Source: Aquificota bacterium
Lineage (GTDB): Bacteria; Aquificota; Aquificia; Aquificales; Aquificaceae
Direction: 5' to 3'
DNA: 64,000 nt
Assembly: GCA_030549905.1 (NCBI GenBank)
Contig: JAUQQK010000009.1
Location: forward strand, 1-64,000
The position numbers and the translations under genes are program-made. Shown piece by piece: positions 1 through 64,000 of this stretch. Numbering within the stretch: position 1 is the first letter of the stretch; each line of letters starts with the position of its first letter. Under the pieces are notes generated by a model that saw only the letters and a list, made by a program, of their open reading frames with translations, was not told where the DNA came from and made no database searches.

Positions 1-3239
<3,239 letters not shown>

Positions 3240-3257
3240 GCTATAATTTATATATAT

Positions 3258-3330
3258 CGGGGTGTAGCTCAGGTGGCAGAGCGCTGGCTTTGGGAGCCAG
3301 AGGTCGCAGGTTCAAGTCCTGTCGCCCCGA
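3258..3330 (+). tRNA. tRNA-Pro (anticodon TGG)
   Basis: Cloverleaf: CGGGGTG/CGCCCCG acceptor, CTGGC-TTTGGGA-GCCAG anticodon arm, GGTTCAAGTCC T arm. Confidence 0.95.
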
Positions 3331-3404
3331 GGGCCCGTAGCTCAGCTGGACAGAGCAAGGGATTTCTAATCCCTAGGTCGGGGGTTCGAGTCCCTCCGGG
3401 CTCG
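3331..3404 (+). tRNA. tRNA-Arg (anticodon TCT)
   Basis: GGGCCCG/CGGGCTC acceptor, AGGGA-TTTCTAA-TCCCT anticodon arm, GGGGTTCGAGTCCC T arm; begins at the base after tRNA-Pro. Confidence 0.94.
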
Positions 3405-4025
3405 CTTTTCTTTATCCACGGCTGGGGCTTTAGCTCAAAGGCTTTTCCAAAGGCTCGCGGCATAGACCTGCCCTTTCACGGAAACAGCCCTTTAGAATAC
3501 AAGGACTTTTTTCAGCTTGCAAGGGATGTGGCTCTGAGGGTTCCCGAAGGCTCTCTGCTTGTAGGGTGGTCCATGGGAGGTTCCATAGCCTTGCTTATGG
3601 CTTACCTTTTTCCTGAAAGGTTCAGGGCTCTGGTGCTTATAGGCACCACCACCTGTTTTAAAAGGAGCTGGAGCGAAGCAAACATAAGGGGCTTTTTCCT
3701 GAGGCTAAAGAGGGAAGGAAAAGAATTTCTTAAGGAGTTCAGAAGGCTCGCCTACGGCATGGACTTTGAAGACGCCATAGACCTTGAAGGAGCCACAAGG
3801 CTACTAAAAGACTACATAGAGCTTGACCTTACGCACATAGTTCCATATATTCAAACGCCTGCGGTAATAATCCAGGGCACAAAAGACCAGATAGTGCCTT
3901 TCTCTTCAGCCCTTTCCCTTTACAACCTTCTAAAAAGGTCTATATTAATACCCTTCCAGGGTGGACACTTTCCTCATGATGAAAGTCTTATCTTTAAGGT
4001 TTTCAAGAGCCTGCGAGAGCTATGA
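3405..4025 (+). CDS. bioH: BioH-like alpha/beta hydrolase (pimeloyl-ACP methyl ester esterase candidate); start codon unresolved
   Basis: LFFIHGWGFSSK, GWSMGG nucleophile elbow, GTKDQIVP and GGHFPH; followed by bioC. Left boundary is the base after the tRNA, not a confirmed start. Confidence 0.75.
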   Translation, partial: LFFIHGWGFSSKAFPKARGIDLPFHGNSPLEYKDFFQLARDVALRVPEGSLLVGWSMGGSIALLMAYLFPERFRALVLIGTTTCFKRSWSEANIRGFFLRLKREGKEFLKEFRRLAYGMDFEDAIDLEGATRLLKDYIELDLTHIVPYIQTPAVIIQGTKDQIVPFSSALSLYNLLKRSILIPFQGGHFPHDESLIFKVFKSLREL

Positions 4026-4632
4026 CCGGTGGGCAATTCCCCAGAGGTACTGTGCCAATAAGTTAAAAAGCCTTGAAGACATAGAGGGCAGGGTGCTGGA
4101 CCTGGGGTGCGGGACGGGGCTTCTGAGCGAGGGACTCTCTGAAGTGGTAGGTGTTGACATAGCTCCAAAGATGGCAGGCCTTTACAGAAGACGCTTCGGG
4201 AGGGCTGTGGTGGCGGACGCCCATCATTTACCCTTCAAAGATAAGAGCTTTGACTTTGTTCTTAGCAATTTTGCCCTGCACTGGACGGACTTGGAAAAAA
4301 GTCTTCCGGAAGCCCTGAGGGTATGCGCAAAGACCTTTCTGTGTGCCATGCCCGTGGAGGGAAGCCTGCCGGAGCTGGGCTTTCCCTTTCCTTCTGTAAA
4401 GAAGGTTCTTGAACTTCTCAAGGGTGTTAAACTCAGACACTTCTTCACAGAGCCTGTCCCCATTCCCTTCAAGGGCTGGGAGCTTGTAAGGTTTTTCCAT
4501 TATACGGGCTCTTCCTACAATCCTTCCTTTGTTAATGGTATAATCTCAAGAAAGAGGGTTGAAAGTATGGTAAAGCACATTGACAACCCAGCCTTTATAG
4601 TTCTATTCTTTTCCTGTGAGGTAAGCCTATGA
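3976..4632 (+). CDS. bioC: BioC-like malonyl-ACP O-methyltransferase
   Basis: VLDLGCGTGLLS SAM motif, FDFVLSNFALHWTD; overlaps bioH. Confidence 0.8.
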   Translation: MMKVLSLRFSRACESYDRWAIPQRYCANKLKSLEDIEGRVLDLGCGTGLLSEGLSEVVGVDIAPKMAGLYRRRFGRAVVADAHHLPFKDKSFDFVLSNFALHWTDLEKSLPEALRVCAKTFLCAMPVEGSLPELGFPFPSVKKVLELLKGVKLRHFFTEPVPIPFKGWELVRFFHYTGSSYNPSFVNGIISRKRVESMVKHIDNPAFIVLFFSCEVSL

Positions 4633-6044
4633 GGAGGTTAAAGATGTTTTCTTTTGTGGCAGGTCTTTTCTTTTTTCTTTCCTTAATATTCGGCTGTAAA
4701 GCCCAGCAGGCTCAGGTGCAGGCTATATCCCAAAAGCAGGAACAAAAGCCCTTAGTGTCTTCTGGATTGCTCTCTCAGTTTGAGCAGGAGCTTACCTCCA
4801 TAGTGGAGGCTGTATCGCCTTCGGTAGTAACCATATTCACCACTCAGGAGGTTTCTACAGACCAGGAGTTTCCCTTTTTCCCCTTTCCACTGCCACCTCA
4901 GGAAAGGAGGTCCCTTGGCTCAGGTGTGATAATAGAACATAAAAAGGGCAAGTTTTACATACTCACAAACAGCCATGTGGTGCAGAATGCCAAGTCAGTA
5001 AGAGTGCGTTTTGACAAGCACACGGAAAAGAAGGCAAGGATAGTGGGAACAGACCCAAAGACGGACGTGGCGGTCATAGAGGTGGACGACAAGGACATAC
5101 CAAACCCGGATAGCAGGGTGGCAAGGCTTGGAGATTCAGATAGTCTAAAGGTGGGACAGCTTGCCATAGCCATAGGAAACCCCTACGGGCTTGAGAGGAC
5201 CGTCACGGTAGGCGTTATCTCAGCTCTGAGAAGGTCCATAGGCATAACCCAGTATGAAAACTTCATACAGACAGATGCGGCCATAAACCCGGGCAACTCG
5301 GGCGGACCTCTGGTAAATATAAGGGGTGAGGTGATAGGTATAAACACGGCCATACTGGCAGAGGGTCAGGGGCTTGGTTTTGCCATACCTATAAACCTTG
5401 CCAGATGGGTGGCTCAGCAGTTAATAGAAAGGGGTAAGGTGGTAAGGGGCTGGCTTGGTATTGTAATACAGGACATAACGCCCGATATGGCTGAAAGCCT
5501 TGGAGTCAAAGAGGGTGTGATAATAGCGCAGGTGATGCCCGGTAGCCCTGCGGACAAGGGTGGGCTAAAGGTGGGGGACATTGTGGTGGAGGCGGACGGT
5601 CAGAGGGTAAGCGAGGTGAGGGAGCTTCAGTTCAAGATAATGAGGACAGAGCCGGGAAAGGATATAAACCTCAAGGTGGTCAGGGAGGGCAAAGAAATAA
5701 CTCTGAAGGTAAAGGTGGGAGAGATGCCGGAGGAAAGGCAGGTGGGCGAGCAGGGTCAGGAGCAGGGTGATATAGGTCTTGCCTTGAGGGAGCTTACACC
5801 CGAAGAGGAAAGGAAGCTTGGTGTAAGGGGTCTTTTGGTGGTGAGGGTTATGCCGGGCAGCCTTGCCATGAGGAGCGGTATAATGCAGGGCGATATAATC
5901 ATGCGTGTGGGCAACAGGGAAGTCTCAAGGGTAGAGGAGTTTCAGCAGATAATATCCGCCTTTATAGGAGCTGGCAGGGAAAGCGTCCTTTTGCTTATAA
6001 GACGTAGGGGCAATAATCTTTTCATAGTGCTGAGGTTGAGGTAA
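4629..6044 (+). CDS. degP: HtrA/DegP-family serine protease with two PDZ domains; predicted lipoprotein
   Basis: LTNSHVV, DPKTDVAVIEV, GNSGGPL triad context; lipobox LIFGC near N-terminus. Confidence 0.93.
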   Translation: MRRLKMFSFVAGLFFFLSLIFGCKAQQAQVQAISQKQEQKPLVSSGLLSQFEQELTSIVEAVSPSVVTIFTTQEVSTDQEFPFFPFPLPPQERRSLGSGVIIEHKKGKFYILTNSHVVQNAKSVRVRFDKHTEKKARIVGTDPKTDVAVIEVDDKDIPNPDSRVARLGDSDSLKVGQLAIAIGNPYGLERTVTVGVISALRRSIGITQYENFIQTDAAINPGNSGGPLVNIRGEVIGINTAILAEGQGLGFAIPINLARWVAQQLIERGKVVRGWLGIVIQDITPDMAESLGVKEGVIIAQVMPGSPADKGGLKVGDIVVEADGQRVSEVRELQFKIMRTEPGKDINLKVVREGKEITLKVKVGEMPEERQVGEQGQEQGDIGLALRELTPEEERKLGVRGLLVVRVMPGSLAMRSGIMQGDIIMRVGNREVSRVEEFQQIISAFIGAGRESVLLLIRRRGNNLFIVLRLR

Positions 6045-6048
6045 GGTC

Positions 6049-6981
6049 ATGATACCAGACACGGAGCAAGAGTTAATAAATCAGTATCTTAAAAAGGTTT
6101 CCAAAATTCCTTTGCTCACGCCCGAAGAAGAGAAGGAAGTAGCAAGAAGGGCAAAGGAAGGCGACCCGGAAGCCTTCAGAAGGCTTGTAGAATCTAACCT
6201 CAGGTTTGTTATAAGCATAGCCAAGCAGTATCTGGGCTACGGGCTGCCCCTTTCGGAGCTTATCGCTGCTGGCAATCACGGTCTTATTGAAGCGGCGAAG
6301 AGGTTTGACCCCGACAGGGGCGTAAAGTTCATATCCTATGCGGTCTGGTGGATACGTCAGGCAATAATGCAGGCTCTGTCCCAGCAGACGGGCGCGGTGC
6401 GCATACCCATAAAACAGTCCCACCTTATAAACAGGATTAGCAGTATATACAGCAAGCTATACAGGGAGCTGGAAAGAGAGCCTACTCCGGAAGAGGTGGC
6501 TGAAGAATACACAAAAGAGATTATCTATAAGGAACTGGAGAAGGAACTTGGAAGGGAACCCACAGAGGAAGAGGTGCGCAGAAAAATAGAAAAGGAGGGC
6601 TATAAGATAAGCCCTGAGGAGGTGGAAAAGTGCCTGCAGCTCTGCAGGGTGCCCCTTTCCCTTGATGCACCCGTGGGCGAAAATGAAGACACCTTCTTTG
6701 TGGATTTTCTTAGCCAGCACGGAACTGCGGATGTGGAGGAGAGGATAATAAGCGAGGTGCTTGAAAAGGAAATAGATGACCTTCTTGATAAACTGCCCGA
6801 GAAGGAAAGAAGGGTTATAGAGCTAAGGTTTGGTCTTAGGGGTGAGGAGCCAAGAACTCTAAGGGAAATAGGCGAAATACTTCAGATTTCAAGGGAGCGT
6901 GTGCGTCAGCTTGAGACAAGGGCTTTGAGAAAGCTGAGAAACATGGCAATGAAGAGGCATCTCAAAGACTTTCTGAGCTGA
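6049..6981 (+). CDS. Sigma-70 family RNA polymerase sigma factor (group 2 / RpoD-RpoS like)
   Basis: NLRFVISIAKQYLGYGLPLSELIAAGNHGLIEAAKRFDPDRGVKFISYAVWWIRQAI; C-terminal LREIGEILQISRERVRQLETRALRKLR. Confidence 0.93.
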   Translation: MIPDTEQELINQYLKKVSKIPLLTPEEEKEVARRAKEGDPEAFRRLVESNLRFVISIAKQYLGYGLPLSELIAAGNHGLIEAAKRFDPDRGVKFISYAVWWIRQAIMQALSQQTGAVRIPIKQSHLINRISSIYSKLYRELEREPTPEEVAEEYTKEIIYKELEKELGREPTEEEVRRKIEKEGYKISPEEVEKCLQLCRVPLSLDAPVGENEDTFFVDFLSQHGTADVEERIISEVLEKEIDDLLDKLPEKERRVIELRFGLRGEEPRTLREIGEILQISRERVRQLETRALRKLRNMAMKRHLKDFLS

Positions 6982-7847
6982 TGCTCTCTGGTCTTTTGCT
7001 GGTGGATAAGCCAAAGGGCATGACTTCCATGCAGGTGGTGGAGGGCATAAAAAGCCGTTTTCGTGTAAAGGCAGGGCATGCAGGCACCTTAGACCCGATA
7101 GCCACAGGGCTTTTGCTGGTACTTGTGGGAGAAGCCACCAAGTTTTCACAGTTTTTCATAGGGCTGGATAAGGCTTACATAACCCTTGCAAGGCTTGGTG
7201 AGATAAGGGATACCTACGATGCGGAGGGAAAGATTTTAGAAACAAGACCCGTGGGAGTTTCCTGCCAAGATATAAGGAATGCTTTAGAAAACTTTGTGGG
7301 AAAACTGCTTCAGACACCCCCACCCTTTTCCGCCAAGCGTATAGAAGGTAAAAGGGCTTATGAGCTGGCAAGGAAGGGCGTAGAAGTCCAGCCAAAGCCC
7401 GTGGAGGTTGAGGTTTATAGGGCTGAACTGAGAAGGTGTGAGCTTCCCTTTGTGGAGCTTTACTTTGAAGTATCTTCTGGCACATACATAAGAAGCCTTG
7501 TGCATGAGCTTGGTTTGAGCCTTTCCTGCGGTGCATACGTGGCGGAGCTAAGGAGGTTAAGGGTTGGCAGGTTTAGCCTTGATATGGCTGTGAGCTATGA
7601 AAGGCTTATGAAGTTAGAAGACCTTACGGGACTTCTTATGCCCGTAGATGTGGCTTTAGATTTCATACCCGCCCTTCATCTGAGCCTTAGCATGGCAAAA
7701 AGGATAAAACACGGCATGTTTATACAGCTCAGGCAGGAAGTGGAAAAGACCTTTGTGAGGCTTTACGAAGGGGAAAGCTTTATAGGCGTCGGTCTTATGG
7801 AGGGTAGGTTTTTAAAACCCTACAGGCTTATACAACACGTGAGTTGA
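6981..7847 (+). CDS. truB: tRNA pseudouridine(55) synthase
   Basis: GLLLVDKPKGMTSMQVV, GHAGTLDPIATGLL. Confidence 0.95.
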   Translation: MLSGLLLVDKPKGMTSMQVVEGIKSRFRVKAGHAGTLDPIATGLLLVLVGEATKFSQFFIGLDKAYITLARLGEIRDTYDAEGKILETRPVGVSCQDIRNALENFVGKLLQTPPPFSAKRIEGKRAYELARKGVEVQPKPVEVEVYRAELRRCELPFVELYFEVSSGTYIRSLVHELGLSLSCGAYVAELRRLRVGRFSLDMAVSYERLMKLEDLTGLLMPVDVALDFIPALHLSLSMAKRIKHGMFIQLRQEVEKTFVRLYEGESFIGVGLMEGRFLKPYRLIQHVS

Positions 7848-7855
7848 AACTGGAC

Positions 7856-8928
7856 TCATGCCATAGCCTTTAGCCTTTCTTCAATGTCATGCTCTATAAG
7901 TGCGTCTATTATCTCGTCCAGCTTGCCGTCCAGTACATCCTGAAGCTTGTATATGGTTAAGTTTATGCGGTGGTCTGTCACCCTGTTTTGAGGGAAGTTG
8001 TAGGTCCTTATCTTTTCACTGCGTTCCCCAGTACCTACCTGCTGACGCCTTTCTCTTGATATTTCCTCTTCCTTCTGCCTTTCAAAGTAGTCTTTCAGCC
8101 TTGCATAAAGTATCTTTAAAGCCTTCTGTCTGTTCTGAAACTGAGACCTCTCGTCCTGACAGGAAACGGTAATGCCCGTGGGTATGTGGGTAATCCTGAC
8201 TGCCGTCTCTGTTGTATTCACATACTGACCACCTGCACCGCTCGCCCTGAAGGTTTCTATCTTCAGGTCCTTTGGGTCTATATGCAGCTCCGTCTCGTCC
8301 GCCTCAGGAAGCACTGCCACAGTGGCTGTAGAGGTGTGTATCCTGCCACCTGCTTCCGTCTGTGGTACTCTCTGAACCCTATGCACACCGCTTTCAAACT
8401 TGAGCCTTGAATAGACGCCCTCACCCTCTATTAATGCCACCACCTCCCTGTAGCCTCCAAGTCCTGTGGGGTTGGAAGAGAGTATGGAAAACCTCCAGCC
8501 CTTTTCCTCCGCATACTTCTGATACATGCGTAGAAGGTCTGCAGTAAAAAGAGCAGCCTCCTCACCACCCACGCCCGCCCTGATTTCTAATATAACGTTC
8601 TTGCCGTCTCTTGGGTCCTTTGGCAGTAGCAAAACCTTTAGCCTTTTCTCCAAATCCTCAAGCTTGCCCTCTATGTTTTTTATCTCTTCCCTTGCAAGCT
8701 CTTCAAGCTCCTTGTTTTCAAGAAGCTCCCTTGCCTGCTCAAGGTCCGAAAGTAGCTTTCTGTATTCCTTATAGGTGTTATAGACCTGCTCCAACTCTCT
8801 CAGCTCTTTGCCCAGCCTTTGCAGGGCTTCCCTGTCGGAAGCCACCTCCGGACTGCTCAGTTTATACTGAAGCTCTAAATACTTCTGCTCAAGAAGCTTT
8901 AGCCTTTCCTCCAGCTCCGGGCTCAGCA

Positions 8929-8932
<4 letters not shown>
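7856..8932 (-). CDS. prfA: Peptide chain release factor 1
   Basis: GGQ motif ([25 protein letters not shown]) and [27 protein letters not shown]. Confidence 0.96.
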
Positions 8933-14238
<5,306 letters not shown>

Positions 14239-14248
14239 ATATTAAAGT

Positions 14249-14587
14249 TTAATCCTCTTTTTCTTCTCTCTTGAAGTCTGGCTGGTAGTGGGATATGGCT
14301 TCCTTCGTGAAGGTTATCCTCGTGTTGGCATCCACCTTCAAGGTCACCGTCCTATCTCCTATCTCCACCACCGTTCCCCATATACCACCGGTGGTGATAA
14401 CCCTGTCTCCCTTTTTGAGGTTTTTAAGAAACTCTTCGTGCTTCTTCCTTGCCTTTTGCTGTGGTCTTATAAGAAGGAAGTAAAAGAGGGCAAAGAGAAG
14501 TATGAAGAATATAAACTGGAAGAGCAAGGCTCCCACCGGGCTTGAGCCGTGAGGACCTGTCTGTTGTGCAAAGGCTATGTCTATCAT
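14249..14587 (-). CDS. yajC: Preprotein translocase subunit YajC
   Basis: FYFLLIRPQQKARKKHEEFLKNLKKGDRVITTGGIWGTV. Confidence 0.93.
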   Translation of the reverse strand: MIDIAFAQQTGPHGSSPVGALLFQFIFFILLFALFYFLLIRPQQKARKKHEEFLKNLKKGDRVITTGGIWGTVVEIGDRTVTLKVDANTRITFTKEAISHYQPDFKREEKED

Positions 14588-14596
14588 AAAGGCATA

Positions 14597-15112
14597 TTAT
14601 AGCACAGGCTCAAAGTTGAGGGGCTTTCCTTCTGTGTCCCTTACTTCAAAGAGAATACCGCAAGTCTCCCCATACTTTCCCACCTTTCCCAAGGGCTGTC
14701 CCTTTTTTACCCTCTCGCCCCTCTTTACTAAGGCACTTTCTCCCTTGGCATAAACATACACAAGACCCTCCTCAGACTCTACCATCACCACCCAATAGTA
14801 GTTCTTTATATCGTCTCCACTGTATAAGACCCTTCCTTCGCTCACAGACCTGAAAAACTCACCGCAGGATGTATGTATAAAGTAGCCTCTCTCCGTTTTT
14901 TCAAGCCTGCCCCTCACTGGAAGCTCCACCTTTAAACCTGTCCTTTCCTTAGGAGCTGTTTCCGGCATGGGCTTTCTTGGAGCTTCCGCCTGCGGCTTTG
15001 TTTCCACCCTCGGAGAAGACCTTCTCGTAGGCTGGCTTTTGTCCCTTATTTCTATATGCACAAGACCGCAGGAGCTAAGGAAGATAAGAAAAAGAAGGCT
15101 CAAAGGCTTCAT
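14597..15112 (-). CDS. M23-family peptidase-like lipoprotein
   Basis: Lipobox [58 protein letters not shown]. Confidence 0.8.
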
Positions 15113-16601
15113 GCTCTATTAGATTATAAGCTAAAGGCAGAGCTTCTATGAGGTCCGTGGCTTTCAGGCTCTCCCTGTGGCTTTTAGTGGTTGCCACCTC
15201 TCCTGCAATCCCATGGAGTAAAAGACCCAGCTTGAGAGCTTCTTCCGTTTCCATACCTCTTCCCAGCAGGGCAGTGAGGATACCCGAAAGCACATCTCCC
15301 ACACCACCCTTTGCCATGGCAGGTGTCCCCCTTACAGAAAGAAAAACCCTGCCCTCTGGCGTGGCAAGGGCTGTCCTTGAAGACTTTAAGACTACATAAC
15401 AGCCATACTTTACAGCAAACTCCACCGCACAGTCGGTAAGGTTTTCTTGAATGTAGGACTTTTCAAGACCGCTGAGCCTTTCAAACTCACCCACATGAGG
15501 AGTTAAAACCGTTATCCTGCCCTGCCTTTCCTTTAAAAGCTCCACGCCAGCGTCCGCCAGATTGTTAAGCCCGTCCGCATCAATCAGTAGTGGCTTTTCC
15601 ACGCCCTCTATAAGCCCTCTAATGACCTTCCTTCCTTCTTCATACCTGTCCATGCCCATGCCCACACCTAAGGCTGAAAACCTTTCTTGAAGCTCAAGTA
15701 CTTGAGAGACCGCCTCCTCCGAAAGCCTTCCCTTTCCCTTCAATGGAATACTCATTTCTTCCACAAGGCTTGCCTCTATTATAGGGTTTAAGTCCTCTGG
15801 AATTCCCACGCTCACAAGCCCTGCACCCGCCCTTGTGGAGGCTTTCGCAGACATGATTACAGCCCCCGTCTTTCCCGTAGAGCCACCTATTAAAAGCACA
15901 TGACCCATCTTTCCCTTGTGTGCATCTGGAGGTCTCTCTGGAAGGTTTGCTTTTGTTATAAGCTCTCTATTTATTCCCTGAGCGAGCCACGCAGGTATGC
16001 CTATGTTTGCCACGTAGAGCCTGCCACAGCTTTTGCTGGCTAGATGCAGAAAGTGGCAAAGCTTTGGAAACTGAAAGGTAACTGTAGCATTTGCCCTAAC
16101 TGAGGGCTCAAAAAGCCTTCCGCTATCCGCAGAAAGTCCAGAAGGAATATCCACGCTCACCACAGGAAGCCCGCTTCTGTTTATAGCCTCTATCCACTTT
16201 ACCGCCTGCCCCCTTACAGGAGGCTCAAAACCCGTTCCAAATATGGCATCGACTACAAGCTCATACTTAGTGAAATCCACCTCCTTCAAAGGCTCAAGAC
16301 CGAGGTTTTTCAAAAGCTTATACTGAAGCAAAGCATCACCCTTTAGCTCCTCACCAAGAGCAAGCACATAGCCCACACTATAGCCGAGAAGATGCAGGTG
16401 TCTTGCCACCACAAGCCCGTCTCCTCCGTTGTTGCCCCTGCCAGCCACCACCAGCACTTTTCTTGCATCTGGGAACTCCCTCCTTATTGCCTCCACCACC
16501 GAAAGTCCCGCCTTTTCCATAAGGAGCAAGGAAGGGATACCAAACCCCTCAATGGCTTGCCTGTCTATCTGAGCCATTTCCTGAGCTTTTAAGATTTTCA
16601 T
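15075..16601 (-). CDS. nnr: Bifunctional NAD(P)H-hydrate epimerase/dehydratase
   Basis: [16 protein letters not shown] (epimerase) and [19 protein letters not shown]...[16 protein letters not shown] (dehydratase). Confidence 0.93.
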
Positions 16602-16667
16602 GTTTATAGTATAGCCCGCCTTCTGGAGTATAATGTTATTAGAAAATTTGAATATAAGGAGGTTGCT

Positions 16668-17053
16668 ATGGAACAGAAGGGACCGGACCTGGTAATAATA
16701 CTGCTAACGGGCAAGGAAAACCCTAAGAGATTGCCATCCGCTTTCTTTCTTGCTTCAACCGCCGCCGCAGAGGACATGAATGTGGTGATTTACTTCACCG
16801 GTCCTGCTACCGAACTGCTCAAAAAGGGTGTAGCGGACAGCATATATCCAATGGAAGGCGGACAGCCTCTATCATACTTTATACATACTTTATAAAACTT
16901 GCTCTTGATAATGGTGTGCAGATGGTAGCTTGCAAGCAGTCCCTGGACCTCAATGGTATGACAGAAGAAGACCTTGCGTACAACTTCCCAGTGCTAACAC
17001 CTACTCAGGCTCTTCCAACTCTTGGAATGGCTGGAAGGGTTCTAACTTGGTAA
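16668..17053 (+). pseudogene. DsrE-family sulfur-relay protein disrupted by an 11-bp tandem duplication
   Basis: ORF 16668..16895 ends early; downstream frame gives FIKLALDNGVQMVACKQSLDLNGMTEEDLAYNFPVLTPTQALPTLGMAGRVLTW to a stop at 17051-17053. CATACTTTATA is repeated exactly at 16873-16883 and 16884-16894. Confidence 0.85.
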
Positions 17054-17971
17054 TAAGCTCAAGGCGGTTTCAAAAAGGTAGTTAGGGTCAAATTGAAGGC
17101 AGGGGTAGGTTTTGAATTTGCATCTGCCCCTGCCGTGAATATCACAAGGTTGGCAATCGAGCCCTTTAAATAGGACAACACCTTCATCTTTTTCTAAGGC
17201 AAATCCAAGGGTAGGATGTGTTCCACCGTAAATTTGAATGGCTTTTGTGCCTACTGCTCTTGCTACATGTAAAAGTCCTGAATCATTACCTACAAAAAGT
17301 AAAGCACCTTTTATAACGCTTGCGGTATCTAAGAGAGATAGCTCACCGCATAGGTTTATAACACCTTCCCAGTCCTCTGTTAACTCTCTATCCCTTTGGT
17401 CTCCCACTAAAACTACCCTATAGCCAGCCTTGAGAAAAAGCTCAGAGAGTTCTCTAAAGTATGGATACCTCTTTTTTTCATACCTTGCACCTACAGCAAT
17501 ACATATATATTCTCCAAGTTTGTCCTTCCAGTTTTTTAGACGCTTTTCAGATATGAGTATTTTGGGTTTTCCTTCCTTATAACCGAGAGGTTCAAGATAA
17601 GCTTTTACTACGCTGAAAGGCTTTCTAAAACTTTTAAAATAAACAGAAAGTCTTCTTCTTATGGATTGCTTGTTATAACTTTTCCATTTGCCTCTTAGCT
17701 TTAGCCTTAGTAAGAGAGTCTTTAGATTTTTGTGTAGGTCAAGGTATAAGTCAAAGTCTTTAAGTTTTTCAAGTACAGAAACATTGAAGAGTTCTTCTTT
17801 TTTTACCTGAAGGACATCAAGCCTTGGGTCTTCTTCAAAAAGCTCGCCATAAGGTGCAAAGGTCAATAGGGTGGGTCTGTAGCCAAGGTCGATAAGCGGG
17901 TCTATTACACAAGAGGCAAGAACTACATCACCAAGAGATGAAAGTCTGATAAAGAGAGCTTTTTTATCCAC
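17042..17971 (-). CDS. Glycosyltransferase family 9 (heptosyltransferase-like)
   Basis: MDKKALFIRLSSLGDVVLASCVIDPL; FVGNDSGLLHVARAVGTKAIQIYGGTHPTLGF. Confidence 0.9.
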   Translation of the reverse strand: MDKKALFIRLSSLGDVVLASCVIDPLIDLGYRPTLLTFAPYGELFEEDPRLDVLQVKKEELFNVSVLEKLKDFDLYLDLHKNLKTLLLRLKLRGKWKSYNKQSIRRRLSVYFKSFRKPFSVVKAYLEPLGYKEGKPKILISEKRLKNWKDKLGEYICIAVGARYEKKRYPYFRELSELFLKAGYRVVLVGDQRDRELTEDWEGVINLCGELSLLDTASVIKGALLFVGNDSGLLHVARAVGTKAIQIYGGTHPTLGFALEKDEGVVLFKGLDCQPCDIHGRGRCKFKTYPCLQFDPNYLFETALSLLPS

Positions 17972-18197
17972 CGCTGACAGGAGGAATTATGGCAACTTTT
18001 TCATCACCTTTGAGCTGGTAGTTTTCTTCCACATATTCTTCATTTACCGCAAACTTAACTTTTTCCAAAAGTTCTGACACCTCTGGATATTTTGTCTTTA
18101 ATAACTCTTTAAGTTCTTTAACCGTTCCTTTAAAATCAAGTTCCTCTTCGTTTTTCTTTAACTTTTCCCTTATGACCGCAAAATACAGAACTTTCAT
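17964..18197 (-). CDS. moaD: MoaD/ThiS-family sulfur carrier protein
   Basis: 77 aa, beta-grasp-like, C-terminal PPVSGG. Confidence 0.85.
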   Translation of the reverse strand: MKVLYFAVIREKLKKNEEELDFKGTVKELKELLKTKYPEVSELLEKVKFAVNEEYVEENYQLKGDEKVAIIPPVSGG

Positions 18198-18292
18198 TCT
18201 TCCAGCACCTCAGAGAGCTTTATCTTAAGTCCTTCTAAAAGTTCAAATTCTTCATCAAAGTTATAGACTTCTACTACTTTTGAGCCTTTTTT
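18188..18292. repeat. Copy A of a ~105-bp near-identical direct repeat covering the 3' end of a Uma2 gene and the start of the next gene
   Basis: Differs from 18721-18825 at 7 positions by eye. Confidence 0.85.
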
Positions 18293-18730
18293 GTGAAGAA
18301 AAGCTTTTTTGAGCTGTGGGTCTATAAGCAGAACTCTATCCACACCAAAGTCTAAAAGCTCAGAGACTTTTCTTTCAAGTTCCGTGTATGTGTTTGAAGG
18401 TGAAACTATCTCAATTACAAGCTCGGGAGGAACTTCTAACAAACCCTTAGGTTTTAACTTTGCTCTTTCCTTGCTTATATAGACTACATCTAATGCTCTT
18501 ATAGTAAGTGGCTCCCTCTTTATAACTATTCCTATTTCTCCCACCGCCACGTATCCTTTTCCTTTTAAACTCTTCTTAAGAAGACTGTAAAGCCCACCTT
18601 CGTACTCACCGTGCTCAAAGCTCGTAGGAGCCATCTGTACCACCTCACCATCTACTATTTCGTAAGAACTCTCAGGAAGGTTTCCAGAAAGATAATCTTC
18701 GTAAGTTATGAGCTTTTCCGGAACTTTCAT
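18194..18730 (-). CDS. Uma2 family (DUF820) putative PD-(D/E)XK endonuclease
   Basis: YEIVDGEVVQMAP...LDVVYIS...PPELVIEIVSPSNT...DRVLLIDPQ. Confidence 0.9.
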   Translation of the reverse strand: MKVPEKLITYEDYLSGNLPESSYEIVDGEVVQMAPTSFEHGEYEGGLYSLLKKSLKGKGYVAVGEIGIVIKREPLTIRALDVVYISKERAKLKPKGLLEVPPELVIEIVSPSNTYTELERKVSELLDFGVDRVLLIDPQLKKAFLHKKGSKVVEVYNFDEEFELLEGLKIKLSEVLEE

Positions 18731-18825
18731 TCTTCCAATACCTCGGAAAGCTTTATCTTAAGTCCTTCTAAAAGTTCAAACTCTTCATCGAAGTTATAGA
18801 CTTCTACCACTTTTGAGCCTTTTTT
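18721..18825. repeat. Copy B of the ~105-bp Uma2 3'-end repeat
   Basis: See copy A; both begin GAACTTTCATTCTTCCA and end GAGCCTTTTTT. Confidence 0.85.
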
Positions 18826-19263
18826 ATACAAGTAGGACTTTTTGAGGTGAGGATAAACCACCAGTACTCTGTCTGTGCCAGCTTCCAGAAGCTCCCATAC
18901 CTTTCTTTCAAGCTCTTCTGATGTATTTGAAGGTGATGCTATTTCAATTACAAGTTCAGGAGGAACTTCTAAGGCTCTGCCAGTTAGTTCTTTTAGTCTC
19001 TCTTTGCTAATATACACAATATCCAAGCCTCTTAGGGTAAGCGGATTTTTCTTAAGCACAATGCCTACTTCTCCTACAAGCACCCAGACTTTGCTTCTGG
19101 ACTTTTCCATTAGAAAGCCGGCAATTTTTGCTTCAATGTAGCCGTGCAATCCACCGGCGGGAGCCACTTCCACCACCTCACCATCTACTATCTCATAAAG
19201 ACCCTCTGGAAGCCTTCCCTCAATATAGTCTTCGTAAGTTATAAGCCTTTCCTTCAGCACCAT
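18727..19263 (-). CDS. Uma2 family (DUF820) putative PD-(D/E)XK endonuclease
   Basis: YEIVDGEVVEVAP...LDIVYIS...PPELVIEIASPSNT...DRVLVVYP; paralog of the downstream gene. Confidence 0.9.
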   Translation of the reverse strand: MVLKERLITYEDYIEGRLPEGLYEIVDGEVVEVAPAGGLHGYIEAKIAGFLMEKSRSKVWVLVGEVGIVLKKNPLTLRGLDIVYISKERLKELTGRALEVPPELVIEIASPSNTSEELERKVWELLEAGTDRVLVVYPHLKKSYLYKKGSKVVEVYNFDEEFELLEGLKIKLSEVLEE

Positions 19264-19282
19264 TTTCTATAAATCTATACCT

Positions 19283-20800
19283 TTAGTGTCTAAAATGCCT
19301 TGTGCCTGTAAAGACCATAGCCATGTTATATTCGTCTACAGCCTGAAGTACTTCTTTGTCTCTTATAGACCCTCCAGGTTGAATTATGGCAGAGATGCCT
19401 TCCTTTCCAGCAATATCTACACTGTCTCTAAAGGGTAAAAAGGCTTCTGAGGCAAGCACAGCACCTTTCAAATCAAAGCCGAACCTTTTTGCTCTTTCTA
19501 TAGCACATCTTAGGCTATCCACCCTAGACACATTTCCAGAGCCTATACCTATGGTTTGTTTATCTTTTGCAATAACTACCGCGTTAGATTTGAGATATTT
19601 GCAAACTTTCCAAGCAAAAAGCATGTCCTCCATTTCTTTCTGTGTAGGTTCTCTTTTAGAAACCACTTGAAGTTTCTCGTAATCAATGCTATCTTCCTCT
19701 TGCAGGAGATAGCCTCCGCTTACCTTTTTTATATCAAAGGAGTAAGAAAAACCAAGGGATTGCAAAAGTCTAAGATTTTTCTTTTTAGAAAATATCTCAA
19801 GAGCCTCTTCAGCAAATTCAGGAGCTATTACTACTTCAAAGAAAATCTGAGTTAGCTTTTCCGCAAGTTCTTTTCCTACTCGGTCGTTGAAAGCTACTAT
19901 TCCTCCAAAGGCAGATTCACTATCAGAAGAAAAGGCCCTTTCAAAGGCTTCAAGAAGATTTTTACCTATGGCTACACCGCATGGATTGTTATGTTTTACT
20001 ATTACACAGGCAGTTTCAGAAAACTCACTTACGAGCCTAAAGGCGGAATCCACATCAAGATAGTTGTTAAAAGACATTTCCTTTCCTTGAAGTACCGGGA
20101 AAGAGACCACTCCTATATCTTCAAGAGGGTTCTTCAAGAGCCATCCTTTCTGGTGGGGGTTTTCACCGTATCTTAGCTCTTTTAAAAAGATAGCAGGAAA
20201 AGAAAATTTCTCAGGAAACTCTTCCATCTCAAAGAGCCTTGAAAGACTATGCCATATGACTGCATCGTAGTAAGAGGTTAAAGCAAAAGCCTTAATAGCG
20301 AGTCGTTTTCTATCTTCAAGACTAAGATTTCCTTCTCTTATCTTCTGAGCTACCCAGCCGTAATCTTTTGGGTCTACAACCACCGCAACTCTGTAAAAAT
20401 TTTTAGCAGATGCTCTAATAAGAGTGGATCCTCCTATGTCTATGAACTCCATAAGCTCCTGCTCGCTTAGGTCTTCTTTAAGCTTTTCTTCAAAGGGATA
20501 TAGATTGACCACCACCAGGTCTATGGGCTTTATGCCAAGCCTGTTTATCTCTTCTGTATCCTTCTGAACCCAGTGCCTGTAGAGTATGCCTCCATGCACC
20601 GCAGGATGAAGTGTCTTTACCCTACCCTCAAGAATTTCAGGAAAGCCTGTAAGCTCTTCTACCCTTATGACCTTATAACCCAAGCTTTCAATAAATTTGG
20701 CTGTGCCACCGGTGGAGATTATCTCATAGCCTTTTTCATAGAGTGCTGAAAGAAGCTCTTCCAGTCCTTCCTTGTAATATACAGATATCAACGCTCGCAT
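19283..20800 (-). CDS. purH: Bifunctional AICAR transformylase/IMP cyclohydrolase
   Basis: ISTGGTAKFIESLGY, GRVKTLHPAVHGGIL, VKHNNPCGVA, IIQPGGSIRDKEV. Confidence 0.96.
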   Translation of the reverse strand: MRALISVYYKEGLEELLSALYEKGYEIISTGGTAKFIESLGYKVIRVEELTGFPEILEGRVKTLHPAVHGGILYRHWVQKDTEEINRLGIKPIDLVVVNLYPFEEKLKEDLSEQELMEFIDIGGSTLIRASAKNFYRVAVVVDPKDYGWVAQKIREGNLSLEDRKRLAIKAFALTSYYDAVIWHSLSRLFEMEEFPEKFSFPAIFLKELRYGENPHQKGWLLKNPLEDIGVVSFPVLQGKEMSFNNYLDVDSAFRLVSEFSETACVIVKHNNPCGVAIGKNLLEAFERAFSSDSESAFGGIVAFNDRVGKELAEKLTQIFFEVVIAPEFAEEALEIFSKKKNLRLLQSLGFSYSFDIKKVSGGYLLQEEDSIDYEKLQVVSKREPTQKEMEDMLFAWKVCKYLKSNAVVIAKDKQTIGIGSGNVSRVDSLRCAIERAKRFGFDLKGAVLASEAFLPFRDSVDIAGKEGISAIIQPGGSIRDKEVLQAVDEYNMAMVFTGTRHFRH

Positions 20801-20853
20801 TTAATATATCTTAACAGAAGAGAAAGAGAAGGTATAAATTTAAACATATAGCC

Positions 20854-21933
20854 ATGGACTTACAGCAAAAGTTAAGAATCATGTCTAGGCTTGCCAATTT
20901 TGAGCGGGATGGAGAGTTTAATTTTGAAAGCTGTATATATGAAGCAAGCACTCCCAAAGGCAAGGTTCCTATTTTGAAGCTTATGCAGACTACCATGTGT
21001 GATAAAAACTGTATCTACTGTGCCTTCAGAAGGGATAGAGAAGGGGTACCTAGGCTCTTTTTACAACCTGAAGAAATAGCAAGAGGATTTATGGAGTTAT
21101 ACAACAGAGGCAGGGTAAAGGGACTTTTCTTATCCTCTGGTATATTCGGTAGTGCGGAATTTACTATGGAAAAGCTTATAGATACTGCAAAAATCCTGAG
21201 GGATAAATATGGTTTTAAAGGATACATACACCTCAAGCTGATGCCTGGAGCGTCTACGCAGAGCGTTGAGGAAGCGGTAAAGGTAGCCAATAGAGTTTCC
21301 ATTAACTTAGAAACTTCAAAGGAAGAAAGGTTAAAGAATATAGCGAAGGGCAAAAGCATACTTAAGGATATGCTTCCCAAGATAGAGCTGGTGGACAGAT
21401 TAATAAGAGGGCAAAGGGGTAAAAGTCAGATTACCCAGATGATGGTGGGCGTAGGAGATGAAAAGGATGAGGAGATAATAAAAGCAGTGGATTTTCTAAA
21501 CAAGCGTTATCGTATGAGTAGAGTCTATTTCAGTGCCTTCTTTCCTATAAAAAATACGCCCCTTGAGGACAAGCCACCGGAAAACCCTATAAGAGAGCAT
21601 AGACTTTATCAGGTGGATTTCCTTATAAGAGAATATGGATTTAGTTATGAGGATTTTAAACCTATACTTATGAATGGTAACCTTCCTTTAGATAAAGACC
21701 CAAAGGAGCTGTGGTTTTTAGCCCATCCTGAGCTATTTCCCGTAGAACTTAACACTGCAGACTATGAGCTCTTGATTAGGGTGCCCGGCATAGGCAAAGA
21801 AACCGCGAAAGAGATAATAAGAAGGAGGAAAGTTAAAAGACTTACACAACCTGAAGACCTCAATGGTATAAGAAACTTGAAAAAAATACTCAAATACACA
21901 ACTCTAAACGGAAAGCACTTCAACCTTCCATAA
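20854..21933 (+). CDS. Radical SAM protein with C-terminal helix-hairpin-helix (putative DNA modification/repair family)
   Basis: CDKNCIYCAF (CxxxCxxC) and C-terminal LLIRVPGIGKETAKEIIRRRK. Confidence 0.85.
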   Translation: MDLQQKLRIMSRLANFERDGEFNFESCIYEASTPKGKVPILKLMQTTMCDKNCIYCAFRRDREGVPRLFLQPEEIARGFMELYNRGRVKGLFLSSGIFGSAEFTMEKLIDTAKILRDKYGFKGYIHLKLMPGASTQSVEEAVKVANRVSINLETSKEERLKNIAKGKSILKDMLPKIELVDRLIRGQRGKSQITQMMVGVGDEKDEEIIKAVDFLNKRYRMSRVYFSAFFPIKNTPLEDKPPENPIREHRLYQVDFLIREYGFSYEDFKPILMNGNLPLDKDPKELWFLAHPELFPVELNTADYELLIRVPGIGKETAKEIIRRRKVKRLTQPEDLNGIRNLKKILKYTTLNGKHFNLP

Positions 21934-23167
21934 AAATATACTGGTAGCTTTCCCTTTCTCTTATGACCCTATAAGAACCTTTTTCCACCAAAACTTCACA
22001 GGCTCTGGGTCTTACATTGTAGTGCGAAGACATAGCAAAGCCATAAGCTCCCGCAGATAACACTGCTAAATACTCGCCACGCTCTACCCTTGGCAGTTCC
22101 CTGTCAAGAGCCAGAAAGTCCCCCGTCTCACATATGGGACCTACAACATCTACCTTTATGAAATCCCTACCTTCATCTACCACTGGTACTATATGATGAT
22201 AAGCTTCATACATGGCAGGTCTTACAAGGTCGTTCATACCAGCATCTACTATAACAAAATGCTTGTGTCCTTTGTCTTTTAGAAACTGAACCTGCGTCAG
22301 CAATATACCTGCATTTCCTACAATAGACCTTCCCGGTTCCAATATTAACTTTGCCTGAACACCTCTTAGATTTGGAAGGATAGCCTTTGCGAGGTCTTCA
22401 GGTTCTGGGTTTGCCTGCTCGAGCTTATACTTTATGCCAAGACCACCACCAAGGTCTAAGTATTCTATGTCAAAGCCTGCCTCCACAAGCTGATGATAAA
22501 GCTCCACTACTTTTTGCGTAGCTTCTATGTATGGAGACACATCCAATATCTGAGAGCCTATATGACAATGTATGCCAACTACCTGAAGGTTCTTTAAAGT
22601 TCGTGTATACTCATACTCTTGTTTTGCGGTTTTTATATCCACACCAAACTTGCTTTTTTTCATACCAGTTGATATATACGGGTGGGTCTTCGGGTCCACA
22701 TCTGGATTTACCCTTATGGCTATGCGAGCCTTCTTTCCTAGCCTTCCAGCAATATCGTTGAGTACCTCAAGTTCCATCAAAGACTCCACGTTGAACATAA
22801 GTATTTCCGAACTTATAGCGTATTCAAGCTCCTTCACAGTCTTTCCCACACCCGCATAGACAATCTTTGAGGGTTCTATACCAGCCTTAAGGCTTGCATA
22901 CAATTCACCACCAGAGACTATGTCCGCACCCGCACCTTCCTCCTTTGCGAGAGCTATTATGTGAGGATTAAAGTTTGCCTTAACCGCATAACATATTAGG
23001 GCTTGTGGGAAAGCTTGTTTGTATGCTTTTATTCTGTCCCTTATGTAGCTTCCGCTGTACACGTAAAGGGGCGTGCCAAGTTCCTCTGCAAGGGCTTTTA
23101 AAGAAACACCTTCAAGGTATAGCTCACCCTTTTTGTATTCAAGGTATGGGTTGTATTCTTTAAGCAT
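21920..23167 (-). CDS. lysA: Diaminopimelate decarboxylase
   Basis: ICYAVKANFNPHI, GIHCHIGSQI, YLDLGGGLGI, EPGRSIVGNAG, GPICETGDF. Confidence 0.95.
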   Translation of the reverse strand: MLKEYNPYLEYKKGELYLEGVSLKALAEELGTPLYVYSGSYIRDRIKAYKQAFPQALICYAVKANFNPHIIALAKEEGAGADIVSGGELYASLKAGIEPSKIVYAGVGKTVKELEYAISSEILMFNVESLMELEVLNDIAGRLGKKARIAIRVNPDVDPKTHPYISTGMKKSKFGVDIKTAKQEYEYTRTLKNLQVVGIHCHIGSQILDVSPYIEATQKVVELYHQLVEAGFDIEYLDLGGGLGIKYKLEQANPEPEDLAKAILPNLRGVQAKLILEPGRSIVGNAGILLTQVQFLKDKGHKHFVIVDAGMNDLVRPAMYEAYHHIVPVVDEGRDFIKVDVVGPICETGDFLALDRELPRVERGEYLAVLSAGAYGFAMSSHYNVRPRACEVLVEKGSYRVIRERESYQYIFMEG

Positions 23168-23187
23168 GGCAAAAGATTATACAACAA

Positions 23188-23682
23188 CTACCTCTCTAAT
23201 GAGAGATACTTGACCGCATAGTCCCACATGGAAACGTAGGCAAGTGCCACGGAAAGCCAGAGAAGGAGGTTATAGAAGTCAAAGCCAAAGCACAGAGCAA
23301 AAAGGGTCAGAAATTCGGTAAAGGCTTTAAGCTTGCCCAGATAAGAGGCGGGCATGGCATAGCCTTTTTCTACGGAAAGGCTTCTCAGGAAGGAAACGGA
23401 AAGCTCCCTTATTAGAAGTAGCACAAAGGGCATAAGTTCTATCTCCTGCATGTATAGGAAGAAGGAAAGAACAGCAAGCACAAAGACCTTATCTACAAGA
23501 GGGTCAAGCAAAACCCCCAGCCTGCTCACCTGATTGTTCCTCCTTGCCATGCCACCGTCAAGCCAGTCAGAAAGTCCAGCAAGCATAACCAAAAAGCCCG
23601 CAAGGTTTCTATTGCCCTCTTCCAGAAGGTATAAGGTGGGAAGGGTAAGGAAAAACCTTAAGAGGGTAATCAGGACTGGCAT
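23188..23682 (-). CDS. pgsA: CDP-alcohol phosphatidyltransferase (PgsA-like)
   Basis: SDWLDGGMARRNNQVSRLGVLLDPLVDK (DGx2ARx8Gx3Dx3D-type motif). Confidence 0.92.
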   Translation of the reverse strand: MPVLITLLRFFLTLPTLYLLEEGNRNLAGFLVMLAGLSDWLDGGMARRNNQVSRLGVLLDPLVDKVFVLAVLSFFLYMQEIELMPFVLLLIRELSVSFLRSLSVEKGYAMPASYLGKLKAFTEFLTLFALCFGFDFYNLLLWLSVALAYVSMWDYAVKYLSLER

Positions 23683-24314
23683 AGGTTTATTTTAAGATAT
23701 TCAAGAGGCTTTAGTATCTGAGCCTCCTGCAAACCAAGTTCTTTAAAGGTGATAATCCTTTCCTTAAGCCTTTTAGCCTTTATGCCTGTAAGTCTTTGAA
23801 AAAACTCAAAGTCAAAATCCAGAAAGAAACTTCCATGTATCAGGAAGGCTTTTTTTGTAAGCCTCATGGCACAGGCAATTAGCTTTCTGCCCCTGTATGT
23901 TATCTCTCCAAGGGTTGGATAAAAATAGCAAAAATAGTCCTCATACCCACCCCTATACCTGCTCATCTCCAGTGAAGGCTCAAGCTCTCTCAAGGAATCT
24001 AAGAGGAGACCCATGAAGTTTCTGTATATATTTGCAAAACTGCCTCCCCACGCTTCCCTTAAGCCTGCGTAGGAAAAGGAGAGGTCAAGATGGTGAAGAA
24101 GAGCACCACCGCCTGTAGGTCTCTTCACATTGGGTAAGTCCTTATAGATTATTTCCTGCGAGTAGCCAATACTTATGGTGGGTTCCTTCCACCTGTAAAG
24201 CCTGAAGGAAGAAGCGCCCTCATGAGCCTTAAGGAGGTTATGCCAGTCTCTTTCCATGTTTTCTTTTCCGCCAAGGGTCTCAACCTTAGGAGATAAATCA
24301 TAAAGTTTTTCCAT
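23670..24314 (-). CDS. Lipoate-protein ligase A family protein
   Basis: EPTISIGYSQ...VKRPTGGGALLHHLDLSFSY. Confidence 0.8.
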   Translation of the reverse strand: MEKLYDLSPKVETLGGKENMERDWHNLLKAHEGASSFRLYRWKEPTISIGYSQEIIYKDLPNVKRPTGGGALLHHLDLSFSYAGLREAWGGSFANIYRNFMGLLLDSLRELEPSLEMSRYRGGYEDYFCYFYPTLGEITYRGRKLIACAMRLTKKAFLIHGSFFLDFDFEFFQRLTGIKAKRLKERIITFKELGLQEAQILKPLEYLKINLCQS

Positions 24315-24339
24315 GCTTGAGCATTAATATTTTAAAGTT

Positions 24340-27135
24340 ATGCGTTTTTTAGAGAGGTTTTTTAAGAAAAGAGAGGAAAAAGCACATATACAGGTAGAAA
24401 CGCCCAAGGGATTGCTTACCTTTGATACAACTGACTTCCTTGAAAAGGACCCTGACGCAAGGATAGAGGAGTTCTGGATAGATGCCATGGATGTATCAGA
24501 AGATGGCTACTGGCTTTTGGTGGGCAGGAGGCATGGTGTTTTTCAGCTTTATGACTGGAGCGGTAAGCTCCACCGTCTTCCTTCAAGACCTCCCGCACAG
24601 GTGATAACAGAGATACTCTTTAAAGACAGCTATCTTGCCCTGCTTACACCACCCTATCTGGTGGTTTATCTCTTAGAAGACAGAAAAAACCCCAGCACGT
24701 GGAAGAGTTTTCGCACCACTCAGGAGGGCATAAGGGCTTCCAGCGGGCTTGATATAAGGGGAAGCCTTTTGGCTTACGGTGTGGTGGGTGAAAGGGTTTA
24801 TGTGATAGACATATCAGGAGGCTTTGGTTCTCAGGGATTGGATTTTAAGAGCGTTTTTTCTTATTCCTCCGCAAGCCTTGGTGAGCTAAAGGCTTTAAAG
24901 TTCATAAGCAGTAACAGGCTAATCCTGTCGGGCACCAAGGCTGTAGCTCTTTACGACCTTGCTGGTAATTTGATAAACAGGCTTGAAGTGCCTTCTGGCA
25001 AAGCCCTCTGCGTGCTAAAAGAAGGCATACTCCTTACGGAAGACAATCACATACACCTTTACGACATGGAGCTTAAAAACAGGCTAAAAAGCCTTGAAGT
25101 GCCGGTAAAAGTTTCTCAGATGGACTGCTCACCGGAGGAGGACTTTCTCTTCATGGCGGACGCAGAGGAAAACAGGCTTGGCATTGTCTATCTTCCCACC
25201 TTTGAATACCTGCATACCCTTGAAGGTTTTGGCTATTCGGTTTTGAGGCTTTCTCCAGACGGAACTATCTACACTTCCAGCCTTCTTGAGGAAGAGGATA
25301 GAAGGTTTTATCCTTTAAGAGCCATAAGGACAAATCTGATAGATTTCATGTATGACAGAGAAAGGCAGGAACAGCTGATAAAAAGGGCTGAAGAGGAACT
25401 AAAAAGGCTCAAAAACAGACTTAAAAAATGGTCTCCTGAGGAGGGCGAGCCTCAGGAGTATAAAAACCTTCTTTCCATGGATGCTCCAATAAGAAGGCTC
25501 AGGGAGCTTGTGTGGGAAGGAAAAGAGGCTTTAGAGCTTGCAAGGTTTGAAGCTTTCCTTTCAAGGATAGAGAAAAGCATTGAAGAGGGCAGGCTTACGG
25601 GTGAAGAACTAAAGGAAGTGGAGGAAAGGCTCAGGATAGAAGAAGGGCGGAGAAGGGAAAGACTGCTGGAACTCAAAGAAAAGGCTAATGAATACTTCAA
25701 AAGGGCACTTGAGGAAAGGTTTGAGGAGGTAAGAAAAGCCCTCAAAGGGCTTGACACGGAAGACATAAGAGACCTTGAAGCCCTTGAGGAGGTAAAAAGC
25801 TTAAGGGAGTTTATATCAAAACTTCCCAGAGACTTCTACGAACAGGCTCAGAAAGAACTAAGCTTGACCCTTCAGGAAAAACTTCTTAGGGACAGGCTCA
25901 ACAAACACAGGATTGTCATAGAGGGTCAGAAGGTCTTCTTTGGGTCTGAGGAGTTTCCTCGCTTTTCCGGGGAGAGGAGGCGGTTAAAGTGGCGTCTAAA
26001 GGTGGAAGACAGGCTCCTAATTCAGGACAGGCTTTATGCAAAGGTCGCCTTTGAGAGGGAAGATGGTCTTCTGTTGGAGCCAAAGAGGTATTCCAATTTG
26101 ATACCTCAGGAGGAGCTAAAAAACATACCCCAATGGGTAAGAAGGTATTTAAGACATCTGAACGGTCTTTTTGCCTATGAGCCTTACAGGCTACCTCTCT
26201 TTGTGTCCTATGAAGAAACCCCATGGTTTGTAAAGAACTTGGAAAAATTTGTGAGTCTTGTAAAGGAACAGCTCATGTATTCAGAAGGCATACTTATACT
26301 GGAGGGTGATGCGGGCGTTGGTAAAAACTTCCTTGTGGAGGTTTTTTCAGCCCTCACAAACAGACCCCTATACATAGTGCCGTGCAACTCTAAGATGGAA
26401 AAGGAGGATATCACCTTCGTATATGAGTTTGACCCAAAGAGGGGCACAAAAAGGGTCTATTCGGACCTCGTGAAAGCTCTGCAAACGCCCGGTGCGGTCA
26501 TTTACTTTGACGAGATAAACACGCTACCCGCCTCCATGATAAAGCTTTTTAATCCTCTCTTTGACTACAGGCGGTATCTTGCCCTTCCTACTGGGGAAGT
26601 TATTAAAGCCCACCGTGAAGTTATCCTCGTGGGTGGTATGAACCCGCAGAACTACCTTGGAGTTTCTGAGCTTCCGCAGGATATAAAATCAAGGGCTGAT
26701 ATTATCTTCATAGACTACCCACCCTTTGAGGACGAAAGGGGCTTTTACCACCCGGACGAAGCTATAATACTAAAGGACCACATGCAGGAGCTGGCAACCC
26801 TTAGCTTGGAGGACTTTGTGAGCCTCTGGCACCATGTTATAAACGGCATAAGGGTCAAGGATTTTGACAGGGTAGAGGAGTTTGAAGAACCGCTCCACAA
26901 GCTCTTTGAGCTTCTGAAAATTGCCAATGCCATAAGGAAGGCATACAGAGCTTATCAGACCCAGCAGTCAGAAGAGCCTGTAGATTTTGTCTTTTCGATA
27001 AGAGACACCATAAGATGTGCAAGAAGGCTCGGAAGGTATAAACAGGTAAAGGAGCTGGTGCTTGACACCATACTGCCCAAGGTAAGCTCCCCCCTTGAAA
27101 GGGAAGTGTTAAAAAACATTGTGGAAAGGTTATAA
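24340..27135 (+). CDS. Multidomain protein: beta-propeller-like N-terminus, coiled coil, MoxR/AAA_5-type AAA+ domain
   Basis: N-terminal repeated beta-strand blades; KR/E-rich helical region ~aa 330-510; LEGDAGVGKNFLVEVF (Walker A), AVIYFDEINTLP (Walker B), GGMNP sensor-like motif. Confidence 0.85.
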   Translation: MRFLERFFKKREEKAHIQVETPKGLLTFDTTDFLEKDPDARIEEFWIDAMDVSEDGYWLLVGRRHGVFQLYDWSGKLHRLPSRPPAQVITEILFKDSYLALLTPPYLVVYLLEDRKNPSTWKSFRTTQEGIRASSGLDIRGSLLAYGVVGERVYVIDISGGFGSQGLDFKSVFSYSSASLGELKALKFISSNRLILSGTKAVALYDLAGNLINRLEVPSGKALCVLKEGILLTEDNHIHLYDMELKNRLKSLEVPVKVSQMDCSPEEDFLFMADAEENRLGIVYLPTFEYLHTLEGFGYSVLRLSPDGTIYTSSLLEEEDRRFYPLRAIRTNLIDFMYDRERQEQLIKRAEEELKRLKNRLKKWSPEEGEPQEYKNLLSMDAPIRRLRELVWEGKEALELARFEAFLSRIEKSIEEGRLTGEELKEVEERLRIEEGRRRERLLELKEKANEYFKRALEERFEEVRKALKGLDTEDIRDLEALEEVKSLREFISKLPRDFYEQAQKELSLTLQEKLLRDRLNKHRIVIEGQKVFFGSEEFPRFSGERRRLKWRLKVEDRLLIQDRLYAKVAFEREDGLLLEPKRYSNLIPQEELKNIPQWVRRYLRHLNGLFAYEPYRLPLFVSYEETPWFVKNLEKFVSLVKEQLMYSEGILILEGDAGVGKNFLVEVFSALTNRPLYIVPCNSKMEKEDITFVYEFDPKRGTKRVYSDLVKALQTPGAVIYFDEINTLPASMIKLFNPLFDYRRYLALPTGEVIKAHREVILVGGMNPQNYLGVSELPQDIKSRADIIFIDYPPFEDERGFYHPDEAIILKDHMQELATLSLEDFVSLWHHVINGIRVKDFDRVEEFEEPLHKLFELLKIANAIRKAYRAYQTQQSEEPVDFVFSIRDTIRCARRLGRYKQVKELVLDTILPKVSSPLEREVLKNIVERL

Positions 27136-27143
27136 TAGAGCTG

Positions 27144-28502
27144 ATGGCTAAAAGGTTGCTGGTGCTAACAGCCGGCGAGCTCGTGCTTTCCTTTCTTATA
27201 GACGGAGATAAGCCCTACAGGGTTAGTGCGGAGAAGGCAGGCAGTCCGGTGCTTTTAGATAGCATATTCAAAGGTAAGGTAAAAAGGGCGGCAAAGGGGA
27301 TGGAGGGTGTTTTTGTGGATATAGGGCTTGAAAGGGACGCTTTTCTGCCATTAAAGGGGGAAAGCTACAGAACGGGTGAAAGTGTAATAGTACAGATGGT
27401 GAGAGAGCCAGAAGGTGATAAGGGGGCAAAGCTCAGCTCTAACATAAAGCTCGTTGGAAAGCACCTCATATACTTTCCCAAGGGCAGGGATGTAAAGTGC
27501 TCCAGTAAGGTGGAGCAGGAGCATAAGGAAAGGCTGTGTAGTATATTTGAGGGAGAGCTTTCGGAGGATGGCTTAATAATAAGGAGTTCTGCCTTAAAGG
27601 CTTCAGTGGAGGAGCTTAAAGAGGAGCTAAATAAACTGAGGGATTTATGGAAGAGGGTTGAAAGGAGGTTCAAGCTTGTCAAAAAGCCCCAAATCCTCTT
27701 GGAAGAATACCCGGCGTACATAAGGCTTATAAGGGACTACTGGAGCGACATGGAGGAGGTTGTCTGCGACAATCCCTTAATATGGCACCGCATTACAACC
27801 TTCTTAGAGGAATTTGAACCGAACCTTATAAAAAGAACCTTCTACCTTAAAGACCCGAGCCCCTATATACGCAGGTTTTCTGTGTATGAAACCATAAGAA
27901 GTTTATTCAGTAAAGTGGTGTGGCTAAAAGGCGGTGGGTTCATAGTGATAGAAGAGACGGAGGCCTTTACCGTTATAGATGTAAACAGCGGAGACCCAGT
28001 CGGCACATGCCATGAAGAGAACGCCCTAAAGACCAATTTAGAGGCTGTGGGGGAAATAGTTAAACATATAATGCTCAGAGATATAGGGGGTGTAATACTG
28101 ATAGATTTCATAGACATGAAGAAGCAAGATAACAGAAACCTTATAATAAACACAATGCTGTCAGCCTTTGGTGAAGAAGCCTGTAATGTGAATGTGTATG
28201 GCTTCACAAAGCTTGGCATTCTTGAAATGGTTAGGAAAAAAAGGGGAAGCAGTATTGTTAAACTGCTGTCAGAATCCTGTCCCACATGCAAAGGAAAAGG
28301 TTATGTAAAAAGCGGACAGCTTTTCATGTTTGAACTCGAAAAGGAGCTGTCAGAACACATGCATAAGAGCCTAACCCTTGAGATAAACCCCCTAAGGTCT
28401 AATTTGGCAAAAGGCCTTCTGGAAAAGCTTGGTTATAAAAATGTGCAAGTAAGAGAGACGCCAGAAAAGAATATAGACAGCTACAATATAAGCTATGCTT
28501 AG
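27144..28502 (+). CDS. rng: Ribonuclease E/G family
   Basis: FKGKVKRAAKGMEGVFVDIGLERDAFLPL; VIDVNSG; GVILIDFIDM; CPTCKGKG. Confidence 0.93.
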   Translation: MAKRLLVLTAGELVLSFLIDGDKPYRVSAEKAGSPVLLDSIFKGKVKRAAKGMEGVFVDIGLERDAFLPLKGESYRTGESVIVQMVREPEGDKGAKLSSNIKLVGKHLIYFPKGRDVKCSSKVEQEHKERLCSIFEGELSEDGLIIRSSALKASVEELKEELNKLRDLWKRVERRFKLVKKPQILLEEYPAYIRLIRDYWSDMEEVVCDNPLIWHRITTFLEEFEPNLIKRTFYLKDPSPYIRRFSVYETIRSLFSKVVWLKGGGFIVIEETEAFTVIDVNSGDPVGTCHEENALKTNLEAVGEIVKHIMLRDIGGVILIDFIDMKKQDNRNLIINTMLSAFGEEACNVNVYGFTKLGILEMVRKKRGSSIVKLLSESCPTCKGKGYVKSGQLFMFELEKELSEHMHKSLTLEINPLRSNLAKGLLEKLGYKNVQVRETPEKNIDSYNISYA

Positions 28503-29385
28503 AATAGTTTTTTTATTTATGTTATTGCTGGTTAGCTGTGCCAAGCTCACCGAAGAAAAGCGTGCAAAGCTGGCTCGTGAGCTTTATTCGGAGGGAATGG
28601 TTGCCTATTCAAGGAAAGACTATAAGGAGGCTATAGGCAAACTTTCAGAAGCTCTAAAATACCTTGAGAATTTAACACCGGAGGAGATAAAGTCCGCCAA
28701 ATACGCCATAGGAGAGAGCTATTACTTTAGAAAGGACTATATAAATGCAGTGGTTTATTTAGAGGATTATCTTTTTTATTATCCCGAAAGCCCAGAGGCG
28801 GAAAGGGTTTATTTTATGGTGGTAGATAGCTATATGAAGGTGGCTCCAGACGCTTATAGAGACCAGACCTACACCCTTAAAGCCATAGACAAGGCTAAGG
28901 ATTTTCTTAGCAGGTATCCAAACAGCCCGTACACGGATAGAGTGCTTGACCTTATTGACAAGGCACAGACAAAACTTGCAAAACATGAATATCTGATAGC
29001 CCGGTTTTATGAAGACTTTGGCTACTACTATTCAGCTTCCCTGCGATACAAAAACCTGTTGATTAATTACCCGGAGCAGGTTTCAGAGGTGGAGGTCCTA
29101 TATAGGTATATAAAATCCTTGCTTCTTGTCAAGGAACAGGCAAGAAGGCAGGAAGAAAAGTATTTAAAATGGATAAAGGAAGCAGAAGCTGAGCTAAGAA
29201 AGGCTCAATCGGAGGAAGACAGAAAAGCAATCAAGAAGAGGATAGACTTTTTAAAGTCCGAGATAGAAAGATGGAAGAAGCTGGCAGAGGAGAGCAGGAA
29301 GGAGGGAATAAAACAGCTTGAAAGGTATAAAGAGGTCTTTGGCGAAAATAGCTATTACAGAGAGCTTAAAAAGTATGCAGGATAA
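28495..29385 (+). CDS. TPR-repeat outer-membrane-type lipoprotein (BamD-like)
   Basis: Lipobox LLLVSCAK; TPR-like repeats with DYINAVVYLEDYLFYYPESPEAER. Confidence 0.7.
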   Translation: MLRIVFLFMLLLVSCAKLTEEKRAKLARELYSEGMVAYSRKDYKEAIGKLSEALKYLENLTPEEIKSAKYAIGESYYFRKDYINAVVYLEDYLFYYPESPEAERVYFMVVDSYMKVAPDAYRDQTYTLKAIDKAKDFLSRYPNSPYTDRVLDLIDKAQTKLAKHEYLIARFYEDFGYYYSASLRYKNLLINYPEQVSEVEVLYRYIKSLLLVKEQARRQEEKYLKWIKEAEAELRKAQSEEDRKAIKKRIDFLKSEIERWKKLAEESRKEGIKQLERYKEVFGENSYYRELKKYAG

Positions 29386-29716
29386 GAGGGAAATCCTTAA
29401 AACTATAAAGGAACTTCTTGATGGCAAGAAGGCGGAAAACATAGTCATACTTGATGTTTCAAAACACACAAACATAGCGGACTACTTTGTTATAGCTACA
29501 GCAAACTCATCAATCCATGCCAAGGCTCTAACAGACTATCTTGTAGAGGAGCTTGAAAAGAGAGGTATAAAGCCTGACCATCTGGAGGGTGTGGAAGGTG
29601 GTGGCTGGATTCTAATAGACCTTATTGATATAATAGTTCATATATTCTTACGGGAGTGGAGAGAGTATTATGACCTTGAATGGCTATACTCAAGTGCTGA
29701 GAGGGTAGATGTATGA
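29375..29716 (+). CDS. rsfS: Ribosome silencing factor RsfS
   Basis: AENIVILDVSKHTNIADYFVIATANSSIHAKAL...GWILIDLIDIIVHIFLREWREYYDLEWLY. Confidence 0.93.
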   Translation: MQDKREILKTIKELLDGKKAENIVILDVSKHTNIADYFVIATANSSIHAKALTDYLVEELEKRGIKPDHLEGVEGGGWILIDLIDIIVHIFLREWREYYDLEWLYSSAERVDV

Positions 29717-30822
29717 TGTTGTTAAAGGTGCTTTTATTTCTTTTCCTTATAGTTCTCTTTCTCCTTTTCATAGCTCAGAACGCTGGATATGTGGATGTAA
29801 GCCTTTTCCACATAAAATACAGCGTCCCCCTCTTTGTGCTACTCTTACTTTCCTTTACCTTGGGCTTTATATTTCCTTCCATATACTTCCTCCTGAGGGA
29901 GGCAGTCATTAGAAGGCAATTGCATAGGCTAAAGAGGGGGCTTGCTGAATTCTCCGCAGGCTATCTGAATAGGGCGGAGAGAGAACTAAAAGCCTCCGAT
30001 GGAGGAGACACCCTCTTAGCCTTTATATACCATACGCAAAGGCGTCTGGAAGAGCTTAGGAATATAAAAGGTCCCTCCTTAGCCTTGAGCGGACATATTC
30101 TTATGAAGGAAGGCAAAAGGGAAGAGGCAAAGGAGCTTTTAGAAAAAGCCCTGTCTGAAGACACGGAGAACCTCAACGCTCTCAAAGGGCTTAGAGACTA
30201 TTATGCCCTTAAGGGCGACTGGAACAAGGCTCTTGAGTATCAGGAGCGTGTGCTTGACCTGTGCGAAAGGTGGGAAAAGGAAGAAGAAAAAAGGATAAAG
30301 GCGGAGATATTCGGCAAGCTATACGAAGAAAGTGGTGAAGACAAGTGGATAGAGAAGGCTTTAGACTTGCAGAAAACACCATACCTTCACGCCTTATACC
30401 TCAAGCATCTCCTCAGTTCAGACAAAGAAAAGGATGCGAGAAAACATTGGGAAAAGATAGTCTCATCGGGCTACCAGGAGGAAGTCTTATGGTGTTTGAT
30501 GGAAGAGGAGCAGGTCCTTATGAAGATGCTAAATTTTATAGAACAAAGGGTGGAAACCATAGAACCTGATACGCTGGCAAGCTTTTATATGAGGCTAAAC
30601 CTCTTCAGCAAGGCTAAGGAGTTAGAAGATAAGGTTTCTGCACCTGTTAAAGCCATGCTATACGCTTATATGTCTCATAAGGAACAGGATAAGCTCTGCC
30701 TCAATAGCCTGAGGGAACTTTATAAGCCTTTTGCCTGTTCCTGTGAGAAGGATTATAATAGGTATGAGCCTATATGCGAAAGCTGTTTGAAATGGGGAGA
30801 AATCAAGTTAAGGAGGGTATAA
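29713..30822 (+). CDS. LapA (DUF1049)-LapB fusion: membrane anchor, TPR region and C-terminal rubredoxin-like metal-binding domain
   Basis: N-term IAQNAGYVDVSLFHIKYSVPLFVLLLLSFTLGFIF; TPR region; C-term FACSCEKDYNRYEPICESCLKWGEIKLRRV. Confidence 0.82.
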   Translation: MMLLKVLLFLFLIVLFLLFIAQNAGYVDVSLFHIKYSVPLFVLLLLSFTLGFIFPSIYFLLREAVIRRQLHRLKRGLAEFSAGYLNRAERELKASDGGDTLLAFIYHTQRRLEELRNIKGPSLALSGHILMKEGKREEAKELLEKALSEDTENLNALKGLRDYYALKGDWNKALEYQERVLDLCERWEKEEEKRIKAEIFGKLYEESGEDKWIEKALDLQKTPYLHALYLKHLLSSDKEKDARKHWEKIVSSGYQEEVLWCLMEEEQVLMKMLNFIEQRVETIEPDTLASFYMRLNLFSKAKELEDKVSAPVKAMLYAYMSHKEQDKLCLNSLRELYKPFACSCEKDYNRYEPICESCLKWGEIKLRRV

Positions 30823-30823
30823 A

Positions 30824-31396
30824 ATGCTGGTGGATTTTGAAAGATGTATAGTGAGGCTTAAGGTGGTTTATTATGGCATAGCTCAATCCGGCAAAACCAC
30901 AAACCTTGAAAAGCTGTCAGAGTTTGAGGGATTAGGGCTTACTAAGATAGATACAAAAGAGGAGAGAACCCTCGTTTTTGACTTTGCCACAAAAAAGGTT
31001 AAGGTGGGGGACCTAACCCTATCCTTTGCCCTCTATACCATACCCGGTCAAGATATCTACAGGGATATCAGACTAACGGTCCTGAGGGGCGTGGATGGGG
31101 TGGTTTTTGTGGTGGATGCTCAAAGGGAAAAGCTGGAGGAAAACATAAACTTTTATTCACTGCTTAAGGCGGACCTTATGAGACTGGGTAAAGACTGGAG
31201 AGAAGTTCCAACTGTTCTGCAATACAACAAAATGGACCTGCCCAATGTTATGGATTATAAGGAGCTTGAGTACAGGTTTAATGTGGATAAACTGCCTTCT
31301 GTGTGTGCAAGTGCCATAAAGGGTGAAGGCGTAGTGGAGACCTTTAAACTTTTGGAGGACTACCTTGTTTCAAGAGTTGAAAGGTTGTTATCATGA
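30824..31396 (+). CDS. MglA-like Ras-superfamily small GTPase
   Basis: VYYGIAQSGKTTNLEKL, YTIPGQDIYRDIRLTVLRGVDGVVFVVDAQ, LQYNKMDLP. Confidence 0.92.
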   Translation: MLVDFERCIVRLKVVYYGIAQSGKTTNLEKLSEFEGLGLTKIDTKEERTLVFDFATKKVKVGDLTLSFALYTIPGQDIYRDIRLTVLRGVDGVVFVVDAQREKLEENINFYSLLKADLMRLGKDWREVPTVLQYNKMDLPNVMDYKELEYRFNVDKLPSVCASAIKGEGVVETFKLLEDYLVSRVERLLS

Positions 31397-32802
31397 TATC
31401 GGGCTATCTTAAATCCCAGCAAGACTTAGTAGACCTTTTAAACGGATACCTTTTTAGTAAAGTGGGGGTTCTTGAGCTTTTCTTGGGTGCCAACCTTGTT
31501 TCCATGTATGTGGAAAGGGGGTTTATAAAGGGCTTTAAGCTGGTAGGAGATGAAAGGTTAAAAGTGGACCCCAAGAATAGACGTTCCGCACTCATGTACC
31601 ATCTGTGTGAGTTTATGGACCATCCGGAGGCTTTCTTTACTTTTAGAGAAGGAAAGGGTGAGGACCTTTTAGAGTTAAAAGAGCCCATGGGTGTAGATGA
31701 GCTGGTTTTACAACTGCAACTGGTACATGGAGAGCTTAAGGGACTTCTGGATAAGGTCATAACTCCCTATGCGGTCGTGAAGGTTATTAAAAGCTTTGAG
31801 GGACAGAGCCTCTATGATGGTGCAAGTGTATATGAAATAATTGTAAACTCTGAAAGAAACATAGTGGAAGAGATTAGAAGGCTAAAAACCTTGTTTGCAG
31901 ATGGAAGCTTAGATATAAACCAGTTCTATAACCCGGAAGTCTTCAAGGACGAGGTGAGCGTCGAATACGTTATGAAGGACATAGACATCAACAAAATAAG
32001 CCTTTCCACCTTTTTGGAAAACTTCCAGCTAAGTAAATTCACGGGTGTTGTAGTTTTCTTTGGTGCGGATTTTGAATATGAGCTGTATTATAAAAAGGGT
32101 AAGCTCGTATCCATCCATCCATGCAGTGCGGAGCTTTTTGATTTTATATTAAGTCCCTATCCCGGTACTAAGGTCAATGTTATAAGTCTGGGAAGTAAGG
32201 TTCTTGACCTTTTGGCTCTAAGACATTCTGAAAATAAGGCAATGCAAGCCCTTTCCGGCTCTTTTATTGAGCTCGGAAAAGTGCTTATGGGAATGAACCT
32301 TGAGAAGAAGACGGGGCTGATAACTGTATATCCCGACGGCTACAGGATGCATATATTATACAGAGATGGACTTATGGTTGGGGTAATAGAGGAAAAGGCT
32401 GGTGATTTCAAAAAGGTTGCAAGGTTCCATTTTGATAAAGCCAAGTGGCTCGATTTGACCTTTTACAGGTCTGTAGAGAACATCAAAAACGTGGTATATT
32501 TGTTTTTGATAAATGTTATTCACAGTATAATACTAAGAAATGCTGCACACTTACAGCAGAGCATTATGTTTCACTTAGCCTCATCAGATACGCTAAAATA
32601 TCATGAAGGCAGTATTGTGTATAGAAAAGAGGCAGTTGATGAAGAAGAAGTTGCTAATTTCCTTCAGTTTTTACTGGATATGAGTTATACTGCTCTTGGT
32701 CAGGAAAGGTTTGAGCAGGAACTTGAAACCGTCTTGGAGCCCTACAAAGAAATAATAAAATTGCTAAACATTGAGGAATATCTTAGGTTTTCCACCGCAT
32801 GA
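31393..32802 (+). CDS. Uncharacterised protein with repeated PATAN/DUF4388-like segments
   Basis: LSTFLENFQLSKFTGVVVFFGADFEYELYYKKGKLVSIHP and ELGKVLMGMNLEKKTGLITVYPDGYRMHILYRDGLMVGVIEE; start overlaps the MglA stop. Confidence 0.65.
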   Translation: MISGYLKSQQDLVDLLNGYLFSKVGVLELFLGANLVSMYVERGFIKGFKLVGDERLKVDPKNRRSALMYHLCEFMDHPEAFFTFREGKGEDLLELKEPMGVDELVLQLQLVHGELKGLLDKVITPYAVVKVIKSFEGQSLYDGASVYEIIVNSERNIVEEIRRLKTLFADGSLDINQFYNPEVFKDEVSVEYVMKDIDINKISLSTFLENFQLSKFTGVVVFFGADFEYELYYKKGKLVSIHPCSAELFDFILSPYPGTKVNVISLGSKVLDLLALRHSENKAMQALSGSFIELGKVLMGMNLEKKTGLITVYPDGYRMHILYRDGLMVGVIEEKAGDFKKVARFHFDKAKWLDLTFYRSVENIKNVVYLFLINVIHSIILRNAAHLQQSIMFHLASSDTLKYHEGSIVYRKEAVDEEEVANFLQFLLDMSYTALGQERFEQELETVLEPYKEIIKLLNIEEYLRFSTA

Positions 32803-33479
32803 AGGTGCTTCTTGTAGAGGATGACCAGGCACTGGGTCAAATGTTGAAGGACTGGCTTGTCCATGAGGGCTTTGAGGTAGAATGGGTAAAGGATGGCTTT
32901 AATGCAGTAAAAAGGGCTTTGGAGGGAGACTATGACCTTATACTTCTTGACTTAATGCTTCCTAAGATGGATGGGCTCAAGGTTTGTAAAACCATAAGGG
33001 AAAGGAAGGATATGCCCGTTATAATGCTTACTGCCAAGACGCAGATAGAGGATAAGGTGGAGGGCTTGTCTGCTGGGGCGGATGACTACATAACAAAACC
33101 TTTCTCCTTTAACGAGTTAATGGCTAGAATTAGAGCTGTCCTCAGGAGGTATAGAAGGGAGGGAAAGGATGTGCTAAGGATAGGAGGACTTGAGCTAAGG
33201 TTTAGGTCCAGGGAGGTGATATACAGGGGTCAGAAAGTGCATACCACTCAAAGAGAGTTTGAGCTTTTAAAACTGCTTGCAAGCAGGGCAGGAGAGGCTG
33301 TAAGCAGGGAAGAGATATATTCAAAAATATGGGGCTATTCTCACGAGGAGGGTTCAAACATTGTAGATGTTTATGTAAAAAACCTCAGAGACAAGCTGGG
33401 AGACAAAGAACACAAAATTATAAAAACTGTTAGAGGATACGGCTATATGCTGAGCTTTGAAGATGTCAATCAGGCTTAA
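32799..33479 (+). CDS. OmpR-family response regulator
   Basis: KVLLVEDDQALGQML, LILLDLMLPKMDGL, KPFSFNELMAR; winged-helix C-terminus. Confidence 0.95.
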   Translation: MKVLLVEDDQALGQMLKDWLVHEGFEVEWVKDGFNAVKRALEGDYDLILLDLMLPKMDGLKVCKTIRERKDMPVIMLTAKTQIEDKVEGLSAGADDYITKPFSFNELMARIRAVLRRYRREGKDVLRIGGLELRFRSREVIYRGQKVHTTQREFELLKLLASRAGEAVSREEIYSKIWGYSHEEGSNIVDVYVKNLRDKLGDKEHKIIKTVRGYGYMLSFEDVNQA

Positions 33480-34776
33480 AATACTTCTTCTCTTTTTGAG
33501 CCTGTATGTGGGTAGCCTTTTGATTTTTACCCTATTTGTCCTGCTAACTGTTCGTTATACCCTTTATGACTACACACTTAATTACATGCAGTATCAGGTA
33601 GAGCCGCTGATGGATTTTTACAAAACTTATTACAAAAATCCTAATTACTATGCAAGACTTTTGGCGGAAGATGCTGTATCCAGAGATATGGCAGTTTTAT
33701 TGATTGATAAGAGAGGCAGGCTCGTAAGCGTTGAGAGTTTTTTGGAGGGTGATATGCCAGAGGTGAAGGAAGAAGATATAAAGAAAATGCTTAGCTCCAA
33801 AAGAGGGGTAGGTGAACGGTATGCATACCTTGTTAAGCAGGTAGGCGACTTTAAGCTTATATTCCTTGGAAAGCTTGACAGGGTTAGTCTTGTGGAAAGG
33901 AGGATAATATTTTTCGTAAGCCTTCTTTCTATTGCCCTAACTGTTGCTTCTTCCCTTATGGCTGTTTTCTTAGTGCGGAAGCTTCTATCACCCCTTTCTC
34001 ACCTTACGGAGCTTTCCAGACGCATATCAAAGGGAGAGCTTGATGTTAAGGTGGAAAAAAGTGGAAGAAGAGATGAGTTTGGACTATTAGAGGAAGCCTA
34101 TGCGGATATGGTGGAAAGGCTAAAGGGTATAATACTGTGGCAGAGGGAGTTTATAAGAAACATAACCCACGCCCTGAAGACCCCCCTTGCCTACATAAGA
34201 GGACAGGCGGAGCTTCTGCAGATGGGTATATACAAGGAGGAAAACCTTCGGGAGATATACAGGAGCATTTTGCTTCAGTCTGAAAAGATGGAAAGGCTTA
34301 TCACACAGCTTATAACCATGATGAGGTTGGAGTCTCAAATGCCTCTCAAGCGGGAAAGGTTTGGCGTAAATCAGCTATTTGCTGAGCTGGAGGAGGAGTA
34401 TGAGTTTATGAAGAAAGACAGAAATTTTAAGGTGCATTATCTGGAGGAAGATATGGAGCTTGAGGGTGATAAGGAGTATATAAAGATGGCTCTTAGAAAC
34501 CTCTTGGAAAATGCCTACAAATACACGGAGGCGGGTGGAAGGATAAGGCTCTATTACAAGGATGGATGTCTTGTGGTGGAGGATAGTGGTATAGGTATGG
34601 AACACCCCGAGAGGGCTGGAGAGGTTTTCTACAGGGAAGAAACGGGCAGGGAAGGCTCCGGGCTTGGTCTGTCCATAGTAAAGCTGGTGGCTCAAAGAAG
34701 CCATATGGAGATGAAGGTGGAAAGCAAGAAGGGGAAAGGCACGAGGGTCAGCCTGTGTTATAATTTAAAATCATGA
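33463..34776 (+). CDS. Sensor histidine kinase (HAMP)
   Basis: EFIRNITHALKTPLAYIRGQAELL; NLLENAYKYTEAGG; GSGLGLSIVKLV; ATG 33463 or TTG 33457. Confidence 0.93.
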   Translation: MSIRLKILLLFLSLYVGSLLIFTLFVLLTVRYTLYDYTLNYMQYQVEPLMDFYKTYYKNPNYYARLLAEDAVSRDMAVLLIDKRGRLVSVESFLEGDMPEVKEEDIKKMLSSKRGVGERYAYLVKQVGDFKLIFLGKLDRVSLVERRIIFFVSLLSIALTVASSLMAVFLVRKLLSPLSHLTELSRRISKGELDVKVEKSGRRDEFGLLEEAYADMVERLKGIILWQREFIRNITHALKTPLAYIRGQAELLQMGIYKEENLREIYRSILLQSEKMERLITQLITMMRLESQMPLKRERFGVNQLFAELEEEYEFMKKDRNFKVHYLEEDMELEGDKEYIKMALRNLLENAYKYTEAGGRIRLYYKDGCLVVEDSGIGMEHPERAGEVFYREETGREGSGLGLSIVKLVAQRSHMEMKVESKKGKGTRVSLCYNLKS

Positions 34777-35357
34777 GAAAATTAACTTTTCTTATAACGC
34801 TTTTTCTTCTCCTTCTTTCCTGCCAGAAGAAGCACGAGTTTTACGGACATCTTTTTGACCAGCCCGCTTATGATTTTCAGCTCACAGACCACAATGGCAG
34901 AAGGGTAAGGCTATCTGACTATACAAAAGAGGGCAAGGTGGTCCTTTTGTTCTTTGGCTACACGCACTGTCCGGATGTATGTCCTATGGCTTTGGAGACC
35001 ATGGCTAAGGTAATCAAGGCGCTAAAACCAGAGGAGGCAAGCAGGGTGCAGGTTTTGTTTATTAGCGTGGACCCAGAAAGGGATACATTGGAGGTTCTAA
35101 AGGGCTACGTGCCTTACTTTTATCCCACCTTTATAGGTCTTACAGGCTCTGAGGAAGAGATAAGAAGGGTGGCAAAGGAATATAAGGCTTATTACAGGAA
35201 GGTGGAGGGCGAGTCCGCAGGCGGATATCTTATAGACCACACAGCCACCATATACCTTATAACGCCCGACATGAAGATAAAGCTTCTCTACACACCATCA
35301 AAGCAGGAGCCAGAAAAGATGGCGGAGGATATAAGATTCCTGCTCAGGAGCTTATAA
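34773..35357 (+). CDS. SCO1/SenC-family copper chaperone lipoprotein
   Basis: Lipobox LLLLSC; GYTHCPDVCPMALETM; DHTATIYLI. Confidence 0.93.
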   Translation: MRKLTFLITLFLLLLSCQKKHEFYGHLFDQPAYDFQLTDHNGRRVRLSDYTKEGKVVLLFFGYTHCPDVCPMALETMAKVIKALKPEEASRVQVLFISVDPERDTLEVLKGYVPYFYPTFIGLTGSEEEIRRVAKEYKAYYRKVEGESAGGYLIDHTATIYLITPDMKIKLLYTPSKQEPEKMAEDIRFLLRSL

Positions 35358-35386
35358 GGGAAGTCTTTGAAAGAAACGGTTTTAAG

Positions 35387-35938
35387 TTGTCTCAGGAGCA
35401 GATAAAAGCCTTTTCTGTGTATCTTGAAGAGCTTAAAAGGTGGAACAGGGTCCATAACCTTACAGCCATAAGGGAAGACAGGGATATAATCATAAGGCAC
35501 TTTCTGGATTCTATTAGCCTTAGCCTGTGCTTTGAAGAAAAGGGGTTAAGAGTTGAAGAGCTTACCTTCTGCGATGTGGGTTCTGGTGCCGGCTTTCCCG
35601 GCGTGCCCCTCAGGATATACTACGGAGAGACCTTTAAGCTAACCCTTGTGGAGTCTGTTTCAAAAAAGTGTGCCTTCTTAGAACACATAAAGGTCAGGCT
35701 TGGGCTCAATTACAGAGTGCTTTGCAAGAGGGCTGAAGAAGTAGAAGAGAGGTTTCATGTGGTTTTTTGCAGGGCTTTGGGTTCTCTTGAGGATATTCTT
35801 CCCCTTTTAGAAAGGCTTTCCAGTAAATACGTTTTTGTGATGAAGGGAAGGGAGCCGGTGGAGGGTTATGAATACTGCAAGGTGAGCCTTCTGGACATAA
35901 AAGAGAGCTATATCCTTTTTCTTGCAAAGAACAGATAG
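35387..35938 (+). CDS. rsmG: 16S rRNA (guanine527-N7)-methyltransferase
   Basis: YLEELKRWNRVHNLTAIRE...IRHFLDSI...DVGSGAGFPGVPL; TTG start. Confidence 0.93.
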   Translation: MSQEQIKAFSVYLEELKRWNRVHNLTAIREDRDIIIRHFLDSISLSLCFEEKGLRVEELTFCDVGSGAGFPGVPLRIYYGETFKLTLVESVSKKCAFLEHIKVRLGLNYRVLCKRAEEVEERFHVVFCRALGSLEDILPLLERLSSKYVFVMKGREPVEGYEYCKVSLLDIKESYILFLAKNR

Positions 35939-36648
35939 CCTGTATGCCCTATCATAAGGTCCTGAGGTCTGAGCCTTTCTGGGTTTGTCTTATAGCTCCT
36001 GTGTAAGGTCTCTACCACTTCATGAGCACAGAAAAGCTCCTGAGTTGCCCTGAGCATGGAAACCACCTGATTGGTAGTGGGCAGTATGCTTGCAAGAACA
36101 CCGCCCGGCTTTAGAGCCTTCCATACCTTTTCCACAAACCTTTCCGGCTCTTTCACATCCACAAAGGCACAATCAAAGAAGTTTTCCTCCACCTGAGCTT
36201 CAGAAAAGTCCTGCAGGCTTATCTTCACATTACCACATAGATTGAACCTCTCCCAGTTCTTCATTGCCAGATGATAAAAATCCTCCCTTACTTCATACAC
36301 CCACACCTCCCCAGCAAGCTGAGAGAAAACGGCAGTGCTTGCCCCGCTACCAACGCCAAACTCAAGCAGTTTCTTTTCCTTGGAAAGTCCCAGCTTGAAA
36401 GCCACATAAAAGCTGTCCTTTGGATAGACTATCTGCGTCTTTCGTTTAAAACCAAGAAGTATAATATCCTCTAGGGTAGGCTCTAACAGGTAAAAACCCT
36501 TCACCTCCTCTCCAGCCCTTCTACCTTCTATGTCTTCAAACTTAACCACCTGCTTGCCCACATTTAGGCTGAAGTTCCTGTCCAGTTTTCTAAGATATCT
36601 TTTATCCTCATAAACTAATAGAACCCAGTCTCCTTCCTTAAAGCTCAT
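35908..36648 (-). CDS. trmI: tRNA (adenine-N1)-methyltransferase, TrmI-like
   Basis: PKDSFYVAFKLGLSKEKKLLEFGVGSGASTAVFSQL. Confidence 0.85.
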   Translation of the reverse strand: MSFKEGDWVLLVYEDKRYLRKLDRNFSLNVGKQVVKFEDIEGRRAGEEVKGFYLLEPTLEDIILLGFKRKTQIVYPKDSFYVAFKLGLSKEKKLLEFGVGSGASTAVFSQLAGEVWVYEVREDFYHLAMKNWERFNLCGNVKISLQDFSEAQVEENFFDCAFVDVKEPERFVEKVWKALKPGGVLASILPTTNQVVSMLRATQELFCAHEVVETLHRSYKTNPERLRPQDLMIGHTGYLFFARKRI

Positions 36649-37091
36649 CTCAGCTCCAGTATGGCTCTTCCAAGATTGTAAGAGGACATGGAATACTTAA
36701 GAGCATATTCATAGTCTCCAAAGCGGTAGTTTTCTTTTGCCACATGGTAGAAAAGGAACTGGTAGGCATATAGTGTTGGTTGTTGTTTTGAATATCTTTT
36801 AGTTTCATTGAGTAGCAGGGAAGCCCTTCTTAGCCTCTTGCTTGCCACCACCCTGTCCTTACCCAGGGGTTCAGGAAACTTTATGTTTTCAAGGGCTTGC
36901 AGCACCTTATCCGCTGACCGCATGGCTTTGAGGTCTCCCGTAGAGCAGGCTTTTTCTGTAAGGCTTTCTGCTACCTGAAGAAGCTCCTCATATATGGGTT
37001 CCTCCTTTATAGCCATCAGTCTAACCCTCAAAAGGGGGCAGTCCAGAGCGTAGGCATTTATAAAGGATATAAAAAGCAATAGCAAAACCAC
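36645..37091 (-). CDS. Hypothetical secreted helical protein
   Basis: Signal peptide-like N-terminus; couples to trmI by overlapping stop/start. Confidence 0.6.
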   Translation of the reverse strand: MVLLLLFISFINAYALDCPLLRVRLMAIKEEPIYEELLQVAESLTEKACSTGDLKAMRSADKVLQALENIKFPEPLGKDRVVASKRLRRASLLLNETKRYSKQQPTLYAYQFLFYHVAKENYRFGDYEYALKYSMSSYNLGRAILELR

Positions 37092-37116
37092 GCTATAAGA
37101 TTATAATCAAATACCT

Positions 37117-37404
37117 ATGGTGTTGGGCGTGCTTAAAGTGGAGCTATACTTTCCAGAAAATGGCTCTTTAAAGGAAAAAAGACAGTATTTGAGGTCCATA
37201 AAGGATAAAGTGAGGGCTTCCTTTAACGTTTCCGTGGCAGAGGTGGAGCATCAGGACCTGTGGCAGAGGTCAAAGCTTGCCTTTGCCTGCGTATCTAAGG
37301 AGCATACGGTGGTGGAGGAAACCCTCTCTAAGGTACTCAAGCTACTTGAAAGTAAATATTCTGAGTTTTTGCTAAGCTTTGAAAAAGAGTTTATAAGCCT
37401 CTAA
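37117..37404 (+). CDS. DUF503 (YlxP-like) protein
   Basis: LKVELYFPENGSLKEKRQYLRSIKDKVRASFNVSVAEVEHQDLWQRSKLAFACVS. Confidence 0.9.
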   Translation: MVLGVLKVELYFPENGSLKEKRQYLRSIKDKVRASFNVSVAEVEHQDLWQRSKLAFACVSKEHTVVEETLSKVLKLLESKYSEFLLSFEKEFISL

Positions 37405-38513
37405 AAGCCCATGCTGGCGTAAGATACCTTTGAATCTGTAAAGTCTTCGTGGTATATCTGATAGTCAAAAATCCTTCCACCTTTTAGACCTGCACTTCTT
37501 AGCATGTGGGCAAAGACTGTGTTTGTATATTGACCGTCTATGCGGGTTGAGTTGTCCGTGGCTTTGAGAAGCTCAAAGGCATCTTCCACCCGAAGCTCTT
37601 CAAGGAGCTTTAAATACTCTCTGTCTCTGAAGGAAGGGTCGTAGCTTTCATGGTCTCCAAACTTTCTTCCCACATGGCTAAGGTCCACGCTTGAAATAAT
37701 AAGGCTTCTGTACAGTTCCTTCTCAATGGTTCTTAGCAGGTTTTCTGCCAGCTCCTTTAGAAAGTCAGGCTCGCCGTATGAAATTATCAGGGCAAGCGCC
37801 TGAGCCTGAGGGAAGAGCATCTTAACGTACAAACTGGCAAACTCTATGGAGTGTTCCTGTCTGTAGGCAAGGAGGTCATGGGTTATGTCAAAGTTATAAA
37901 ACTTTTGCAGTTTTTCCACAAGGTCTTTTCTTGTTTTCAGAATACCAAAAGGCGTTTCCATATCAAGGGGCAGGGCTGAGAAGGGCATCTCATGCCAGTA
38001 ATGGGACACACCAAGTATTACAACCAGCTCCTTATCCTCCCCGAGCCTTCCGTAGCCCTCCCAGTAGGTGTCTTTTGCCACCCTAAGGTCCATATGCGGC
38101 ACCAAAAGTCCAAGCAAGTCTTCCTTTACCTTCTCTTCACCTCTTAAGAAAGCCAGACACTCGGAAGGTTCTGCCGGATAGGCTTCTCCCGCATGGCTCA
38201 TGGGTCTTACGCCGCTCCTGAGGAGGGACTCCTTTGTTTCCTGTAAAGCCCTCTCAAAGGCTTCTCCGTCAAGAAGCATAGCCCTCTCAAGCATATTGAG
38301 GAAATCTCTTAGTTCCTCCTCTTTGAGCAGGTAGCCTGTTAGCCTCAAAAAATCTGCCTTTATATCAAGGAGGTCCCTCCTGCCGTCCATAAGGGACATA
38401 AGCAAAAGGGCTGGCTGGGAGACTATAAGCCCCTGCGAAAGACCAAGGGGGTCTCTTATCAGGTAGCCATCGCCCACAGGCTGGATTTCCACCGGTCTTA
38501 TTCTTGGCTTCAT
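37401..38513 (-). CDS. MEMO-family protein (AmmeMemoRadiSam system protein B type) with PqqD/RRE-like N-terminal extension
   Basis: LLVPHMDLRVAKDTYW...VVILGVSHYW...SSVDLSHVGRKFGD; N-term PVGDGYLIRDPLGLSQGLIVSQPALLLMSLMDGRRDLLDI. Confidence 0.82.
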   Translation of the reverse strand: MKPRIRPVEIQPVGDGYLIRDPLGLSQGLIVSQPALLLMSLMDGRRDLLDIKADFLRLTGYLLKEEELRDFLNMLERAMLLDGEAFERALQETKESLLRSGVRPMSHAGEAYPAEPSECLAFLRGEEKVKEDLLGLLVPHMDLRVAKDTYWEGYGRLGEDKELVVILGVSHYWHEMPFSALPLDMETPFGILKTRKDLVEKLQKFYNFDITHDLLAYRQEHSIEFASLYVKMLFPQAQALALIISYGEPDFLKELAENLLRTIEKELYRSLIISSVDLSHVGRKFGDHESYDPSFRDREYLKLLEELRVEDAFELLKATDNSTRIDGQYTNTVFAHMLRSAGLKGGRIFDYQIYHEDFTDSKVSYASMGF

Positions 38514-38926
38514 CCAAATATTAGAATCTCTTCCTCTCTGAATTTTCCATCCACCAGCTCCCAGCTTCTATAGGAGACCACCTTACCCTTGCTTACCGAG
38601 AATATAATGTAAGAAAAGCCTTCAAAGGCTCTCTCCTCGTCAAACTGGGAGGGTCTGTCGGGGTGGTCCGGGTGAGAGTGATATACACCCACTATCTCAA
38701 GACCAAACTCTTTTGCCTTTTCTTCAGCCTTCAGATAATCCCTCGGGTCTATCTCGTACCTGTCGTTTTTTCTGTCAGGGTTTGCGTTGGGTGTTTCATA
38801 AGCTCCAAAGACGGTCCTAAGGCTACCCTCCATTTTTCCCAATAGCAGTCCGCATGTCTCATAAGGATAGTCCCTTTCCGCCTGAGCTATCATCTTCTGA
38901 AGGGCTGAACCTTTGACCCTCAGCAT
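38510..38926 (-). CDS. JAMM/MPN+ M67-family metallopeptidase
   Basis: ETCGLLLG and GVYHSHPDHPDRPSQFD (JAMM motif). Confidence 0.92.
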   Translation of the reverse strand: MLRVKGSALQKMIAQAERDYPYETCGLLLGKMEGSLRTVFGAYETPNANPDRKNDRYEIDPRDYLKAEEKAKEFGLEIVGVYHSHPDHPDRPSQFDEERAFEGFSYIIFSVSKGKVVSYRSWELVDGKFREEEILIFG

Positions 38927-38929
38927 GGC

Positions 38930-39946
38930 TCACACAAGGGCGTGCTGGGTAAGAAGCTCTGCTATCTGCACCGCGTTGGTGGCAGCACCCTTCCTTATGT
39001 TATCCGCCACCACCCACATGGAAAGCCCCGGCTCAAAGACCAGGTCCCTTCTTACCCTTCCCACAAAAACCTCATCTTTGCCGGCTACTTCCACTGCGAG
39101 GGGATACTCGCCCCTTTCCGGGTCATCCTTCAAAACCACACCCGGCGCTTTCCTCAGAAGCTCTCTGGCAGATTCTGGAGAAAGCTCTCCCTTTAACCAC
39201 ACGCTTATGGCTTCCGAGTGTCCATAAAAAACAGGAACGCGCACGGTGGTGGCGGAAACCCTTATCTCCGGGTCATGCAGTATCTTTCTTGTCTCGTTGA
39301 GCATCTTCATCTCTTCCTTTGTGTAGCCATTTTCTGTAAAAAGGTCTATCTGAGGAACCACGTTGAAGGCAATTCTTTTGGGAAGGGCTTTAGCCTCCGG
39401 CATAGCTTCTCCCCTGCACCAAGCTTTCGTTTGCTCCTCAAGCTCTCTTATGGCTTTTGCACCTGCACCAGACACGGATTGATAGGTGGAAACCACTATG
39501 GCTTTTATACCAACCGCATCGTATATGGGCTTTAGAGCCACGAGCATCTGTATGGTGGAGCAGTTTGGGTTTGCTATTATACCCCTGTGTTCTTTTACAT
39601 CCTCCGGGTTTACCTCCGGCACCACCAAAGGCACATCAGGCTCAAGCCTCCATGCGGAAGAGTTATCTATCACCACAGCACCATCTTTGGCAAACTTCGG
39701 AGCGTATTCTTTGCTTACAGAAGAGCCTGCGGAGAAGAGGGCTATGTCTATACCCTTAAAGTCTGAAACCTTGTTTAAAGCCTGAACTTTTAGCCTTTCG
39801 CCCTTAAAGGTAAGCTCAAGACCCTCTGACCTTTCCGAGGCAAAGAGTAGAAGCTCATCTACTGGGAAGTTCCTTTCCTCAAGGACCCTAAGGAAGGTCC
39901 TTCCCACCTCGCCCGTGGCACCCACTACCGCAACCCTGTATCCCAT
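38930..39946 (-). CDS. asd: Aspartate-semialdehyde dehydrogenase
   Basis: VAVVGATGEVGRTFL; NPNCSTIQMLVAL; ISVWL. Confidence 0.95.
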   Translation of the reverse strand: MGYRVAVVGATGEVGRTFLRVLEERNFPVDELLLFASERSEGLELTFKGERLKVQALNKVSDFKGIDIALFSAGSSVSKEYAPKFAKDGAVVIDNSSAWRLEPDVPLVVPEVNPEDVKEHRGIIANPNCSTIQMLVALKPIYDAVGIKAIVVSTYQSVSGAGAKAIRELEEQTKAWCRGEAMPEAKALPKRIAFNVVPQIDLFTENGYTKEEMKMLNETRKILHDPEIRVSATTVRVPVFYGHSEAISVWLKGELSPESARELLRKAPGVVLKDDPERGEYPLAVEVAGKDEVFVGRVRRDLVFEPGLSMWVVADNIRKGAATNAVQIAELLTQHALV

Positions 39947-39963
39947 GTGTATAATTATAAGCC

Positions 39964-41286
39964 ATGCTCTTAATTCTTGCTCTTGTTGCCTTTTTAAGCC
40001 TTTTTATAAACCTTCACAGATATCCCTTCAGGGGTGAAGAGTCTCTGAGAACTATCGTAGCCTTTGAAATGTGGCATTCAAAGAGCTACCTTCAGCCTAC
40101 CTTCTTGGGAGAACCTTACTACAACAAGCCACCTCTATTCAACTGGCTCATACTTTTATCCTCTCACCTTATACCCTGGAGCGAGCTTACTGCAAGGGCT
40201 GTTAGCCTTGCCTCCCTGTTGCTTCTTGCCCTCTTTACATACCTCTTTTCCTACCATCTTAGCAAAAACCACCTTCAGGCTTCCATGGCTTCCTTTATCC
40301 TTATAACTTTTGGAAGCCTTTTTTTCTTTTACGGATACCTGGCGGAGGTGGATACTACCTTCACCCTCTTCCTGTTTGTAAGCACAGCCCTTCTATACCT
40401 GTGGTGGAGGTCTGACCTTATTCTATATGCACTTCTTTCTGGTCTTTTCTTTGGTCTTTCCTTTATGATAAAGGGCTTTCCAGCTTATGCCTTTCTCCTT
40501 ATGAGCCTGCTTGCCCTTGTAGCTTACTCTAAGAGTATAAGAAGGCTTTTCGGTATAAAAGCCCTCTTGCTCTATCTTAGCTCTCTTCTCATACCTGCCC
40601 TCTGGCTCCTGTCCCTTCCTGAGCCCCTTCTTTACCTTTCAAACCTGTGGCGTGAAAGTTTTAGCAGGGTTGGAGGAGATTTTTCAAGGCTAAGGCACAT
40701 GCTTACCTATCCTCTTATAAACTTCAAAGACCTTCTTCCATGGAGCGCCCTTTTTTTATTCCTTCTGTTCAAACAAAGAAAAAGCACAGAATGCCCTGCC
40801 TATATAAGACCCCTACTGCTTCTTCTTGCTTTTAACTACATACCCTACTGGGTTTCCAACTCCGCAGGCAGGTATGTAATACCCCTTTATCCCCTCCTTG
40901 CCATAGTTTTTTCTCACTATTTTACCAAAGCCCTTGAAGATAGGGCTTTTAAAAAGCTCTTCCTGAGCTTAGCTTTTGCTTCCATAATTCTGAGGCTTCT
41001 GTACGGGCTTTTCTTCTTCCCCTACTGGGAGCAGAAGGAGACTTCAAGGAAGAGGATAGCTCTGGATATTTTTAGCCTTGCTGGAAAGTCCCCTATTGCC
41101 TGTGAATGTCCTGAGGAGAAAAGCGTATGCCTTTATGTGGGTATTTTTAGAGGGGAGCCCCTTAAAAGGCTCAGCCTTACACCCTCTGCTGAATATGTGA
41201 TAAACTGCTCAAAACCTTCAGGAAGCCCCCTTAAAACCTACCCTCTTAAGGATAAAGAGATAAGGCTTGAGAGGTTAAATTATTAA
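39964..41286 (+). CDS. ArnT/PMT-like glycosyltransferase (GT-C), multi-spanning membrane protein
   Basis: PTFLGEPYYNKPPLFNWLILLSSHL; YVIPLYPLLAI; hydrophobic segments. Confidence 0.87.
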   Translation: MLLILALVAFLSLFINLHRYPFRGEESLRTIVAFEMWHSKSYLQPTFLGEPYYNKPPLFNWLILLSSHLIPWSELTARAVSLASLLLLALFTYLFSYHLSKNHLQASMASFILITFGSLFFFYGYLAEVDTTFTLFLFVSTALLYLWWRSDLILYALLSGLFFGLSFMIKGFPAYAFLLMSLLALVAYSKSIRRLFGIKALLLYLSSLLIPALWLLSLPEPLLYLSNLWRESFSRVGGDFSRLRHMLTYPLINFKDLLPWSALFLFLLFKQRKSTECPAYIRPLLLLLAFNYIPYWVSNSAGRYVIPLYPLLAIVFSHYFTKALEDRAFKKLFLSLAFASIILRLLYGLFFFPYWEQKETSRKRIALDIFSLAGKSPIACECPEEKSVCLYVGIFRGEPLKRLSLTPSAEYVINCSKPSGSPLKTYPLKDKEIRLERLNY

Positions 41287-41288
41287 GC

Positions 41289-42335
41289 ATGGACATAGAG
41301 GTAAGGGAGCTCTTTGAGCTTGAGGATAAGGTACTGGTGGATATAAGAAGCCCTTCCGAGTATGAAGAGTTTCATATACCCGGCGCTGTAAATGTGCCCC
41401 TCTTTGAAGATGAAGAAAAGAGGCTCATAGGACTTCTATACAGGAGGGAAGGAGTGGAAAAAGCAAAAGAGCTGGGTTATCAGATAGCTAACTCAAAGCT
41501 CTCAGAGCTTATTCAGTCCTTCCGGAGGCTAAAAGAAAGGCACAGGCATGTGGTGGTCTATTGCTGGAGAGGTGGTCTCAGAAGTCAGGAGCTTTGCAAG
41601 GTTTTGAATTCTTTTGGCATAGAGGTTCTCAGGCTAAAGGGAGGCTACAGGGCTTACAGGCAGTATATCCTTCAGCATATGGAAAGACTGCTTGAGGACA
41701 AAAGCTTTCTTGTCCTTACGGGCAAGACGGGTGTGGGCAAAACGGAGCTTTTGAAAAGGCTGGAGGAGGAGGGCTACCCTGTTATAAACTTAGAGGAGCT
41801 TGCCAGAGATAGGGGCTCAGTTTTTGGAAGGGTGGGCATAAGGGACAGGGTAAGCCAGAAGCTCTTTGACGCCCTTCTTTATGAAAGGCTACGCAGTATA
41901 GACTCCCCTCTGATAATTGTGGAGGACGAAAGCAGAACCATAGGAAAGGTGCATATTCCGGAGGCTTTCTGGAAAAGGAAGGAAGAGGGCTTTTTTGTGG
42001 AGGTTATAGCAGACCTGAAGGTAAGAGTGAGGCATGTGCTTGAAGAATATGTGTCAGCAGAAGGCTGGAAGGAGGAGGCTAAGAGCTCCCTCTTTAAAAT
42101 AAGGAAATACCTTGGTGAGGAAAAGTTTAAAAGGGCTCTTCTCATGCTTGAGGAAGAAAGGATAGAGGAGCTGGCAGAGTTTCTCATGGTGGATTATTAT
42201 GACAGGACCTACAGGCTCTCAAGGAAGCCCATTGCCACCATAGACTGCACCAGTATGGAAGACTGCCTTGAAAAACTAAAAGAGCTCTATTCACACCTTC
42301 TTAAGGAAGGGGTAGCTCACAAGCCTGCCCTTTAA
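41289..42335 (+). CDS. mnmH: tRNA 2-selenouridine/geranyl-2-thiouridine synthase
   Basis: Rhodanese domain with VVYCWRGGLRSQ, then P-loop LTGKTGVGKTELL. Confidence 0.92.
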   Translation: MDIEVRELFELEDKVLVDIRSPSEYEEFHIPGAVNVPLFEDEEKRLIGLLYRREGVEKAKELGYQIANSKLSELIQSFRRLKERHRHVVVYCWRGGLRSQELCKVLNSFGIEVLRLKGGYRAYRQYILQHMERLLEDKSFLVLTGKTGVGKTELLKRLEEEGYPVINLEELARDRGSVFGRVGIRDRVSQKLFDALLYERLRSIDSPLIIVEDESRTIGKVHIPEAFWKRKEEGFFVEVIADLKVRVRHVLEEYVSAEGWKEEAKSSLFKIRKYLGEEKFKRALLMLEEERIEELAEFLMVDYYDRTYRLSRKPIATIDCTSMEDCLEKLKELYSHLLKEGVAHKPAL

Positions 42336-43307
42336 CCTTTTTCCTCTTACTTCCACCTCCACCTCAAGTCCTTCCTTTCTGAAAGGCGGTTCCACAAAAC
42401 AGATGGCTATACCCCTTTCAAGGACATAAGAATAGGTGCCGCTTGAAACGGTGCCTATCTCTGTGTTTCTAAAGAAAAGCCTGTAGCCCTCCCTTGGAAT
42501 GCCCTTTTGCAGAAGCTCAAGACCGAAGAGCCTTCTTCTTACAGGTCTTTCAAGCAAGGCTCTCTTGCCAATAAAGTCCTTTTCAAGGCTCACATACCTG
42601 TCAAGGTTTGCACTGAAGGGGTCAATCTCTTCGGAAATCTCATGCCCGTAAAGGGGCATGCCCGCCTCAATCCTAAGAAGGTCCCTTGCCCCAAGACCGC
42701 AGGGACTGCACTCTTTTAAGAGCCTTTCAAAAAGCTCCATACCTGCCTCAAAAGGCATATAGACCTCAAAGCCATCCTCCCCCGTGTAGCCCGTGCGTGA
42801 TACTATAAGGTGGTCTTTGCTTTTAAAGTGGTAGTATTTTATGTCCTCCACCGGAAGGTGTTTAGAGAGGACCTTCACCGCCCCTGGACCCTGAAGGGCA
42901 AACTGCACAAGCTCATGGCTCAAATCCTTTACCCGAAGACCATGACTTTTAAACCACTCTATTACCTTTTCTTTGTTTGCAGCATTAACACAGAGGAAGA
43001 ACTCATCCTCTGAAAGCCTGTATATGGTGATATCGTCCTTTATGCCCCCTGCGGGGTTCATAAGGAGGTTATACTGCACTCTTCCCTTCTTTAAGCCTTC
43101 CACCTTCCTTGAGGTAAGGTATTCAAGAGCTTCCCTTCCCTCTACCAGAAGCTTCCCCATATGGGATATATCAAAGAGACCGCAGTCCCTCCTGACCGCG
43201 AGACTTTCCTCCTTTATTGAGGAATATTCAAGAGGCATCTGCCAGCCTGCAAAGTCTATAAACCTGGCACCGAGGCTTTTGTGAAGCTCATACAGGGGTG
43301 TTTTCAT
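42291..43307 (-). CDS. gcvT: Glycine cleavage system aminomethyltransferase
   Basis: MKTPLYELHKSLGARFIDFAGWQMPLEYSSIKEE; LFDISHMGK; SRTGYTGEDGFE. Confidence 0.95.
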   Translation of the reverse strand: MKTPLYELHKSLGARFIDFAGWQMPLEYSSIKEESLAVRRDCGLFDISHMGKLLVEGREALEYLTSRKVEGLKKGRVQYNLLMNPAGGIKDDITIYRLSEDEFFLCVNAANKEKVIEWFKSHGLRVKDLSHELVQFALQGPGAVKVLSKHLPVEDIKYYHFKSKDHLIVSRTGYTGEDGFEVYMPFEAGMELFERLLKECSPCGLGARDLLRIEAGMPLYGHEISEEIDPFSANLDRYVSLEKDFIGKRALLERPVRRRLFGLELLQKGIPREGYRLFFRNTEIGTVSSGTYSYVLERGIAICFVEPPFRKEGLEVEVEVRGKRLKGRLVSYPFLKKV

Positions 43308-43323
43308 AATAAAATTTTAATGC

Positions 43324-44382
43324 ATGTTTCAAAGGTATGTGTTTATACATTATATAAAATCCCTGTTTCTTGTATTTGCTGGCACCTTTGGCTTAATATA
43401 CGCCTATCTTCTTGGAGACTACCTTATCCTTTTTAAGGAAAAGGATTGGAATGTACTTATTTCCTACATAATATATTCCTTACCCATCTTCTACTTTTAT
43501 TTAAGTGCCTTCATACTGGGTTTTTCTGCGGTTTTTACGCTAAGAAGGTTTGTGAATAAAAATATTGATATGATAACGTTGAGTTTTGGTGTTTCTCCTA
43601 TTGGTTTTTCAAAATCCATGTTGTTATTTTCTATCCTCGTGCTATTTTTTAACCTTATCATCAGCTACAGACTGTATCCGGAGAGTCAGGCTAAGCTTTT
43701 CAGGATAGAGAGAGAGTATAAGAAGGCAAAGGAGCTGGAAAAGGGTATTGTTAGAAATGTATGGCTCAGGGAAGAGGCGGACAGGGAGCTGAGGTTTTAC
43801 AACTTTCAGGTGGTTGATGTGGTAAGGGGGAACATATATAACTTTCAGCTTATTAGAATAAGGGAAGGCTCCATAGTGGAGATTATAAATGGGGAAAAGG
43901 GTCTGTGGAAGGACAGCAGGATAGAACTACCATACGCGAGGGTTATAAACCTGCTCACGGGAGAGGACACAAGAAGGTTCATCATATTAGACTACATAGA
44001 CATTAAAAATGTTAAACCACTTGCTCAAAGTCCTGAACACCTTCCTGCGGACAGCCTTATAATGCTGAGCCTTCTGGGTGAAAGGACGGGTATAAACAGC
44101 AGGCATTTTATATACGAGCTGCTAAAGCGTGTCCTGACCTCCCTGCTTCCCTTCCTTCTCCTTGTATGTGTCTGCTGGTCTTACCTCAGGTGGAGGAAGG
44201 CAAAGCCAGCCCTTGCAGTTCTTACTATTGTCTTTTCAGCCCATTGGCTTTTGATGAATATACTGAGGTCAGCGGCAGAGAATACAGAGGCAAGTATGCT
44301 TTTACTTTCCTTCCTGTATACCCCCCTTCCAGCCTTTATGTTAAAAGCACTTTACGATCTGGCTAAAGGTTTCAGGGTTTAG
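43324..44382 (+). CDS. LptF/LptG-family permease
   Basis: Membrane topology and YIKSLFLVFAGTFGLIYAYLLGDYL...AVFTLRRFVNKNIDMITLSFGVSP. Confidence 0.88.
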   Translation: MFQRYVFIHYIKSLFLVFAGTFGLIYAYLLGDYLILFKEKDWNVLISYIIYSLPIFYFYLSAFILGFSAVFTLRRFVNKNIDMITLSFGVSPIGFSKSMLLFSILVLFFNLIISYRLYPESQAKLFRIEREYKKAKELEKGIVRNVWLREEADRELRFYNFQVVDVVRGNIYNFQLIRIREGSIVEIINGEKGLWKDSRIELPYARVINLLTGEDTRRFIILDYIDIKNVKPLAQSPEHLPADSLIMLSLLGERTGINSRHFIYELLKRVLTSLLPFLLLVCVCWSYLRWRKAKPALAVLTIVFSAHWLLMNILRSAAENTEASMLLLSFLYTPLPAFMLKALYDLAKGFRV

Positions 44383-45084
44383 GCTTGCACCGCCCACCAA
44401 AAGACCGTCTATATCCCTCATAGCCATAAAGCTACCCGCATTGGAGGTATTTACGCTACCACCATACAAGACGCGTGTCTTCCCCTCATGCCTTGGGTTT
44501 ATCTGACTTAGAAGTTCCTTTATGAAGGCATGCACAAGCTGGGCATCCTCTGGACTGGCTGGGTTTCCGCTACCTATTGCCCAAACAGGCTCGTAGGCTA
44601 TGTCTATTTTGTCTGTGTATTCCTCAATGCCCGAAAGGGCAAGCCTTATCTGTGTTTCAATTACCTTAAAGGTCAGTCCCGCCTCCCTTTCCTCCAGTTT
44701 TTCACCCACGCAGAGTATGGGTCTTATGCCCTTATGAAGGCAGGCGGTTATTTTTTTATTAATAAGCTCATCTGGCTCCCCAAAAAGCCACCGCCTTTCT
44801 GAATGCCCCACTATCACATAAGAAACGCCAAGCTCTTTGAGCATGTCCAAAGATACCTCCCCCGTGAAGGCTCCCTTCTCCTCATAGTGGCAGTTTTGAG
44901 CACCAAGCTTGACCCTTGAACCCTTTAAAGCTTCCTGGGCTACACACAGGGAAGTAAAGGGCGGGCAGAGGAGAACCTCCCTGTCCTCTATACCCTCTAC
45001 CAGGGGTAGAAAGGCTTTTATGTATTCGGAGGTCTGGGAGGGCGTCAGGTTCATCTTCCAGTTTCCTGCTATGAGTTTCATCAT
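44341..45084 (-). CDS. tpiA: Triosephosphate isomerase
   Basis: LIAGNWKMN; VIVGHSERR; AYEPVWAIGSG; LYGGSVN. Confidence 0.96.
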   Translation of the reverse strand: MMKLIAGNWKMNLTPSQTSEYIKAFLPLVEGIEDREVLLCPPFTSLCVAQEALKGSRVKLGAQNCHYEEKGAFTGEVSLDMLKELGVSYVIVGHSERRWLFGEPDELINKKITACLHKGIRPILCVGEKLEEREAGLTFKVIETQIRLALSGIEEYTDKIDIAYEPVWAIGSGNPASPEDAQLVHAFIKELLSQINPRHEGKTRVLYGGSVNTSNAGSFMAMRDIDGLLVGGASLNPETFSQIVKCF

Positions 45085-45089
45085 GTTTA

Positions 45090-45863
45090 TTATAGCAGGA
45101 AAAAGTAAGCATAAACAAGCCCCACCATTATTCTGTATATGCCGAAGGGTACAAAGGAATGTTTGGAAACAAAGTTAAGCAATGCTCTGACGCTTATGAG
45201 GGCAAAGAGGAAGGCGGTGATAAAGCCCACAAGAAGGGTTTGCCATTCTGCAGTCTGGAATTCATAACGAGACTTAAAAAGGTCGTAGGAGGTTGCTATA
45301 AGCATGGTTGGAACTGCAAGGAGGAAGGAAAACTCCGCAGAGGCTTTTCTGCTAAGACCCATCAGCATGCCACCTACTATGGTGGCTCCAGAGCGAGACA
45401 CTCCCGGCACCATGGCAAGGCTCTGAAAAAGACCTATGGCAAAGGCTCTTCTGTAGCTAAGCTCTCCTGCATCCATAAGTTTGCAAAAGCCCTCACATAG
45501 CCTGTCCGCAAACAGAAGAACAAAACCACCCAGCACAAGGCTTATAACCACCACGAGGTCGTTGCCTATCAGATATCCCTTTATAAACCTGTAGAAAGTA
45601 AAGCCGAGAAAACCCGTGGGCAGGAAAGCTACCATTATCCTCTTCCATAGCTCCATATCCCTTACAAACCGCCTCCAGTAGATAAAAAGCACCGCAAGGA
45701 TAGAGCCAAGCTGTATGGATATTTCAAAGCTTTTCGTGAAGCTATTGTGAGGTATGCCCAAAAGGTGGGCGGTGAGTATGAGGTGCCCTGTGGAGGATAC
45801 GGGTAGGAATTCGGTCAGCCCCTCCACCGCACCCATCAGAAAAGCCTGCCACAGCTCCATCAT
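45090..45863 (-). CDS. uppP: Undecaprenyl-diphosphatase
   Basis: LMGAVEGLTEFLPVSSTGHLIL; VPGVSRSGATIVGGM. Confidence 0.95.
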   Translation of the reverse strand: MMELWQAFLMGAVEGLTEFLPVSSTGHLILTAHLLGIPHNSFTKSFEISIQLGSILAVLFIYWRRFVRDMELWKRIMVAFLPTGFLGFTFYRFIKGYLIGNDLVVVISLVLGGFVLLFADRLCEGFCKLMDAGELSYRRAFAIGLFQSLAMVPGVSRSGATIVGGMLMGLSRKASAEFSFLLAVPTMLIATSYDLFKSRYEFQTAEWQTLLVGFITAFLFALISVRALLNFVSKHSFVPFGIYRIMVGLVYAYFFLL

Positions 45864-47035
45864 AGCACCTCCATGTATATACCCTTCAAATACAAAGTGT
45901 TTGGCATCTGCAGTATCCACGGGTGGTCAAGGTCCTGAAAGCTCTCACCCACAATGCGCACCTGTCTTCTGGCGTCCGTGGCTGCGGAAAGGGTTGTTTC
46001 AAGAAGGTGCTCCCTTGTGATGTGAAAGGAGCAGGAATATACGGCTAAATAGCCACCGGGTTTTGTAAGGTGTAGTCCTCTAAGAATAAGCTCCTTGTAG
46101 CCCCTTAGGGCATTCGGCACTGCGGCTTTGTTTTTTGCAAAGGAGGGTGGGTCCAGCACCACAAGGTCAAACTTCTTCCCCTGTCTGTGAAGCTCCCTAA
46201 GGTAGTCAAAGGCATTAGCCTCTACCCACTCTATATCTGAAAGTCCGTTAAGCTCTGCGTTCCGCTTTCCTACCTCAAGGGCTAAGGAAGATATATCCAC
46301 TGCCATTACCCTTTTAGCACCAGCCCTTTTGAGGCTAAGGGCAAAGCCACCCGTATGGCAAAAAACGTCAAGGCATTCTGCTCCGGGCTTTACAAATTCT
46401 CTTATAAGCCTTCTTGCCCTCCTCTGGTCAAGGAAAAAGCCCGTCTTCTGTCCCTCTGGAATGTTGACGATAAACTTAAGGTCATGCTCCCAGATGAGCA
46501 CCTCCTGAGGCACATGCCCGTATATGACCCCGCCCTCCACCTTAAAGCCCTCCACAGCGGATACATACTCGCTTGTCTTTTCGTATATACCCTTGGGCTT
46601 AAGCAGGTCTATAAGAGCGGACAGTACCCACCCTCTTAGCCTGTTCATACCGTAGGTGGTAAATTCCACCACCAGGTATTCATCATACACATCCACCACA
46701 AGACCGGGTAGGAGGTCTCCCTCCGAATGGACGAGCCTGAAGGCATTGCTGTCTAAATGAAGCCTCTTCCTGTATTCGTAAGCCTGAAAAACCCTCTTCC
46801 TTATCAGCTCTTCATTTACTGGCTCTTCCTTGTTAAAGGATAGTATCCTTATGCTTATGTTTGCTGAAGGGTTTATGTAGCCATAACCCAAAAATTTTCC
46901 GCCGAAGTCCCTGACTACTACAAGATCCCCCTTCTCTGGCTTCTTTGAATAGCCTATTATCTCGGGCTTATAAACCCATGGGAAAAATCCACGTATTCTG
47001 TCTTCCACGCCCGGCTTTACCCTTACCTGTATCAT
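45860..47035 (-). CDS. PUA-domain class I SAM-dependent rRNA methyltransferase (RlmI-like)
   Basis: VFCHTGGFALSLKRAGA; VVLDPPSFAKNK. Confidence 0.92.
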   Translation of the reverse strand: MIQVRVKPGVEDRIRGFFPWVYKPEIIGYSKKPEKGDLVVVRDFGGKFLGYGYINPSANISIRILSFNKEEPVNEELIRKRVFQAYEYRKRLHLDSNAFRLVHSEGDLLPGLVVDVYDEYLVVEFTTYGMNRLRGWVLSALIDLLKPKGIYEKTSEYVSAVEGFKVEGGVIYGHVPQEVLIWEHDLKFIVNIPEGQKTGFFLDQRRARRLIREFVKPGAECLDVFCHTGGFALSLKRAGAKRVMAVDISSLALEVGKRNAELNGLSDIEWVEANAFDYLRELHRQGKKFDLVVLDPPSFAKNKAAVPNALRGYKELILRGLHLTKPGGYLAVYSCSFHITREHLLETTLSAATDARRQVRIVGESFQDLDHPWILQMPNTLYLKGIYMEVL

Positions 47036-47583
47036 TCGTACTTGACCAGCATCCTCCTTGCCACCTCCCTTGCCTTCTCCTTTCCTACAAGCCTTTCTGC
47101 CAGCTTTAGACCAAACTCAAGGGCTGTGCCGGGTCCCTGGCTTGTTATCACGTTCTCGTCTTCTACCACCGCCTGGTTTATAAACTGGGCTGGCTTTATC
47201 TCCTCCACAAGGCTTGGATAGACGGTTGCCTTCTTACCCTCCAAAAGTCCAAACTTTGCCAGAGCGGTGGGTGCGGCGCATATGGCACCTATAAGTTTTT
47301 TCTTTTCCTGCATAGCCTTTAAGAGCCTTTCTACCCTTGGGTCTTCCTTTAGCCTTTCCACACCACCCGCACCGCCGGGCAGTATGACAAGGTCAAGCTC
47401 ATCGGGGCTGAGCTGGTCTATGGTGGTATCAGGCACCACTTTTACGTTCCTTGCGCTTGTCACGGGCTCAGGGGTCAGCCCCACCACCAGCACCTCCACA
47501 CCCGCACGCCTCAGCACATCTATAGGAGCTATGGCTTCCACCTCTTCAAAGCCTTCAGCCAGTATAAGTGCCACCCTTGCCAT
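47032..47583 (-). CDS. DJ-1/PfpI family protein
   Basis: ALILAEGFEEVEAIAPIDVLRRAG; IGAICAAPTALA; TSQGPGTALEFGL. Confidence 0.94.
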   Translation of the reverse strand: MARVALILAEGFEEVEAIAPIDVLRRAGVEVLVVGLTPEPVTSARNVKVVPDTTIDQLSPDELDLVILPGGAGGVERLKEDPRVERLLKAMQEKKKLIGAICAAPTALAKFGLLEGKKATVYPSLVEEIKPAQFINQAVVEDENVITSQGPGTALEFGLKLAERLVGKEKAREVARRMLVKYE

Positions 47584-47602
47584 CTTTTCACCTCCTTAAA
47601 GT

Positions 47603-48577
47603 TTATTTTATAACTTCCCTTTCCCTTACCCTTGGGTCTATGAGAGCCAGAAGCAGATCCGCCAGAAGGTTTCCCACAAGTAGCATTATGGTGCCTATGT
47701 ATAACCCTCCCATCACCAAGAAAAGGTCCTGAGACAAAACCGCATCTAACATGAGGGTGCCAAGCCCGGGCCAGCCAACTATTATCTCAATGAGGGCTGC
47801 ACCCGAAAGCAGACCAGCAATTTCATAACCTATAAGGGTTGTAAAGGGGTTCATGGCATTTTTTAGAATATGCTTTATGACCACACGCTCATGCACGCCC
47901 TTTGCCCTCAGCATGACCACCATAGGGCTTTTCTTTACCTCAATGACTGCGCTTCTCATAAGCCTGATAAGTCCTGCAGAGGAGACTAAGGTAAGGGTAA
48001 GCACGGGCACAAACATGTGAAGAGCCAGATCCCACAGCTTTTCAGGAAGGCTAAGCCTGTTAAAGTCGGGGCTATGCACTCCGCCCACAGGCAGGTGGCC
48101 GGTCTTTGAGACCACCACTAAGAGGATAAAGGCTAAGAAGAAGGAAGGAAAGGACATAAAGCCGTAGCTGTAAGCCCTTATTACTTTGTCCGCAAGGCTC
48201 CCCTCCTTAAGACCTGCCCACATGCCTAAAGGCACAGCTATAAGCCATGAAAGTAGGGTAGAGCTTACCGTAAGCAGGAGCGTATTCCAGACTCTTTCGC
48301 CTATCAGCTGGGCAACGGGTGCATGGTACTGGAAGCTATAACCCAGGTCAAAGGTAAGGGCGGACATAAGCCACTTTAAGTATTGAAGGAAAAGGTTCTG
48401 GTCAAGTCCATACTGTCTTTTAAGGGCTTCTATGGTTTCCTGAGATATCTGGGGGTTTAGCTTGAGCTGGTCCAGGTAGTCGCCAGGGGCAAGCTTTATG
48501 ATAAGGAAGGAGAGGAAGGTCACGCCCAGCAGGGTTATGAAAGCCTGAAAAAGCCTGTGGGCAAGAAACCTGAGCAT
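47603..48577 (-). CDS. ABC transporter permease, DppB/OppB type
   Basis: MLRFLAHRLFQAFITLLGVTFLSFLIIKLAPGD; RAKGVHERVVIKHILKNAMNP (EAA-type loop). Confidence 0.93.
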   Translation of the reverse strand: MLRFLAHRLFQAFITLLGVTFLSFLIIKLAPGDYLDQLKLNPQISQETIEALKRQYGLDQNLFLQYLKWLMSALTFDLGYSFQYHAPVAQLIGERVWNTLLLTVSSTLLSWLIAVPLGMWAGLKEGSLADKVIRAYSYGFMSFPSFFLAFILLVVVSKTGHLPVGGVHSPDFNRLSLPEKLWDLALHMFVPVLTLTLVSSAGLIRLMRSAVIEVKKSPMVVMLRAKGVHERVVIKHILKNAMNPFTTLIGYEIAGLLSGAALIEIIVGWPGLGTLMLDAVLSQDLFLVMGGLYIGTIMLLVGNLLADLLLALIDPRVREREVIK

Positions 48578-48939
48578 CAGAAGTAGTTGGCTATAAAGTG
48601 TTTTACTTCTGAGAAATACCTGTCTATCTCTTCCTTATGCTTGTTTTTAACATACTTTACCAGCTTGTAGTCATCCCAGTAGCCTATGAGGGGTATGCGG
48701 TCCGGTATGGAATCCCTGTCCTCTATAAAGTAAAGAAGGGCTGAGATAAAATCCCTCCTTGCCTCTTCTTTTAGGTCAAAGTCCTGGTCGTAGAGAATAC
48801 GGAAAAGGAGTTTCACATCCAGCAAAAGGTTTCTCACATACTCCATGGTAGGTGGCACCTTGCTTAGCTTCTCTTCAAAGAGCCTTCTGAGCTCCTGCAG
48901 GTTTATATCCCTGTAATATTTCCTTAACTTCTCCTCCAT
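48577..48939 (-). CDS. DUF1232 (YkvA-like) protein
   Basis: ISALLYFIEDRDSIPDRIPLIGYWDDYKLV. Confidence 0.85.
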   Translation of the reverse strand: MEEKLRKYYRDINLQELRRLFEEKLSKVPPTMEYVRNLLLDVKLLFRILYDQDFDLKEEARRDFISALLYFIEDRDSIPDRIPLIGYWDDYKLVKYVKNKHKEEIDRYFSEVKHFIANYF

Positions 48940-48951
48940 AGCCTAACATTA

Positions 48952-50460
48952 TTATAACACGCTGTTAAGTTTGAAAAGGCTGTCCCGCCTGTATTCTTCC
49001 CTCTCGTAAGGGTAATCCGCTCTGTAGTGAACTCCTCTGCTCTCTCTCCTCCACAGGGCACAGCTAAGGGTTGCTAAGGCTGTCAGGCTTATGTCCAGTA
49101 GCTGTCTGTTTTCTACGGTGGGCTTCCAGTTTTGCCAGCCTTCCAGCCAGCCTCTAAGCTTATCAAGGGCTTCTTTTAAACTACCCTCTTCCCTCTCAAG
49201 CCCGCAGTGGTTCCACATGAGCCTTCTTATGTCTTCAAAGCTGTAAGGTGGCTCCTCACTGCCCTCTCTTTTGTTTTTGAAGTTTGCCCTTGAAGACTTC
49301 AGATAGGCAAGGTCATGGAAAATCCTGTAGGCGGTTCTGTAGCCAAAGACGAGACCTTCCAAGAGGGAGTTGGAAGCAAGGCGGTTAGCACCGTGAATGC
49401 CCGTGCAGGCACATTCCCCAACCGCGTAAAGCCCTTCCATGGAGCTTCTTCCGTAGCTGTCCACCCTTATACCTCCGATAAAATAGTGGGCTGATGGTGT
49501 TATGGGAACGGGCTCTCTCTCCGGGTCAAAGCCCCTTTCCCTCAGCATCTGGTATATGGTGGGAAACCTGTCTCCTAAGTTTATACCCCTTTTTATCAGA
49601 GGCCTCATGTCAAGGAAAACCTGCCTGCCTTCCTTCAGCTTTCTGTAGATAGCCCTTGCCACCTCATCCCGTGGTTTTAGCTCATCCACAAACCGCTCTC
49701 CTCGCTCATCCACTATGTATGCCCCTTCTCCCCTGACTGCTTCTGATATGAGTATGTTAGTGTCTTTGACCACCGTCGGGTGAAACTGCACAAACTCGGC
49801 ATTTTCTACCTCTAAGGTCTTTCTTAAGGCTATTCCTATAGCATCGCCCCTTACCTTTACCGGGTTTGAGGTGTGCAGGAACATGCTGGCAGCACCGCCA
49901 GTGGCTAACACCAGCGACCTTACTCTTAGAAAGTGAAGCTCACCGTCATAATACAGGATACCCTCCACCTTACCATCTCCGAGTATTTCCTGCAACTCTC
50001 CCCTTATAACCCTTATCTTAAGCTCTTCCACCTTCCTCCAGAGGGCTGTGTATATGGCTCTGCCCGTGTAGTCCTTTACCTTATAGACCCTTGGAAAGGA
50101 ATGACCGCCCTCAAGGGTTGTCTCCTCGTCAAACACCACACCCCACCTTATGAGGTCCGCCATTCTCTGCACGCCCTCATCTACAAGTATGCGAAGGGTT
50201 TCCTCCCTGCACAGACCCCTGCCTGCCCTCTGCGTATCAAGAAGATGAAGATAGGGACTGTCCTTTGGGTCTAAGGCACAGGCTATGCCACCCTGAGAGT
50301 AGTAAGTGTTTCCTATACCCCTTGTAAGTATAACCGGCTCAACTCCAAGCTCTTTGAGCATAAGGGCGGTGGTAAGACCGCCGATGCCACTTCCGCAGAC
50401 GAGGACAGATACCTCCTCGCAGGGCATGAGGGAGGTGTTAAAGTTAAGAAATAACTCCAT
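48952..50460 (-). CDS. nadB: L-aspartate oxidase
   Basis: [49 protein letters not shown]. Confidence 0.95.
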
Positions 50461-51415
50461 GCCTTTTGCATATTTCTATGATAAGGCTGGCAAGCCTGTG
50501 TGGGTCGTGCCTCACAAAGTCTTCCTTTTCACCAATAAGGTCTTCCGCATATACCTCTATGCCTTCTTTGGCTATTCTTGCCACATCGGGAAGTACTGGC
50601 TCCTGTTTCTGTTCTAAGTATCTTCTCAGGGTCTGGTCTGAAGGCATCTTGGTGTTGAGTATAGCCATATGAACTCTGTCTATACCCGTTATATCCATAA
50701 AAGTTCTAATATGGTCGTAGGCACTAAAGCCATCCGTTTCCCCGGGCTGCGTCATGGCGTTGACCACAAAGACCCTAAGGGCGGGCGAGCGCAGGACCGC
50801 TTCTTTTATATCCTTTATCAGAAGGTTTGGTATTATGCTGGTGTATAGGCTTCCCGGACCAAATACTAAAACATCTGCAGACTCTATCTTAGCAACCGCA
50901 TCCATGGGAGCTTTGGCTTCTTCTGGTTCAACCCAGACCCTCTGGATTCTAACGCCGTGCCTTTTGCCATACTCGGTTATTTCCTCTTCACCGCATACCA
51001 CCTTTCCGTCGCTAAAGTGGGCGCAGAGCTGAATATTTTCCAATGTGGCTGGTATTATCTCACCACGTGTTCTGAGTATATGAGAAGCTATGTTTATTGC
51101 CTGCATAAAACTGCCTGTGATGTTCGTCAGAGCCACAAGAAAAAGATTTCCAAAGGCATGCCCTTCCAGCTCCCCACCTCTAAAACGATACTGGAACAAC
51201 TCCCTTATAATGTCCTCGCTCTCAGAGAGAGCAACTATGCAGTTTCTTATATCGCCCGGTGCCGGCACGTTGTAGAGCTTTCTGAGCCTTCCCGTGCTTC
51301 CACCACTGTCTGCCACCGTGACTATGGCAGATATATCCTCAAACTCTTTTATTTCCTTGAGACCTCTCAGCAGGGTGGAAAGTCCCGTGCCACCTCCAAT
51401 AGCTACAACTTTCAT
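50444..51415 (-). CDS. YvcK-type gluconeogenesis factor / CofD-like protein
   Basis: [49 protein letters not shown]. Confidence 0.95.
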
Positions 51416-51462
51416 AAAAACCTCCTTGAATCTACAGCCCTCTTGAAATATTTTAAACCATT

Positions 51463-51939
51463 ATGGTGGTTTTAAACCTTAAAGAAATATTCAAAACCAG
51501 AAGTAAATTTACCGCAAGCTACAGCTTTACTCCAGAGGAGCTTAAACTTCCTCCTGATTTGGGTGAAATAAAGGAACCCGTTCAGATTTATTTAGAAATT
51601 ACAAAGGAAAAGGGCGGTTATAGGGTTTACATGGAGGTTGAAGGCTATGTGGTCCTCGAATGCAGCAGGTGTTTAACCCTTTATGAGAAGGATGTAAGCA
51701 GGAAGGAAAACATAAGGATAGAGCCATATCCCACAAAGGATGTAATATACCTCAAGCCTTCAGAGCTTGATATATCCTTTTACGAGGATGAGACTGCCTT
51801 TGACCTTACAAACCTTGTGAGAGAGCAGATAATTCTGAGCATACCCACAAAGCCCCTGTGCAGTCCTGACTGCAAAGGTGAAATGCCTGAAAATACAAAG
51901 GGAACTACCCTCGGAGACCTTCTCAAGAATATGCTATAA
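51463..51939 (+). CDS. YceD-like DUF177 protein
   Basis: VLECSRCLTLYEKDV; LVREQIILSIPTKPLCSPDCKG; precedes rpmF. Confidence 0.92.
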   Translation: MVVLNLKEIFKTRSKFTASYSFTPEELKLPPDLGEIKEPVQIYLEITKEKGGYRVYMEVEGYVVLECSRCLTLYEKDVSRKENIRIEPYPTKDVIYLKPSELDISFYEDETAFDLTNLVREQIILSIPTKPLCSPDCKGEMPENTKGTTLGDLLKNML

Positions 51940-51973
51940 TACAATACCCTAATACCTTCTTGGAGGCAAAAGT

Positions 51974-52159
51974 ATGGCGGTTCCTAAGAGGAAAACCTCA
52001 AAATGGAGAAGAGACCAGAGGAGAGCTCAGAACTTTTACGCAAAGCTTGGTCTTTCTTCCTTAGCTACCTGCCCGAACTGCGGCGAGCTTATGCTTCCAC
52101 ACAGGGCTTGTCCCTACTGTGGATATTACAAGGGCAGGCAGGTGCTTGAAACCGCATGA
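51974..52159 (+). CDS. rpmF: 50S ribosomal protein L32
   Basis: MAVPKRKTSKWRRDQRRA; CPNCGELMLPHRACPYCGYYKGRQ. Confidence 0.96.
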   Translation: MAVPKRKTSKWRRDQRRAQNFYAKLGLSSLATCPNCGELMLPHRACPYCGYYKGRQVLETA

Positions 52160-53163
52160 CAAAGATAGCAGTTGACTGTATGGGGGGAGATTACGCCCCC
52201 GAGGAAATAGTAAAGGGTTGTATATTAGCTTATAGGGAGCTTGGGCTTGAAAGCCTGCTCGTGGGTGATGAGGAAAGAATAAGGTCTATCTTAAAGAGGG
52301 AGGGTTTTGAAGGAAAACTGCAAGTAGTCCATGCAGGTGATATAATTGAAATGCACGAGCCTCCTTCCAACGTGCTTAAAAAAAAGCATTCTTCTTTGTA
52401 TGTGGCGGGTAGGCTCGTGCGGGAGGGTCTGGCGGATGGGCTTGTATCCGCTGGCAACACAGGAGCTGTGCTTACTGTGGGCAAGTTTGTTATAGGTAGC
52501 ATTGAGGAGCTTGAACGTCCTGCTATAGGCGTAGCCCTTCCAAACCCAAAGGGGAAAACGGTTCTCATTGATGTGGGTGCCAACGTGGACTGCAAGCCAA
52601 AGCACCTCCTGCACTTTGCGGTCATAGGGCATACCTATGCGGAGGAGATTCTTGGCATAAAAAACCCGAGGGTAGGCATTCTGAGCATAGGTGAGGAGGA
52701 GGGCAAGGGCAACGAGCTTGTAAAGGAAACTTACCCCCTTCTTAAGGCAAGCAGGCTAAACTTTAAGGGCAATGCGGAGGGCAGGGACATCTACGCAGGC
52801 ACCTTTGATGTGATAGTGTGTGATGGTTTTGTGGGTAATGTGATACTCAAGGCGAGCGAGAGCCTTGGCATGGCTGTCCTTCAGATGATAAAAGAAGAAG
52901 TGAAAAAGAGCCTTCTTGCAAGGCTTGGAGCTCTTTTGATGATGCCAGCCCTAAACAACTTTAAAAAGAAGGCGGACTTTGCAGAATACGGAGGCATACC
53001 CCTCTTGGGAGCCAAAAAGCCTGTGATAATAACTCATGGCAGGGCTAATGCAAAGGCTATAAGGAATGCCATAAGGGTGGCAAACGAGTTCTTAGCTCAC
53101 CATTTTAACGACAGGCTTGCGGAAAACCTGAGAAAGCTCATACTACAAGAGGTGAGAGCCTGA
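52156..53163 (+). CDS. plsX: Phosphate acyltransferase
   Basis: IAVDCMGGDYAPEEIVKG; VSAGNTGA; VCDGFVGNVILK. Confidence 0.96.
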   Translation: MTKIAVDCMGGDYAPEEIVKGCILAYRELGLESLLVGDEERIRSILKREGFEGKLQVVHAGDIIEMHEPPSNVLKKKHSSLYVAGRLVREGLADGLVSAGNTGAVLTVGKFVIGSIEELERPAIGVALPNPKGKTVLIDVGANVDCKPKHLLHFAVIGHTYAEEILGIKNPRVGILSIGEEEGKGNELVKETYPLLKASRLNFKGNAEGRDIYAGTFDVIVCDGFVGNVILKASESLGMAVLQMIKEEVKKSLLARLGALLMMPALNNFKKKADFAEYGGIPLLGAKKPVIITHGRANAKAIRNAIRVANEFLAHHFNDRLAENLRKLILQEVRA

Positions 53164-53164
53164 T

Positions 53165-54091
53165 ATGGGTATAAGCTTTCTTGGGCTTGGATATGCCCTT
53201 CCAGCTCAGGTACTGAGCAACTTTGACCTTGAGAAGATGGTGGATACCTCTGATGAGTGGATTACCACAAGGACGGGCATAAAGGAAAGAAGAATATCAA
53301 AGGAGGAAAGTCTTACAGACCTCTCTTACAGGGCAAGCCTTCAGGCTCTAAACAGGGCTGGCGTGTCTCCTGAAGAAATAGACGCCATAATACTTGCCAC
53401 CCTTACACCGGACCTCGGCTTTCCAGCCAGCGCCTGTCTTCTTCAGGCAAGGCTTGGTGCAAACAGGGCTTATGCCCTTGACATATCAGCCGCCTGCAGC
53501 GGCTTTCTCTACGGGCTTGAGCTGGCAGGTGGGCTTTTAGCTTCTGGAAGGACAAAAAAGGTGCTTCTTGTAGGTGCGGAAAGGCTCTCGCAGATAGTGG
53601 ACTGGACAGACCGCTCCACCTGTGTGCTGTTTGGAGATGGAGCTGGTGCGGTGGTGCTTTCCTCTGAGGGAGAGGGCGAGCTTTTATCTTCTGTCCTGCG
53701 TTCAGACGGAAGCCTTTGGGAAATTCTCTATGCGGAGAGGTGCGGATACATAAAAATGAAGGGCAAGGAGCTTTTCAAGATTGCGGTGAGGGCGATGGCA
53801 GAGGTCTGTGAGGAGGCTCTCCAAAAGGCTGGGCTTTCGGTGGAGGACGTAGACCTCGTGGTGCCTCATCAGGCAAACATAAGGATTATTCAGGCTCTTG
53901 CGGAAAGACTAAACCTTCCTATGGAAAAGGTCTATGTAAATATACACAAATACGGCAACACAAGCGCCGCCTCCATACCCATAGCCCTGTGCGAAGCCTA
54001 CGAGGAGGGAAAGCTAAAGAGGGGAGATGTGGTGCTCATGACAGCTATGGGTGGTGGTCTCACCTGGGGTGCAGGCCTTATAAGGTTTTAA
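53165..54091 (+). CDS. fabH: Beta-ketoacyl-ACP synthase III
   Basis: DTSDEWITTRTGIKERR; ALDISAACSGFLYGL; VPHQANIRI; GNTSAASIP. Confidence 0.96.
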   Translation: MGISFLGLGYALPAQVLSNFDLEKMVDTSDEWITTRTGIKERRISKEESLTDLSYRASLQALNRAGVSPEEIDAIILATLTPDLGFPASACLLQARLGANRAYALDISAACSGFLYGLELAGGLLASGRTKKVLLVGAERLSQIVDWTDRSTCVLFGDGAGAVVLSSEGEGELLSSVLRSDGSLWEILYAERCGYIKMKGKELFKIAVRAMAEVCEEALQKAGLSVEDVDLVVPHQANIRIIQALAERLNLPMEKVYVNIHKYGNTSAASIPIALCEAYEEGKLKRGDVVLMTAMGGGLTWGAGLIRF

Positions 54092-54206
54092 GAATATAAC
54101 AAACAAAGCAATACTTATAGAAAATATAAGGAAGATTTATTTGATTTTTAGAAAGCAATTAGTATAAAGTGAAAAAGTAATACATAGTTTTAAAGGAGGT
54201 ATAAAG

Positions 54207-55445
54207 ATGCTGAGCAGAAGGGAGCTTCTGAAAAGTAGTTTTATGCTAAGCACCGCAGGGCTTCTTGTACCAAAGGCATTGCTGGCAAAAGTGGACCCAG
54301 CTCTTTTGGGAACGGCGGTAAAAGAATTGCCAGAAGGCACCTTAGAGGAGCAAATCCTTGAAGCACTCCCGGGTAAAAAACCGCTTATCAAAAAGACCTT
54401 TAGACCTCCAAACTATGAAACGCCGGTGGAGTACTTTAACGAAGTTTTTACACCAAACAACGCCTTTTTTGTAAGATACCACCTGTCAAACATACCTGAA
54501 GTGGACGCCAGAACGTGGAAGCTAACCATAAGCGGTGATGCTGTAGAGAAACCTATGGAGCTGACCCTTGAAGACCTTAAGACAAAGTTTGAGCAGGTGG
54601 AGGTAGCTGCTGTATGCCTATGCTCTGGCAACAGAAGGGGTCTTATGAAGCCTCATGTGCCGGGTATTCAATGGGGTTATGGTGCTATGGGAAATGCCAG
54701 GTGGAAGGGGGTAAGGTTAAAGGACCTGCTAAACAGGGCAGGGCTTAAGGCAAATGCCCTTGAGGTGGTGGTTGATGGAGCGGACACAGGAGTTGCTGCA
54801 GGCACGCCCGATTTTATAAAGAGCATACCTGTCTGGAAAGCCTTAGATGAAAACACCATAATAGCCTATGAAATGAACGGTGAACCTCTACCGCACTGGA
54901 ACGGTTTTCCCGCAAGGTTAGTGGTTCCTGGCTGGACAGCCACATACTGGATAAAACATATTACGAGCATACAGGTAGTTTCAAAGCCTTACGATGGTTT
55001 CTGGATGAAGACTGCCTACAGAATACCTCTTAACAAGTTCCCCGTGGTGCAGAGGTTCCTTTCCCAAGAAACCGCCGTCAACACGCCTATCACTGAGATT
55101 ATGGTTAACTCACTCATAACTAACCTTAAGGATGGTCAAACTTTCAGGCTTGGGCAACTTATAGAGGTGAAAGGAATAGCCTGGGATGGAGGCTATATAA
55201 TCAAGAAGGTAGAGGTGTCCACCGACGGTGGTAAGACATGGCAGGAGGCGGAGCTTGGAAAGGACTATGGTAGATACTCATGGAGGCAATGGTTCTACAG
55301 GTTTAAACCTGCAAAGAAAGGCACATATACCATAATGGCAAAGGCTACCAACAGCATTGGTCAAACGCAAACCTTTGAGTTAATATGGAACCCTGCAGGA
55401 TACCACCACAATGTGGTGCATACAATAAACATTAAAGTTGTATAA
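54207..55445 (+). CDS. sorA: Molybdopterin sulfite dehydrogenase (SorA/SoxC-like), Tat signal
   Basis: SRRELLKSS twin-arginine; VAAVCLCSGNRRGLM; GVRLKDLLNRAGL; PARLVVPGWTATYWIKHI. Confidence 0.88.
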   Translation: MLSRRELLKSSFMLSTAGLLVPKALLAKVDPALLGTAVKELPEGTLEEQILEALPGKKPLIKKTFRPPNYETPVEYFNEVFTPNNAFFVRYHLSNIPEVDARTWKLTISGDAVEKPMELTLEDLKTKFEQVEVAAVCLCSGNRRGLMKPHVPGIQWGYGAMGNARWKGVRLKDLLNRAGLKANALEVVVDGADTGVAAGTPDFIKSIPVWKALDENTIIAYEMNGEPLPHWNGFPARLVVPGWTATYWIKHITSIQVVSKPYDGFWMKTAYRIPLNKFPVVQRFLSQETAVNTPITEIMVNSLITNLKDGQTFRLGQLIEVKGIAWDGGYIIKKVEVSTDGGKTWQEAELGKDYGRYSWRQWFYRFKPAKKGTYTIMAKATNSIGQTQTFELIWNPAGYHHNVVHTINIKVV

Positions 55446-55457
55446 GGAGGAAGCATC

Positions 55458-55739
55458 ATGTTAAGAGTACTTACAGCAATAGCAACGCTTACTTTGGTAG
55501 CCTATGCAGGCGAGGAAAGCATAAAATTAAAAGAGGGTGAGGGGAAAGCTCTGGTGGAAGCAAATTGTATCTCCTGCCATAGCCTCGACTATATCCAGAT
55601 GAACTCTCCTTTCCTTGACAAAAAAGGCTGGGAAGCTTCTGTTAACAAAATGATAAAGGTCTTTGGAGCTCCCATTAAACAGGAAGACGTACCAAAAATA
55701 GTAGAGTATCTTACCAAGTACTACGGTAAGAAGGAGTAG
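55458..55739 (+). CDS. sorB: c-type cytochrome, SorB-like
   Basis: Signal peptide, single CISCH haem motif; follows sorA. Confidence 0.88.
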   Translation: MLRVLTAIATLTLVAYAGEESIKLKEGEGKALVEANCISCHSLDYIQMNSPFLDKKGWEASVNKMIKVFGAPIKQEDVPKIVEYLTKYYGKKE

Positions 55740-55753
55740 AGTAAAATTTTTGT

Positions 55754-56848
55754 GTGAAGTTTGACGTTCTTGTGGTGGGTGCAGGACCGGCGGGCTCTTC
55801 CTGCGCCCGCAAGCTTTCAAAAGCCGGGCTTAAGGTTTTGCTTATAGAAAAGTCCTCTCTTCCACGCTTTAAGCTCTGCGCAGGCTGTCTTTCCGCAAGG
55901 ACTTTAAGGCTTTTGCCGGAGGGTTATGAAAGGCTTATCCTTAACCGCATAAGCTCGGGGCTTCTGGGCTTTAGAGGGAAAGAATACTATGAAGTGCCTG
56001 CATACAAAGAGGTGGCGCAGATAATAGACAGAAAAGATTTTGACCACTTTTTAACCTTAAAGGCTCAGGAGGCTGGTGCGGAGCTACTTGAGGCGGAGCT
56101 TTTAGGCTTTGAAAGGGAAGGCACTTCCTACAAGGTCTTTACCTCAAAGGGCATCCTTAGGGCGGACTTTGTTGTGGGTGCGGACGGCTTTCACTCAAGG
56201 ACCGCAAAGCTTTTGGGCTACAGGAAGAGAAAGTTTTTCAAAAGCCTTGAATTTTTCACAAAGGGTGAGCTTAAGGACAAGGTGCTTATTGAGGTGGGAT
56301 GGGTAAAAAGAGGGTATTTGTGGGTCTTTCCTCATGGTGAGGGCATAAGCGTGGGAATTGCCACTACGGGGGAGGAAAACCTTTTTGAGCTTCTAAGGGG
56401 CTACTGTGAGGAAAAAGGCATAAACTTTAAAAAGCCTAAAGGCTGGCACATACCCTTTGTGGAGGAAGAGAGAGACCTACAGCTCGGAAGGGAAAGAGTG
56501 CTTCTTGTGGGAGACGCCGCCGGCATGACAGACCCGCTTCTTGGAGAAGGCATCTACTACGCCATATGGGGTGCAGGACTCTTAGCTTCAGCAATCCTTG
56601 AAAACCCTGCCGACCCCCTTCCAGCCTACAGAAAAAGGCTAAAGCCTCTTGTTGAGGAGCTTGTTTATGCGGGCAGGATAGCAAGGCTGGCTTATGGCTT
56701 TCAGAGGGTAGCTTACAGAATGGGAAAGGGCTACGCTCTAAGGAGCTTCTATGAGCTTCTTGCTGGAAGCAAAGGATACAAAAGCCTTTATCTAAAGGGC
56801 TGGCTCAGCTTCTTAAAGCATTTTGCTATTGAAAAGTTCAGGCTTTGA
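55754..56848 (+). CDS. Geranylgeranyl reductase family FAD-dependent oxidoreductase
   Basis: FDVLVVGAGPAGSSCARKLSKAGLKVLLIEK; VGADGFHSRTAKL; LVGDAAGMTDPLLGEGIYYAI; GTG start. Confidence 0.92.
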   Translation: MKFDVLVVGAGPAGSSCARKLSKAGLKVLLIEKSSLPRFKLCAGCLSARTLRLLPEGYERLILNRISSGLLGFRGKEYYEVPAYKEVAQIIDRKDFDHFLTLKAQEAGAELLEAELLGFEREGTSYKVFTSKGILRADFVVGADGFHSRTAKLLGYRKRKFFKSLEFFTKGELKDKVLIEVGWVKRGYLWVFPHGEGISVGIATTGEENLFELLRGYCEEKGINFKKPKGWHIPFVEEERDLQLGRERVLLVGDAAGMTDPLLGEGIYYAIWGAGLLASAILENPADPLPAYRKRLKPLVEELVYAGRIARLAYGFQRVAYRMGKGYALRSFYELLAGSKGYKSLYLKGWLSFLKHFAIEKFRL

Positions 56849-56866
56849 CCATAGGAGGGACACCTT

Positions 56867-57463
56867 ATGCGATGCGGAATGTCAGGAAAGGAAAGCCTTT
56901 CAGAGGGCTTGACCACAAAAAAGCCCATGCCTATAATTTTAGCCATGAGGGGGGTGCTGGCGGGAATTTTAATAAGCCTAAGTCTTTCCCTTGCAAACTC
57001 AGAAAACATAGTGCTTACAGCCCTCACATACATGGACAGGCAGTATGAGTTTGGAGCAAACAGCCTATACCGTATGGATTGCTCCGCCTTTGTTCAGAGG
57101 GTCTTTGAGGTAAATGGCATAAGGCTTCCAAGAAGCACCATAGAGCAGTCGCAGGCGGGCGTGCCTGTAAGCCTTGACGAAATAGAGCCCGGAGACCTTG
57201 TATTTTTCACCACATACCGCAAGGGACCATCTCACGTGGGCATATACATAGGCAACGGCAAGTTCGTGCATGCCAGCGAAAGCAGAGGCATATCCATAGA
57301 CCATTTAGAAGACCCCTACTGGAGCAGAAGGTTTTTATTTGCAAAAAGAGTCCTTTCAAAGGGTGAGGTAAAAACCGCAAGCTCTAAGGGTATAAGGTCT
57401 GTCCATCAGGAAAGACAGAGGGACGAGATAGCAGACCTTATATACATACTTTCTAACCGTTAA
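56867..57463 (+). CDS. NlpC/P60-family peptidase; exact start uncertain
   Basis: YRMDCSAFVQRVF; GPSHVGIYIGNGKFVHAS. Confidence 0.9.
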   Translation: MRCGMSGKESLSEGLTTKKPMPIILAMRGVLAGILISLSLSLANSENIVLTALTYMDRQYEFGANSLYRMDCSAFVQRVFEVNGIRLPRSTIEQSQAGVPVSLDEIEPGDLVFFTTYRKGPSHVGIYIGNGKFVHASESRGISIDHLEDPYWSRRFLFAKRVLSKGEVKTASSKGIRSVHQERQRDEIADLIYILSNR

Positions 57464-58178
57464 GGCATCTTTTCATTAGCCTTTCCCAGTTTTGTAAAGA
57501 GTTCAAATGTGCGTATATAAGCCTTAAGTATCCTTTAATTTGAAGCTCTTTGAGGATATTTGGAGGCAGGCTAAGGAGCTTTTCCTCATCTACCATGTTG
57601 AAGCTAACTTCTATATTCTCATAGGTTAGTCTTCCTCCAACTACAAGCTGAAGGTCAAAGAGCATGTTTAGAAATTCTTCTGTTTGATTTTTCTGTTCTT
57701 CAAGCTTCAGAGAATAGGCAAAAAAGTCCTGTTCAAAGGTAGGGTTTATATACTGTCCTTCCCATACAGGCTCACCTTCTGTTTGAGAAAAGCCCGGACA
57801 TGTAAGGTCAATGGCTAAATAACCTGACTTTATAAAAAAAGGATACTGCCTGCAGGTATAGGGCTTTTCATCTTTCAAAAGACAGCCTACACCTTCCTCA
57901 AGATACACACAACCCCTTTTATCCTCTTTGAGCCTAAAGTAGGCGCATAAAAGTCTTTCTTCCTTTCCCCGCTCATCTATCTCTACTGTTATCACCACAG
58001 GAAAATATCTTGAAAGGCTCACTACTTCTTCTAAAACTATAAAAGTTCTGTCTGGAATAAGGCAACAGCTTGAGGGACATTCAGACTTCAAGCACCTCCA
58101 GCGAAGGTTTTTGTGCTCCTGAGGGTCTAAAAGTTCTACTTTTGAGAAAAGCCTTATTCTATCCCCAACTTTTTCCAT
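57453..58178 (-). CDS. YkgJ-type cysteine-cluster protein
   Basis: CLKSECPSSCCL; CVYLEEGVGCLLKDEKPYTCRQYPF. Confidence 0.8.
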   Translation of the reverse strand: MEKVGDRIRLFSKVELLDPQEHKNLRWRCLKSECPSSCCLIPDRTFIVLEEVVSLSRYFPVVITVEIDERGKEERLLCAYFRLKEDKRGCVYLEEGVGCLLKDEKPYTCRQYPFFIKSGYLAIDLTCPGFSQTEGEPVWEGQYINPTFEQDFFAYSLKLEEQKNQTEEFLNMLFDLQLVVGGRLTYENIEVSFNMVDEEKLLSLPPNILKELQIKGYLRLIYAHLNSLQNWERLMKRCLNG

Positions 58179-59608
58179 AGTCTATCAATCTTTTCCTTGA
58201 CTTCCTTTGACATTTCTATCACCTTGGGCCACTCTCTTGTGTAGCCTTCTTCCTTCCACTTGGTGGTGGCGTCAATGATAACCTTTCCTCCAAAACCTAC
58301 GTCGCTTGTAGAGTGGTCAAGCACATCTATGGGTCCTTTGAGGATAAGCATATCTCTCGCAGGGTCCACATTGTTGCCCCAAGCCCACAGCACCTCTCCA
58401 ATGTCATGCACGTTTATATCTTCGTCAAAAACCACTATGTGCTTTTCTAAAGACATAAGCCCAAGACCAAGAAGAGCGTAAGCTACCTTATAGGCATGCC
58501 CCGGAAAGCGTTTCTTTATGGAAACAAAGCAAAAGTTGTGAAAACAGCCTTCCGCAGGAAGGTGATAATCCACCACCTCAGGCAGGTTAAACTTTATGAG
58601 AGGTAGGAAAATCCTTTCTGTTGCCCAGCCTATGTATTTGTCTTCTTGCGGTGGCTTTCCTACGATTGTAGCAAGGTATATGGGATTATTTCTATGAAGT
58701 ATGGCGGTTATATGCATCTTTGGGTATTTATCTACAGGTGTATAAAAGCCCGTGTGGTCTCCAAAAGGTCCTTCATCTACTAAAGGCTCTGTAGGGTCCA
58801 CATAACCTTCAATAACTATCTCCGCATGAGCTGGATATTCAAGGTCTATGGTAATGCCCTTTATCAGCTCCACACCTTCTTCCCTTATGAGACCTGCAAA
58901 CAGGTACTCATCTACTTCTGGTGGTAAAGGTGCGGAAGCCACATAAGAAAGAACAGGGTCTCCACCTATGGCTATGGCAACTTCTAACCTCTTTCCAAGC
59001 CTTTTAGCCTTCCAGTAATGATGGTTTCCATCCTTGTGAATCTGCCAGTGGAGAGCAAGCTCCGTAGGAGAAAGAACCTGCACTCTATAGAGCCCCACAT
59101 TCCTTATACCGCTCTCTGGGTCTTTTGTTATTACCTGACCGAAGGTAATATACCTTCCACCATCTTCCGGCCAGCACTGAAGAATGGGAAACTCTAATAC
59201 ATTAATTTTTTCCTTCTTTATGTTCTCCCTTATTGGTCCATCCTTTACGGTGCGTGGGAGAGAGTCGTTTAACTTCTTAAGCTCCGGTAATCTTTTTAAC
59301 TTGTCAAGGAAAGTATGCGGTATTTCCGGTCTCAAAAGTTTATAGAGCTTCCAGCCTATATCCTCAAGATTTTCATAACCCAATGCCAGCTTTATTCTTT
59401 TTTCAGAGCCAAGCATGTTGGTAAGCACAGGAATAGAGTAGCCAGAAACCCTCTCAAAAAGCAAAGCCTTGCCACCGCCAGGAAGCTTACAGGTTCTATC
59501 TGTGACTTCTGTTATTTCCAAAATAGGAGAAAGCTCTTCTTTTATACGTACCAGCTCTTTTTCCTTTTCAAGCCGTTTTATGAATTCTCTCAGGTCCTTG
59601 TAGGGCAT
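58154..59608 (-). CDS. UbiD-family decarboxylase
   Basis: YKDLREFIKRLEKEKELVRI; EGPFGDHTGFYTP; HAYKVAYALLG. Confidence 0.93.
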   Translation of the reverse strand: MPYKDLREFIKRLEKEKELVRIKEELSPILEITEVTDRTCKLPGGGKALLFERVSGYSIPVLTNMLGSEKRIKLALGYENLEDIGWKLYKLLRPEIPHTFLDKLKRLPELKKLNDSLPRTVKDGPIRENIKKEKINVLEFPILQCWPEDGGRYITFGQVITKDPESGIRNVGLYRVQVLSPTELALHWQIHKDGNHHYWKAKRLGKRLEVAIAIGGDPVLSYVASAPLPPEVDEYLFAGLIREEGVELIKGITIDLEYPAHAEIVIEGYVDPTEPLVDEGPFGDHTGFYTPVDKYPKMHITAILHRNNPIYLATIVGKPPQEDKYIGWATERIFLPLIKFNLPEVVDYHLPAEGCFHNFCFVSIKKRFPGHAYKVAYALLGLGLMSLEKHIVVFDEDINVHDIGEVLWAWGNNVDPARDMLILKGPIDVLDHSTSDVGFGGKVIIDATTKWKEEGYTREWPKVIEMSKEVKEKIDRLWKKLGIE

Positions 59609-59685
59609 GCTATGAAATTTTATTCTAACTTGCCTTGGTTGATGCTGTTCTTTTTGTCTTCAACTTGGTAGAAAGTGCCTTCTGT

Positions 59686-59913
59686 GTGGTAGTCCCTCTG
59701 GGTGGGCTTAGGAGGTTGAACTTTGAAAAATCAAAGCAATTGAGATGATGCTGTCATAATCCCTTACGGTGGGCTTAAAACAGTTATTGAACGAGCTGAG
59801 AGCCACCGAATTCTTTCTGTTGCCATCCCTCACAGTGGGCTTAAAACCTGCGTGGAGTTCTCTCCGCTTAGCAAGATACTTCAAGTCACCATCCCTCACA
59901 GTGGGCTTAAAAC
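59686..59913 (-). CRISPR. Short degenerating CRISPR array: 4 repeats of 29 nt, 3 spacers of 38/37/37 nt
   Basis: Repeats at 59686-59714, 59753-59781, 59819-59847, 59885-59913. Minus-strand repeat GTTTTAAGCCCACTGTGAGGGATGGTGAC. Relative to the last copy: about 2, 4 and 11 differences going toward low coordinates. Confidence 0.82.
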
Positions 59914-60074
59914 CCAACCCCACCACCCAAAAAAATAATAAGCAATGACAAGGATTTTGTCAAGGTGGTACCCCTCTCAAATGAAGGTTGTTTGCCAAAA
60001 GTCCGAGGTCATGCAAACTTGAGTGAGTTATTATTAAATTTAAATCCTTGTCTTTCAAGGTTTTAAACCTTACG

Positions 60075-60134
60075 CCATAAAACCATAAAACCGTAAAACC
60101 ATCTTTATGGCTGCATGGTCATACGGTCATATGG
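60075..60134. repeat. Iteron-like CCATAAAA/CCGTAAAA repeats with an imperfect inverted counterpart
   Basis: Left arm 60083-60102 CCATAAAACCGTAAAACCAT pairs 16/20 with right arm 60115-60134 ATGGTCATACGGTCATATGG. Confidence 0.7.
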
Positions 60135-60335
60135 CAACACAAAAACCAGATATTACAACCTTCAGAAAAAGGCAAAATGTCAGAATACCCCCTTCAAATT
60201 TCAAGCCCACCCAAAAGGAAGCCCAACCTATTCAGTTTTCAAGATGACGAGGGCTTCAAGACTCTCAAAACCTGCCATAATGTTATAAACCATAACCGGC
60301 ACCAAGTCAAGCAAAAAGGCATTAAAATATACCAC

Positions 60336-60878
60336 ATGAGGAATTTATTTCTGATATTTATACTTCTTCTAATTGCCTGCACCAAGAAGGAAGAGGCAAA
60401 GGCTCAAAAGCCAGTTCCTGAAGGAAGAGTGCCTTGTGAAGTAGTGAGGGTTGTAGATGGGGATACCTTTCACTGCCTTTTGGAGGGTAAGGAAGAAGTA
60501 AAGGTGAGGCTCATTGGTGTGGATACGCCAGAAAGTTCGGAAAATCAAAAAGCTGTAAGAGATGCTCAGAGGAGCGGAAGGGATGTAAGAGAAATAGTTC
60601 GTATGGGTAAAAAGTCAGCGGAATTTACAAAAAGCCTCCTACCAAAGGGTTCTACCGTATATTTAGAGTTTGACGTACAAAAAACAGACAAATATGGAAG
60701 GCTTTTAGCCTATGTGTGGCTTTCCGATGGTCGCATGCTAAACGAACTGCTTGTGCGCGAAGGGTATGCTCAAGTCTATACTATTCCTCCCAACGTCAAA
60801 TATCAGGAAAGATTTCTTGAAGCTCAAAGGAAGGCAAGGGAAGAGGGAAAAGGACTTTGGGGAGAGGGTGGTTTTTAA
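60336..60878 (+). CDS. Thermonuclease (SNase-like) family lipoprotein
   Basis: Lipobox LLLIAC; VVDGDTFHC, VRLIGVDTPES, DKYGRLLAYVWL; ATG 60336 preferred over 60177. Confidence 0.9.
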   Translation: MRNLFLIFILLLIACTKKEEAKAQKPVPEGRVPCEVVRVVDGDTFHCLLEGKEEVKVRLIGVDTPESSENQKAVRDAQRSGRDVREIVRMGKKSAEFTKSLLPKGSTVYLEFDVQKTDKYGRLLAYVWLSDGRMLNELLVREGYAQVYTIPPNVKYQERFLEAQRKAREEGKGLWGEGGF

Positions 60879-63800
60879 TCTTTCTTTGAAAAGACGTAGT
60901 AGGCAAGAGGTAGCACAAGAAGAGTAAGAAGGGTAGAGGTAGCTATTCCTCCTATTACCACCACTGCAAGTGGTTTTTGTACCTCTGAACCTATACCTTT
61001 ACTCAATAGCATTGGAACGAGCCCAAGGGAAGAAGCGGTGGCGGTAATCAGTATAGGTCTTAGCCTTTTAGAACATGCTTCGAAGATAGCCTTTTGTAGC
61101 TGTAGACCATCTTCAAGAAGGTTTCTTATGTAAGAGACGAGTACTACACCGTTCAAAGTGGCTATACCAAAGACAGCAATAAAGCCTACTGCGGACGGCA
61201 CGGAAAGGTTATAGCCAGAAATATACAGAGAAAGAACACCACCTACAGTGGCAAAGGGTACATTGAGCATAACAAGTAGAGCATCCTTTAGCGAGCGGTA
61301 GTTAAGGTATAGCAGGATAAATATTAAACCTATGGCTAAAGGCACCGCTATCATAAGTTTTTTCATAGCTCTTTGTTGGTTTTCGAACTGACCGCCGAAG
61401 CTAATATAGTAGCCTTCTGGAAGTTTTACTTCCCTTTCTATCTTCCTTTTTACTTCTTCCACAAAACTACCAAGGTCTCTCCCCGAGAGGTTGCTCTGTA
61501 CAAGAGCATATCTCATGCCGTTTTCTCTTCTTATCTTGTTAAAGCCTTCAGCTACCACAAGGTCCGCCACATCGGAAAGCGTAAGAGAAGAGCCTTCAGA
61601 AATATAAAGGGGCATGCTTTTAAGCTTTTCTATGTCTCTTTGAGAGGCTTCCAACACTATTGGAAACAGAAGCTCACCTTTTTGAAGCTGTGCTACTTCT
61701 CTACCGCCCATGTAGGTAGATATAAGCTCTAAAAGTTGTGAAGTATCTATATGATACTTTTCCAAAACTTCCTTTTTGGGTATTATTCTGAGCTGGAGTT
61801 TGCCACTTTGAGCCTCTGTTTCCACATCAACCGCACCTTTTGTGCTTGCCACTATCTTTTCTACATGCTGAGCTATTTCATTTATTTTTCCTAAGTCATC
61901 TCCAAATATTTTTACTGCTAATGTAGCCTTTACTCCAGAAAGTAGTTCATCTATTCTCATCTGTATAGGCTGTGTGAAGCTAAATTCTACACCAGGAACT
62001 TTTTCTAATTCTTCTCTTAGCTTTTCTTCAAACTCTTGCCTGCTTTTGAAACTTTTCCACTCTTCCGCAGGTTTTAGGATTATAAAGGTTTCTATATAGC
62101 TCACATCTTCTGGCTCACCCACTTCAGCCCGTCCTATGTTAGAAAAAGTCCTTATTACTTCAGGATACTTTAGAGCGGTTTCTTCTACAATTTGAGCTAC
62201 CCTTTTTGCCTCTTCTAAAGATACATTTGGGTCAAGGAAAGACTTAACAATCACAGCACCTTCTTCTAAAGGTGGTGCAAACTCTTTTCCAATTCTTGTA
62301 AGAAGAAACAGGGAGAAGACAAAGGAAAGAAGAGATAGACTAAGTATTACATACTTGAAAGAAAAAGCTCTTTCAAGAAGGGCAAGGTAGCTTTTTCTAA
62401 GAAGGGCAAAGATGCGAGTCTCTTCCTTTCCTTCTTTTAAAAACCAGAAAGATAAAACTGGCATAAAGACAAAAGCTACGAAAAGGGAAGAAAAAAGGGC
62501 TATTATGATGGTAAGAGCCAAGGGTTTGTAGTATTTTCCTTCTACCGATTCAAAAGTGAAGATAGGCAAGAAGACCACCGCTATGATGCTAACCGCAAAG
62601 ATGAGGGGACGTGCTACTTCTTGCACAGAGTTTATAACCATGGAAAACTTACTAACGCTGAGCTTTTCGGAAAGATGTCTGTATATGTTTTCTACCACCA
62701 CCACTGTCGCATCCGCAAAAAGACCTATGCCTATAGCAAGACCTCCCATCGTCATCAGATTTGCGGACATGCCAAGTTCTTTAAGAACTGTAAAGGTAAT
62801 AAGCAAGGTAAGAGGTACAGAAAGAGCTACCAGAAGGGCTACTCTTACGTTCCACAGATAAAGGGCTATAGCTATAGAGACCAACAGTATGCCTTCCAGC
62901 AAAGCCTTCTCTACTGTGGATAAGGCTTTTTGAGTCAGATAGGACTGGTCATAAAGTATTTGAATTTGCACACCTTCAGGTAAAAGCTTTTGAGCTTCTC
63001 TTAAAGCTTCTTTTAACCTGCTTATAAGTTCCATCGTGTTGGTGCCTACTCTTTTTAACACTATGTTTCCCTGTACCTCTTGTCCCATCAGAGTAAAAGC
63101 ACCTCTTCTGTTTGGCATTTCTCCTTCTTCTACTTTTGCCACATCTCCCAAAAGGACTACAGACTTTTCTGTCTTCTTTAGAGGGACTTTTAAAAGGTCC
63201 TGCGCGCTTGTATACCTACCAAGGGCTCTTACCACAAGGTCTCCTTCTGGAGTTTTTATAAAGCCACCACCTGCTACTCCTCCGTAGTTTTCAAGAGCCT
63301 TTATCACTTCTTGAGCGCTTATACCGTACTGAAGGAGTTTTTCTGGTTCTACCTTCACTATATAAGCCTTTTCTGGTCCCCATTCAGAGATTTCTTCCAC
63401 GCCATCTACAGTTTTTATCAGAGGTCTTACTTTCCATCGCTGTAAGGTTTTCAAATCTTCAAGACTGTAGCGTCCGGTGGTATCCACAAGAGCATAAAAA
63501 AGCACATTGCCAAGCCCTGATGTGTTTGGTCCCATACGAGGAGAAAAGCCTGCAGGCAAAAGTGCTTGTGCTTCAGAAAGTTTTTGAGAGACTTGACTTC
63601 GTGCAAAGTAAATGTCTGTACCATCTTTGAAAAAGACAGATACATAAGACAAGCCGGGCAAACTTATACTTAAAACCTTTTCCACATTTTTTATGCCACC
63701 CATTACAGACTCTATTGGTTTTGTCACAAGGACTTCTGTTTCTTCCGCGGATAAACCTGGGGTTTCCGTGTATATGATTACCTGTACGGGTGTAGGCTCT

Positions 63801-63907
63801 GGAAAAGTATCTACAGGAAGCTTAAGAAAGCTGTAAATACCATAGATTACAGTAGCCAGCAGAAAGAGGAGCACAATAAGCCTGTTTGTAAGAATAAACC
63901 TTATCAT
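60875..63907 (-). CDS. CusA/CzcA-family heavy-metal efflux RND transporter
   Basis: 1010 aa, KLPVDTFPEPTPVQVIIYTETPGLSAEETEVLVTKPIE; GLAIGIGLFADATVVVVENI. Confidence 0.95.
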   Translation of the reverse strand: MIRFILTNRLIVLLFLLATVIYGIYSFLKLPVDTFPEPTPVQVIIYTETPGLSAEETEVLVTKPIESVMGGIKNVEKVLSISLPGLSYVSVFFKDGTDIYFARSQVSQKLSEAQALLPAGFSPRMGPNTSGLGNVLFYALVDTTGRYSLEDLKTLQRWKVRPLIKTVDGVEEISEWGPEKAYIVKVEPEKLLQYGISAQEVIKALENYGGVAGGGFIKTPEGDLVVRALGRYTSAQDLLKVPLKKTEKSVVLLGDVAKVEEGEMPNRRGAFTLMGQEVQGNIVLKRVGTNTMELISRLKEALREAQKLLPEGVQIQILYDQSYLTQKALSTVEKALLEGILLVSIAIALYLWNVRVALLVALSVPLTLLITFTVLKELGMSANLMTMGGLAIGIGLFADATVVVVENIYRHLSEKLSVSKFSMVINSVQEVARPLIFAVSIIAVVFLPIFTFESVEGKYYKPLALTIIIALFSSLFVAFVFMPVLSFWFLKEGKEETRIFALLRKSYLALLERAFSFKYVILSLSLLSFVFSLFLLTRIGKEFAPPLEEGAVIVKSFLDPNVSLEEAKRVAQIVEETALKYPEVIRTFSNIGRAEVGEPEDVSYIETFIILKPAEEWKSFKSRQEFEEKLREELEKVPGVEFSFTQPIQMRIDELLSGVKATLAVKIFGDDLGKINEIAQHVEKIVASTKGAVDVETEAQSGKLQLRIIPKKEVLEKYHIDTSQLLELISTYMGGREVAQLQKGELLFPIVLEASQRDIEKLKSMPLYISEGSSLTLSDVADLVVAEGFNKIRRENGMRYALVQSNLSGRDLGSFVEEVKRKIEREVKLPEGYYISFGGQFENQQRAMKKLMIAVPLAIGLIFILLYLNYRSLKDALLVMLNVPFATVGGVLSLYISGYNLSVPSAVGFIAVFGIATLNGVVLVSYIRNLLEDGLQLQKAIFEACSKRLRPILITATASSLGLVPMLLSKGIGSEVQKPLAVVVIGGIATSTLLTLLVLPLAYYVFSKKD

Positions 63908-64000
63908 CTCTCCGCCTGAGCCTTCAAAAAGATGGTTCCACTTACGGCTACCTCTTGACCTTCCTTTAAGCCTTCCACCAGCACAAGACCGTCCTTTTCT
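63904..64000 (-). CDS. RND efflux periplasmic adaptor subunit, C-terminus only
   Basis: Reverse translation EKDGLVLVEGLKEGQEVAVSGTIFLKAQAER*, ATGA overlap with the RND gene. Confidence 0.75.
   Translation of the reverse strand, partial: EKDGLVLVEGLKEGQEVAVSGTIFLKAQAER

Follow-up and report, generated by a model that had tools for sequence, protein, structure and literature searches.

The locus raises the question of whether a MoxR-type AAA+ ATPase that carries a beta-propeller, and has no VWA gene beside it, belongs to a two-protein machine. The window (the whole stretch of 64,000 nucleotides that was analysed) contains one such gene, encoding a protein of 931 aa. In the reading favoured here, to which a probability of roughly two in three is given, this protein is the ATPase half of an Aquificaceae-specific MoxR-class AAA+/VWA remodelling machine, the other half being a 612-aa VWA protein. 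It is best read as a machine of the NorQD/CbbQO kind whose ATPase has a fused propeller serving as an additional docking module, and whose two genes lie apart.

Gene and neighbourhood

The reading frame opens with ATG, and its orthologues can be aligned from a common start codon through the last residues (Table 1). Since the architecture and an unusual Asn in the Walker A motif are kept across Aquificaceae genera, the frame is a real gene, beyond chance.

Table 1. Features of the propeller-ATPase gene, in window coordinates
Feature	Residues (aa)	Position	Strand	Basis
Whole gene, propeller / helical / beta / AAA+ protein	931 in total	24340..27135	+	ORF; full-length orthologue alignment
WD40-like beta-propeller, probably seven blades	16-331	24385..25332	+	AF2 model; Foldseek; profile matches
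Charged helical / coiled-coil region	333-522	25336..25905	+	AF2 helices; variable, mean identity 0.53
Small beta domain	523-590	25906..26109	+	AF2 strands; invariant columns
AAA+ large subdomain	628-800	26221..26739	+	Pfam, Foldseek, profile alignment, conservation
Walker A, GDAGVGKN	656-663	26305..26328	+	Alignment, 44 sequences
Helix-2 insert region	688-707	26401..26460	+	Aligned with NorQ/CbbQ H2i; Y695 and T703 invariant
Walker B, VIYFDEIN	720-727	26497..26520	+	D724 and E725 invariant
Sensor 1	Asn768	26641..26643	+	Alignment to CbbQ/NorQ
Putative arginine finger	Arg785	26692..26694	+	Alignment to CbbQ/NorQ
AAA+ small (all-helical) subdomain and C-terminus	801-931	26740..27132	+	AF2 model; conservation

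The first-pass annotation had named rng as the downstream gene. It is indeed found in the window (TIGR00757), starting 9 bp after the reading frame, but this adjacency is limited to the window's genus. The neighbourhood was therefore rejected as a pointer to the client, the run of rng, bamD, rsfS, TPR and MglA genes being kept in that genus only. Within the same genus-limited run, which joins rng, a bamD-like gene and rsfS, the segment 30824-32802 encodes an MglA-like small GTPase followed by a 469-aa protein, which by appearance is a DUF4388-type partner, and then by a response regulator and a histidine kinase. Elsewhere in the window (18194-19263) lie two tandem genes for 178-aa proteins, presumably Uma2/DUF820-like; they share an identical C-terminal stretch, GSKVVEVYNFDEEFELLEGLKIKLSEVLEE, which suggests recent duplication or gene conversion.

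Domain architecture

The AlphaFold2 model of the protein was built from 44 homologues and reached a mean pLDDT of 85.9 with a pTM of 0.55, so the individual domains can be trusted, but not their placement relative to one another. The N-terminal segment was modelled with about 28-30 strands, and the blade count of seven comes from this strand tally only. It was followed by helices, by the small beta domain and by an AAA+ domain running to the end of the chain. Foldseek matched the N-terminal part to seven-bladed WD40 propellers, with TM scores of 0.65-0.69 for Gbeta, 0.74 for PkwA and 0.57-0.69 for Cdc20, and the profile search returned 1l0q, 5c2v and Atg16L1. The model and Foldseek thus agree on a closed, WD40-like propeller with four-stranded blades, and the suspicion that it was a misreading can be dismissed. 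Pfam did not call it reliably, the WD40-type matches being sub-threshold; AAA_5 was the only Pfam domain above its cut-off in the whole protein.

The propeller, coiled coil and MoxR-type ATPase that had been proposed for this chain were accordingly all recovered, the predicted structure showing the propeller, but the small beta domain had been overlooked. That domain gave no family match and contains a set of invariant residues (W551, E556, F571, R573, D575, G576, E580, P581 and R583). Mean identity was 0.67-0.74 in the first, second and last parts of the propeller and 0.51 in the third, close to the value for the helical arm. Judging from sequence conservation, this pattern would fit a specific binding face carried on a spacer. 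The statement that no named family has this layout also stood, with no NCBIfam match, and a literature search (most subscription journals lay outside its scope) found no description of a propeller-on-ATPase or Aquificaceae family.

Catalytic motifs of the AAA+ domain

The AAA_5 match (aa 652-785) scored 94.2 bits against a cut-off of 22, with E = 8.8e-27, and was obtained in all 44 members of the family. When the whole genome was searched with AAA_5, the propeller protein came far ahead with 98.9 bits, the runner-up scoring 49.6. The large AAA+ subdomain is the most conserved part of the chain (101 of its 173 columns at ≥95%), and in the small subdomain R888, R892 and R895 are invariant and are candidates for sensor 2. 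A helix-2 insert, as in the MoxR class, was modelled with strands at aa 693-698 and 702-707; the NorQ insert motif GRXLL, whose role in NorQ has been described (PMC13036017), is replaced by FVYEF.

The Walker A motif reads GDAG[VT]GKN in 44 of 44 aligned orthologues, D657, K662 and N663 being invariant, so the canonical GxxxxGK[ST] is absent throughout the family. This invariance rules out a sequencing error or a one-off mutation and indicates that Asn663 has been selected. Walker B, reported as intact, was found to be so, and sensor 1 and the putative arginine finger Arg785 are kept wherever the aligned orthologue extends that far.

The residue that Asn663 replaces is T or S in NorQ, CbbQ and most other relatives compared. 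Both GKN and GKD nevertheless occur among relatives, and GxxxxGK[ST] is therefore usual, not universal. An Alkalihalophilus relative ends its Walker A in GKD, and a 284-aa MoxR-like ATPase from another phylum (G233; L157:2906-3760) combines GPPGVGKN with the Walker B sequence FFDEIG, while its closest plasmid relative, from Neochlamydia, has GKT. The unusual Asn noted at first pass is thus a fixed family trait, but it is not unique. The GVGKN of G233 and the GKD of Alkalihalophilus suggest that the Ser/Thr has probably been replaced more than once in the superfamily. Eukaryotic VWA8 may also have a GVGKN-like Walker A.

Hydrolysis could be abolished by an Asn in place of the Walker A Ser/Thr. 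The ring would then be a nucleotide-stabilised platform, an ATP-binding scaffold that is compatible with a VWA partnership, and the occurrence of Asn at the Mg2+-coordinating position in 44 of 44 sequences agrees with this. Dead ATPases, however, usually lose some catalytic residues, whereas here invariance extends to the Walker A Lys, the Walker B Asp-Glu, sensor 1 and the Arg finger, and the GVGKN protein of G233 retains FFDEIG. A hydrolysis-dead scaffold is consequently regarded as unlikely. As every other catalytic residue is invariant, Asn663 more likely tunes the ATPase than kills it; from the sequence we infer an enzyme that is modified rather than decayed.

Relatives of the AAA+ domain

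Among the solved structures, the profile search placed CbbQ (E 3e-16) and NorQ closest to the AAA domain, and the best Foldseek matches were AfCbbQ2 and NorQ, NorQ-NorD complexes included. The assignment to the MoxR type was in this way upheld, together with the AAA_5 score. Aligned by hhalign with a NorQ/CbbQ alignment, the domain gave E 3e-18. Its plasmid-borne relatives are mostly annotated as members of the CbbQ/NirQ/NorQ/GvpN family. At most of the NorQ/CbbQ-type plasmid loci compared, a VWA/NorD gene adjoins the ATPase gene or lies one gene away, and the same was seen, next to or near a NorQ/CbbQ-type ATPase gene, in two unannotated genomes.

When 23 AAA domains were placed in a tree, which has long branches, those from the Aquificaceae grouped as a single clade (99/99) that lies outside both the NorQ and the CbbQ clades, its stem being about 3 changes per site long. 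The phylogenetic check called for by the first-pass annotation thus gave a clade of its own, separate from both. The domain is closest to NorQ/CbbQ, as judged among solved structures and the plasmid proteins searched, yet a member of neither. NorQ and CbbQ proper are single-domain proteins of about 260-310 aa encoded beside norD or cbbO; the protein described here has 931 aa and a propeller, and the VWA gene is unlinked.

Distribution

Strong matches to the propeller-ATPase among 136 Aquificota genomes were confined to the Aquificaceae, where nearly all members have it, usually as one gene per genome. The 72 Aquificota genomes of other families gave generic AAA matches only. A profile search of 391 genomes from 261 genera found no full-length match beyond the Aquificaceae, only AAA-domain relatives; about 255 of the genomes searched lie beyond Aquificota, which makes this a sample and no census of all bacteria. 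A clear match was present in 10 of the 11 Aquificaceae genera, some as contig-end fragments. The ATPase was not found in the single genome of genus g6, which is 69% complete and has the VWA protein.

A scan of a genome-contig collection returned Aquificaceae/Aquificota records and one labelled Acidobacteria. The latter (L008, 'Acidobacteria bacterium J001') contains the Aquificaceae gene with the entire neighbourhood of genus g1, so its organism label is probably wrong. In two other genomes (G002 and G054) the ATPase and VWA genes are both broken by stops or split frames; this is probably poor assembly, though both genes are hit together.

An unlinked VWA protein

MoxR ATPases usually sit next to a VWA partner, and the absence of one here had been pointed out at first pass. 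None is adjacent, but a partner of the NorD/midasin type with a matching phylogeny is probably encoded on another contig. A search of the genome with VWA_2 gave no match, and VWA_CoxE gave a weak match outside the window which led to a 612-aa protein (G000:C12:74070-75905, minus strand; L098:8068-9906). When this protein was scanned directly with Pfam, VWA_2 and VWA both scored above their cut-offs; the negative from the VWA_2 model alone would have misled. It is the sole VWA protein in the genome with the models tried. Weak VWA matches were also seen in two other genomes: frames in G202 resemble a BatA/BatB pair, and a match in G272 yielded nothing further on follow-up.

In the 612-aa protein a helical N-terminal domain and a flexible linker precede the pre-VWA 'finger' segment, and the VWA domain lies at the C-terminus. 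The MIDAS motif DxSxS...T...DG is complete, with D440, S442, S444, T509, D540 and G541 invariant. The best PDB profile match was the MIDAS domain of midasin, which begins some 90 residues ahead of the VWA core, unlike integrin-like matches, which begin at the core. Foldseek placed the Rea1/MDN1 MIDAS and the NorD VWA at the top. Compared with NorD/CbbO by hhalign, using the finger boundaries of the NorQD structures (PMC13036017), the protein aligned over aa 374-597, i.e. finger segment plus VWA, with E 8e-11; its N-terminal half gave no alignment to NorD, the profile alignment starting at aa 374. The finger segment is thus aligned to both NorD and midasin, as for a NorD-type partner, and is modelled with low confidence (aa 389-430).

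Evidence linking the two proteins

The VWA protein is found only in the Aquificaceae and in all 11 of their genera; the range that it shares with the ATPase is largely one evolutionary event. Across 64 Aquificaceae genomes, 54 have both genes, 4 the ATPase only, 3 the VWA gene only and 3 neither. The co-absence gives a Fisher p of 0.014, a value that ignores phylogeny, is dependent on assembly gaps and comes from three genomes, one 99% complete and two below 90%.

The pairwise distances of the two proteins over 15 genomes were correlated with r 0.99, or 0.89 without the fast-evolving genus g10, and the partial correlations were 0.96 and 0.87. The correlations of the pair with encapsulin and COX1 were 0.4-0.8, these two controls being the only ones used and either perhaps transferred between species. 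In genus g10 both the ATPase and the VWA protein have evolved fast (36% and 29% identity), the controls standing at 63% and 55%. In short, the genome has a NorD/midasin-type VWA protein whose distribution and divergence both follow those of the ATPase.

The two genes were never adjacent in the genomes compared, and no neighbour of the VWA gene was conserved across genera. That no VWA gene adjoins the ATPase in any genome compared would also agree with a self-contained machine, in which the propeller substitutes for the VWA partner and the VWA protein of the genome is unrelated; the strong conservation of propeller parts I, II and IV, consistent with a client-binding face, points the same way. 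Such a machine would leave unexplained why the genome's one NorD/midasin-type VWA protein shares the range and the absences of the ATPase, diverges closely in step with it and possesses the finger segment of an AAA partner. We consider it quite unlikely, and a two-protein machine is preferred.

The surroundings of the VWA gene raised the idea that the pair acts on a family 1 encapsulin shell, by loading or remodelling it. In the window's genus the VWA gene directly follows the encapsulin gene with a 4-bp overlap (L098:8068-10751), the two are also adjacent in one further genus, and among 64 Aquificaceae genomes 59 encode an encapsulin. However, the genes are not adjacent in the other genera compared, the sister family has encapsulin but not the ATPase-VWA pair, and the divergence of encapsulin does not track the pair. 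Moreover, it is missing from G034, a 99% complete genome with the pair, and kept in G018 and G055, which are without it. Encapsulin handling is thus very improbable. For heme-copper oxidase (COX1), the genomes G018 and G006 speak weakly against the role of obligatory client, for they keep COX1 although they lack the pair.

Comparison with known systems

Like the 931-aa protein, NorQ of the NorQ-NorD systems of Paracoccus and Jhaorihella (PMC9976466, PMC13036017) is a MoxR AAA+ protein, of the nearest known lineage, and NorD resembles the 612-aa protein in having an N-terminal domain, a linker, a finger segment and a C-terminal VWA with MIDAS. NorQ differs in its size (about 270 aa), in lacking propeller, helical arm and beta domain, and in a Walker A that ends in GKT; its gene is adjacent to that of NorD, beside the NO reductase genes, and the client, cNOR, is known. 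In the NorQD structures the VWA domain sits on the ring, a finger reaches into the pore and lies against the helix-2 inserts, and the C-terminus of the VWA rests on the post-sensor-1 loop; when ATP is used, the NorD linker is remodelled and metal insertion becomes possible (PMC13036017). The parts of this machine, save GRXLL, are recognisable in the Aquificaceae pair, the additions being the propeller, the helical arm and the beta domain.

In the rubisco activase CbbQ-CbbO, CbbQ is the best-scoring solved AAA relative and its partner CbbO contains a VWA domain. CbbQ differs by a Walker A of GKS or GKT and by having no propeller on the ATPase, and the Nitrobacter copy lies in a carboxysome cluster. 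Midasin/Rea1, a dynein-type AAA protein related through its MIDAS domain, holds six AAA domains and the MIDAS in one chain and serves eukaryotic ribosome assembly; there the propellers are on the clients, Rsa4 and Ytm1 being WD40 propeller proteins.

Propeller, MoxR ATPase and vWA also occur together in the beta-propeller ternary systems, subsystem 4 of the vWA-MoxR conflict systems (Kaur et al. 2020, PMC7159879), and these three shared kinds of domain are what would suggest a defence or conflict function. In those systems, however, the propeller (about four blades) follows the vWA on the C-terminal side and is also present in a third protein, but not on the ATPase; GXXXTAKS is a frequent P-loop there, and the third component varies greatly. 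The Aquificaceae protein carries the propeller on the ATPase, has GDAGVGKN as its P-loop and is unlinked to the VWA gene; it is encoded by a single-copy gene kept family-wide, and PADLOC gave no match of note. A conflict system of this type is therefore extremely improbable. Propeller-MoxR-vWA systems with the propeller on the VWA component are thus known; what appears to be new, within the literature searched, is the propeller on the ATPase side.

Proposed mechanism and significance

By analogy with NorQD, the AAA+ domains would form a ring on which the VWA domain docks, with the finger of the VWA protein entering the pore and meeting the helix-2 inserts. ATP turnover would then twist or pull the VWA protein, remodelling a MIDAS-bound client. 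The propeller, on its long helical arm with the small beta domain, would provide an extra docking surface around the ring and may recruit or orient the client, so that its role as a built-in substrate adaptor, suggested at first pass, is plausible. Asn663, in place of the Mg2+-coordinating Ser/Thr, would tune the ATPase, by slow turnover or by an altered Mg2+ dependence. A more elaborate version is put forward tentatively, as less likely than not: a MoxR ATPase that has permanently exchanged the P-loop Ser/Thr for Asn without loss of turnover, recruits clients through up to six propeller heads on its ring and works, together with an unlinked midasin-like VWA protein, on a complex needed by Aquificaceae only.

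MoxR-VWA machines serve to insert metals or to remodel large enzymes, and for few of them is the client known. If the proposed pairing is right, the VWA partner of a 'lone' MoxR gene may be encoded at an unlinked locus. The family would also offer a natural, deeply conserved test of an AAA+ ATPase working without the Ser/Thr that holds Mg2+. For the Aquificaceae, it would mean that a family of thermophilic chemolithoautotrophs keeps a dedicated, single-copy MoxR-VWA machine with an adaptor-like propeller on the motor.
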